Origin: Candidatus Poribacteria bacterium
GTDB taxonomy: Bacteria; Poribacteria; WGA-4E; WGA-3G
DNA length: 40,611 nt
NCBI GenBank assembly: GCA_022822275.1
Contig: JAJEBZ010000196.1
Coordinates: 1-40,611, forward strand
Direction of reading: 5' to 3'
The position numbers were made by a program, and so were the translations under genes. Every line of letters begins with the position of its first letter. Within the stretch, counting starts at the first letter, position 1. Below the pieces are notes generated by a model. That model saw nothing but the letters and a program-made list of their open reading frames with translations, did no database searches and had not been told where the DNA came from. Of the stretch, positions 1 to 40,611 are shown one piece after another.

Positions 1-728
1 ACCATGCAAATTTTACACTTGGAAGATACGTACACCGCATTGTGGAGCACGTCGATAAAACTTTTGATGGCCCCTTTAAATGTCCCTTGAGCAAGGACGT
101 AGCAAAAGTTAAATATAATCAGTGTATCGGTTGGGTTACTCCTCACAAGATATCTTAATAACTCAGGGACTACTTCGTATTTTTGTCTTAAAGTGATATT
201 CTGAAAATATGGAACACTATTACCAATAGGACTATTCCTATTGATTTCTGATGCTTGATCAAGCATGCTTTTTGCTATATCAATACCTATATAAGTAACA
301 TCGGGTTTACTCAGGGCATTCCACAACGCAATACCTGAAGTTAAAGGACCGCAACCATAGTCAACAAAAATTATGTGATTGCTTTCTGATACTTGTTTAT
401 GTTGCATAAGATATTTGCTATATATGTGATAACTACTATAAAGATGCATATTCATGTAATAGGCACAGTAAAATAACACTTTCTCTCTTGGAGAAAAATT
501 CCCGAAATGTGGATCAACGGATTGAATATCAAAATTGGTACTTCCTCTTTTCAAAATATTCTGTTGCAGATTATTAATAGTAGTGTAATCAGGTCTAGGT
601 GACTCGAACAGAAGTACTACATCCGGCTTCGCGTCTCTAAATGGTTGGATAATCTGCAACTTCAATAATTCTCGGAGGTTGTCGCTAGGCCTGTAGCAAT
701 TATCATCGTAGCAATGTATATAGGACAT
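1..728 (-). CDS. SAM-dependent methyltransferase-like protein, C-terminus cut by window edge
   Basis: The minus strand stays open for 242 codons from an ATG at 726-728 to the window edge, so the gene is partial and its 3' end is missing. An AAAGGG Shine-Dalgarno lies 8 nt upstream. The product starts MSYIHCYDDNCYRPSDN. Near residues 135-150 it carries IIFVDYGCGPLTSG, a class I methyltransferase motif I, followed about 20 residues later by VTYIGIDIAKSML, the usual acidic motif II strand. Later residues (DTLIIFNFCYVLAQG) resemble the motif IV strand. The substrate cannot be read. It lies 167 nt downstream of a DNA methyltransferase on the same strand, but the SAM motif argues against it being the matching restriction enzyme. 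The gene is AT-rich. Confidence is good for a coding gene and moderate for the methyltransferase fold. Confidence 0.7.
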   Translation of the reverse strand, partial: MSYIHCYDDNCYRPSDNLRELLKLQIIQPFRDAKPDVVLLFESPRPDYTTINNLQQNILKRGSTNFDIQSVDPHFGNFSPREKVLFYCAYYMNMHLYSSYHIYSKYLMQHKQVSESNHIIFVDYGCGPLTSGIALWNALSKPDVTYIGIDIAKSMLDQASEINRNSPIGNSVPYFQNITLRQKYEVVPELLRYLVRSNPTDTLIIFNFCYVLAQGTFKGAIKSFIDVLHNAVYVSSKCKICM

Positions 729-895
729 GTTGAGGCCCTTTCAGCATAGCAGATAGACTACTATACGGCAAATAGTGCAGGAACATTTTGTCTGTTTAAA
801 GTTTATCAAGTGGATATAGGATTTAACAAACTCAACCTATACGTAAATACAAAAAGAAAATGTATCTATATTTAAATTTTACTGTATATTATCGC

Positions 896-1873
896 CTAAT
901 TCAAGCAAGAATTGTTTGTTATCAAATCTAATGGCAATTGAACAGCCCGTTCTTTTCCTGTCGGTTCGTGGATCGGTTTCCCGAGCGGGCGTAGCGGCAA
1001 TTCGCCATCGGCGAACTTCTGTATCCGTTCACGCGTAATCTCAATATAGTTTGAATCGAGTTCCGCTGCAATTACTTTACGGTCATGCTGCAAGGCAGCA
1101 ATAATCGTTGATCCGACGCCACAATACGGATCTAAAACGATTCCCTCAGGCTGCGTAAGTGCCAACACACACCGTTGAACTAATTCCACTGGAAACTGGC
1201 ACGGATGTTCAGTTTTTTCTGGATGATTCGCTTTTACGTTTGGAATATCCCACACACCATCTTCCCAGTCATGTGTCACTACATCCCATACATCAGAAGG
1301 GTTTTTACCGAGTGGATTTCCTGAAAGTTGCCCCTTTTTTGGTCCTTTGAAATACCGTTTTCCAGGATATTTAGCGGGTACTCGCACAGGATCAAGATTG
1401 AAAATATAATCGTCAGTTTTCGAAAACCATAGGATCACTTCATACCTACCTGAAAAACGATTTTTACAATGTAAACCGTGATTAAAACGCCAGATAATCC
1501 TATTCCGTAGTTTTAAACCAAACCTTTTGAAAATGTCATAGTAGTAAATATCAAGCGGAAAGACCTCACCCTTTGCAACATAATTGCCTACTTGCCAACA
1601 CAGATTTCCGGTATCCGCAAGCACCCTAACCAGCTCAACTATGACAGGCTCCTGATTTTTTAGATATGCAGGTAAAGACATTTTTTTCTCATATTTTTTT
1701 CCCAAATTGTATGGTGGAGATGTGATCACCAAATCTACGGAACTTGAGGGTATTTCCTTTAGTAGATCACTACAATTTCCATTAAAAAGAACAACTTCTG
1801 TATTAGCGTTGTACTTGTCTGAAATTAATACCTGACGTTTTACAAAGTCAAATGTCTCTTTTATTACACTCAT
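896..1873 (-). CDS. Beta-class site-specific DNA methyltransferase (N4-cytosine or N6-adenine)
   Basis: A 325-residue DNA amino-methyltransferase. The catalytic motif IV TSPPY (residues 51-55) precedes the SAM-binding motif I, DPYCGVGST (248-256). That order, IV then target-recognition region then I, defines the beta class. TSPPY rather than DPPY is more common in N4-cytosine enzymes, but this is only a tendency. HPEKTEHPCQFPVEL (217-231) is the conserved stretch before motif I. The ATG at 1873 has AAGGA 9 nt upstream. No restriction endonuclease gene is visible on either side: the upstream neighbour on this strand is an enolase-superfamily gene and the downstream one is another methyltransferase-like gene. 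It may be an orphan methylase or the inner part of a modification locus that continues beyond the left edge. Confidence 0.92.
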   Translation of the reverse strand: MSVIKETFDFVKRQVLISDKYNANTEVVLFNGNCSDLLKEIPSSSVDLVITSPPYNLGKKYEKKMSLPAYLKNQEPVIVELVRVLADTGNLCWQVGNYVAKGEVFPLDIYYYDIFKRFGLKLRNRIIWRFNHGLHCKNRFSGRYEVILWFSKTDDYIFNLDPVRVPAKYPGKRYFKGPKKGQLSGNPLGKNPSDVWDVVTHDWEDGVWDIPNVKANHPEKTEHPCQFPVELVQRCVLALTQPEGIVLDPYCGVGSTIIAALQHDRKVIAAELDSNYIEITRERIQKFADGELPLRPLGKPIHEPTGKERAVQLPLDLITNNSCLN

Positions 1874-1935
1874 CTTGCTTTTTCCTTGTTTGGTTTGTGG
1901 ATAAATTCAAAATTAAACAGAAATATATTCCTACT

Positions 1936-3069
1936 TTACCAATTTGTATAAGAACCGTCATCACGTTGATAACCGACTGGTGGTGAGAAATCTGGTTTCG
2001 TCACGTTTGTGAGTGCATCTTCGTTGAATTCAATGCCGAGTCCCGGAGATTCAGGTGGCAGGAGATAACCGGATTCATAAGGCACTTGAACCGGAAAGAC
2101 ATCGGTCAGTGAGGACATGGGGGCACGCGGAAGTTCTTGTACACCAACAAGCGATGACGCTAAACAGAGATGCAAACACGCTGCGGTGGAGACAGGACCA
2201 AGCGGGTTGTGTGGGGCAAGATGGATGTAATGCGTTTCACACCATCCAGCGATTTTCCGTGCTTCTGTCAAACCACCTGCTATGCATAGGTCAACGCGGC
2301 AATAGTCCAATAGGTCTTCTTCTATGACTTCTCGAAAACGCCACTTGCTGTCAAATTGTTCACCGACTGCAATTGGAACAGAGGTCTGTTGTCGTAGCCG
2401 TCTTAGACTTGCAGGATTTTCGCTTCTCAGTGGGTCTTCAATAAAAAATGGATTGTAGGGTTCAACCTTTTTACAAAACTCAAGACTATCTGCTGGGTCA
2501 AGACGGGTATGTACATCAACAAGAATGTTTATCTCATTACCTAATGCTTCTCTAACTGCTTCAACTTGCTGGATACCGTACTGAATGGCGCGTTTAGGTT
2601 CAAATGTTCCGGTCCCCGCGCCATCTGCCAAACCCCATCGTGCGAATTTCCATCCAGCATCGTGTGTTTTTCGGCAACTTTCAACGAGTGCTTCAACAGA
2701 ACCTCCACCATTGTGTGGATAGCAGACAATTTTGTCCCGCGTGCGTCCACCCAGCAGTTCATAGACAGGAACATTCAATGCTTTTCCCTTGATGTCCCAC
2801 AATGCTATGTCTACTGCACTAACGGCAGCGGATTGAACGACACCACCAGGGAAAAAACCACCGCGAAACATGACTTGCCAAAGATGTTCAGTCTGAAACG
2901 GATTAGCACCGATGAGTATGGATTCAAAAGACCGCACAACCTCTGCTAAGGCAGTACCACGTCTTCTCAATCCACCTTCACCGACACCGTATATACCTGC
3001 ATCGGTTTCTACTTTGACGAAAAAATGACCTGATGATGAAACGAACGATTTGACATTGGTAATTTTCAT
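1936..3069 (-). CDS. Mandelate racemase/muconate lactonizing family protein, galactonate-dehydratase-like
   Basis: A 377-residue enolase-superfamily enzyme, probably a sugar-acid dehydratase that removes water from an aldonate through a Mg-stabilised enolate. Metal ligands are visible as D185 (ILVDVHTR), E211 (FFIEDPL) and E237 (AVGEQF). H187 and H287 (APHNPLGP) sit where the D-galactonate/D-mannonate dehydratase group has its acid/base histidines. The length is usual for the family. The start has a GGAT-type ribosome site. PhyH and Gfo/Idh/MocA genes lie just upstream on the same strand with gaps of about 45-55 nt, suggesting a catabolic operon transcribed leftwards from about 5.15 kb. The exact substrate cannot be fixed; galactonate, mannonate or another aldonate are all possible. 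Confidence 0.9.
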   Translation of the reverse strand: MKITNVKSFVSSSGHFFVKVETDAGIYGVGEGGLRRRGTALAEVVRSFESILIGANPFQTEHLWQVMFRGGFFPGGVVQSAAVSAVDIALWDIKGKALNVPVYELLGGRTRDKIVCYPHNGGGSVEALVESCRKTHDAGWKFARWGLADGAGTGTFEPKRAIQYGIQQVEAVREALGNEINILVDVHTRLDPADSLEFCKKVEPYNPFFIEDPLRSENPASLRRLRQQTSVPIAVGEQFDSKWRFREVIEEDLLDYCRVDLCIAGGLTEARKIAGWCETHYIHLAPHNPLGPVSTAACLHLCLASSLVGVQELPRAPMSSLTDVFPVQVPYESGYLLPPESPGLGIEFNEDALTNVTKPDFSPPVGYQRDDGSYTNW

Positions 3070-3113
3070 AGAATCAAATCCTCATTACTAAAAATTCATG
3101 ATAGTTCTATTAA

Positions 3114-3920
3114 CTAAACTGCATCTAAATTCGGCACATTGTCCTGACAATAAACCGGACGAAAAAGCGTCTTTCGTTTAAACGGCATCTCTTCAACATG
3201 TTTTGGGTGTGGTTCCCATCTGTGCCATTTGTTGCCAACTGTGTTATAGCAGTTAAAGATAGCAACACGGTCATATTCTTCGTCTGTCCATTTTGCCCCC
3301 GTATGCGTAATTGCCTCAGTGAAAACCAACATGGAACCTGCAGGACAGCTATAGTCCTCCCATAATGGTGAGTTTCGGTCTGCAGTTGACTTTGGTGCCG
3401 GAAATGCTCCTTTGTGGCTGCCTGTCAGGAACATTGTGCCGCCGCCACCTTCTTTCACAGGATTGAGTTCCCAGACAACGCGCGTCAAACCACTGTGTGC
3501 TCTGTCGTGATGTAGATGGTAGGTGTGTGAATTGCCGGGGAAATTGAGCATGCCGCGTCCACCGTGTGGGCGGAAGTTGTCATGTCCGTTACCACGAATC
3601 GTAAGGAAAGTGCCTTCCAAACGAAAACCGTAGCAGTTCTCGTTAGCATATCCAGAGGTCAAAAACTCGTTCATATATCCGAGTACAACTGGGTGATCAG
3701 TAAGCGATTCTAATGGACCACCAATAGATGAACGATGCTGTTCAGGAATTGATTGCGCGTCCTGTTTCAGTTGATAACAGAATTCACGCATCTCTTTAGT
3801 TACCGTTTCACTTAACACACCAGGAAACAGAAGCCATCCGCGTGTATCAAAGAGAAAACGTTGTTCTTCTGTAAGTGGAATCGGTGGTAAATTGTCAGCA
3901 TTTGTTGTAGGATTTGGCAT
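3114..3920 (-). CDS. Phytanoyl-CoA dioxygenase (PhyH) family protein
   Basis: A 268-residue Fe(II)/2-oxoglutarate-dependent oxygenase of the PhyH family. The iron facial triad is visible as H137-x-D139 (HLHHDR) and H206 (AITHTGA), and R218 (EEYDRVAIF) is placed to bind 2-oxoglutarate. GTMFLTGSHKG (161-171) is the typical strand between them. Family members hydroxylate lipids, osmolytes or natural products, and the sequence does not say which. It sits between the enolase-superfamily gene and a Gfo/Idh/MocA gene on the same strand, with short gaps, so oxidation of a shared catabolic intermediate is plausible. It is one of three divergent PhyH genes in the window. Confidence 0.9.
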   Translation of the reverse strand: MPNPTTNADNLPPIPLTEEQRFLFDTRGWLLFPGVLSETVTKEMREFCYQLKQDAQSIPEQHRSSIGGPLESLTDHPVVLGYMNEFLTSGYANENCYGFRLEGTFLTIRGNGHDNFRPHGGRGMLNFPGNSHTYHLHHDRAHSGLTRVVWELNPVKEGGGGTMFLTGSHKGAFPAPKSTADRNSPLWEDYSCPAGSMLVFTEAITHTGAKWTDEEYDRVAIFNCYNTVGNKWHRWEPHPKHVEEMPFKRKTLFRPVYCQDNVPNLDAV

Positions 3921-3976
3921 AATTTTCTCTCACTTTTTGATTACACCTTATAGTAAAAACTAATTGTCAATGTAGA

Positions 3977-5149
3977 TTAATTTCCGTATAGGCGTTCATT
4001 TTCTAACGATAACCAAGAGCCATAATCACGTGGCATCTCTTTCAGTGGACCAAGTCCATTTTCCTTACGCCATCGTAATAAGGGGTGTTCTCTATTTTTC
4101 TGAGGAAGTTCAACTCTTGTCCCATAAATAGCAGACTCAAAGACACCCATCAAAATCTCAATTACATGTCGTCCCTCTTCGCCGCTGCATTCATGGTCTC
4201 TGTTTTCGTCCAGTGCATTCACATATTCGTCAACGAGGCAGTAATCGTCTGCGTTTGTCCCTTTACTATTATCGAAATGTTCAGGATAGATGGGTGTAAG
4301 TTTTTCCCATCGGTCAAGATTGCCATCAGGAATAAAATGCGGTGTGGGTAACCACCATGAACCTTTCAATTCCGACCAAAGCAATCTGCCTTCACTCCCG
4401 TAGAGTTCAAGAACATAAGCATCACTACTAACTTTGGGAAAACGGTGTTGAATGAGTGTGCCTGTAACATTCCCATCAAATTGAAGTGTAGAAGTGGTAT
4501 ATTCTGCTGCGACTGTGCCCATACCTGCGGGTGAAGGCAGAACGTCCTCTGGTGTTAGTTTGCGTCCACCTGCCGTTGCTTGTGTCACAATGCTTTTACA
4601 GTGTCCACCGAAACGCAGCATATTGTTGACGACATGTGTACCGATGTTCATCAAACCGTAACCAGCGTAATATCCCTTGCCACATGCATAGATATATCGC
4701 AGTTCGCCGATTTTTCCTTCATCGAGTGCTTTTGCCACTGCCTGCATAGTGGGACTAACGCGGCGTTGATGATGCACAACCACGCGCGCGTTTTTCTCCC
4801 GTGCTTTTGCCATAATCTCGTCTGCTTGGACTAAATCCACACAAAGCGGTTTTTCTACCTCAATGTTTACGCCATGTTCAAGCACGCGCATGCAAAGCGG
4901 ATAGTGCAAATCGGTTGCTGTCGGTATTACGACAATATCAGGTTTTGTCTGCTGGATCATCTCATCTAAATCGGTGAAATGCGTTGAGACGTTCACGATT
5001 TTACCGAGTGCATCTAACCTATCTTGAAGCAGGTCACAAAGTGCTACAATCTCTGTGCGTGGGTGCGCATGATACGCTTTTGCTGCGGAAGTACCACGAC
5101 TACGACAACCTAATATGGCAACCCTATAGGCTTTCTGTTGGGTATTCAT
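3977..5149 (-). CDS. Gfo/Idh/MocA family NAD(P)-dependent oxidoreductase
   Basis: A 390-residue sugar or sugar-derivative dehydrogenase. The N-terminal Rossmann domain begins YRVAILGCRSRGTSA (8-22), a GxxxxG variant of the dinucleotide loop, and the EKP motif is at residues 99-101 (EVEKPLC). The lysine of EKP is the usual catalytic lysine. The C-terminal alpha/beta domain contains NIGTHVVNNMLRFGG, the region that carries the active-site histidine in this family. It is the first gene of the leftward cluster with PhyH and the enolase-superfamily enzyme. Upstream are a promoter-sized gap and the MITE-like repeat at 5276-5542. The substrate is unknown; inositol, glucose-fructose and related polyols are typical of the family. 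Confidence 0.92.
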   Translation of the reverse strand: MNTQQKAYRVAILGCRSRGTSAAKAYHAHPRTEIVALCDLLQDRLDALGKIVNVSTHFTDLDEMIQQTKPDIVVIPTATDLHYPLCMRVLEHGVNIEVEKPLCVDLVQADEIMAKAREKNARVVVHHQRRVSPTMQAVAKALDEGKIGELRYIYACGKGYYAGYGLMNIGTHVVNNMLRFGGHCKSIVTQATAGGRKLTPEDVLPSPAGMGTVAAEYTTSTLQFDGNVTGTLIQHRFPKVSSDAYVLELYGSEGRLLWSELKGSWWLPTPHFIPDGNLDRWEKLTPIYPEHFDNSKGTNADDYCLVDEYVNALDENRDHECSGEEGRHVIEILMGVFESAIYGTRVELPQKNREHPLLRWRKENGLGPLKEMPRDYGSWLSLENERLYGN

Positions 5150-5275
5150 TCAATTCTACTTCTATTCAGGAAATAAACCTATTTTTATTGCTATTCTCCA
5201 AATGTGCCAAATATAGAACTTCTTTATCGTTTAATGGTAACCTATTTTATCTATACAGTCAAGTTTTATTCTGAT

Positions 5276-5542
5276 GGGGTGTGTAAAGTTTTTGTCACTA
5301 ATAAGTGTCAATTTAGGAATTTCATATTTCCTTTGTGTGCGGAATCGCGAATTACGCGGAGTGCGCGGATAAGATACCAGCCTAAGATCGCATGGGAGCG
5401 GATAAGTGTTCTCTAAGCAATACGATTATATGCAGAGGTCTTATCCGCGTCTTCCGTGAAATCCGGGGAATGCCATAAGGAAACCTTCATACCGTTGATT
5501 TGGTGATTCTGACAAAAAAGGTGCTAAAACTTTGCACGCCCC
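5276..5542. repeat. 267-bp MITE-like repeat with terminal inverted repeats and TGAT flanks
   Basis: The ends are imperfect inverted repeats. The left end reads GGGGTGTGTAAAGTTTTTG and the right end, read on the other strand, reads GGGGCGTGCAAAGTTTTAG (16 of the first 18 positions agree). TGAT occurs immediately outside both ends (5272-5275 and 5543-5546), as a target-site duplication would. Inside is a perfect 11-bp inverted pair, CGCGGATAAGA (5364-5374) with TCTTATCCGCG (5439-5449). There is no plausible gene. About 150 bp of the interior matches the reverse complement of 40361-40533. The right part shares a GAATGCCATAA and TACCGTTGATT block with 26.9 kb. Confidence 0.65.
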
Positions 5543-5554
5543 TGATGTTATTAT

Positions 5555-5584
5555 TTGACATTTCTCAATATTTAACGTTACAAT
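5555..5584 (+). promoter_or_regulatory. Sigma70-type promoter for the lipoprotein gene
   Basis: TTGACA (5555-5560) and TACAAT (5579-5584) are separated by 18 bp, a good housekeeping-sigma match. The site lies 12 bp outside the right end of the MITE-like repeat and about 57 bp before the chosen ATG at 5641. It would give a 5' leader of roughly 50 nt. Confidence 0.55.
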
Positions 5585-5640
5585 GTTATAAATAAAATAT
5601 AATAATATTCCTTTTGAAAATCATATTGGAGGTGCTTGAT

Positions 5641-6252
5641 ATGCTGAATCAAAGGACACATCAGATATCCCGAAAACCATTTAATACTTTCGCACTTGTT
5701 TCGTTTTTACTTTTGGTTATGTTTGTATTTAGTTGCAAACAAAACAGGAGTGACGATTTCGTCGAATTGGATGAACCACTGAAAGATGTCTTACCGAAAA
5801 TAACGCTCATTGCACCTGAAGAGAAAGACAAAGAGGGAAAACCTTTAGAAATCACTGTAGGGAGTGAGTTTAAAGGTGATGGTGATTATTCCATTGGTGG
5901 TGGTGAAACCCATAAATTTCAGTATACATTCCTAAATCAGTATGCTGTTGAAGGAAATAAGTATATCTATGCGGTAGTTTCATATTATTGGGGTGGAAGT
6001 GGTAGTTTCTATTACCTTACTGCAATTGATAAAACGACCCTAAAAAGCGTAAGTCAATTTCTTCTCGGTGATCGCGTGAAGATTGAAAGCGTAGGATTCA
6101 AAATGGATCCGTCCGACACTGTTTCTGTCAGCTACAAGGAGAGGGAAACAGGGACTCCAATGGCTTCACCCCCAGACAAACTTGTGGAAATGGACTTTGT
6201 CATGCATGAGAATCAGTTAACGGACGTTAAATTTGTTGAAGACAACAAATAG
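5641..6252 (+). CDS. Putative lipoprotein of unknown function
   Basis: I do not recognise the family. The start is set at the ATG at 5641 because GGAGGT lies 7 nt upstream; a longer open frame from a TTG at 5614 has no such site. The 203-residue product starts with a charged stretch, then the hydrophobic run FALVSFLLLVMFVFSC at about residues 24-39. The FSC end is a lipobox, so the mature protein should be lipid-anchored at that cysteine. The rest is a hydrophilic, beta-rich domain with a Gly-rich stretch (GDGDYSIGGGETH) and aromatic strands (YAVVSYYWGGSGSFYYL). It stands alone on the plus strand between two minus-strand catabolic genes and converges on the next PhyH gene with a 30-nt gap. 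No terminator is evident in that gap. Confidence 0.75.
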   Translation: MLNQRTHQISRKPFNTFALVSFLLLVMFVFSCKQNRSDDFVELDEPLKDVLPKITLIAPEEKDKEGKPLEITVGSEFKGDGDYSIGGGETHKFQYTFLNQYAVEGNKYIYAVVSYYWGGSGSFYYLTAIDKTTLKSVSQFLLGDRVKIESVGFKMDPSDTVSVSYKERETGTPMASPPDKLVEMDFVMHENQLTDVKFVEDNK

Positions 6253-6282
6253 ATAATTCACTGCAACGTTTAGTCTGTATTA

Positions 6283-7140
6283 TTACTCTGATTCTGGAAT
6301 AGGTATTACATCGTGTTCAATTTGGTCAACTTTGCCGGGGTAGGTTTTTCCGCGAATCCACATCATAGGGCGTTTTGACATGTCAACATTCGGTCTTGCC
6401 CATTCTGCTGTTGCGGTCATATAGTGTGCGACATTAGCGCGTCTGAAGCGTTGACTGTGGTTATCAGTGCTTTTGTGAAGCAGCCCGTTGTCAAACCATA
6501 TAACAGCACCGGCTGGTACTTCTACTGCCACACCATCTTCGTCGCGGGCACCGCGGGCAAGTTTGAACTCTCCCTGTTGCGGACCTTCAAGGTCATAATG
6601 GTCATATATCTTGCCTTTGTGGCTACCGGGTATAACATATAGACAACCGTTATCACGATCTGCATCATCAATAGCAGTCCAAGTACCGACCGTCTTGTCG
6701 GTCTTAAACGCGTGGTTGAAATACCATCTATCTTGATGCCATGGAAAACCTAAACCAATCTCAGGAGCTTTCCAAATATACAGATTATTGAGTCCGACAA
6801 TATCTGGACCGATTAAGTCAATGACGGGGCCCACTAAACGAGGATCACGTGTTCTGGCAAGGAAATCCCGATTATAGCAACTTGCATGATGTATCTTATG
6901 CATGGCATGTATACCCGTTTTTTCTACTTCTCCTTCCAGGACTAACGCGTTCTGATTAATATGTGATGCTGGAAAGGGGATTTTTCCAACAGCAATGTCA
7001 TCAGCAATTTGACGTAACACATCGTTTTCTTCTTTTGTGAATACATCAATACGAACAAAGTATCCGTTGTCATTCCAATGGGCAAGTTCGTCAGCAGTCA
7101 GTTTATACTTTCTGTCCTCTCCTGTTGTCTTTGTGTTCAT
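6283..7140 (-). CDS. Phytanoyl-CoA dioxygenase (PhyH) family protein
   Basis: A 285-residue Fe(II)/2-oxoglutarate oxygenase. The iron ligands are H135-Q-D137 (FPWHQDRWYF) and H222 (NGLLHKSTDNH), and an Arg near residues 231-234 (QRFRRANV) is placed for 2-oxoglutarate binding. CLYVIPGSHKG (166-176) is the family core strand. The HQD form and the WTAIDDADRDNGCL stretch differ from the PhyH at 3.1-3.9 kb, so the two are not recent duplicates. The ATG has GGAG 5 nt upstream. It is transcribed away from the Rieske gene; the two share the 220-bp gap at 7141-7360. The substrate is unknown. Confidence 0.92.
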   Translation of the reverse strand: MNTKTTGEDRKYKLTADELAHWNDNGYFVRIDVFTKEENDVLRQIADDIAVGKIPFPASHINQNALVLEGEVEKTGIHAMHKIHHASCYNRDFLARTRDPRLVGPVIDLIGPDIVGLNNLYIWKAPEIGLGFPWHQDRWYFNHAFKTDKTVGTWTAIDDADRDNGCLYVIPGSHKGKIYDHYDLEGPQQGEFKLARGARDEDGVAVEVPAGAVIWFDNGLLHKSTDNHSQRFRRANVAHYMTATAEWARPNVDMSKRPMMWIRGKTYPGKVDQIEHDVIPIPESE

Positions 7141-7244
7141 AGAATCTCCATTTATGTAGATAGGTGTGTTGCTTTGATAATTTGGTTAATACTAACAAAA
7201 GAGCATAATAAAGTCAAATAATTTACACAGCAAAACAGAATTGT

Positions 7245-7252
7245 GATACAAT
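7245..7252 (+). promoter_or_regulatory. Extended -10 promoter candidate for the Rieske/cytochrome b pair
   Basis: TGATACAAT has the extended -10 form (TG, one base, then TACAAT at 7247-7252). TTTACA at 7222-7227 could serve as a -35 but the 19-bp spacing is long. It lies in the divergent gap and would give a leader of about 100 nt before the Rieske ATG. Confidence 0.35.
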
Positions 7253-7360
7253 CTATATGAGAATTTCTTTGTAATTGGATTGCTTGAATTCATTGAATAT
7301 GATGGCATATTGCATGTTGTAGGAAGGCCATGAAAATGTTTATCACAAAGGAGAAAACGG

Positions 7361-7828
7361 ATGTCAAATGAGAGTAGACGCTCTTTTTTGCAAATTGCTT
7401 CTGCTTGCCTCGGCGGGTTATTAAGTTTAGCTGCTGGCATTCCACTGATAGGTTTCGCAATCTCACCAGCATGGAAAAAAGGCGAATCCCAGTGGGTTGA
7501 CTTGGGGTTAGTAGACCGTCTCAAAGACAGTCGATTTAAAAAGGTCAATTTTACGTTCACAGCAAAGGATGGTTGGGTCAAAGCAACGAAGAAACGTTCT
7601 GTTTATGTGACCGATCTCGGGAATGGAGAGTGGAGCGTGTTTTCCAGGACATGTTCACATCTCGGTTGCCTCGTACGTTGGGACGAAAATAAAGAATCGT
7701 TCCTTTGTCCTTGCCACGGTGCTGTATTTGATAAGGACGGCGCAGTCGTTGAAGGTCCTCCGCCAGAACCATTGCAGAAACTTGAAGTCAAAGTAGAAGC
7801 GGGTGTATTGTATGTGAAGGAGGCGTAA
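7361..7828 (+). CDS. Rieske [2Fe-2S] protein of a bc/b6f-type complex, Tat-exported
   Basis: A 155-residue Rieske subunit that would pass electrons from quinol to a c-type cytochrome at the outer face of the membrane. Cluster ligands are C98 and H100 (CSHLGC) and C116 and H119 (CPCHG). C103 and C118 can form the stabilising disulfide. The N-terminus carries a twin-arginine signal, SRRSFLQ, followed by a hydrophobic anchor (about residues 11-35), so the folded cluster protein is exported by Tat and stays anchored. AAGGAG lies 7 nt before the ATG. The next gene, cytochrome b, starts at the base right after the stop codon, so the two are co-translated. No cytochrome c1 or f gene follows. Confidence 0.96.
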   Translation: MSNESRRSFLQIASACLGGLLSLAAGIPLIGFAISPAWKKGESQWVDLGLVDRLKDSRFKKVNFTFTAKDGWVKATKKRSVYVTDLGNGEWSVFSRTCSHLGCLVRWDENKESFLCPCHGAVFDKDGAVVEGPPPEPLQKLEVKVEAGVLYVKEA

Positions 7829-9031
7829 GTGAAACAGTTTCTAAATGAACGACTTCCGTTAGATGGGGTGATGTCACATCTACGCAAACCGTTGCCGAAA
7901 CACATTAACCTGCTATTTTCGTTAGGTAGTTTGGCGATGTTTCTGCTGTTACTGCAAGCAGCGACGGGGGCATTCTTAGCATTGTCCTATTCACCATCTC
8001 CAGAACATGCACATAATGCAGTCCAGTATATCTCAAATGAAGTGCCTTTTGGAAAATTTGTGCGTGGTTTGCATCATTGGGGTGCAAGTGCAATGGTCAT
8101 CATTGTCTTTTTGCACCTGCTCCGGGTTGTGCTTTATGGGTCATATAAAAAACCGCGTGAACTCACGTGGGTAGTCGGTGTCTTTCTGCTATTGGTTGTA
8201 CTCGGGTTTGGATTTACGGGTTATCTGCTACCGTGGGACGAAAAGGCATATTGGGCAACGGTCGTAGGCGTGGAAATAGCGAGTACTGCCCCCGTGCTGG
8301 GAGATTTCGTTGCAAAAGTGCTACGAGGTGGTTCAGAAATTGGTGCAGTGACCCTCTCACGATTCTACGCTCTTCATACAATCTGGTTGCCTTGGTTAGC
8401 CTTCGGTTTAGTCGGTGTTCATCTTTTCTTGGTCAGATATTACGGGTCTTCTGGTACAACGAAGAACACACCTGAAGATATGAAAACAGGAAAACCATTT
8501 TTTCCGGATCAGGTATTTGAGGACGTTGTCGGAATGTTGATCCTTTTCGTCATCCTTGCCTGCGCTGCCCTATTTGTCCCAGTACCGCTTGAAGATGTAG
8601 CAGACCCAACAAATGCAGATTACGATCCACGTCCGGAATGGTACTTTCTGTTCCTGTTTCAATTGTTGAAATACTTTCAAGGTCCATTTGAAATTCTTGG
8701 GACTTTTGTCATTCCAACACTCGGTATGTTGTTATTGCTGTTCCTACCTTTCTTAGACAGAAAAGAGCGTGAAGTCCTTTGGAAACGTCCTATCGCCTTG
8801 ACAGTAACAAGTGTCTGTGTAATTGGAATAGTGGGGTTGACAATACTTGGTGCAAAATCACCGAAGCTTGAAACGCAAAACATAACACCCACTGAAAATG
8901 GAACACAACAAGGTAGTCCAACTGATCAAGCGGAAGAGGAGGATGTGTTTGATTTTCAGCTAACAGAAGAAGAATTAGAAACAGAAGATGACGTGTTTGA
9001 TTTTCAATTAACGGAAGAGGAATTGCAATAA
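7829..9031 (+). CDS. Cytochrome b (fused b6/IV type) with duplicated acidic tail
   Basis: A 400-residue quinol-oxidising cytochrome b that spans the membrane. The GTG start has AAGGAGG 6 nt upstream, inside the end of the Rieske gene. Haem ligands are H82/H96 (HHWGASAMVIIVFLH) and H183/H198 (LHTIWLPWLAFGLVGVH). The 15-residue step in the second pair is the b6-type spacing. PEWY (269-272) is the Qo-site motif of the subunit IV half, so both halves are in one chain. There is no Cys in the first helix where b6 proteins attach an extra c-type haem. The C-terminal 30 residues are unusual: DVFDFQLTEEEL occurs twice (372-383 and 388-399). The gene ends 5 bp from the end of ftsY, which runs the other way. 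Confidence 0.95.
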   Translation: MKQFLNERLPLDGVMSHLRKPLPKHINLLFSLGSLAMFLLLLQAATGAFLALSYSPSPEHAHNAVQYISNEVPFGKFVRGLHHWGASAMVIIVFLHLLRVVLYGSYKKPRELTWVVGVFLLLVVLGFGFTGYLLPWDEKAYWATVVGVEIASTAPVLGDFVAKVLRGGSEIGAVTLSRFYALHTIWLPWLAFGLVGVHLFLVRYYGSSGTTKNTPEDMKTGKPFFPDQVFEDVVGMLILFVILACAALFVPVPLEDVADPTNADYDPRPEWYFLFLFQLLKYFQGPFEILGTFVIPTLGMLLLLFLPFLDRKEREVLWKRPIALTVTSVCVIGIVGLTILGAKSPKLETQNITPTENGTQQGSPTDQAEEEDVFDFQLTEEELETEDDVFDFQLTEEELQ

Positions 9032-9036
9032 GTTAC

Positions 9037-10032
9037 TTAAACTTCTGCTGATTCTTCTGTTGTAAAGAGTGCATCAACGAAATCTTCAGCGGCGAAATCA
9101 CGTAAATCATCAAGTTTCTCACCGATGCCAATAAGTTTGACAGGTGCACCAAGTTCTGCTTTGACAGCAAGGACAATGCCGCCTTTTGCTGTTCCATCCA
9201 GTTTTGTCACTGTGACCCCCGTTATTGGCACTGCTTCGTTGAATACCTTTGCTTGTATCAACGCATTCTGTCCGACTGTGCCGTCAATGACAAGTAGAAC
9301 TTCATGGGGAGCCCCTTCATGTGCTTGCCCCATCACCCGTCCGATTTTAGAGAGTTCATCCATCAAAGGTTTTTTGGTGTGGAGCCTACCAGCAGTGTCC
9401 ACAATTAGGACATCAACATCCCGGTTTTTTGCTGCATGGACTGCATCATAAACGACTGAAGCGGGTTCTGCCCCTTCTCCACCCCGAATTAAATCCGCAC
9501 CTGCCCTTTCACACCAAATAGCCAATTGGTCTTCGGCAGCGGCGCGGAACGTATCCCCCGCAGCAACAAGAACCCGTTTGCCATCCGTTTTGAAACGGCT
9601 TGCAAGTTTACCGATAGTTGTAGTTTTACCAGCACCGTTCACACCAAGTACTAAAATTGTATAGGGAGAATCACTATCAAGTTTTAGCGGAATATCTTCA
9701 CCGAGTAAGTTCAGAATTTCATCTTTGATGACTACACCGAGTTCAGAGGAATCACCCAAACCTTTTGTTTTGACAGTCTCTCTGACATTATCCATGAGTG
9801 TCAGAGTGGTTTCTATTCCTACATCTGCTTGGATGAGTATTTCTTCAATCTCTTCCATGAGTTCTTCGTCAATCTTTCTTCCGACGCGTAGCAGGCTTGA
9901 CAGTTGAGAGACAAACTGGTTCCGAGTTTTTGCTAAACTGGACTTTAGACGATTAAACCAACTCTCTTTTTCTGTTGTATCCTTTGGTTCAGCTGGTTTC
10001 TTTTCACCACCTTTGAATAGGTTTCTGAGCAT
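9037..10032 (-). CDS. ftsY: Signal recognition particle receptor FtsY
   Basis: A 331-residue SRP receptor GTPase that docks ribosome-nascent-chain complexes carrying SRP at the membrane translocon. The short N-terminal part (residues 1-45, charged) is followed by the N domain and then the NG GTPase. Motifs are G1 GVNGAGKTT (130-138), DTAGR (212-216), TKLDG (276-280) and the closing GIGEKLDDL (302-310). The highly acidic A domain of enterobacterial FtsY is absent, as in many phyla; membrane contact probably uses the N-terminal helix MLRNLFKGG. AGGAG lies 6 nt before the ATG. No ffh or smc gene is beside it. Confidence 0.97.
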   Translation of the reverse strand: MLRNLFKGGEKKPAEPKDTTEKESWFNRLKSSLAKTRNQFVSQLSSLLRVGRKIDEELMEEIEEILIQADVGIETTLTLMDNVRETVKTKGLGDSSELGVVIKDEILNLLGEDIPLKLDSDSPYTILVLGVNGAGKTTTIGKLASRFKTDGKRVLVAAGDTFRAAAEDQLAIWCERAGADLIRGGEGAEPASVVYDAVHAAKNRDVDVLIVDTAGRLHTKKPLMDELSKIGRVMGQAHEGAPHEVLLVIDGTVGQNALIQAKVFNEAVPITGVTVTKLDGTAKGGIVLAVKAELGAPVKLIGIGEKLDDLRDFAAEDFVDALFTTEESAEV

Positions 10033-10141
10033 TTAATTCTCCTAAATTACAAAATATGTTTATACTTTTTCTGGTTTTGATTCTCGGAATTTTGGGGAAG
10101 TGTTTTTACTGCATAGCACTCAAACATAATGTTGCTGTTTT

Positions 10142-10717
10142 TTAATCCAAAAATGTAACGCGGGTATATATATCCTGCAGTGGTAATTCACATTGAATAG
10201 AATTGAACTTCAGGACATCATTTGGTGCCTCAAACGTTTTTCCTACCCACAGCGTCTCAATTAAACGATGATGTTCAACACGCATACGATCCTGTGATAC
10301 AAGTATATATTCTTGCAAGGACCTAAGTTCTTGATAATGCGCGAATTTTTCACCTCTGTCAAACGCTTCAGTAGAAGGTGAAAGCACTTCTACGATAAGG
10401 ATGGGATTCAAGAGGGTGTCAAAAACATTATCTTCAAAACGGGGTTTACCGCACACAACAACGACATCAGGATAGAAATAGGAACCTGTCGGATTAGTTT
10501 TAACGCGCATATCGTTACTATAGACTAAACAACCACTCCCTCTTAATTGAATATTAAGCTCAGTGGCTATATCTAAGGTTATAAGATTATGTGCGTTACT
10601 TGCTCCGGACATCGCGAATATTTCACCGTATATGTATTCGCTTTTGATCTTTGCCCTGCGTTCTTCTGCGAGGTATTGCTCAGGGGCGATGTATTTTTCG
10701 GCAGCAACAGATGACAT
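10142..10717 (-). CDS. Uma2 family (DUF820) PD-(D/E)XK endonuclease-like protein
   Basis: The start is set at the ATG at 10717, where GGGGAGG lies 5 nt upstream; the 16-codon longer frame has no ribosome site. The 191-residue product has the Uma2 pattern: YLAEERRAKIKSEYIYGEI near the N-terminus, D84 in YFYPDVVVV, E110 in ILIVEVLSPST, then D120, K124 and YQELRSLQEYILV. These acidic residues and the lysine match the restriction-endonuclease fold. Members are often present in many copies in cyanobacteria and environmental phyla, and their role is unsettled. It lies 192 nt downstream of the HEPN fusion gene on the same strand, with a repeat-bearing gap between them, so it is probably a separate unit. 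Confidence 0.9.
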   Translation of the reverse strand: MSSVAAEKYIAPEQYLAEERRAKIKSEYIYGEIFAMSGASNAHNLITLDIATELNIQLRGSGCLVYSNDMRVKTNPTGSYFYPDVVVVCGKPRFEDNVFDTLLNPILIVEVLSPSTEAFDRGEKFAHYQELRSLQEYILVSQDRMRVEHHRLIETLWVGKTFEAPNDVLKFNSIQCELPLQDIYTRVTFLD

Positions 10718-10803
10718 ATTTTCCTCCCCGTTATGGTGGTTATGTTTTTTAATGCATTTTAGCACAAAATAGGTAAAACAGCAACTTTCGCGAATTGCTG
10801 ACA

Positions 10804-10878
10804 GTGTGTAAAGTTTTTGGCGTTAACCATGTCATTTTCTTGTAGGTAGGGTTTTCAACCCGATCTATAAAACTACAA
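10804..10878. repeat. Dispersed GTGTGTAAAGTTTTTG motif and nested palindrome
   Basis: GTGTGTAAAGTTTTTGG at 10804-10820 matches the left end of the 5.3-kb element. It is followed by a nested inverted repeat: TTGTAG (10840-10845) pairs with CTACAA (10873-10878), and inside it GGGTT-ttc-AACCC (10849-10861) forms a small hairpin. A related hairpin with the same TTTTC core occurs at 16075-16089. There is no gene in this gap. Confidence 0.5.
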
Positions 10879-10909
10879 ATTCTTTCGCATAAGTATCATT
10901 TTCAGAATT

Positions 10910-12694
10910 CTATTTATCAACAAATTCTTGTATTTTGTTCCAAATTTGTTCTAATGTATTATCACTTTGAAATGTCTGAAATTCTTTGATTCCTTGTTTT
11001 AGTTTCTCTCCAATAGAATAGGTTTCTGATTCATATAATTCTTTCTTTTCAACATCTGGTAAAAGTCTTATCTTTTTCTCGTTTCGCTCAATGAATCTTA
11101 ATTCCTCAAAAATTGTGATTCCTGTTTCAAATCCTTCTATTGGTAAATTCAATTCATCATTAACTTTATCAAGATTCACTAAAATGTCTTCTGACTCCGC
11201 ACTGTCCTGCAATCCTTTGTATAGTTTAATTAATGTTTCGCGATTTAAATACTTTTTGCCATGTTCATTTATAATCTCTTGAAAATCTTCGGTTTTGTCA
11301 TAGATTAAGTGGAGAAACGCTGGTTTGGCGGATGAAAAAGCAGGTTGACATCGTTGATAGAAATCATCTAAACCCACAACAGGGTGACAAAAGGCAAAAT
11401 GTCCTATACAGTGATCTACCGTTAAATTAGTGAATATTGTATCAGTTACTATAGCAATTAATTCTCCATTTTCAAGTTTCTTCAACATATTTTTTACCTC
11501 CGATTTGGAGGTATGTTCATTTTGTGTTCCAATTAAGTTGACATTTTCTTCACCAACGAGATTCATGAATTGGTTGATTTTTGCTTGATTGAAAACATAG
11601 ATAAGTGAGGGTTGTTTTAATTCCAATAGTTTTAACAGATAATTCTTTTTCTCTGTGTTCCGTCTATCCAGTAGCCGTACTGATGAAACCGTGTCAACGT
11701 CAGGATAGCAATTATTAACCGTTGGGTTAGCAATTGTTGTTGCTGTAAACAGATTACACAAATCTGAAAGACTATCCTCAGTTTCTTTCTTTTCTATATT
11801 CTCTTTTTTTAGTTCGTTTCTTGTGGATGCGAGTTGTTTCTTTAGATCTTTTATCTCTTTTTCATTATCTTTGAACTGTTTTTTTAGGGTGGAAAGTTCT
11901 TCTTCTAAATTATATCTCGTCTCTTTTTCTTTATGAAGATGTTTTCTGGTAATCGTCAAATCCTTATCACACTCACTCCACATATCTGTATATTCTTTTA
12001 GTTCTTTAGATTTATCAGTGAGTTCTTCTTCTATCTTTCCTTGATTTTTTTCAACTTCTGTGAGTTTAACTTTGGTTGTTGTAAGTTCTTTGCTAACCTC
12101 TTCATGTTGATTCTGTAAAACATTCAGATTCTCTTCAACTTCTTGATGATGTTTTTTATATTGTTTCTTTTCATTTTTCTCTTTTTCCAATTGCTCTGTA
12201 AGTTCTGAAATCTTTATTTTTGCAACATCTGTTGATAAATCATCTCGTATCTTATCAACTTGCACTTGAAGGTCTGACCTATTAACTTTTTTGAGGACCC
12301 TTGAAATTAGAAACAACTGTGTTCTTGCTAACTCATGGTCAACATCTTCTGATCCTTTATGTTCACTATTATTCCGACCATCTCTAATCAACCACAACAT
12401 ATTCTTCACTACCAAATCCCATCCAAATTTCGCACCAAAGGTTAACTCCCAATTCTTTGTTATAATTTGAGGTATATAATTAAAGTCAATAGCAGATACG
12501 ACATTTTTATGTTCGTCAAACATCTGATCAAACATTTCTAATTGATCGTCATTTAAAGATTCTGCAATTAGATCTTCAACTTTCTCACCTGTGATTTGCT
12601 TTAGATTGTGATTGATAAATGCTCGCATGGCATCAAGGTATATGTCATTAGCATCTCTTATTGCATCTCTGTTGGGATAAACTCTTGTTTTCAT
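10910..12694 (-). CDS. Swt1-type HEPN / long coiled coil / RecJ-C-like fusion protein
   Basis: The start is placed at the ATG at 12694 (GGAAG 9 nt upstream); a TTG start 19 codons earlier is possible. The 594-residue product has three parts. Residues 1-150 look like a Swt1-type HEPN domain, with ITKNWELTFG and then RNNSEH (R107 to H112), the R-x4-H motif of HEPN RNases. Residues about 155-315 are a Lys/Glu-rich coiled coil. Residues about 356-470 resemble a helicase C-terminal RecA fold without its arginine fingers (SLIYVFNQAK, IAIVTDTIF, DDFYQRCQPAF). Residues about 480-570 resemble the RecJ C-terminal domain (LIKLYKGL, IFEELRFIE, EKKELYESETYS). The gene is visibly AT-richer than its neighbours; one 60-base line (12121) holds 15 G/C. 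It is likely an RNA- or DNA-conflict effector, by inference only. Confidence 0.72.
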   Translation of the reverse strand: MKTRVYPNRDAIRDANDIYLDAMRAFINHNLKQITGEKVEDLIAESLNDDQLEMFDQMFDEHKNVVSAIDFNYIPQIITKNWELTFGAKFGWDLVVKNMLWLIRDGRNNSEHKGSEDVDHELARTQLFLISRVLKKVNRSDLQVQVDKIRDDLSTDVAKIKISELTEQLEKEKNEKKQYKKHHQEVEENLNVLQNQHEEVSKELTTTKVKLTEVEKNQGKIEEELTDKSKELKEYTDMWSECDKDLTITRKHLHKEKETRYNLEEELSTLKKQFKDNEKEIKDLKKQLASTRNELKKENIEKKETEDSLSDLCNLFTATTIANPTVNNCYPDVDTVSSVRLLDRRNTEKKNYLLKLLELKQPSLIYVFNQAKINQFMNLVGEENVNLIGTQNEHTSKSEVKNMLKKLENGELIAIVTDTIFTNLTVDHCIGHFAFCHPVVGLDDFYQRCQPAFSSAKPAFLHLIYDKTEDFQEIINEHGKKYLNRETLIKLYKGLQDSAESEDILVNLDKVNDELNLPIEGFETGITIFEELRFIERNEKKIRLLPDVEKKELYESETYSIGEKLKQGIKEFQTFQSDNTLEQIWNKIQEFVDK

Positions 12695-12778
12695 TTTTTT
12701 GTTCTTCCATGTGGTTATGCCTTTGTGTTTATTAATTAGAAAAGCATTCAAAGAAATGAATAGTAGTATGTAATCTGA

Positions 12779-13942
12779 TTACTTCTTGATGAGTACGTAA
12801 ACTTGTATGTGTTCCCATTTTCGTTTTGACCGATGTGTTGCAACGCGCTTTTTTATAAGTTGCTTGCAGACAAAACCTGACTCATCTATTATTGCCTCAA
12901 GGTTGGCGATTGCTTTGGGACCAGAGGCATCCGCATAGCCTAATAGTAAAGTGCCATCAGGTTTTAAGAAGTTATTCACCTGCTCAAAAAAACGTGTCAA
13001 TGTTCGTTGTTTTTCATCATGGATAGCCAATTCTGCCCTATTTCGGACACGGGCAACAACCCATGGTGCATTGAAAATGATTATATCAAACCTTTGAGAT
13101 TGAAACGGATCAAACAGATCGCCCGGTGGCATTACATGCACATTTTTTGCATTGGGGATTATCCGTTGTATGTTCATTCTTGTAGATGCGGTCGCTTCTG
13201 GTAGTATATCAGACGCATGAACCTCTGCATTTTCACCTAACTCTTGATGTGCAAGTAATGTCAAACATCCACTCCCGCAACCGACATCTGCAACCGTAGT
13301 TTTTGGGTCGGTGTATTCTTTCCGAACACTCTGTAATGCTTCTTGAAAACATTCAATAGTTTCCTGTGAACGGGGTGCAAGCACATTTTCAGACGCAATA
13401 AGTGATTTACCTAATGCGTTGATTGGATAGGTTTTTTCAAGAGAATTTTGTATCCGTTGTAGAGTAACAACAGGAACAAGAAACGGACATTCTTCGTTTG
13501 CATTAGGGTTTTCACCAATCAGTTCTAATAGATAAGGTATGTCTGGATTAGGGGCAACTTTCGGGTTTCCATCCTTATCTACCCAACACATCAACTTTAG
13601 GAGTGCTGCTTCCCGTGCTTGCTTGTAATTGTTTCGTTGTGTGTACGACCTGCTTTTTTTACTACGTGTGGTATTTGATGGAGTTAATTCCGATTTATGT
13701 TTCTGAACATAGTCATACAGAGAGAGAATTTGCGACCATTTCCCTTGAACAATAGCAATTCCACCGCGCTGAATATGTGTGAAAATACGTGCGAGATGTT
13801 CTAACTCCTGATCTGCAAATAACTTTACACTTCCTCGTGCAAAGATTGCTTCACGGTGTTCAGCAGGTATATATAGTTCTCCGATAGGATTCACGGAATA
13901 AAATGCATCTGTTTCATTGTTAGATTTACTGAACTGCAACAA
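12779..13942 (-). CDS. Class I SAM-dependent methyltransferase, PrmC/HemK-like C-terminal half
   Basis: A 387-residue protein starting at a TTG (13942) with GGAG 6 nt upstream; it overlaps the end of the preceding Gfo/Idh/MocA gene by 17 bp. The C-terminal half reads like a PrmC-type methyltransferase: ENVLAPRSQET (185-195), motif I VADVGCGSGCLTL (217-229), the acidic ASDI strand, and NAPW (291-294) in place of the usual NPPY. The Asn-Ala-Pro-Trp variant leaves it open whether it acts on Gln side chains or another amide or base. Residues 1-180 do not match a domain I know; they include a basic patch (TRSKKSRSYTQRNNYK). The HEPN fusion gene follows 84 nt downstream on the same strand. Confidence 0.85.
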   Translation of the reverse strand: MLQFSKSNNETDAFYSVNPIGELYIPAEHREAIFARGSVKLFADQELEHLARIFTHIQRGGIAIVQGKWSQILSLYDYVQKHKSELTPSNTTRSKKSRSYTQRNNYKQAREAALLKLMCWVDKDGNPKVAPNPDIPYLLELIGENPNANEECPFLVPVVTLQRIQNSLEKTYPINALGKSLIASENVLAPRSQETIECFQEALQSVRKEYTDPKTTVADVGCGSGCLTLLAHQELGENAEVHASDILPEATASTRMNIQRIIPNAKNVHVMPPGDLFDPFQSQRFDIIIFNAPWVVARVRNRAELAIHDEKQRTLTRFFEQVNNFLKPDGTLLLGYADASGPKAIANLEAIIDESGFVCKQLIKKRVATHRSKRKWEHIQVYVLIKK

Positions 13943-14975
13943 TTTCTCCAGTTTTTACGGATTCTGCTTCTTTGTAGCAGAGCAAGAGCGCGTCTCTTGC
14001 CCCAACACCAGATAAAGCCGTGGGTTCTTCCTCCCAATCAATAGCATCAACAGCGTATTGAATCTCAGCAGTGAAAGCGTCAATCGGGTCAACTTCTCCC
14101 AAATCTACCTGTTCAACGGTGCCATCTTCGGTAATGAGTGTGAGCGGTACTGCTGTGGTAGGTTCGCCAGCAAGTGTTGAGAAATCAAACAGTAGTGTGG
14201 CTTTTTCAAGGTACATCTCAAACCCGTGTGAAAAAGCTCTCCCTTTTTGAGATATTGCACCAGAGGAACAACTCACTGTTAGTTCTTTATCGTTGTATAT
14301 ATATTGTGTGGTCAAATAATCAACGAAATTACCACCAACTAACTTGCCCTGCGAAAAGACTGCATCAGGAACACCACAAAGCAGTTGAATAAAATGTGTG
14401 TCGTGTATATGCAAATCTATGCCAGGTCCACCACTCTTTTCTATATCTGCGATTTCACGTGACCAACTGGGTTTAGCAATCACTCTCTTAAAATGTGCAC
14501 CCAATAGTTCGCCATATTTTCCAGATTCTACAAGTTTTTTGGCATAAGCGTACTCAGCAAAAAAAGGCAGGACATGTGCTACCATAAACTCTTTGTCTGT
14601 TTGGTTGGCAATTTCAACAATTTCGTTTGCATCGTCAATATCAATAGAGATCGGTTTTTCAACGAGTGTGTGCTTCCCCGCGTTTAGGGATGCAATACTC
14701 ACAGATTTATGAAGATGTGTCGGTAAACATATATCAACAAGATCAATATCATCATCAGCGAGTAGCTCGTCTATTTCACTATATTTTTTGATGTTTGATA
14801 GGTCTTCCATACTCCCGCGAGGTCCGAAATTGCCTTGTATACTTGTCCAATCGCCTTCCAGTTTCTTCGGGTTGCGAGTGCAGATGGCAGTCACTTCCGC
14901 ACCAGTCCCTCGTTGGATTCCGTAGTAGTGTATCATACCCATGAATCCAATCCCAATAATTCCGATTTTTATCAT
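13926..14975 (-). CDS. Gfo/Idh/MocA family NAD(P)-dependent oxidoreductase
   Basis: A 349-residue dehydrogenase with the Rossmann start IKIGIIGIGFMGMIH (2-16) and the catalytic EKP at 106-108 (LVEKPIS). GGPGIDLHIHDTHFIQ holds the D-x-x-x-H-D stretch that gives the active-site histidine. It shares only the fold motifs with the other family member at 4-5 kb. The ATG has AAGGAT 8 nt upstream. The stop overlaps the start of the methyltransferase gene, so these two at least are likely co-transcribed. The substrate is unknown; a sugar or cyclitol is usual for the family. Confidence 0.92.
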   Translation of the reverse strand: MIKIGIIGIGFMGMIHYYGIQRGTGAEVTAICTRNPKKLEGDWTSIQGNFGPRGSMEDLSNIKKYSEIDELLADDDIDLVDICLPTHLHKSVSIASLNAGKHTLVEKPISIDIDDANEIVEIANQTDKEFMVAHVLPFFAEYAYAKKLVESGKYGELLGAHFKRVIAKPSWSREIADIEKSGGPGIDLHIHDTHFIQLLCGVPDAVFSQGKLVGGNFVDYLTTQYIYNDKELTVSCSSGAISQKGRAFSHGFEMYLEKATLLFDFSTLAGEPTTAVPLTLITEDGTVEQVDLGEVDPIDAFTAEIQYAVDAIDWEEEPTALSGVGARDALLLCYKEAESVKTGEIVAVQ

Positions 14976-15067
14976 ATTTACAAATCCTTATTTAATTACG
15001 TAAGAATGCACAAATGGCAATCTAATATGGACTGACATTTGTGCAGTAAAAGCCAGGATGGTATAAG

Positions 15068-15856
15068 TTAAAATTCAACGGTTTTTTGCTTGATCAGCCC
15101 CCAAGTGGTTGCTGCTTTGTTTTTCGGTGTAACAGCTTGGAGACCGCCATTCATAACTTCCTTGATTTCAGCTTCGCTGAGGGCACGACTCCAAATAGCA
15201 GCATCGTCAATCACACCGTTGTCAAAGGTGTATTGCGGTCTGTCTTTAGAGCAACCGATTCGTAGGTCTTGGTCATTTGTGCCAGTAAAATTGATTGCCT
15301 CGGCATGCTCAAGTGCAAATTCACCGTCAATATAGACTTTCATTGCGCTCCCATCGTAAGTGCCAACGACGTGATGCCAGGTTTTCTCTTTAAGCGTATG
15401 CGGTTTGGCTAAACGTGGTCGTGAACTCCCTGTACCCAAGAACATATTGATGTTCTTCCCACCTTCAAAAACACCGATACCGTAAGAAGTATGCTCTCCA
15501 CCATTATGACAGTTCTTATCAAACCACTGTCCATCGGTAGACCATGAATCTTGGAAAATCCACGCTGCCATGGTAATCTCACCACTGATCTTCAGTTTCT
15601 CATCGGCAGGAACGTTCACACAATCAGCACCTTCTGCTGTGATTCTGATGCCTTTGCCATTTTTGCCAGTAACAATCACGGCATTTGCTACGATATTCGC
15701 ATTAAGTCCATTGGGCGAACTATCATAAATCGTGTTCCCATCAACATTGTCAAATGTGAAGTAAACGACAAGATCGTCTTCAAGTGCTCCCAAAACGGTA
15801 CCGACAGTCAAAAAAATCAACATAAATAAGAAAGGTAGAAAAATCGCGCGTTTCAT
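15068..15856 (-). CDS. Secreted LamG/concanavalin-A-like lectin domain protein
   Basis: A 262-residue protein with a Sec signal peptide (MKRAIFLPFLFMLIFLTVGTVLGA, cleaved around residue 24). A single LamG-like jellyroll follows: LVVYFTFDN, GLNANIVANAVIV, GKGIRITAEGADCVNVP, MAAWIFQD, WHHVVGTYDGSAMKVYIDG, and the closing FDNGVIDDAAIWSRALSEAEIKEVMNGG. This is the common order of strands in the LamG/pentraxin fold, which binds glycans. There is no second domain or anchor, so the protein is probably periplasmic or secreted. GGAGG lies 9 nt before the ATG. A glycan-binding partner of nearby sugar-oxidising enzymes is possible but not shown. Confidence 0.9.
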   Translation of the reverse strand: MKRAIFLPFLFMLIFLTVGTVLGALEDDLVVYFTFDNVDGNTIYDSSPNGLNANIVANAVIVTGKNGKGIRITAEGADCVNVPADEKLKISGEITMAAWIFQDSWSTDGQWFDKNCHNGGEHTSYGIGVFEGGKNINMFLGTGSSRPRLAKPHTLKEKTWHHVVGTYDGSAMKVYIDGEFALEHAEAINFTGTNDQDLRIGCSKDRPQYTFDNGVIDDAAIWSRALSEAEIKEVMNGGLQAVTPKNKAATTWGLIKQKTVEF

Positions 15857-16318
15857 CTGAATTGTCCTCCTAAAATAACTACAGTATATTTCATAATAAG
15901 TTTAAACCAATTGACGATCAACATAAAGAATGGAATCCGTTAAAGGACTGTGTTCTGTTTTCTGTATTAGGATAATCTGATATGACAACATCATATCAGA
16001 TTTGCCATGTTTTTTCAATAATTTAACGTGAACTCGGAAGAGGCATTCAATTGTCAAATTGCACTCTTATAGGAGAGGTTTTCAACCTCAATTTTTGCTT
16101 CTTCTGAAGGTGTCGAAAATAAGATAAATCCCGTTAATTGGGTATTATACCTTTCGGTGATGTGAGTTTGTTGTGTTTTCTGTTTTGAGAACAATAGATA
16201 TCATGTATAATCTATTGGGATTCTATTGTTGAAATGTCCTTTTGTAGGTGTGAATCAACGCCTAATGAAATTCATGTATCTATTATCAAACTCACGTTTT
16301 CATAGGTGAATTTCTTAT
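15857..16318. other. Gene-free 462-bp gap between LamG and WD40 genes
   Basis: No gene with a ribosome site is visible on either strand. It holds the 12-bp-stem hairpin listed separately, the small hairpin GAGGTT-ttc-AACCTC (16075-16089) followed by ATTTTTG, and AT-rich sequence that should include the LamG promoter. Confidence 0.6.
15974..16002. repeat. Perfect 12-bp inverted repeat with 5-nt loop
   Basis: AATCTGATATGA (15974-15985) and TCATATCAGATT (15991-16002) pair perfectly around CAACA. It lies 118 bp upstream of the LamG start. No T-run follows on either strand, so an operator-like or structural site is more likely than a terminator. Confidence 0.55.
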
Positions 16319-18343
16319 TTATTCTGTTGCATCTGCAATGATTTTGTCCCAATTCCACAAGAGAACAGTCCCATCAGAACTGCCACTGGCAAGAATTTTC
16401 CCATCGTGTGAGAATGCTAAAGCATGAATCCACTGCTTATGACCATTTAGAGAAGCTACTTTTTTTCCATCTTCTACATCCCATATTTGGATGGGATATT
16501 CTAACCACGAGGTAGTTGCTTCAAGAAGATACTTACCGTCTGGTGAGAACAGAATTGCATACGGATAAAATTGATGTTTTTGCGTGTGGGATTTGACTGT
16601 TTTCAGTTGTTTTATTTCTGTTTCCATTACACTACAGAGCTCAATGCCTTCTGCGTGATGCAGTGCTATCTGTTTACTATCAGGGGAAAAAACTAATTCA
16701 TTTACATTATCTATTTGCGGAGGTGAAATCTCTTTCAGAGTGTCGGTATACCACATCCGTGTACTCACGCGTGCCCCATAAGTAGCGATTAACTTACCGT
16801 TAGGTGAGAATACTACTTTTCTTTTAAAACCCTTTTCTACTTCTATACTATGTAGAAGTTCACCAGAGTTGACATCAAAGAAAACTATTAAACCTTCACG
16901 AAGACCAAATGCAGCAAGTTTGTTATCAGGAGAAAATGTAATGTCTAAGGCGTTGCCTTTAAAGGTTGTGAGTTCATCCCCCGTTGGCATCATCCAAAAT
17001 TTCGTTTCAGTGTTTTCTGACCAAGTTGCGATAGTCGTATTTCCTTCAGACTTGACTTTAGTCTCTACCCCATTGCTTGCAAATAGTGTTGCATCAGAGG
17101 AAAACCCAATAACTGTTGTCGTGTCTTGATGTGGAAAGGAAGGAGAAGGAAATTCTTTCCCAGTTCTGACATCCCAGATTTGCACCGTACCATTGGATGC
17201 CCCACTGCATAGCATTGCATTATCTGCCGTAAAAGCTAATGTTTTGACAGATGAAATGTGCCCGGTAGCAATGATAGCAAGCTCTTTTCCAGTGGTTGTA
17301 TTCCACAAACGGACAGTGCCATCAGCACTACCACTTGCAAGTATTTCTCGATCAACTGGAGAAAACGCAATCGCTTTAATATTGTCCTTGTGCCTGATTA
17401 GTTTAGGGTGTTGTTTTCTTTTTTCAATATCCCACACAATGATTGTCTCATCAGTACCACAACTCGCTAATCTTGTGTTATCTGATGAAAAACTGAGCCT
17501 GTTTATCATTTCACTATGTTCATAGTGACTTATAAGCTCTGATTTAGTTTCAGTATCCCATAGTTTTACCGAGTTATCATCGTGTGCACTTCCAACAATT
17601 AATCCGTTGGGTGAGATAGCTAATTCTTGAACACCCAGCTTTTCTTTCTTTTCCTTTTCAGGTTGCTTTCCTCCAAGTATCTTTGAAAGAGACTTTTTAA
17701 GTGAAGATTTTGGTTTTGATTTAAAACTCTTCCCAAAACTGGCTGTGTTTTTGTCCCATATTCTAATAACAGATTCTTTCACATCACCACTGACAACTTT
17801 TTTCCCATCGCTTGATAATGCTGTTTCTGTATCTGTTTCATCGAATTTCGTCTTTGAAACAATTTTTCCTGGGTATATATCCCATTCAATTATATGTGCA
17901 TTAGCATCAAGACTGACTAAGGTTCTGTTATTAGACATAAACGTTAATGCTGTAACATCATAATATTTGTGTGGTAATGTAAGGGAGTTAACATGCGTAC
18001 TGGTTTCCAAATCCCAAAGTTGTATGATGGAATTATTCCTTCCGCCGCATGCCAGCGTTTTTCCATCTGATGAGAACGCAAGAGATCTGATGGGTTGATG
18101 TGGGTTTGAAATTAGCAGTTTTTCTTTATCATCGTTTATTGCATATAACCACACACCAATTTCTGTCCCTACTGCAAGACGCGATCCATCAGGAGAAAAC
18201 TCTATAGCATTAATTATGCCTTTACCAAGGCGTGTGATTGCCCCTTCAGGTAATCCTGCCTTTGTGTTGTCTTGTGCAAAACCGTTTAAACATATCGCAG
18301 CGATCAGAAAAAAAGTAAGGTAAAATAGGTTTTTGATTTTCAT
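16319..18343 (-). CDS. Exported WD40 double-propeller protein (downstream paralogue)
   Basis: The start is set at the ATG at 18343, where AGGAG lies 6 nt upstream and the stop codon of the preceding gene is one base away. That gives a 674-residue product with a signal peptide (MKIKNLFYLTFFLIAAICLNGFAQ). It is followed by the LPEGAITRLGKG element and about 14 WD-like units (IQLWDL, IRIWDK, VKLWDT, VRLWNT, VQIWDV, IQIWDV, VLLWNW and others), enough for two seven-bladed propellers. A Lys-rich insert (about 65 codons before the mid-protein ELAISPNG) breaks the repeat series. No catalytic domain is present, so it is probably a periplasmic protein-interaction scaffold. It is a tandem paralogue of the next gene and is translated from the same message. 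Confidence 0.93.
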   Translation of the reverse strand: MKIKNLFYLTFFLIAAICLNGFAQDNTKAGLPEGAITRLGKGIINAIEFSPDGSRLAVGTEIGVWLYAINDDKEKLLISNPHQPIRSLAFSSDGKTLACGGRNNSIIQLWDLETSTHVNSLTLPHKYYDVTALTFMSNNRTLVSLDANAHIIEWDIYPGKIVSKTKFDETDTETALSSDGKKVVSGDVKESVIRIWDKNTASFGKSFKSKPKSSLKKSLSKILGGKQPEKEKKEKLGVQELAISPNGLIVGSAHDDNSVKLWDTETKSELISHYEHSEMINRLSFSSDNTRLASCGTDETIIVWDIEKRKQHPKLIRHKDNIKAIAFSPVDREILASGSADGTVRLWNTTTGKELAIIATGHISSVKTLAFTADNAMLCSGASNGTVQIWDVRTGKEFPSPSFPHQDTTTVIGFSSDATLFASNGVETKVKSEGNTTIATWSENTETKFWMMPTGDELTTFKGNALDITFSPDNKLAAFGLREGLIVFFDVNSGELLHSIEVEKGFKRKVVFSPNGKLIATYGARVSTRMWYTDTLKEISPPQIDNVNELVFSPDSKQIALHHAEGIELCSVMETEIKQLKTVKSHTQKHQFYPYAILFSPDGKYLLEATTSWLEYPIQIWDVEDGKKVASLNGHKQWIHALAFSHDGKILASGSSDGTVLLWNWDKIIADATE

Positions 18344-18344
18344 G

Positions 18345-20354
18345 TTAATCTCCTTTGTTTTCTTTTGTTTTAGAGACGATTTTCTCCCAGTTCCATAGGA
18401 GAATTGTGCCATCTTCACTACCACTTGCAAGAAATTTCCTGTCGTGTGAGAACACCAACGGTCCTGCCCGCTTCGTATGTCCAGACAAATTCACAGTCCC
18501 AAGGTTTTTGCCTGTATCTACATCCCATAATTTGATGAAAAGTTTACGTCTCCCTGAATAGGATTCAAGAAGGGTTTGTCCATCAGCGGAAAATCTAAGT
18601 AGACCGCCAAAACCTTGGTAATTATTAGAAATAATCTCTTTTTGTTTCTTCAAACCTGATGTCGTTATCTTCCACAGAGAAATTACAGGTCTACCAATGT
18701 CGTTTGTCTGTTTGAAAGCGAGGGTCATGCTGTCAGGTGAAAACGCCAAAGTACTGAATTGTTCTAAATTTGGAGTTGCAATTTTTTGCTCTGCGGTAAT
18801 GTCCCACAACTGTTCTTGATCGTCGTCTCCAATTAAGGCGAGGAATCTCCCATTGGGAGAAAAAATCAGATGTTCAAATAAAGAGAGTTTTGTGTCAAAG
18901 CTAAATACCTTAACGCCAGTGTTTATATCCCACAATTGTACGGCTTCTTCGCGAAGGGACACGGTGGCGAGAATTTTGTTATCTGGCGAAAATGCAAGTG
19001 CCGATGTCTCTTGTGGAAAAGACCTCAGTTCGTCACCGGTGGGAAGAATCGACAACTGAGTCTCTTTGTACGATCGCCAGTTGGTCGATGTGTGTGTGCC
19101 ATCTGAACTGACAATAGTGTCTACCCCGTTACATGCAAAGAGCGTAGCGTCTTGAGAAAATGCTAATGCATTTACCCGATCATAATGCGGGATTGATGGA
19201 GAGAGGATTTCTTTTTCTGTAATTATATCCCATATTCGCACAGTGCCATTTGATGCTGCACTACAAAGCATTTTGTTATCCTCAGTAAATGCTAATGCTT
19301 TGATCGATTCTGTAAACCCTGTCGCAAAGATTGAACGTTCTTGTCCAGTCTTTGTATTCCAGAATCGCACTGTCCCATCAGAACTTCCACTTGCAAGAAG
19401 TCCTTTTTCGGTAGGAGAGAATGCCAGTGTTTTAATGCTATTCTTGTGACCTTTAAGGGTAGTCTGTCGCTGATCCTCGTTGACACCCCACAGCATAATT
19501 GTATTATCGGCACTTCCACTTGCAAGTAGTGTGCTATCAGGTGAAAAAGTGATGGTATTTATTATTTCAGAATGCCCTTTTAGATTGACACGTTGTACCT
19601 TGGTAGCAGTATCCCACAATCGAATAATATTGTCATCATGTGCACTCGCGATAGTTTTGTTATCGGCGGAAAATGCCAATGTTTCAACGCCTTTTTTGAC
19701 CTTTTTTCTCAATGAAGGGTTAGGGTGCTCTTTGAAAACATCTCCTAAACTGTCACTGGCAGTATCCCACAATCGAATTTCATTTTTTTCTGGATCACCG
19801 AAGACAAAGGTTTTACCGTACTGGGAAAATGATGTAACAGACTCCCTACGACCTAACTTTTTTGTTGACAATTTTTTACCAGTTTTTGTGTCCCATTCTG
19901 CCATAAATCCTAATTCACTGAGACCGAGAAGCGTTTGATTATCTTGCGAAAATACCAATTCATGAATAAGTCCATGTCTATCAGGGAATGTCAGAGGCGG
20001 TTGGTCTAAACCTATACTCATATCCCACAACTGAATGGTTGCATTATTGCGACCGTAAGTTGCGAGCATTTTCCCATCAGGTGAAAATGCAAGTGCCCTG
20101 ATTACATCAATATTTTCAGTGTATAAGGGTGTCTCTTTACCATCTTCTACATCGTATAGCCATACTCCAATTGAAGTCCCCACGGCAAGGTGTTTGCCAT
20201 CAGGAGAAAATTGCATCACATTTATTCCGCCTTTTCCGAGCCGTGCGATTGCCCCTTCAGGTAGACCGACCTGTGTATTGTCTTGTGCAAAACTGGTTGA
20301 AACTGGAATAGAAACCTGAAAAAGAATCAAAATAAAAATACTAATTCGATACAT
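18345..20354 (-). CDS. Exported WD40 double-propeller protein (upstream paralogue)
   Basis: The start is set at the ATG at 20354 because GGAG lies 8 nt upstream and a clean signal peptide follows (MYRISIFILILFQVSI and on to SFAQ); the longer frame adds 27 unlikely residues. The 669-residue protein begins its mature part with QDNTQVGLPEGAIARLGKG and has 14 WD-like units from GVWLYD to ILLWNW, fitting two seven-bladed propellers. SPDG or SADG turns recur before most units. Sequence order and inserts match the downstream gene closely, so the pair arose by tandem duplication. The 165-bp gap to the divergent Dabb gene should hold its promoter. Its function beyond binding is unknown. Confidence 0.93.
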   Translation of the reverse strand: MYRISIFILILFQVSIPVSTSFAQDNTQVGLPEGAIARLGKGGINVMQFSPDGKHLAVGTSIGVWLYDVEDGKETPLYTENIDVIRALAFSPDGKMLATYGRNNATIQLWDMSIGLDQPPLTFPDRHGLIHELVFSQDNQTLLGLSELGFMAEWDTKTGKKLSTKKLGRRESVTSFSQYGKTFVFGDPEKNEIRLWDTASDSLGDVFKEHPNPSLRKKVKKGVETLAFSADNKTIASAHDDNIIRLWDTATKVQRVNLKGHSEIINTITFSPDSTLLASGSADNTIMLWGVNEDQRQTTLKGHKNSIKTLAFSPTEKGLLASGSSDGTVRFWNTKTGQERSIFATGFTESIKALAFTEDNKMLCSAASNGTVRIWDIITEKEILSPSIPHYDRVNALAFSQDATLFACNGVDTIVSSDGTHTSTNWRSYKETQLSILPTGDELRSFPQETSALAFSPDNKILATVSLREEAVQLWDINTGVKVFSFDTKLSLFEHLIFSPNGRFLALIGDDDQEQLWDITAEQKIATPNLEQFSTLAFSPDSMTLAFKQTNDIGRPVISLWKITTSGLKKQKEIISNNYQGFGGLLRFSADGQTLLESYSGRRKLFIKLWDVDTGKNLGTVNLSGHTKRAGPLVFSHDRKFLASGSEDGTILLWNWEKIVSKTKENKGD

Positions 20355-20421
20355 TGAATTTACTCCATCATAGAGATGTATGTTTGTAGTGAATGCAAGC
20401 GGTAAGTATTCAACAAAATCC

Positions 20422-20450
20422 TTGTGAAAAATCAACGATTATGAGATACT
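20422..20450 (+). promoter_or_regulatory. Weak promoter candidate for the Dabb gene
   Basis: TTGTGA (20422-20427) and GATACT (20445-20450) are 17 bp apart in the divergent gap, followed by very AT-rich sequence. The -10 is a poor match, so this is only a candidate. Confidence 0.28.
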
Positions 20451-20518
20451 ATATTATATAACACTTTACAATCTCTTTCCACAACTAAAATCCTTCCAAT
20501 TATGAATGGAGAACGTAT

Positions 20519-20818
20519 ATGGTTGAACATATTGTTTTACTCAAGTTGAAATCGGATGTCACCACAGCACAAATAGATGCATTGCCTGATGCCTTAATGA
20601 AAATGATTGACGAAATACCCGGTATTGAATCTATCACTGCGGGGACTAACAACAGTCCTGAGGGTAAGAGTCAAGGATATGCCTACGGTTTTATTGTGCG
20701 GTTCGCAGACGAAGCAGCACGAGATGCTTATTTACCGCACCCGTTTCACCGAGAAGTTGCAAGTGAACATATTCGACCACTTGTAGAAGACGTTTTAGTA
20801 TTTGATTATACTGTATAA
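20519..20818 (+). CDS. Dabb (stress-responsive alpha/beta barrel) domain protein
   Basis: A 99-residue protein of the dimeric alpha/beta barrel Dabb family. It starts MVEHIVLLKLKSD, the typical first strand with the conserved histidine. GIESITAGTNNSPEGKSQGYAY and FIVRFADEAARDAYLPHPFH follow, ending LVEDVLVFDYTV. The whole domain makes up the protein. Some family members catalyse cyclisation or protect against stress; most are uncharacterised. GGAG lies 7 nt before the ATG. The sulfatase-fold gene follows 69 nt downstream on the same strand, so the two may be one transcript. Confidence 0.92.
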   Translation: MVEHIVLLKLKSDVTTAQIDALPDALMKMIDEIPGIESITAGTNNSPEGKSQGYAYGFIVRFADEAARDAYLPHPFHREVASEHIRPLVEDVLVFDYTV

Positions 20819-20887
20819 TTCATTAGTTTTGCATAATAGTCATTTTCCAAATACATCAAAAATCAAAAATACCTTAGGAGGTAATAT

Positions 20888-22276
20888 ATGAGTTGGAACA
20901 TAGTCGTCGTTGTTTCAGACACATTAAGGACAGCCTATTTAAGTCCTTATGGTAATGATTGGGTGCATACCCCAAATTTGGCAAAGTTTGCATCGGAGGG
21001 TGTTAGATTTACGAATGCACATCCAGAATGCTTACCCACTATTCCCACACGCAGAACCCTGCATACAGGTAGACGGATTTATCCGTTCAAAACATACAAT
21101 CCAGTCCCGTGGGACAATGTCTATACGCCAGGATGGCAGCCGATGTCTTCTGACGAACCGGCAATTGCCGAGTCCCTTGTCCGAAACGGGTATCACACAG
21201 GTTTTTTCGCAGATGTACCTCACTATTTTGTGCCGGGTATGAACTTTACACGCGGTTTCCGACAATGGCAGTATGTGAGAGGACAAGCCGAAGACAGGTA
21301 CCGTGGTGCAGCCCATGTTGATCCGAGAGAAGTAAAACGTTATCGTGGGAATGAAGGCAGAATACGATCTCATATCATGAATGTCCAACCGGAACGTCCA
21401 GAGGAAACTTGGCCAACTGCAAGACTGTTTCGCTCTGCAATAGAATTCGTTGAACATAATCATAAAAATACACCGTTTTATCTATATGTTGATGGATTCA
21501 CCCCCCACGAAACATGGGAAGCTCCCATCCACTATTATGACCTATACGGTAGCAGAGAAGACAGAGAACCGATCTGTCTAAACCTACCCTACGGTTCACT
21601 GAATAATGAGGAACTTGAAAACCGACTCCCAAGTGTTAAAGCAAACTATGCAGGATTAGTTACACTCGTGGATACATGGTTCGGTAGGTTAGTGGATACG
21701 ATTGACAACCTCGGTCTGCGTGACAATACGCTAATTGTCTTCTTGAGTGATCACGGCACAAACTTTGCCGAGAATCCTGATAAAGCAACAGGGAAACCCG
21801 CAAACTTCATGTATCCTGGGACGATGGATATTCCACTACTTGTTCGCCATCCGGCTGGCGTGAATGCTGGAACGACTTGCGATGAATTCGTCTATACGCT
21901 TGATGTACCCGCAACGGTGATGGCAGCCAGTCAGGTTGAACCGGCGGGAGAAATTCAGGGACAGAGTCTATTACCCCTTGTTGAAGGAAAAGATGGATTC
22001 AATTCCCGCGAATATCTGACCTGTCGTTATGTCAACTCAGTATGGTATAAAGACGCTAAGAGTTGGTATTTCTCAAGTGTTGATCTCAATAGTGGCACTC
22101 GCCTCTTTGACCTTGAAGCGGATCCGACATGTCAAAACAACATCGCGGAAAAAGGCGAAGACCGGATTGCACTTGCACATGAACGGATTTTGGCTGATGC
22201 AGATGGACACCTTCCACAATACAAACGTCAAGGCAGAACGGATGCCCTTGGTAGACCTCAGTTTGCAGAGGAATAA
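20888..22276 (+). CDS. Sulfatase-fold (alkaline phosphatase superfamily) hydrolase with Thr at the fGly position
   Basis: A 462-residue hydrolase with the sulfatase layout: metal-binding VVVSDTLRTAYLSPYG (D11), the nucleophile region (48-61), FYLYVDGFTPHETWEAP, and IVFLSDHG with D288-H289. Lining up the LHTG end (58-61) with the sulfatase signature C-x-P-S-R-x-x-L-x-T-G puts Thr51 (TIPTR) where Cys is turned into formylglycine. A Cys is present three residues earlier (C48). The enzyme may therefore use Thr as nucleophile, as phosphodiesterases of the superfamily do, rather than act as a true sulfatase. There is no signal peptide, so it is cytoplasmic. AGGAGG precedes the ATG. It clusters with Dabb, HigA-like and MBL genes on the same strand. 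Confidence 0.9.
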   Translation: MSWNIVVVVSDTLRTAYLSPYGNDWVHTPNLAKFASEGVRFTNAHPECLPTIPTRRTLHTGRRIYPFKTYNPVPWDNVYTPGWQPMSSDEPAIAESLVRNGYHTGFFADVPHYFVPGMNFTRGFRQWQYVRGQAEDRYRGAAHVDPREVKRYRGNEGRIRSHIMNVQPERPEETWPTARLFRSAIEFVEHNHKNTPFYLYVDGFTPHETWEAPIHYYDLYGSREDREPICLNLPYGSLNNEELENRLPSVKANYAGLVTLVDTWFGRLVDTIDNLGLRDNTLIVFLSDHGTNFAENPDKATGKPANFMYPGTMDIPLLVRHPAGVNAGTTCDEFVYTLDVPATVMAASQVEPAGEIQGQSLLPLVEGKDGFNSREYLTCRYVNSVWYKDAKSWYFSSVDLNSGTRLFDLEADPTCQNNIAEKGEDRIALAHERILADADGHLPQYKRQGRTDALGRPQFAEE

Positions 22277-22309
22277 TCTTGAAAAAAGCGGATTGCACAG
22301 TGTGAAGAT

Positions 22310-22708
22310 ATGGACATCATTTCAAAAGAAATTCAGTCTCATTGGAACGTTGTGCAACCGCTCATTTCTATTCGAAATGAAGCAGATTACGATAAGGCTG
22401 TTGCAACTCTAAATGCTTTACTTGATGAAGTCGGAACTAATGAAGAACATCCACTTTATAAACTGCTTGATACACTTGGCACAGTCATACATGCTTATGA
22501 AGAAAGACATCATCCAATTCCTGACTGTAGTGGTATTGAAGTATTAAAATACTTAATGGAGGAACATCAGCTTGAACCATCAGATTTGCCTGAACTCGGT
22601 TCCCCTGACATGGTCCTTGCAATCATTGAAGGCAAAATTGATTTAACGGTCAAAAACATACACACTTTAGCAGCAAGGTTTCAGATCGCACCTGCAGTGT
22701 TTGTATAG
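22310..22708 (+). CDS. HigA-like antitoxin/transcriptional regulator, no toxin beside it
   Basis: A 132-residue protein resembling the longer HigA-type antitoxins. The N-terminal half (HWNVVQPLISIRNEADYDKAV, then LLDTLGTVIHAYEERHHPIP) is the dimer part that usually precedes the helix-turn-helix. Then comes VLKYLMEEHQLEPSDLPEL, and GKIDLTVKNIHTLAARFQI completes the HTH. The recognition stretch reads GSPDMVLAIIEGK rather than the usual GS-x3-V-x-E-x2-x-GKR, so DNA binding may be weakened. No HigB-type toxin frame is visible in the 33 bp before it or the 39 bp after it. The ribosome site is weak (GAAG). It may be a stand-alone regulator. Confidence 0.82.
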   Translation: MDIISKEIQSHWNVVQPLISIRNEADYDKAVATLNALLDEVGTNEEHPLYKLLDTLGTVIHAYEERHHPIPDCSGIEVLKYLMEEHQLEPSDLPELGSPDMVLAIIEGKIDLTVKNIHTLAARFQIAPAVFV

Positions 22709-22747
22709 AATTTGAAATCCACCAATTGAGACACCAAAGTTCTCCAA

Positions 22748-24571
22748 ATGGAAACTACATATTCCCAACTTAGCCAAAATCTTTATATCCATCACGGACA
22801 TGTCAACACAGGTATTATCCGTGATGGAAACCGCGCGATGCTCATCGATCCAAGTGGTGCAACCTTACAAACAACACTTGATGAATTGGGAATAACAAAG
22901 GTTGAACAAATCCTTTTTACACACCATCATCGCGATAGTACATCGGGATTCCCAATTCCAGAAAATATCCGCATTGGTGTCCCAGAAACTGAAGTACAGT
23001 GGTTTGCTAAAGTAGAAACATTTTGGAATGCCCCAAAATTCAGATGGCATCTCTACAACTACCATCCCCATAATCTTATGCTATCTTCTTCAATTTCTGT
23101 AACTGACAAATATGCTGAAGGTGACGAGTTAACATGGGGCTCGTCAGACATTAGCGTGCTTGAAACACCAGGACACACAGATGGGAGTGTCACCTATCTT
23201 GTTGATGCAGATGGGCAACGTTTTGCTTTTACAGGGGACTTAATCTACGACGAAGGTAAAATCTGGGAACTCTATAGTTTACAGAAAGGGCAGCAAACTA
23301 CCGATTATCACGGATTTCTTGGTGCGCGAGATGAACTGAAAGAGAGCCTTGAAAAGGTTCGCAAATCATTGCCAACTGCACTCATTCCTACACACGGTAT
23401 TATCATGAACAATCCTGACGATGCAATCGATAAACTCCTTGACCAATTGGATTATTGTTATAATAAATATGTGTCAATCTCTGCACTCCGACATTATTTC
23501 CCGAAACTCTTTACCGACTTTGAGGGACGTGCTGACCACATGCCTATCCGAAAAGGTAAAACACCACCTGATTTCTTGCGTCACTACGGTACCACATGGT
23601 TGATCATCTCTGAAAATCGTGAGGCGTTTGTGATGGATTGCGGTTCACCGAATGTCATTAAACAGATTCAGCAATTAATTGACGAGGGTGAAATATCTGA
23701 AGTTACACAGTTTTGGGTGACACACTACCACGATGATCACGTTAACGCTATCCCCGAATTCCAGCAGGCATTTCCGTGTGAAACGATAACAGATGCAATC
23801 GTGGCGAAAGTCATCACAAATCCTATGGCTTTTCGACTTCCATGTATTTCTCCTGCTGTCGCACGTGTGGATCGCACCACCTGTGATGGCGACTCATGGC
23901 AGTGGAATGAATTCAAAATGACTGCATACCATTTTCCCGGTCAGACCTATTATCACGGGGGGTTACTCGTAGAAGGACATGGTGTGCGTATGTTCTTTTC
24001 TGGGGATTCCTTCACGATGGCAGGTATTGACGACTACTGCTCAGGAAATCGGAATTTACTCGGTAAGGATGTAGGTTATGAAAAATGTCTTCGGTTAATT
24101 CAGGAACTCAAACCGACACACATTTTCAACTGCCATGTTGATCAAGCATTTGATTTCACAGATAAAGAGATCAACTTCATGTTGGATACGCTTGCAGAAC
24201 GAGAAAAATGCTATACTGATCTCTTTCCTTGGGACCATGCAAACTACGGTATGGATGATCAATGGGTACGGTGTTTTCCATATCAACAGGGTGTCAAAGC
24301 TGGAGATAATGTCACGTTGAATGTAGAAATAACAAATCATTCGGATGAACCGCGTACTGCAATTGCCAAACCGATTTTGCCGTCTTCGTGGGGGATAGAG
24401 ATTGAACCAAAAGGAACAACAATTCTACCAAAAACAGATGGACAGATTCAGTTTTCTATTACAATACCAAGTGATTGTAATGATTCTGGTAGAGTTATTA
24501 TTCCTTTTGAGATCACATATCACAACAGACCGCTGGGACAATTTAGAGAAACTATCCTTGTCATAAAGTGA
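22748..24571 (+). CDS. Tandem double metallo-beta-lactamase-fold hydrolase
   Basis: A 607-residue protein with two metallo-beta-lactamase (MBL) domains. Domain 1 (about 1-250) has HHHRDS (59-64), PGHTDG (H143), TGD (D164) and PTHG (H216); the last His of the HxHxDH motif is Ser. Domain 2 (about 280-470) has the full motif HYHDDH (326-331), SGD (D420) and NCHVD (H463). A 110-residue beta-sandwich follows (VTLNVEITNHSDEPR, SSWGIEIEP, GRVIIPFEITYHN), like NEW3/CARDB-type domains. So domain 2 looks catalytic and domain 1 is altered at one metal ligand. No signal peptide is seen. The next gene starts inside its stop codon (4-nt overlap). The substrate is unknown. Confidence 0.9.
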   Translation: METTYSQLSQNLYIHHGHVNTGIIRDGNRAMLIDPSGATLQTTLDELGITKVEQILFTHHHRDSTSGFPIPENIRIGVPETEVQWFAKVETFWNAPKFRWHLYNYHPHNLMLSSSISVTDKYAEGDELTWGSSDISVLETPGHTDGSVTYLVDADGQRFAFTGDLIYDEGKIWELYSLQKGQQTTDYHGFLGARDELKESLEKVRKSLPTALIPTHGIIMNNPDDAIDKLLDQLDYCYNKYVSISALRHYFPKLFTDFEGRADHMPIRKGKTPPDFLRHYGTTWLIISENREAFVMDCGSPNVIKQIQQLIDEGEISEVTQFWVTHYHDDHVNAIPEFQQAFPCETITDAIVAKVITNPMAFRLPCISPAVARVDRTTCDGDSWQWNEFKMTAYHFPGQTYYHGGLLVEGHGVRMFFSGDSFTMAGIDDYCSGNRNLLGKDVGYEKCLRLIQELKPTHIFNCHVDQAFDFTDKEINFMLDTLAEREKCYTDLFPWDHANYGMDDQWVRCFPYQQGVKAGDNVTLNVEITNHSDEPRTAIAKPILPSSWGIEIEPKGTTILPKTDGQIQFSITIPSDCNDSGRVIIPFEITYHNRPLGQFRETILVIK

Positions 24572-25002
24572 GGTTAAAGACATTGCTAAAATTATCACAC
24601 CCAACAGTTGACATCGCAATAAGTTGTAGCAATTTTGAGGAGTCATTGGACTTTTACCACAACAAATTAGGTTTTGAAATTGTGTTAGACCTTGAGATTC
24701 CAACTGAACTTGCAACAAGTGTTGGGCTTGCACCGACAGGTTTTCGTCAAGTCCGCCTTAAAGCCGGAAACACGCTTATCAAACTGATGGACATTGAATT
24801 GCCACCACTTACCCCAACGGATGAATTCTCGGCAGGTGTGCGTTGGCTCACCTTTTTTGTTGCGGATATCCATAAAACCATTGAAAACCTGAAGCAGAAT
24901 GGTGTCAAATTCCTGTCTGAACCCATAAGCGCACCTGATGCAGCAGGTGTCGTATGCACGAAAGACCCTGATGGTATTTTAATTGAACTTGTGCAGATAT
25001 GA
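24568..25002 (+). CDS. VOC (glyoxalase/bleomycin-resistance) family protein
   Basis: A 144-residue vicinal-oxygen-chelate protein. The first beta-alpha-beta-beta-beta module reads VDIAISCSNFEESLDFYHNKLGFEIVLDLE. The second is VRWLTFFVADIHKTIENLKQNGVKF, ending in the family's CTKDPDGILIELVQI, where the glutamate is a typical metal ligand. The GTG start overlaps the MBL stop (GTGA). The frame's stop overlaps the first ATG of the PhyH gene (ATGA), so MBL, VOC and PhyH are translationally coupled. VOC proteins act on small carbonyl or aromatic substrates; which one is not readable. Confidence 0.9.
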   Translation: MRLKTLLKLSHPTVDIAISCSNFEESLDFYHNKLGFEIVLDLEIPTELATSVGLAPTGFRQVRLKAGNTLIKLMDIELPPLTPTDEFSAGVRWLTFFVADIHKTIENLKQNGVKFLSEPISAPDAAGVVCTKDPDGILIELVQI

Positions 25003-25883
25003 GAGGTATTATGAAGAAATTAAATAAAATGCAAATTCAAGACTTTAACGAATGCGGTTATCTCCTCATTGAAGATGCACTTGCTCCAGAAGATTTGAAA
25101 CCACTCATCACTGAATTTGAAGCGATTGTAGACGAAGGTGCAGCGCAGCTCTATGCGGATGGTGAAATTGACTCCGAATTCAAATCAGAAGGTTTTGACA
25201 CACGATTAGCAAAAATTACTGAACAATCTAATGCCGTTTTCCAAAACGTGTTTAGTGGTGTACACACCGGACCGGCACTCTTTGATCTCCTTGTAAATCC
25301 AAAACTGCTTGACATTGCAGAGACACTTGTTGGGCCCGAGATTATGTGTCACCCCGCTTACCGTGTCAGACCAAAATTACCTGAACATGAACGAACACTT
25401 GTCCCATGGCACCAAGATGCCGGATATATGGAACCAAAATGTGATTCAGTTCTGCAACTTACAATCTGGATTCCGTTAATTGATGCCACCGTTGAAAACG
25501 GTTGTCTTGAAGTTATTCCACACGCACATCGTGACGGTGTGTTCCAACATCGTCACTCAGAACGTTTTTATCTTGAAATTCCTGACGATAAATTACCCGA
25601 TGTGAATCCTGTTGTCGTTCCCGTAAAGTTTGGAAGTGTCTTATTGCTTACCAATCTAACTCCCCACCGATCCATCCCTAATGTCAGCAATCAGGTGCGA
25701 TGGAGCGTTGATTCACGCTATCAAGACGCTGCACAACCAACAGGTTATCAACCGGAAGCTGGCTTTCTCGCAAGAAGTAAACTGAAACCTGATGCAGTCG
25801 TTACCACCCCTGAGGAGTTTAAGCAGATTCGCGACCAGCACCAACCCGGACCTGGTCCAAATCGGTGGGCAAAAAACGATTAA
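24999..25883 (+). CDS. Phytanoyl-CoA dioxygenase (PhyH) family protein
   Basis: A 294-residue Fe(II)/2-oxoglutarate oxygenase. Iron ligands are H138-Q-D140 (VPWHQDAGY) and H223 (LTPHRSIPN), and R234 (NQVRWSVDSR) fits 2-oxoglutarate binding. CLEVIPHAHRDG (169-180) replaces the usual PGSHKG. The C-terminal RSKLKPDAVVTTPEEF tail occurs in a PhyH subgroup related to natural-product or lipid hydroxylases. The first ATG overlaps the VOC stop; a second ATG at 25011 has GAGG just before it and may be the real start. It is the last gene of the MBL-VOC-PhyH run. Confidence 0.92.
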   Translation: MRGIMKKLNKMQIQDFNECGYLLIEDALAPEDLKPLITEFEAIVDEGAAQLYADGEIDSEFKSEGFDTRLAKITEQSNAVFQNVFSGVHTGPALFDLLVNPKLLDIAETLVGPEIMCHPAYRVRPKLPEHERTLVPWHQDAGYMEPKCDSVLQLTIWIPLIDATVENGCLEVIPHAHRDGVFQHRHSERFYLEIPDDKLPDVNPVVVPVKFGSVLLLTNLTPHRSIPNVSNQVRWSVDSRYQDAAQPTGYQPEAGFLARSKLKPDAVVTTPEEFKQIRDQHQPGPGPNRWAKND

Positions 25884-25938
25884 GGTGATATATAAACCAC
25901 CCTCAATTAGTTTGCGTATAATGGATAACAACATGCAT

Positions 25939-25962
25939 CGTAGGAATCTATGCAATCCTACG
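25939..25962. repeat. Small inverted repeat between PhyH and STAS genes
   Basis: CGTAGGA (25939-25945) pairs with TCCTACG (25956-25962) around a 10-nt loop. No T-run follows. A TATAAT hexamer at 25917-25922 lies just upstream, so the hairpin would fall in the leader of the STAS transcript if that promoter is real. Confidence 0.4.
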
Positions 25963-26077
25963 TAACTTAGAGTTATTAAAGTCCGTAATGCATTTAATGT
26001 TGAACTATTTATTCACATCGTCAGTCAAAAGTAAAAATCAAAAAACACAAAACAGATAGATAAAAAAGGAGAAAATC

Positions 26078-26419
26078 ATGAAAACCCAAGTTCGCGAAAA
26101 AAATGGTATCACGATTTTAGAACCTGTTGGAAAAATAATAGGCACCTCTGCAGCAAAATTCAAACAGACAATCTCTCCACTGATCAATGCTTCAAATAAA
26201 CCGCGTATTCTCATCAATTTTGAAGGTGTTGATAAGATGGACAGTTCGGGACTCGCTATCCTTATCGGCGTGTATGTAGAAGCAACACAAAAACAGGGGC
26301 GGATAGGGATCATCCATGTTGACAAAAATATCAAAAACCTGATTGTTATTAGCAAACTTGTTAGACACTTTGAACATTTCAACACTGAGGAAGCTGCTCT
26401 CTCAGCATTGTCAGATTAA
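26078..26419 (+). CDS. STAS-domain anti-sigma-factor antagonist
   Basis: A 113-residue single STAS domain. It starts VREKNGITILEPVGKI, and the phosphorylation motif DSSGLAILIG (55-64) holds the serine that a partner kinase would modify. Unphosphorylated antagonists of this type bind an anti-sigma kinase and free its sigma factor, or act in a partner-switch that controls secretion, biofilm or stress genes. No kinase, phosphatase or sigma gene is adjacent. GGAG is 6 nt before the ATG. A strong intrinsic terminator follows 20 bp after the stop, so it ends a transcript. Confidence 0.95.
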   Translation: MKTQVREKNGITILEPVGKIIGTSAAKFKQTISPLINASNKPRILINFEGVDKMDSSGLAILIGVYVEATQKQGRIGIIHVDKNIKNLIVISKLVRHFEHFNTEEAALSALSD

Positions 26420-26438
26420 TTGAACATACCTATTTGGA

Positions 26439-26483
26439 TTTGGAGCGTTCATAGTTTTGCTATGTGACGCTCCAAACGCTTTT
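26439..26483 (+). terminator. Intrinsic terminator after the STAS gene
   Basis: TTTGGAGCGT (26439-26448) pairs perfectly with ACGCTCCAAA (26467-26476). Inside, CATAG (26450-26454) pairs with CTATG (26460-26464). CGCTTTT follows on the plus strand. Confidence 0.85.
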
Positions 26484-26638
26484 AGATTCAACATATTTCA
26501 TTTGTATGTGTCGCTAATCCACATAATTATCCCACCGAACTTTTCCTCTAAAACTATATCTACTGTCTATCTCATAAATCGTTAAGCTGCAAGGCACAAT
26601 CTAAATGAAGATTAAATAATTAATTCGGTATTTTTCTT

Positions 26639-26791
26639 AGTCCCGTAGGGACGCTATGTTTATAGAAAAACGTTATCAACTCCCTCTTGAGTTCCGTAGG
26701 AACGGCATAGAAGACTTAACATATCGTCCCTACGGGACTAAAGAATTGGAGGGGTACTCATTTTCTATAAACATAGCGTCCCTACGGGACT
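26639..26791. repeat. Cluster of four GTCCC-TACGGGAC palindromes with a perfect 31-bp inverted repeat
   Basis: A 31-bp arm (26639-26669, starting AGTCCCGTAGGGACGC) is repeated perfectly in reverse at 26761-26791, 91 bp apart. Between them are two more units: AGTTCCGTAGGAACGGCATA at 26690-26709 and ATATCGTCCCTACGGGACT at 26721-26739. Each unit is itself a palindrome, so the cluster resembles a REP/BIME array. No transposase gene is in the window. Confidence 0.8.
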
Positions 26792-26826
26792 GAAGGGTAT
26801 GCTTAATATTAAAAGTATTTCCTTAT

Positions 26827-26986
26827 ATTGACACTTATGGGGTTCTGTGCCCCGTCGTAACTGATGAATTGAGAGAGTGTGGGACATAGGCCCCGGCGAA
26901 TGCCATAAAGCATTCATACCGTTGATTCCTTGATTTCGCATTACAATGGAGAATGGAGTAGTTTGTGCAAAAACTTTACACACCCC
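26827..26986. repeat. Composite dispersed repeat sharing blocks with 5.3 kb and 35.8 kb
   Basis: It opens with ATTGACACTTATGGGG, then a GGGG-CCCC hairpin, as at 35817. In the middle is GAATGCCATAAAGCATTC (26898-26915) followed by TACCGTTGATT, as near 5470-5500. It ends with CAAAAACTTTACACACCCC (26968-26986), the inverse of the left end of the 5.3-kb element. It fills the second half of the gene-free stretch 26420-27131. Confidence 0.6.
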
Positions 26987-27034
26987 TGTCTTTGGTTCTT
27001 TTTTTAGAAATGTGACAAAATATTCTGGATAATG

Positions 27035-27043
27035 TGATATAAT
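27035..27043 (+). promoter_or_regulatory. Extended -10 promoter candidate for the CoiA-like gene
   Basis: TGATATAAT has a consensus TATAAT (27038-27043) with the extended TG. No good -35 is seen at 17 bp; GTGACA at 27012 is 20 bp away. It would give a leader of about 80 nt. Confidence 0.4.
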
Positions 27044-27131
27044 GTGGTAGTCGTGGAGTTTTTACGTTAATCATGTTTATGTGAAGCGCGGTAAGTAAAA
27101 TTATATTGTCTATTTTCCCGACAAGAATGTT

Positions 27132-28106
27132 ATGCCCATGTTAAAAAAACAAAAACTAAAAGTTCCGTTTGCCTATGATGGTGAAAAAGGGTTATGCGCC
27201 CCGCAGACAGCAGAAAAGGGAAAACAGTATTTTTGTCCTGCCTGTGAAGATACTGTAATTCTCAAAAAGGGTGAAATCAAAACAGCTCATTTTGCCCACA
27301 AGGTGAGTGAAACCTGCAATCAAGAAACAATCATCCACAAGATTGCTAAACAGCGAATTGTTGATGTTATTTGTGAATGGAAAAGGGGTAGAATTAATGC
27401 CCCTATATTCAAAAGACAATGTAAAATTTGCTCTGAACTTACTGATCAACCCATGCCAGATAAAGTTGAACGGGCTGTCTTAGAATACAAGGTCACCAAT
27501 GGTTTTATTGTAGATGTTGCTTTAATAGTTGCTAACGAACCTGCTGCTGCCATAGAAATCAGAGTCAGTCATGCGGTTGATGAAAATAAGGCAAGATTAT
27601 TACCGATTCCATTTATAGAGGTAGATGGACAAGCGGTCATAGAAAATCCAACTATCTTTGAGCCAGTTAGGGACTGTTTCAAGGAATTTACTTGCAAAAG
27701 ATGCAAGCAAACTATCAAACAATTTGGTGTCAAAGTTAACAAAATTGCAAAACAAACTAATGTTGACCTGCCTGACCGGTACTATCGATATGGATTTTGG
27801 GAATGCTGGAAGTGCAAACGCGAAATTATTTTATTTGCTTGGCCCAAAACTTCTGATTGGGACAAATCAGCACCGAAAGTAAAACCGATACCTCGAACGA
27901 TTCAGTATCGTTATTCTAAAACCGTTGCTGGCAGGTATTGGGTTAACACCTGTCCATACTGCAAATCCATCCAAGGAGATTGGTTTCTTTTTGCTTACCC
28001 TGGTCCATTTTTCGGGGTTCGCTGTAAAGAAGATTCGCAAGATGCGTATAATAAGGATATGCAAGATATTGTTGTTAGCTACGCAGAATACAAAAGTGAG
28101 TTATAG
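27132..28106 (+). CDS. CoiA-like competence/nuclease family protein with zinc motifs
   Basis: A 324-residue protein. Residues 1-65 follow the CoiA N-terminal pattern: YFCPACEDTVILKKGEIKTAHFAH, a C-x2-C with downstream H-x2-H. Then the nuclease core has IIHKIAKQRI (the conserved H-x2-AK helix) and IVDVALIVANEPAAAIEIRVSH, where D and E-x-R fit a divergent PD-(D/E)XK site. A CKICSEL pair sits inside. The C-terminal third has three more Cys pairs (CKRCKQ, CWKCKRE, CPYCKSI), likely zinc ribbons. CoiA promotes recombination of incoming single strands in competent bacteria, but many distant homologues lie outside competence loci. No com genes are nearby. A second ATG lies two codons in. Confidence 0.78.
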   Translation: MPMLKKQKLKVPFAYDGEKGLCAPQTAEKGKQYFCPACEDTVILKKGEIKTAHFAHKVSETCNQETIIHKIAKQRIVDVICEWKRGRINAPIFKRQCKICSELTDQPMPDKVERAVLEYKVTNGFIVDVALIVANEPAAAIEIRVSHAVDENKARLLPIPFIEVDGQAVIENPTIFEPVRDCFKEFTCKRCKQTIKQFGVKVNKIAKQTNVDLPDRYYRYGFWECWKCKREIILFAWPKTSDWDKSAPKVKPIPRTIQYRYSKTVAGRYWVNTCPYCKSIQGDWFLFAYPGPFFGVRCKEDSQDAYNKDMQDIVVSYAEYKSEL

Positions 28107-28229
28107 ACAGTGTAAGTTTCTATTTTTTACAAAAACCCGATTCTCTGTTTTGAGAGGAGTTGGTGAATGCACAAGAGTAGAAATGACATGAAAGTCTTCT
28201 ATCAATAGTGCTGCAGAAAGGAAGTGAGC

Positions 28230-29423
28230 ATGCAATCCCGCCCAAAAATCGCCGCAATTGCAACAATATACCACAAATACTCACATGCCCAGCACATCGT
28301 TGATCGGTTCTTGGAAGGATACGGGTGGAATAGCAGACACCATTATCCACCGATGGACCTTGTCTCACTCTACGTTGAACAGGTTAAGGACAACGACCTG
28401 AGTAAAGATAGGTTAGAACGATTTCCAACAATGAAAGGATACCCGACAATTGCGGAAACGTTGACACTTGGCGGTGATAACCTGGCGGTTGACGGTGTTT
28501 TGCTCATCGGAGAACATGGTGATTATCCAAGCAATGAAAAAGGACAACGTCTCTATCCGCGCTATGAACACTTTATGCAGATGATTGAGGTTTTTGAACG
28601 AAGTAGACGCGGTGTTCCTGTATTCATTGATAAGCATCTTTCATGGAATTGGGAGTGGGCACGTGAGATGTACGACATTTCTCAAAATATGGATTTTGCC
28701 TTTATGGCAGGGTCATCATTGCCTGTTACGTGGCGTACTCCCTCTATTGACATGCCACTCGATGTTCCTGTCTCTGAAGCAGTTTGTGTCGGCTATGGTG
28801 GTGTGGATAGTTACGATTTCCACGCATTAGAAACTCTGCAATGTATGGTAGAACGGCGTGAAGGTGGGGAAAGTGGCGTGAAATGGCTGCAAGCATATCG
28901 CGGTGATGCATTTTGGAAAGCACACCAGGCTGAACTGTGGTCGCATGAACTTTTTGAATCCGCGCTCTGCCGGAGTCATACACTGACACCATCTCGTCAA
29001 GGATTTAACAATCCGTTTCCCACGCTTGACGAAATGAAGGAGATTGTGAAAAACCCAATTGCGTATCACTACGAACATCAGGACGGGCTTAAGTCTACCA
29101 TGATTCTAATGAGCGGATTAGTGCAGGATTTCAACTTTGCTGCCTATGTGGGAACAGAGAACAAAGTTCTATCAACACAGATGTATCTCCCAATGCCACC
29201 CGCGCGGACAACTTTAGCAAACTTCTTCTCACCGTTGGTCAACAATATTGAGCAAATGTTCTTGACTGGAAAGGCAACCTATCCGGTGGAACGCACACTC
29301 TTGACAACAGGACTTGTTGCGGCAGGTGTTGATAGTCTTTATACTGACGGCTCAAAGCAAGATACTCCACATTTGGACATTACCTATCAACCTACTGAAG
29401 AATCAACCTTCTGGAGGACATAA
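28230..29423 (+). CDS. Protein of unknown function, paralogue of the next gene
   Basis: I recognise a recurring uncharacterised family but no named domain. The ATG at 28230 has AAAGGAAG just upstream and is preferred over a GTG two codons earlier. The 397-residue product starts KIAAIATIYHKYSHAQHIVDRF. Its conserved blocks are VDGVLLIGEHGDYP, LYPRYEHF, PVFIDKHLSW, FMAGSSLPVTWR and FHALETLQCMVERREGG. The repeated His, Asp and Glu in GEHGDYP and DKHLS look like metal- or substrate-binding loops. There is no signal peptide. The N-terminal beta-strand with a Gly-rich turn could begin a Rossmann-type domain, but it lacks GxGxxG. The next gene begins 4 bp after its stop. Confidence 0.85.
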   Translation: MQSRPKIAAIATIYHKYSHAQHIVDRFLEGYGWNSRHHYPPMDLVSLYVEQVKDNDLSKDRLERFPTMKGYPTIAETLTLGGDNLAVDGVLLIGEHGDYPSNEKGQRLYPRYEHFMQMIEVFERSRRGVPVFIDKHLSWNWEWAREMYDISQNMDFAFMAGSSLPVTWRTPSIDMPLDVPVSEAVCVGYGGVDSYDFHALETLQCMVERREGGESGVKWLQAYRGDAFWKAHQAELWSHELFESALCRSHTLTPSRQGFNNPFPTLDEMKEIVKNPIAYHYEHQDGLKSTMILMSGLVQDFNFAAYVGTENKVLSTQMYLPMPPARTTLANFFSPLVNNIEQMFLTGKATYPVERTLLTTGLVAAGVDSLYTDGSKQDTPHLDITYQPTEESTFWRT

Positions 29424-29427
29424 GGAT

Positions 29428-30603
29428 ATGAAACGAATTGCAGTTATCACCACAATCTATCGTTACCTGTCACATGCCCAACATTTCACAGACAGATTCC
29501 TTGTCGGGTACCCGAAAGAGGGCAGATGGCATCACCCCAATATGAAAGTCGTCTCTCTCTATGTTGATCAGAAGCCAGAAGGAGACCAAAGTTCTGACCG
29601 TGCCAGAGAATTCGGGTTTTCGGTTTATCCTACTATTGCCGAAGCACTCAGATGTAGTGAGGGTAAACTTGCAGTGGATGCAGTTCTACTGATTGGCGAA
29701 CACGGTGATTATCCGCAAAATGAATTGAACCAGATTTTGTATCCCCGCTACGAGTTTTTCAAGGAGTGCGTTAAAGTGTTTGGAGAGGATGGTCGTGCTG
29801 TACCTATCTTCAATGACAAACACCTTTCCTACAGTTTTGAAAAAGCAAAGAAGATGGTAGATGATGCATATCGTCTCAGTTTTGGGTTGCTTGCAGGTTC
29901 GTCGCTGCCTGTCACTTGGCGTTTACCTGATATTGAATTATCCTTAGAGTGTGACATAGAAGACGCGCTCATGGTAGGTGTTGGGGGTTCAGATCCGATG
30001 GACTACCATGCCTTAGAGGCGATGCAGTGTATGGTTGAACGCAGAAAAGGTGGTGAAACTGGGGTTGCCGCTGTCCAACTGATTGATGGTGAAAGAGTCT
30101 GGCAAGCAGGTGAAGATGGACGTTGGTCTACGGAATTGTTGGAAGCAGCACTTTCCCGAAGTGATACACCGTGCGGGTTAACTGAGAAAGACGGTAGAAC
30201 ACAAGATATGATTAGAAATGGGGAACTACAAAAACTCGTGCAGAACCCATCTGCCTATTTTATTGAATATAACGATGGATTCAAAGCAACACTTCTGATG
30301 CTAAACGGTGCAATAAAGGATTATTGCTTTGCAGCAAAACTACAAGGTGAATCGGTACCCGTATCAACACAATTCTTCCTAACACCGACTCCGAACGTCA
30401 CCTATTCTGCATGTCTCATAGCAAAGATTGAAGAACTCTTTGAAACAGGTGCCGCACCGTATCCAGCAGAAAGAACATTATTAGTCAGTGGTGCATTAGA
30501 GAGTTGTCTTATCTCACGGCATCAAGGAAGCAAACGTATTGAAACACCCCATCTCAATGTCACATACCAAGCACCAACTAAATCGCAGCATGCAAGATGT
30601 TAA
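29428..30603 (+). CDS. Protein of unknown function, tandem paralogue of the previous gene
   Basis: The start is set at the ATG at 29428, with GGAGG 12 nt and AAGGA a few nt upstream; the longer frame overlaps the preceding gene. The 391-residue product repeats the blocks of its neighbour in the same order: AVITTIYRYLSHAQHFTDRF, VDAVLLIGEHGDYP, LYPRYEFF, PIFNDKHLSY, LLAGSSLPVTWR and YHALEAMQCMVERRKGG. Between blocks the two have drifted a good deal, so the duplication is old. The arrangement suggests two subunits or two substrate variants of one activity. No function can be assigned. Confidence 0.85.
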   Translation: MKRIAVITTIYRYLSHAQHFTDRFLVGYPKEGRWHHPNMKVVSLYVDQKPEGDQSSDRAREFGFSVYPTIAEALRCSEGKLAVDAVLLIGEHGDYPQNELNQILYPRYEFFKECVKVFGEDGRAVPIFNDKHLSYSFEKAKKMVDDAYRLSFGLLAGSSLPVTWRLPDIELSLECDIEDALMVGVGGSDPMDYHALEAMQCMVERRKGGETGVAAVQLIDGERVWQAGEDGRWSTELLEAALSRSDTPCGLTEKDGRTQDMIRNGELQKLVQNPSAYFIEYNDGFKATLLMLNGAIKDYCFAAKLQGESVPVSTQFFLTPTPNVTYSACLIAKIEELFETGAAPYPAERTLLVSGALESCLISRHQGSKRIETPHLNVTYQAPTKSQHARC

Positions 30604-30657
30604 CACACTCTATATCATTTTTCTCTATCTTAATACACCCTTCTATTTGTTTCTCTC

Positions 30658-30686
30658 TTGAAATCTATCATAAATTGTAGTATAAT
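30658..30686 (+). promoter_or_regulatory. Near-consensus sigma70 promoter for the ferredoxin-fusion gene
   Basis: TTGAAA (30658-30663) and TATAAT (30681-30686) are exactly 17 bp apart. Initiation near 30693 would leave a 30-nt leader containing AGGAG (30706-30711 region) ahead of the ATG at 30723. Confidence 0.75.
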
Positions 30687-30722
30687 AATATCAGGTGGAA
30701 TTTTATAGGAGACTTCATTACT

Positions 30723-32012
30723 ATGGCATATATTATTTGTGAACCTTGTGTAGATGTAATGGACACGGCATGTGTGGATGTCTGTCCCGTGAATTGCATA
30801 CACACTGTTGATGGTGAAAACCAGCTCTACATTGACCCAAACGTGTGTATTGATTGTGCTGCGTGTGTTGACGTATGTCCAGTTACAGCAATCTTTATGG
30901 AAAGCGAAGTTCCAAGTGAATGGAATTCTTATATAGATATAAATAGTAAGTTCTTTGAAACCTTTGAATATCCTGAAGATGCTGGTAGTGATGACGAAGC
31001 AGGAAAATCAAAGAAGAAAGAACAGGGTATTCCCGAAGAATATGTGCAGCTGCCAGATGCTATCGGTTCAACACTACGCACACCTTTCAATTTGCTTGCC
31101 ATGCTTGGACAGCCATTTCTTGGTGCATTCTCTGCCAAGTTTAAGTCAGAATTAGAAAATATGGCTGGAAACTCCATCGTCTTCAGTGCTGCTGTTTCAA
31201 CTGGAATCAACAGTCTAATCAATTTGATCTTATATCCTTTGGTGCTATTCTTCATTGGAGTATATCAGGGGGGCGGGAGTTTTTTCTCATCACAAGGCAA
31301 TCTCATGATCTTTTTAGGGATATTGATTGCTATTGCTGAAGGAATTTTCCGTTTTAGAGACGAACTCGCAACAACACCTGACGCAGAACGATCCCGCTAC
31401 GGTGCCTCGTTCTATGGATGGTTCCCTTCACTCATTGCAACGCCGTTGCTAAAAGGTTTGCGTCCAGCACTTGTAAATGACACAACGTCCATTCGCACAA
31501 CAATGCCCGGAGCTGTTCAAACTGAAGGTGAACTATACACAGATGATATAAAGGAACGATACCGCCGCTATGGTATGGTTAATCGTATTTTTGAAGATAC
31601 CGATTACTATAGGATTGAGATTGAATTTCCACGTTGGGTCCCCAATTCCTCTGCTAAAGCCACGTATGATCTGCCTGATAGAATGCCACACTATGATTAC
31701 GAAATCTCATTAAGTTCACCTTATACGCCAGAGGCCTCCGAACCTCCAACGAGTCAATTGACAGTCCAAACGCAGCTACCGCGTGATCCCAAGAAACCAC
31801 AGGAATTCGCTGATCCGAGGTTTGAGAAGGTGGTCGGACGCACCAGCTCTTTTCCTGATGGTTTCAGAAATATTTTCGCTATCCCCGGTCAACCTGAAGA
31901 CTTCTACACAAAATACCAGAATAGGTTGCTTGAAATCGTCGTCCCAAAAACAGGCACTTATGACGAACTCGGGTTAGAACAACCTGTGCACTATGCAAAA
32001 CTCAAGGGATAG
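30723..32012 (+). CDS. 7Fe-type ferredoxin fused to a membrane domain and a C-terminal beta domain
   Basis: A 429-residue protein. Residues 1-58 are a complete FdxA-like ferredoxin: C6, C9, C17, C21 and C25 in CVDVCPVNCI and its approach, then C42, C45, C48 and C52 in CIDCAACVDVCPVTAI. That fits a 3Fe-4S plus a 4Fe-4S cluster. An acidic and Lys-rich linker (84-101) leads to two hydrophobic segments (about 151-181 and 193-211). The last 150 residues read like a small beta-sandwich (YYRIEIEFPRWVP, YDYEISLSSPY, RLLEIVVPKTGTY). Ferredoxins of this type are normally free proteins of about 100 residues. A dedicated sigma70 promoter lies upstream. bioA starts inside its last codons (20-nt overlap). 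Confidence 0.88.
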   Translation: MAYIICEPCVDVMDTACVDVCPVNCIHTVDGENQLYIDPNVCIDCAACVDVCPVTAIFMESEVPSEWNSYIDINSKFFETFEYPEDAGSDDEAGKSKKKEQGIPEEYVQLPDAIGSTLRTPFNLLAMLGQPFLGAFSAKFKSELENMAGNSIVFSAAVSTGINSLINLILYPLVLFFIGVYQGGGSFFSSQGNLMIFLGILIAIAEGIFRFRDELATTPDAERSRYGASFYGWFPSLIATPLLKGLRPALVNDTTSIRTTMPGAVQTEGELYTDDIKERYRRYGMVNRIFEDTDYYRIEIEFPRWVPNSSAKATYDLPDRMPHYDYEISLSSPYTPEASEPPTSQLTVQTQLPRDPKKPQEFADPRFEKVVGRTSSFPDGFRNIFAIPGQPEDFYTKYQNRLLEIVVPKTGTYDELGLEQPVHYAKLKG

Positions 32013-33330
32013 AGAAACCCTAACAACTTGGGATAAAGATTACCTCTGGCATCCTTTCACACAGATGCAGGATTGGTTAGCAGAAGAACCTGTTATTATT
32101 GAACGGGGCGAAGGGATTTATCTGATTGATATTGACGGAAACCGATATATTGATGGGATTGCATCCATGTGGACCAATGTGCATGGACATAATCATCCCG
32201 ATTTAAATGCCGCCCTAAAAGACCAACTTCAGCAAATTGCACATTCCACGCTCCTTGGTTACAGCAACATTCCCGCCATAAAACTTGCTAAGAAACTGGT
32301 TGAAATTACCCCCGCAGGTCTCAACAAAGTCTTTTATTCCGATAACGGTTCAACAGCTGTTGAAGTTGCCCTGAAAATGGCGTATCAGTATTGGCAACAT
32401 AAAGGGCAACCGCAACGAAAACTGTTTATCCACTTTGATAAGTCCTACCACGGAGATACGGTAGGGGCAATGAGCGTAGGGGGTATTGATACCTTTCATG
32501 CAACATACAATTCTCTGCTATTTAAAAGTGTATGTCTGTCCCGACCAAAACCTGACAAAACCGATAATTCATCACAATGGATTGATGCGGTAGAACGGGT
32601 TATACTTGATCATCCCGAGCAGATTGCTGGCATCATTGTTGAACCACTTATACAAGGTGCAGGTGGAATGATAATCGCTCCAAATGGATTTTTGAAACAA
32701 CTTGAGACATTAACCAAAAATAAGGAAATTCTGTTGATTGTTGATGAAGTGATGACCGGTATTGGACGAACAGGGAAAATGTGGGCATGCGAACATGAAG
32801 ATGTTTCGCCCGATCTCTTGTGTACTGCGAAAGGACTGGCAGCTGGATACCTACCACTCGCAGCAACGTTAACCACAGATGAAATATATAATGCTTTTCT
32901 TGGCGAATATCGCGAACTGAAAACCTTTTTTCACGGGCACACTTACACGGGCAACCCATTAGCTTGTGTTGTTGCCTTAGAAAACATTGCTATTTTTGAA
33001 CGTGAAAATCTTATTGACCAATTACAACCAAAAATTGCACATTTCAACCAACGACTTCAGGAATTTTATCAACTACCACATGTTGGGGATGTAAGGGGGT
33101 GTGGTATGGCTGCAGGTATAGAACTAATGGAGAACACAGACACCAAAACACCTTTTCCTTATGAAGACAAGATAGGAATTCAGGTTTGTAATGATGCATT
33201 AAAACAAGGTGTAATCCTTCGTCCTCTTGTCAATACGATCGTACTCATGCCACCTTTGCAGATTACAATATCAGAATTAGACATGCTTATTGATATTACC
33301 TACCAAGCCATTTCTGATGTAACACAGTAA
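31993..33330 (+). CDS. bioA: Adenosylmethionine-8-amino-7-oxononanoate aminotransferase (biotin synthesis)
   Basis: A 445-residue fold-type I aminotransferase that turns 7-keto-8-aminopelargonate into 7,8-diaminopelargonate with S-adenosylmethionine as amino donor. WHPFTQMQDW (19-28) is the BioA N-terminal signature that other class III aminotransferases lack. D251 (LIVDEVMTGIGRTG) and the PLP lysine K280 (CTAKGLAAGYLP) are present, as is YHGDTVGAMSVGG. The ATG overlaps the end of the ferredoxin-fusion gene by 20 nt and has no strong ribosome site, so it relies on coupling. No other biotin gene is in the window. BioA converges on a WD40 gene 100 bp away. Confidence 0.95.
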   Translation: MQNSRDRETLTTWDKDYLWHPFTQMQDWLAEEPVIIERGEGIYLIDIDGNRYIDGIASMWTNVHGHNHPDLNAALKDQLQQIAHSTLLGYSNIPAIKLAKKLVEITPAGLNKVFYSDNGSTAVEVALKMAYQYWQHKGQPQRKLFIHFDKSYHGDTVGAMSVGGIDTFHATYNSLLFKSVCLSRPKPDKTDNSSQWIDAVERVILDHPEQIAGIIVEPLIQGAGGMIIAPNGFLKQLETLTKNKEILLIVDEVMTGIGRTGKMWACEHEDVSPDLLCTAKGLAAGYLPLAATLTTDEIYNAFLGEYRELKTFFHGHTYTGNPLACVVALENIAIFERENLIDQLQPKIAHFNQRLQEFYQLPHVGDVRGCGMAAGIELMENTDTKTPFPYEDKIGIQVCNDALKQGVILRPLVNTIVLMPPLQITISELDMLIDITYQAISDVTQ

Positions 33331-33430
33331 AAAGGACGTGGTAATTCTCACCACATAAGTGTGAATTTAGACACCAATTTCTGTACGTTCTGCCGGTTTG
33401 TCCGATGACTCAAATTCTACGATTCTAACA

Positions 33431-35626
33431 TCAATCTGTAAGATCCCATATTAGTATAATTCCATCATAACCTGCACTGATGAGCGTTTGACCGTCAGGA
33501 CTAAAGAAAAGGTGTGATATACCTTCGCTATGTCCGCGAAGCAATTTCTTTTTCGCACCAGTCGCAGTTTCCCAAAGGTAAATATCACCCAACTTCATTC
33601 CACTTGCGAGTGTCTGACCATCCGGACTGAAAGCAAGTGTCAAGGGGACTTTGGTATTAATGTTGTGCCAATTATCCTTCCAATATGGATCCGTGATGAC
33701 TTTGCTGCTGCCTGTTTCAATATCCCATAAACGGATTGTTCTGTCTGAGATTGCTCCTCCACTTGCGAGTGTCTGACCGTCTGGACTGAAAGCGATACAC
33801 TTAACTTCATCAGTATGTCCTGTAAGAATTCGGATAGAGTCGCCCGTCTCTACATCCCGAAGTGCGATATTTTTATCCATTTTAGTTAGACCGCCATATA
33901 CAATTGCGAGCACTTGCCCATCTGGACTAAACCGTGCTATATCAATTTCTTTGGCTTCCAGGTCAGTGATATTATAATCTCCTGCATCCAAATTCCAAAC
34001 AAAAAGTTTCGGATAAAAGAATTTTTCGATACCTGCAAAAATTCTCTTGTCAAAATATAAATCTTCTAAAACACTTAATGCATCTGGATCGTTTAGCTGC
34101 AACGTTTGCTGTATACCTCCCGTCTCTATATCCCAGTGCTGGATTAAATCCTTGCGTTTACTCGCCGCCCCCCAACTCACAAGTACTTCTCCATCACGAT
34201 CAAATGCTATGTCAGTAAGGTGGCGCCTGGGCCCCTTAAGTTTATTGAGTTTTCCGGTGTTGACATCCCATAGATGAATAGTATTATTCAGGATTGTGTT
34301 ACATGCAAGTTTGCTCCCATCTGGACTGAGAACAACACCTGTAACACCATTCTTATGTCCAATGAAGTTTTTTTCATGTTGAATTGTGTTCATATTCCAT
34401 AGATGGATATTCCTGCTTGCGTAAGCCAATTTGATTAGTGTCTGTGAATCAGCACTCAGCCACACATCCCTAAATAACCCTCCATACCCATATATTTTTT
34501 TCTTTTCTTTACCGGTATCAGCATCCCAAAAACGTAGAGTATTGTCCCAACTGGAACTAACGAGTGTGCGGTTATCCGGACTGAAAGCAACCGCAGAAAT
34601 GGAACTTACATAACCATTAATCCTTTTCTTTTCTTTGCCTGTATTAACATCCCAGATTTGAATGATACCTTCAATGGAACTGGCAAGAAGACTCCCATCT
34701 GGACTAAAGACCAGGAACGGAATTCCAAAATAATCCGTTTCGCTTACTTTCCTCTGTGTTTGGGTATTGACATCCCAGAGATTGACCTCCCAAACTCGAC
34801 TGTGCAATGGTCCTTTATGACTCTCACTTGCGATTGCCAATGTTCGCGCATCTGAACTAATGGCTACTGGCTTCCCAGAAGATTCAACTGAAAATGTTCG
34901 TATCTCTTTTTTTGATGCAATATCCCAGAAATGATAGGTCCCATCACTATTGTAACTTGCGACTGTTTTACCATCTGGGCTAAAGGATGTTGTTCGTCCT
35001 TCTAAATCCATATACTTGGGAGGAATATCGCTGGTGTTTTCTTCTGTAGCATCATTTGTGATTGCTGATAGCATGTTTTTACGCTGTCCTGTGGCAATAT
35101 CCCATAAGTCAACCCAACTGTTATACACAACTGCCAATGTGTGACCATCTAAAATAAAATATACATTATCAACACCGACAGAATAAAACGGATTATTCGT
35201 AAAAGTTTTCTGGTGTTCACCCGTTGAGATATCCCATAGTTGCACTTTTCCATTTTCAGTTCCTACAGCAATGGTGCTGCCGTCTGGACTAAATGAGATG
35301 CAATTGATAATGCCTGTATGTGCTGCAAGTAAATTCTGCGGCTCCGCAGTTTGCACATTGAAAATCCAAACACCAATATCACTCACAGCAGCTAACAGAC
35401 TGCCATCGGGAGAATACTGCATTGCACGGATAGTTCCTGAGCCGATACGTGCTTTTGCCCCTTCAGGTAAATGCCACTGCTTGTAGTCAAGCCGCATGTT
35501 GTGTTCTTCTTCAAGCAATTTTTCGTTCTCAAGATGTTTAAGATAATACGATACACCAAAAAAGATGAGAATAACACCTGTTAATACGCCGATGAAAAAT
35601 CGGTTAGTATAAAGGAATTTTATCAT
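33431..35626 (-). CDS. Membrane-anchored WD40 double-propeller protein
   Basis: A 731-residue WD40 protein. An N-terminal transmembrane anchor (FFIGVLTGVILIFFGVSYYL, about residues 11-30) replaces the cleavable signal of the two WD40 genes at 16-20 kb. A short charged stalk and HLPEGAKARIGSGTI follow, the same element that opens those two. About 15 WD-like units follow (VQLWDI, VDLWDI, YHFWDI, VNLWDV, IRLWDI, ILIWDL and others), suited to two propellers. The SPDGQTLASG phrase recurs near the C-terminus, so those blades are the least diverged. There is no enzyme domain. The ATG has GGAG 8 nt upstream. It is a single-gene unit converging on bioA. Confidence 0.93.
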   Translation of the reverse strand: MIKFLYTNRFFIGVLTGVILIFFGVSYYLKHLENEKLLEEEHNMRLDYKQWHLPEGAKARIGSGTIRAMQYSPDGSLLAAVSDIGVWIFNVQTAEPQNLLAAHTGIINCISFSPDGSTIAVGTENGKVQLWDISTGEHQKTFTNNPFYSVGVDNVYFILDGHTLAVVYNSWVDLWDIATGQRKNMLSAITNDATEENTSDIPPKYMDLEGRTTSFSPDGKTVASYNSDGTYHFWDIASKKEIRTFSVESSGKPVAISSDARTLAIASESHKGPLHSRVWEVNLWDVNTQTQRKVSETDYFGIPFLVFSPDGSLLASSIEGIIQIWDVNTGKEKKRINGYVSSISAVAFSPDNRTLVSSSWDNTLRFWDADTGKEKKKIYGYGGLFRDVWLSADSQTLIKLAYASRNIHLWNMNTIQHEKNFIGHKNGVTGVVLSPDGSKLACNTILNNTIHLWDVNTGKLNKLKGPRRHLTDIAFDRDGEVLVSWGAASKRKDLIQHWDIETGGIQQTLQLNDPDALSVLEDLYFDKRIFAGIEKFFYPKLFVWNLDAGDYNITDLEAKEIDIARFSPDGQVLAIVYGGLTKMDKNIALRDVETGDSIRILTGHTDEVKCIAFSPDGQTLASGGAISDRTIRLWDIETGSSKVITDPYWKDNWHNINTKVPLTLAFSPDGQTLASGMKLGDIYLWETATGAKKKLLRGHSEGISHLFFSPDGQTLISAGYDGIILIWDLTD

Positions 35627-35752
35627 TGTAAAGTCTCCAAGTGTTGTGTTATCTCATTCAATATATTTCAAATATTCTCATTTGTTTGATAATTGCGGGG
35701 GGCATAAATGACCGGTCTTAGATAATCGTTTGATAAAAAGGCACTTCGTATA

Positions 35753-35793
35753 ACGCAAAAAAAAAAATGAAAAAAGCGCAATAAATTGCGCTT
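35753..35793 (-). terminator. Intrinsic terminator of the S55 peptidase/propeller operon
   Basis: AAGCGCAAT (35774-35782) and ATTGCGCTT (35785-35793) form a perfect 9-bp stem. Read on the minus strand it is followed by TTTTTCATTTTTTTTTTTGC, a long U-tract. It lies about 80 bp after the stop of the propeller gene. Confidence 0.85.
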
Positions 35794-35816
35794 CTATAAA
35801 CGTAACTCATACTGAA

Positions 35817-35850
35817 ATTGACATTTATGGGGTGAGTATAAACCCACCCC
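35817..35850. repeat. ATTGACATTTATGGGG hairpin repeat
   Basis: ATTGACATTTATGGGG is followed by a GGGGTG (35829-35834) and CACCCC (35845-35850) inverted pair. The same lead sequence with a GGGG-CCCC hairpin is at 26827. It lies between the propeller stop and its terminator. Confidence 0.5.
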
Positions 35851-35872
35851 TAATTAACATCAAAATCAAATG

Positions 35873-37972
35873 TTAGAAACTTTTTCGTCCCGTAGCAACA
35901 TTCTGTGCTTTATCCATCACACGAATTGTAATGCTATGTGAACCATCTGAAAGTTTTCCAGTATGTAAAAGCAGCTGCTCCGCTTTGGAGTCAAAGATAC
36001 CATCATCAGGAAAGATGACTTTCCACTGTTCATCGTTGTCAATCTTGTAGACTGCCCTGTGAACGGTGTTCATCTTATCCGAGACATCACATGAAATCTT
36101 ATAGGTCCCATCACCGTTTTCTTCTACATTGATTTCACCGATACTCGGATCAGTATTATCAATGTCAAAAGGTGCACTGACCTTTTCAGCAGTTTTTTCC
36201 CAACCTACAGGATTACTCAGTTTATCTGTAGCAACCACTTTGACCTCATATCTACCGTCTGCTATAGAGGTTATATCCCAATCATAACTGGGACTCATGA
36301 GTTCCTTTTTCAAGAGTTGCCAATTATCATCTTCAACGGCTTTATAGTAAACGGTATACTGTATAGTATCTTTGTTGACATCATCAACTTTCCACTCAAT
36401 TTTCCAGTTCTTCGGTGAAGCTGATCTACTGGCACTACCTTGTGATTGACTTCCTGGTGGACGTGGTGCACTACTCCCACCTGCTCGGATGCTAACGCCA
36501 GCGAACCGAGGTTCAACATTTGTTTGTGCAGATGCAAGCGTTACCTTTTTCAATACAGCCGTCTTGGCTGGATCAGTCGTCGTAAACTTTGCACGCCATT
36601 GGATATATTGTGCATCAGCATTGGGTATCTGAGAACCTTCATGAGAGTTGAGTTCCTCTGACCATTTGTTCCACGTCTCATCGGGTTTCCGTGTATTTCC
36701 TGACCGAGTCGCAAATGTTATAGAAGTGCCTTCTTCTACAACTGCTTCCCATGAGAGTTTACCCCACTTTGACAAACTATTTGCATTATGGACAGATGAC
36801 TCCAATGTGCCTTGCTCAACATAGGATGAAGTCAGTGTATAAAGTTTCCCCGGATTGGCAGCAGCAAGGATGATCTGCATACTGTCAGAATTTTTTGTCT
36901 TCAGTATTGCTACGACATCCTCAGCCTTGCACTTACCAACTGACTCATAATCACCAGTTTTTGGGTTCACACGATACAATTTGCCTTTTTTTCCAGTTCC
37001 GACTAATATTTGGTCGTCACTTTCTAATAAGATAGCGGAGATAAGCGGTTCGGGAGAACTCCATACAGGTGCTACTGTTCCATCTGGATGAATTCTATAA
37101 ATATAGGATTTGTTTTCTTGTGGCGGTCCACTTCCCGGTGCCTGTGGTTGCGGCACAGATGGACCCCTACTTCCACGATTACCGCCCCTGTCCATTGGCA
37201 CAGATGTAATCAACGACGCATATAGGTTGCCTTCACTATCCATCACAAGTTGTCTAACATCTTTCTCTCTGGCTTGATAGATAACATTTGTAGTACCATC
37301 TTCATTGATTTTGTAGATGATGCCATTGCCACTACTACCAGCGTAATAACCACCATCATAAGCAACCAAAGAAACGATATTTTTTTCTTCAGCGTCAAAT
37401 AAGACCTTAACCTCACCTTCAGGATTGATCTTGTAAATTTTGCCTTCCAAACCTGTTACAGCAATGAGATTACCTTCATCGTCAAGATGCATAGACCAGA
37501 CATATTTGTCACCTTTGCTAAGTAGAGTTTGGGGTGGTGTTTTGTCGTCAGTTATTTTGTAAATCTGACCATCTGGACCAGTACCAGCATAAAGTACATT
37601 GTCAGGACCAATAGCAAGACTATAAATTTCTATTTCAGGTGAATCGTAGTAAAGTGAAATGTTTTTACCATCTGCACTGATTTTGTAGATCTTACCTTCA
37701 TTGCCTGTTCCTGCATAGATATTCCCTTCGGAATCTTCAGCGAGTGCCCAGACGCGTGCCTCTTCAAGTTTAGAGAAATCGTCAATTTTTAGAGATAAAC
37801 TGGCATCCCCCTTACTTGATACTGAAATGTTTTTTATGTCTCCTGCTTCAAAATCCGCTCTACTTCGTTGTTCCCACAACGAAGTACTCACGGCAGAAAC
37901 AAGTCCAGCGTAAATTAAGGCAATCACCAAAGCAAAAGCCGTAAGATTCCAAAAGCGAAAGAAACGGTGCAT
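35873..37972 (-). CDS. Exported NHL/SMP-type beta-propeller with C-terminal Ig-like region
   Basis: A 699-residue exported protein with a signal peptide (LTAFALVIALIYAGLVSA, about residues 10-27). Residues about 75-300 hold repeats of the form DSEGNIYAGTGNEGKIYKIS, seen at least five times (NLIAVTGLEGKIYKIN and GYYAGSSGNGIIYKIN among them), which form a propeller. A Gly/Pro-rich insert (SVPQPQAPGSGPPQE) separates two more blades. Residues about 430-699 contain sequences like WNKWSEELNSHEGSQ, YVQWRA-type strands and VYYKAVEDDNW, matching fibronectin/Ig-like sandwiches. GGAGG is 9 nt before the ATG. The S55 peptidase gene ends 54 bp upstream on the same strand, so they form an operon ending at the 35.8-kb terminator. 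Confidence 0.88.
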   Translation of the reverse strand: MHRFFRFWNLTAFALVIALIYAGLVSAVSTSLWEQRSRADFEAGDIKNISVSSKGDASLSLKIDDFSKLEEARVWALAEDSEGNIYAGTGNEGKIYKISADGKNISLYYDSPEIEIYSLAIGPDNVLYAGTGPDGQIYKITDDKTPPQTLLSKGDKYVWSMHLDDEGNLIAVTGLEGKIYKINPEGEVKVLFDAEEKNIVSLVAYDGGYYAGSSGNGIIYKINEDGTTNVIYQAREKDVRQLVMDSEGNLYASLITSVPMDRGGNRGSRGPSVPQPQAPGSGPPQENKSYIYRIHPDGTVAPVWSSPEPLISAILLESDDQILVGTGKKGKLYRVNPKTGDYESVGKCKAEDVVAILKTKNSDSMQIILAAANPGKLYTLTSSYVEQGTLESSVHNANSLSKWGKLSWEAVVEEGTSITFATRSGNTRKPDETWNKWSEELNSHEGSQIPNADAQYIQWRAKFTTTDPAKTAVLKKVTLASAQTNVEPRFAGVSIRAGGSSAPRPPGSQSQGSASRSASPKNWKIEWKVDDVNKDTIQYTVYYKAVEDDNWQLLKKELMSPSYDWDITSIADGRYEVKVVATDKLSNPVGWEKTAEKVSAPFDIDNTDPSIGEINVEENGDGTYKISCDVSDKMNTVHRAVYKIDNDEQWKVIFPDDGIFDSKAEQLLLHTGKLSDGSHSITIRVMDKAQNVATGRKSF

Positions 37973-38026
37973 AAAATATATCCTCCTGTTAAATTGTGCT
38001 ATATTTTCTAATATTTAATTCTATTG

Positions 38027-39910
38027 CTATTGTGCATTTCTATTTACTGCTACTGGCATTGTTGTACTTCCAGACAGAACATAGTCGGTTGCAACCTTGT
38101 CAGTATGTATCACTGTTCCTGCAGTATATCCTGTTTCTCCACGGCGTAACGCAGTGTTCATCACAGACTGGATTGAAAGCGGCAGGTTTGGAAATTCCTC
38201 ACCTTGAACAGTTAATCCTGGTCGTGGTGCCGATAGTTCAAGAATGAGATTTGTGTTGGGTTCTACATCTTGAATTAATTCGATCAATTGATTGATATTT
38301 TGTGCTCTAAAACTACCTGGGGAACGAGAACGTGACCATGATTGATATGAACTTCCGCTTAAAGCAGCAAGCATGATGATACCATCAGGTGTGTCCTTGG
38401 GAATTTTTATCTTTCCAACAAGTGTTTCTGGTTGTTCAAGATAAGGACGTATCGTCAATGTTAATTCTATTTCTTCTCCAGGGCGATAGACATTCTTATC
38501 AAGGGTGGCTTTTAGAATTCCTGCGGTTCTTCGTTTATCCTCAATTTTTATGTCAAAATTCACAGATTCAATACGTACTTTTTCAAATGGGTTAGTAATC
38601 AAAGAACGAATGGGATTAACAATGGTCCCATTCACATTGAATCCGGGTGAACCACTTGAAGAAAAAATGTTTTCAATGACTATTACATTGTTCTCTATTT
38701 TCGGGTTTTCTTCAAGAGTGATTGTTGCTTTAGTATTGACAGTGTGATCGTTGAATCCGAATTCTCTTCCTACAATAATATTGTTAATGGCAATTCCTGT
38801 ATACACAGGCGTGTAGAATTGTTCTCGAACCACTTCATAGTTAATGTCGTGTATTTTTTTATCAGAGGTTTGTAATTTTGCTTTGACTGGTACATAATGA
38901 TGACTACTGGGAAGTTTCTTTATCAAGCCAGCAATAGCAGGATCCCTATCTTGTACTAAAGTGCCAATCAGTTGAGTTGGTGATGCAATCTTAGAGGATC
39001 TGGAAGTGCTTGGAAGGATATAATGCACATACCCTCCGGAGAGCGGCATGTTGATATTACCTTCATTTGACGACGCGTGACCATAAGCTAAAACTTCGTT
39101 TTTATCAATGTACGTGATTGTTCCATATCCAAACCCTACGTAATCTCCACGAACATACTCAGAACCGATAATCTGTCCCATTTCAACAGGTGATTTTTTT
39201 ACAGGTCCACCACCGCCAGCTGCCTGAACCGGAACCATATTATATCTGTCAAAAAAGGGTTTTAGAAGTTGCATTGAATGACCATCAAGTCTTGATAAGG
39301 CAACTGGAATTGACAACCGCATGGAATTCTGATTGATTATCTGTGCTAAACCTTCTGTCTTAGAATGCTTTTCTAATGACTTCTGTTGTGTGACGTTGTG
39401 TCCATTTGGATATTGTAGTGGACTGATATTTAGACCTTCTGACACATACTCCGATCCGTAATCAAAGAATTTTGCTCCGGCATAAGTTAGATTAGGTTTC
39501 ATGCCGCGTCCTGCGACCTTGACCATTTGTTCTATTGGCGTTACACCAAATAGGTTTGCATGTTCACGTTGATTGAAAGAACCGAGGGAAAGTGCTCCCA
39601 TAAGTCTGCCATCAATATATATAGGGCTGCCGCTCATACCACCAGCGACACCAGTACGTTTGAAGTTGTCGCTCGTACCTTTACACCAGACAACATGCCA
39701 GCCTGGGGAAAAATTGTACTCAACACTTACCACCTCAAAATCAAATTCTTCAACCGTTGTACCAAAAAAGACGGTGTACCCTTTTCCTTTCATGCCAATT
39801 TTCACTTGGTCCAACGGCATAAACTTTTCTGCGTCCCATTTTATCTGTGCATTTGCATGGAGTATACTCACACAAAATAAAACAAGGACACAAAGCAAAA
39901 CCTTTTTCAC
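38027..39910 (-). CDS. SpoIVB-type S55 serine peptidase, exported
   Basis: A 627-residue protein starting at GTG (39910) with GGAG 7 nt upstream and a signal peptide (KKVLLCVLVLFCVSILHANA). Residues 25-130 give the S55 opening: MPLDQVKIGMKGKGYTVFFGT, then FDFEVVSVE, and GVAGGMSGSPIYIDGRLMGAL. Ser95 of GMSGSP is the catalytic serine position. YGHA near DKNEVLAYGHASSNEG is a further conserved point. S55 peptidases cut a regulator in spore formers, but homologues also occur in non-sporing phyla. No sporulation gene is visible here. The C-terminal half is a beta-rich region of unknown role (IEDKRRTAGILKATLDKN). A role in envelope signalling with the following propeller is inference. Confidence 0.9.
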   Translation of the reverse strand: MKKVLLCVLVLFCVSILHANAQIKWDAEKFMPLDQVKIGMKGKGYTVFFGTTVEEFDFEVVSVEYNFSPGWHVVWCKGTSDNFKRTGVAGGMSGSPIYIDGRLMGALSLGSFNQREHANLFGVTPIEQMVKVAGRGMKPNLTYAGAKFFDYGSEYVSEGLNISPLQYPNGHNVTQQKSLEKHSKTEGLAQIINQNSMRLSIPVALSRLDGHSMQLLKPFFDRYNMVPVQAAGGGGPVKKSPVEMGQIIGSEYVRGDYVGFGYGTITYIDKNEVLAYGHASSNEGNINMPLSGGYVHYILPSTSRSSKIASPTQLIGTLVQDRDPAIAGLIKKLPSSHHYVPVKAKLQTSDKKIHDINYEVVREQFYTPVYTGIAINNIIVGREFGFNDHTVNTKATITLEENPKIENNVIVIENIFSSSGSPGFNVNGTIVNPIRSLITNPFEKVRIESVNFDIKIEDKRRTAGILKATLDKNVYRPGEEIELTLTIRPYLEQPETLVGKIKIPKDTPDGIIMLAALSGSSYQSWSRSRSPGSFRAQNINQLIELIQDVEPNTNLILELSAPRPGLTVQGEEFPNLPLSIQSVMNTALRRGETGYTAGTVIHTDKVATDYVLSGSTTMPVAVNRNAQ

Positions 39911-40222
39911 TATTTTACTCCTCTCTAATATTGAAGTTCAGTTAGAATGTTATGACAAAATGAAGATTCTACGCTTTAAAGTTCGTTTTATCTAAAATCC
40001 GCATATAAATATCAATTTCCTAAATCACTAATGTTATTATATCCATAGAATCTTTATTCATAATAGTGATATAATAGCATATAAATCATAATCACGTCAA
40101 CAAAAAATACATAATTTCCTTAACTTATACCATTTCTAATAGAAAAATCCTTTTTTTGTTCATCCAAAATCCTCTTTGTCAGCACAAGGATTTCCAAATC
40201 AATGGCATTTCTACCGTTGATC

Positions 40223-40273
40223 TGTCTGAACCAGGATTTTCAGGATAAGAGGTTGCGTCTTCAATCTTCTTAT
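40223..40273. repeat. 51-bp direct repeat, copy 1
   Basis: It runs from TGTCTGAACCAGG to CAATCTTCTTAT. Copy 2 (40552-40611) is the same except for one extra CAGGATTTT unit. AATCCTGGTTCAGACAGA at 40344-40361 is the reverse complement of 40221-40238. Confidence 0.85.
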
Positions 40274-40360
40274 TGGTAGAGATAAGCGTTATTCTGTGAA
40301 TATCACCTTGATGGGGTAATCCTGGTAATCTGGTAATCCTGCTAATCCTGGTTCAGACAG

Positions 40361-40533
40361 ATTGCGCGGATTTCACGGAGTACGCGGAGAAGACCTCTGT
40401 ATCTAATTGTCCTGCTTAGAGAACACTTATCCGCTGCCATCACGATCTCAGTCCGGTATCTTATCCGCGCACTCCTTTAAATCCGCGCAATCCGCGATTC
40501 CGTACACAAAGGGTGACAAAAAAATTACACACC
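40361..40533. repeat. Inverted copy of the 5.3-kb dispersed repeat
   Basis: Read on the minus strand it follows the 5276-5470 element block by block: GTGTGTAA-TTTTTTGTCAC, TTTGTGTACGGAATCGCG, GTGCGCGGATAAGATACC, GCGGATAAGTGTTCTCTAAG, CAGAGGTCTTCTCCGCG and CTCCGTGAAATCCG. The 5.3-kb copy has about 30 extra bases after GTCAC and lacks a GATTTAAAG-like stretch found here. Confidence 0.8.
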
Positions 40534-40551
40534 AAGCTCAACAGCGGCATT

Positions 40552-40611
40552 TGTCTGAACCAGGATTTTCAGGATTTTCAGGATAAGAGGTTGCGTCTTC
40601 AATCTTCTTAT
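40552..40611. repeat. 60-bp direct repeat, copy 2 (reaches window edge)
   Basis: It is the same as copy 1 with an added 9-base CAGGATTTT unit, so copies vary by whole 9-mers. It may extend beyond the window. Confidence 0.8.

Follow-up and report, generated by a model that had tools for sequence, protein, structure and literature searches.

A conserved C-terminal motif of poribacterial cytochrome b as a candidate docking site for a redox partner other than cytochrome c

Results

The Rieske-cytochrome b locus and its terminal repeat

The window (the whole stretch of DNA analysed, 40,611 nucleotides) comes from a Candidatus Poribacteria MAG of 4.5 Mb in 320 contigs, and the named relatives nearest to its cytochrome b are likewise Candidatus Poribacteria. 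A Rieske gene and a cytochrome b gene lie together in it (Table 1), with the stop codon of the former (7828) immediately abutting the start codon of the latter (7829). The translated Rieske protein contains the CxH and CxxH cluster motifs, present as CSHLGC and CPCHG. In cytochrome b, the b6-type and subunit IV-type halves are joined in a single chain, and the PEWY Qo motif is present and invariant across 31 aligned rows. With PF00033, PF00032 and PEWY in one protein and the cluster motifs in the adjacent Rieske protein, the two core subunits mark the poribacterial system as a Rieske/cytochrome b complex.

Hydropathy analysis of cytochrome b revealed seven peaks, corresponding to seven helices, the last of which ends at about residue 340. 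The acidic linker that follows is helix-free in the AF2 model of the protein, a poor model (mean pLDDT 45) that served only to check the plausibility of seven helices and an unstructured tail. Behind cytochrome b, an FtsY-like gene (named by eye) occupies positions 9037-10032 on the other strand; in 41 of the 53 loci compared, a DNA methyltransferase-like protein of ~450 aa (by eye) is encoded instead, mostly right behind cytochrome b.

Table 1. Features of the locus and the separate P330 gene of the same genome
Feature	Position	Strand	Evidence
Rieske [2Fe-2S] protein, 155 aa, twin-arginine-like N-terminus	7361..7828	+	Pfam PF00355, E 2.7e-11
Cytochrome b, 400 aa, GTG start	7829..9031	+	PF00033 (3.2e-53), PF13631, PF00032 (3.7e-10)
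Variable acidic linker, residues 345-371, probably periplasmic	8861..8941	+	pN/pS 0.41, n=49 family members
Motif copy 1, DVFDFQLTEEEL	8942..8977	+	Sequence and translation
Motif copy 2, DVFDFQLTEEEL	8990..9025	+	Sequence and translation
P330, ~330 residues, signal-peptide-like start, predicted secreted	G000:C297:4718-5692		

A preliminary description of this DNA had reported that a 12-residue peptide occurs twice at the C-terminus of cytochrome b, with six silent differences between its coding copies, and our analysis reproduced this. Both copies lie within the last 29 residues of the ORF, with a start-to-start distance of 48 nt, and all six differences between the 36-mers are synonymous. By the Nei-Gojobori method, this amounts to 6 differences over ~6.3 synonymous sites and 0 over ~29.7 nonsynonymous sites. 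When six substitutions were placed at random in 200,000 trials, the peptide stayed intact in a proportion of 5e-6 with no transition bias and 1.6e-4 with a bias of 3.

The motif is conserved while the linker and the copy number vary

We then surveyed 96 cytochrome b ORFs, which gave 62 distinct rows; 61 of these were alignable at the C-terminus, and the remaining one (L047, frame broken) offered no anchor. The core VF[DE][FL] was retained in 59 of the 61 distinct poribacterial tails, with the linker drifting. The full motif occurred once in 41 tails and twice in 17, and one further tail ends in VFDFN. Doubled motifs are spaced 19 residues apart in 14 tails and 15 apart in two; in the window the spacing is 16. 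The two exceptions (L036/L087 and L037/L101) form one clade (support 97/96).

The pN/pS values were computed over 49 of the 61 rows, namely the family f1 tails with the motif (L036-L046 and L048, 12 rows, were left out). The ratio was 0.20 in the cytochrome b core, 0.41 in the linker and 0.067 in motif copy 1, and it was 0.028 in copy 2, which 17 of the 49 members possess. The V, F, F and L of the motif were invariant in all 49. A ratio of 0.03-0.07 against 0.41 in the adjoining linker indicates that the motif is under strong purifying selection, in agreement with the earlier suggestion that the peptide is selected. Its accompanying proposal that the duplication is not brand new also held: the nearest relative, with 98% core identity, has a single motif copy that is closer to copy 2 of the window (two sites off) than to copy 1 (five sites off; both counted by eye). 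A single copy there is as expected from loss of a unit in that relative. On the tree, six changes of the two-copy state are needed, at least four of them forced by starred branches.

Neutral expansion of an acidic low-complexity tail would fit these copy-number changes and the drift of the linker; the low pN/pS of the motif and its four invariant residues already disfavour it, and we regard it as extremely improbable. These findings indicate that selection keeps the motif, and that the duplication is a recurrent, dispensable and minor variation, its copy number flipping among relatives.

The tail position is taken by cytochrome or cytochrome-like domains in some relatives

In the established topology of cytochrome b, the PEWY loop lies on the outer side. 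Seven helices with this loop outside place the tail in the periplasm, where a redox partner would dock, and we infer this location for the tail; it agrees with the c-haem domain that relatives in Nitrospira and Manganitrophus carry behind the same helix. In the nearest non-poribacterial cytochromes b, a fused cytochrome c was found at the tail position in 15 of 28 loci by script and in two more, L106 and L107, which the script called split for want of its PE[WFY]YF pattern and which both carry a C-terminal CAGCH.

The two exceptional poribacterial tails bear ~115 extra residues, a fused domain, in place of the motif. Relatives without the tail, which had been put forward as grounds for rejecting selection on the peptide, thus exist in this one clade only, and a cytochrome-like domain stands there instead. 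The fused domain contains no CxxCH and was not identified by Pfam or phmmer alone. It is 44-72% identical to the C-domains of a separate protein, P330, in other genomes, and 64% identical to the one in the genome of the window (G000). Searching 20 chosen genomes with the fused domain gave matches in 19, both fused genomes included, and the matches were mostly the C-terminal part of this separate ~330-residue protein. The fused clade itself retains separate P330 copies. Homologous cytochromes b fill the tail position in three ways: with a fused cytochrome c in other phyla, with a fused b562-like domain in one poribacterial clade, or with a linear motif. Most simply explained, the motif would serve to recruit a redox partner without covalent attachment.

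P330 combines an FMN_bind-like domain with a predicted b562-like domain

The N-domain of P330 matched FMN_bind (PF04205) in the own-genome copy with E 1.1e-5 and 26.4 bits against a gathering score of 22, and in the G037 copy with 18.4 bits, below this cut-off. With a 22-sequence profile it also matched RnfG of a solved Rnf complex (7zc6) at E 0.018. The profile alignment places GATITS of RnfG, which we take to be the flavinylated Thr motif, against GQEEAS in P330, where the motif is not kept.

For the C-domain we used an AF2 model made from four sequences, with a mean pLDDT of 56 overall and of 63-93 in ten-residue blocks over residues 211-310. The C-domain of the model aligned with cytochrome b562 (256b) at a VIA-align Z of 12.7 and an rmsd of 2.0 over 100 residues, and its top match was the Kuenenia structure 6r6n (13.2), with b562 and c' entries making up most of the list; for helical bundles, a Z under ~13 can be a common arrangement. 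Foldseek and VIA-align on this model predicted a four-helix bundle of b562 topology, a prediction to which the same caution on helical bundles applies. By end offsets, Met215 and His309 of the model fall on Met7 and His102 of b562, presumably its haem ligands, and neither residue varies in any of the 39 distinct P330 and fused sequences. This coincidence of invariant Met and His with the ligand places raises confidence in the b562-like reading. Pfam returned no match for the C-domain up to E 10, and no b562 family. We conclude that P330 is predicted to consist of an FMN_bind/RnfG-like N-domain and a b562-like C-domain that may hold a haem. The C-domain is acidic, with a median net charge of -9, and the N-domain is close to neutral (-11 to +11); charge therefore gives no account of why an acidic tail would be attracted.

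P330 co-occurs with cytochrome b and in part adjoins its genes

P330 was present in 66 of the 72 genomes of the order, two of them (G065 and G066) with broken or split copies, and cytochrome b of this type in 64 of 72, a count of genomes only part of which had their tails read. Both genes occurred together in 61 of 72 and neither in three, all of family f3; this absence is that of one lineage, and co-occurrence among related genomes represents few independent events. Three genomes had cytochrome b without P330 (G030, G047 and G063) and five had P330 without cytochrome b (G007, G008, G028, G070 and G077); these eight genomes with one partner only possibly reflect MAG gaps. G007, G008 and G028 were also without a matching Rieske gene, so that a missing contig or loss of the pair would explain the absent cytochrome b.

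P330 lies directly upstream of Rieske-cytochrome b in four genomes (G035, G037, G048 and, at L108, G038). It adjoins the Rieske gene in G043 and G045, where no Rieske match stands beside cytochrome b, and it is located away from Rieske-cytochrome b in all five f1 neighbourhoods read (G000, G007, G010, G019 and G023). Taken together, the fusion, the linkage in operons and the co-occurrence point to P330 as the candidate partner.

Several further genes were observed around P330. A Tat-exported multicopper oxidase, a possible electron acceptor, is encoded beside the P330-Rieske pair of G043 (L225:7130-9685). Family f1 has two genes upstream of P330 (L221:2994-4649), one for a small, secreted-looking protein that contains Cys and one for a YtkA-like protein (match slightly below the cut-off), an arrangement common to G000, G007, G010 and G019. 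In the region L229/L103 (G048:C711), genes for a second cytochrome b fragment, for a porin-like protein and for a diverged paralogue of P330 that lacks the b562 part are followed, all in a row, by P330-Rieske-cytochrome b.

A similar motif in the porin-like c-haem protein of P330 neighbourhoods

The gene that follows P330 in four of the five f1 neighbourhoods encodes a protein of 507-552 residues. It has a single CNVCH and an acidic linker, and its C-terminal part is porin-like by eye. Full or long matches to it were found in 25 of 59 genomes; in G023, a short match right behind P330 (G023:C1:2292972-2293100) is apparently a decayed relic. A similar [VI]F[SD]F was present in the linker of all 25 of these proteins (V in 19 and I in 6, F in 25, S in 24 and D in 1, F in 25), amid residues that are acidic and varying. 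That a c-haem protein neighbouring P330 has a similar motif suggests that the two motifs share a ligand.

We also assessed how specific the motif is, with at least 8 acidic residues required in the surroundings of [VI]F[DSE][FL]; this criterion was chosen once the motif was known. Among 1,429 non-cytochrome b ORFs of 53 loci, the acidic-context motif gave one match, the porin-like protein in L103. Over ~291 kb (the window together with respiratory and P330 regions of its own genome and of relatives), it occurred only in cytochrome b and the porin-like protein. The bare VFDFxL pattern, counted as DNA, was not enriched in the own genome, with 7 matches (2 of them the tail) against 9 in the reversed control. 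On inspection of the tails and the presence list, no link was seen between the number of motif copies and whether a genome has the porin-like protein.

Two further explanations were weighed. The tail might serve structure or assembly by folding back on the Rieske/cytochrome b complex itself, with no contact to a separate carrier; it is invariably part of the cytochrome b chain, and a domain in cis can stand in for it, both of which would suit this role. The linker, however, is long and variable, and the similar motif in a second, unrelated protein also speaks against this improbable explanation. A quality-control or proteolysis tag for a periplasmic protease or chaperone would agree with the C-terminal location and with a hydrophobic core within an acidic tail. 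We consider such a tag very unlikely, because many relatives have further residues behind the motif and the porin-like protein has its motif in an internal linker.

Small cytochromes c are encoded with a second bc complex

The cytochrome b ORF contains no CxxCH. Across 53 loci, 716 ORFs lie within 3 kb of cytochrome b, and nine of them have CxxCH; by eye, two (L056 and L081) resemble genuine haem proteins, the other seven being HNH-like or antisense frames, so no cytochrome c gene is shared near Rieske-cytochrome b. In a canonical bc complex, a c-haem is encoded alongside, either as a fused domain or as a separate subunit; cytochrome b of the window has no such domain, and the 53 loci share no c-haem gene within 3 kb.

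The own genome, G010 and G043 encode monohaem cytochromes of 109-124 residues alongside a second bc complex. They are acidic, with net charges of -5 to -10. In the own genome (G000:C151, L273 and L274, and G000:C120, L275), the second cytochrome b is split into frames of 277 and 291 aa, close to a cytochrome with eight CxxCH and to other c-type cytochromes. The own-genome COX1 lies on a different contig, but the one-contig genome G010 has COX1 in the same region as the second bc complex.

The tail could dock a c-type cytochrome, for example the ~120-residue monohaem cytochrome, and its position, which is that of the fused cytochrome c in relatives, as well as the existence of these small proteins would favour this. 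However, the small cytochromes belong to a different bc complex and are acidic themselves, no cytochrome c gene is shared near cytochrome b, and the domain that replaces the tail lacks CxxCH; we therefore regard a c-type partner as unlikely, though still a rival. The preliminary description had proposed a docking motif for a missing cytochrome c or another partner. The probable periplasmic location suits a redox partner, and that partner is probably not cytochrome c.

Discussion

Rieske/cytochrome b complexes usually pass electrons to c-type cytochromes, and some archaea use copper proteins or b-type ectodomains. We propose, with a probability of roughly 45%, that the poribacterial tail is a flexible periplasmic arm whose motif docks a non-c-type redox partner, most likely P330. 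The Rieske/cytochrome b complex that bears this acidic arm would have no cytochrome c subunit encoded alongside. Docking would fall to the VF[DE][FL] core as a short linear motif, of which one copy or two would suffice, and the linker would merely supply reach. P330, as the most likely ligand, would exchange electrons with the Rieske head, and it may also meet the porin-like c-haem protein through the similar motif. The periplasmic side, the binding, the haem in P330 and the electron flow with its direction are all parts that we infer.

A more far-reaching and quite speculative possibility, which we think unlikely, is that one flavin/b562-type shuttle protein is bound by [VI]F[DS]F arms of two kinds, those of the inner-membrane Rieske/cytochrome b complex and those of a c-haem porin in the outer membrane; a bc-type complex would then work without cytochrome c and could exchange electrons with the cell exterior.

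If docking of P330 is true, recruitment of a bacterial flavin/b562-type partner through a linear motif would add to the ways in which cytochrome c can be replaced, and uncultivated sponge symbionts would gain a testable respiratory branch. Among the titles and abstract openings returned by a literature search, none described such a Rieske/cytochrome b/FMN_bind system in Poribacteria.

Several known systems can be compared. In archaeal Rieske-cytochrome b systems, a b-type ectodomain (CbsA of Sulfolobus) or halocyanin replaces cytochrome c1. They likewise have a non-c-type redox partner on the outer side, whereas the poribacterial partner would be a bacterial protein, predicted to be b562-like and FMN_bind-like, and is accompanied by a putative docking motif. 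P330 resembles RnfG, NqrC and other FMN_bind proteins in its N-domain, through the matches to PF04205 and to RnfG; it differs from them in lacking the flavinylated Thr motif and in having a b562-like second domain. Cyc2-type fused cytochrome-porins (PMC8406198) share with the poribacterial protein one c-haem motif before a long C-terminal part, which is porin-like by eye in the latter. The long acidic linker with [VI]FSF that parts the two regions sets the poribacterial protein apart, and the likeness seen is one of layout.

The Nitrospira/Manganitrophus-type complexes, in which cytochrome c is fused to cytochrome b, have a homologous cytochrome b whose extension begins behind the same last helix. 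In contrast, the poribacterial extension is a short motif on a linker, with no CxxCH domain and no shared cytochrome c gene nearby. If our reading is true, homologous proteins would have the same position occupied in three ways: by a motif that binds non-covalently, by a fused b562-like domain or by a cytochrome c fused to the chain.
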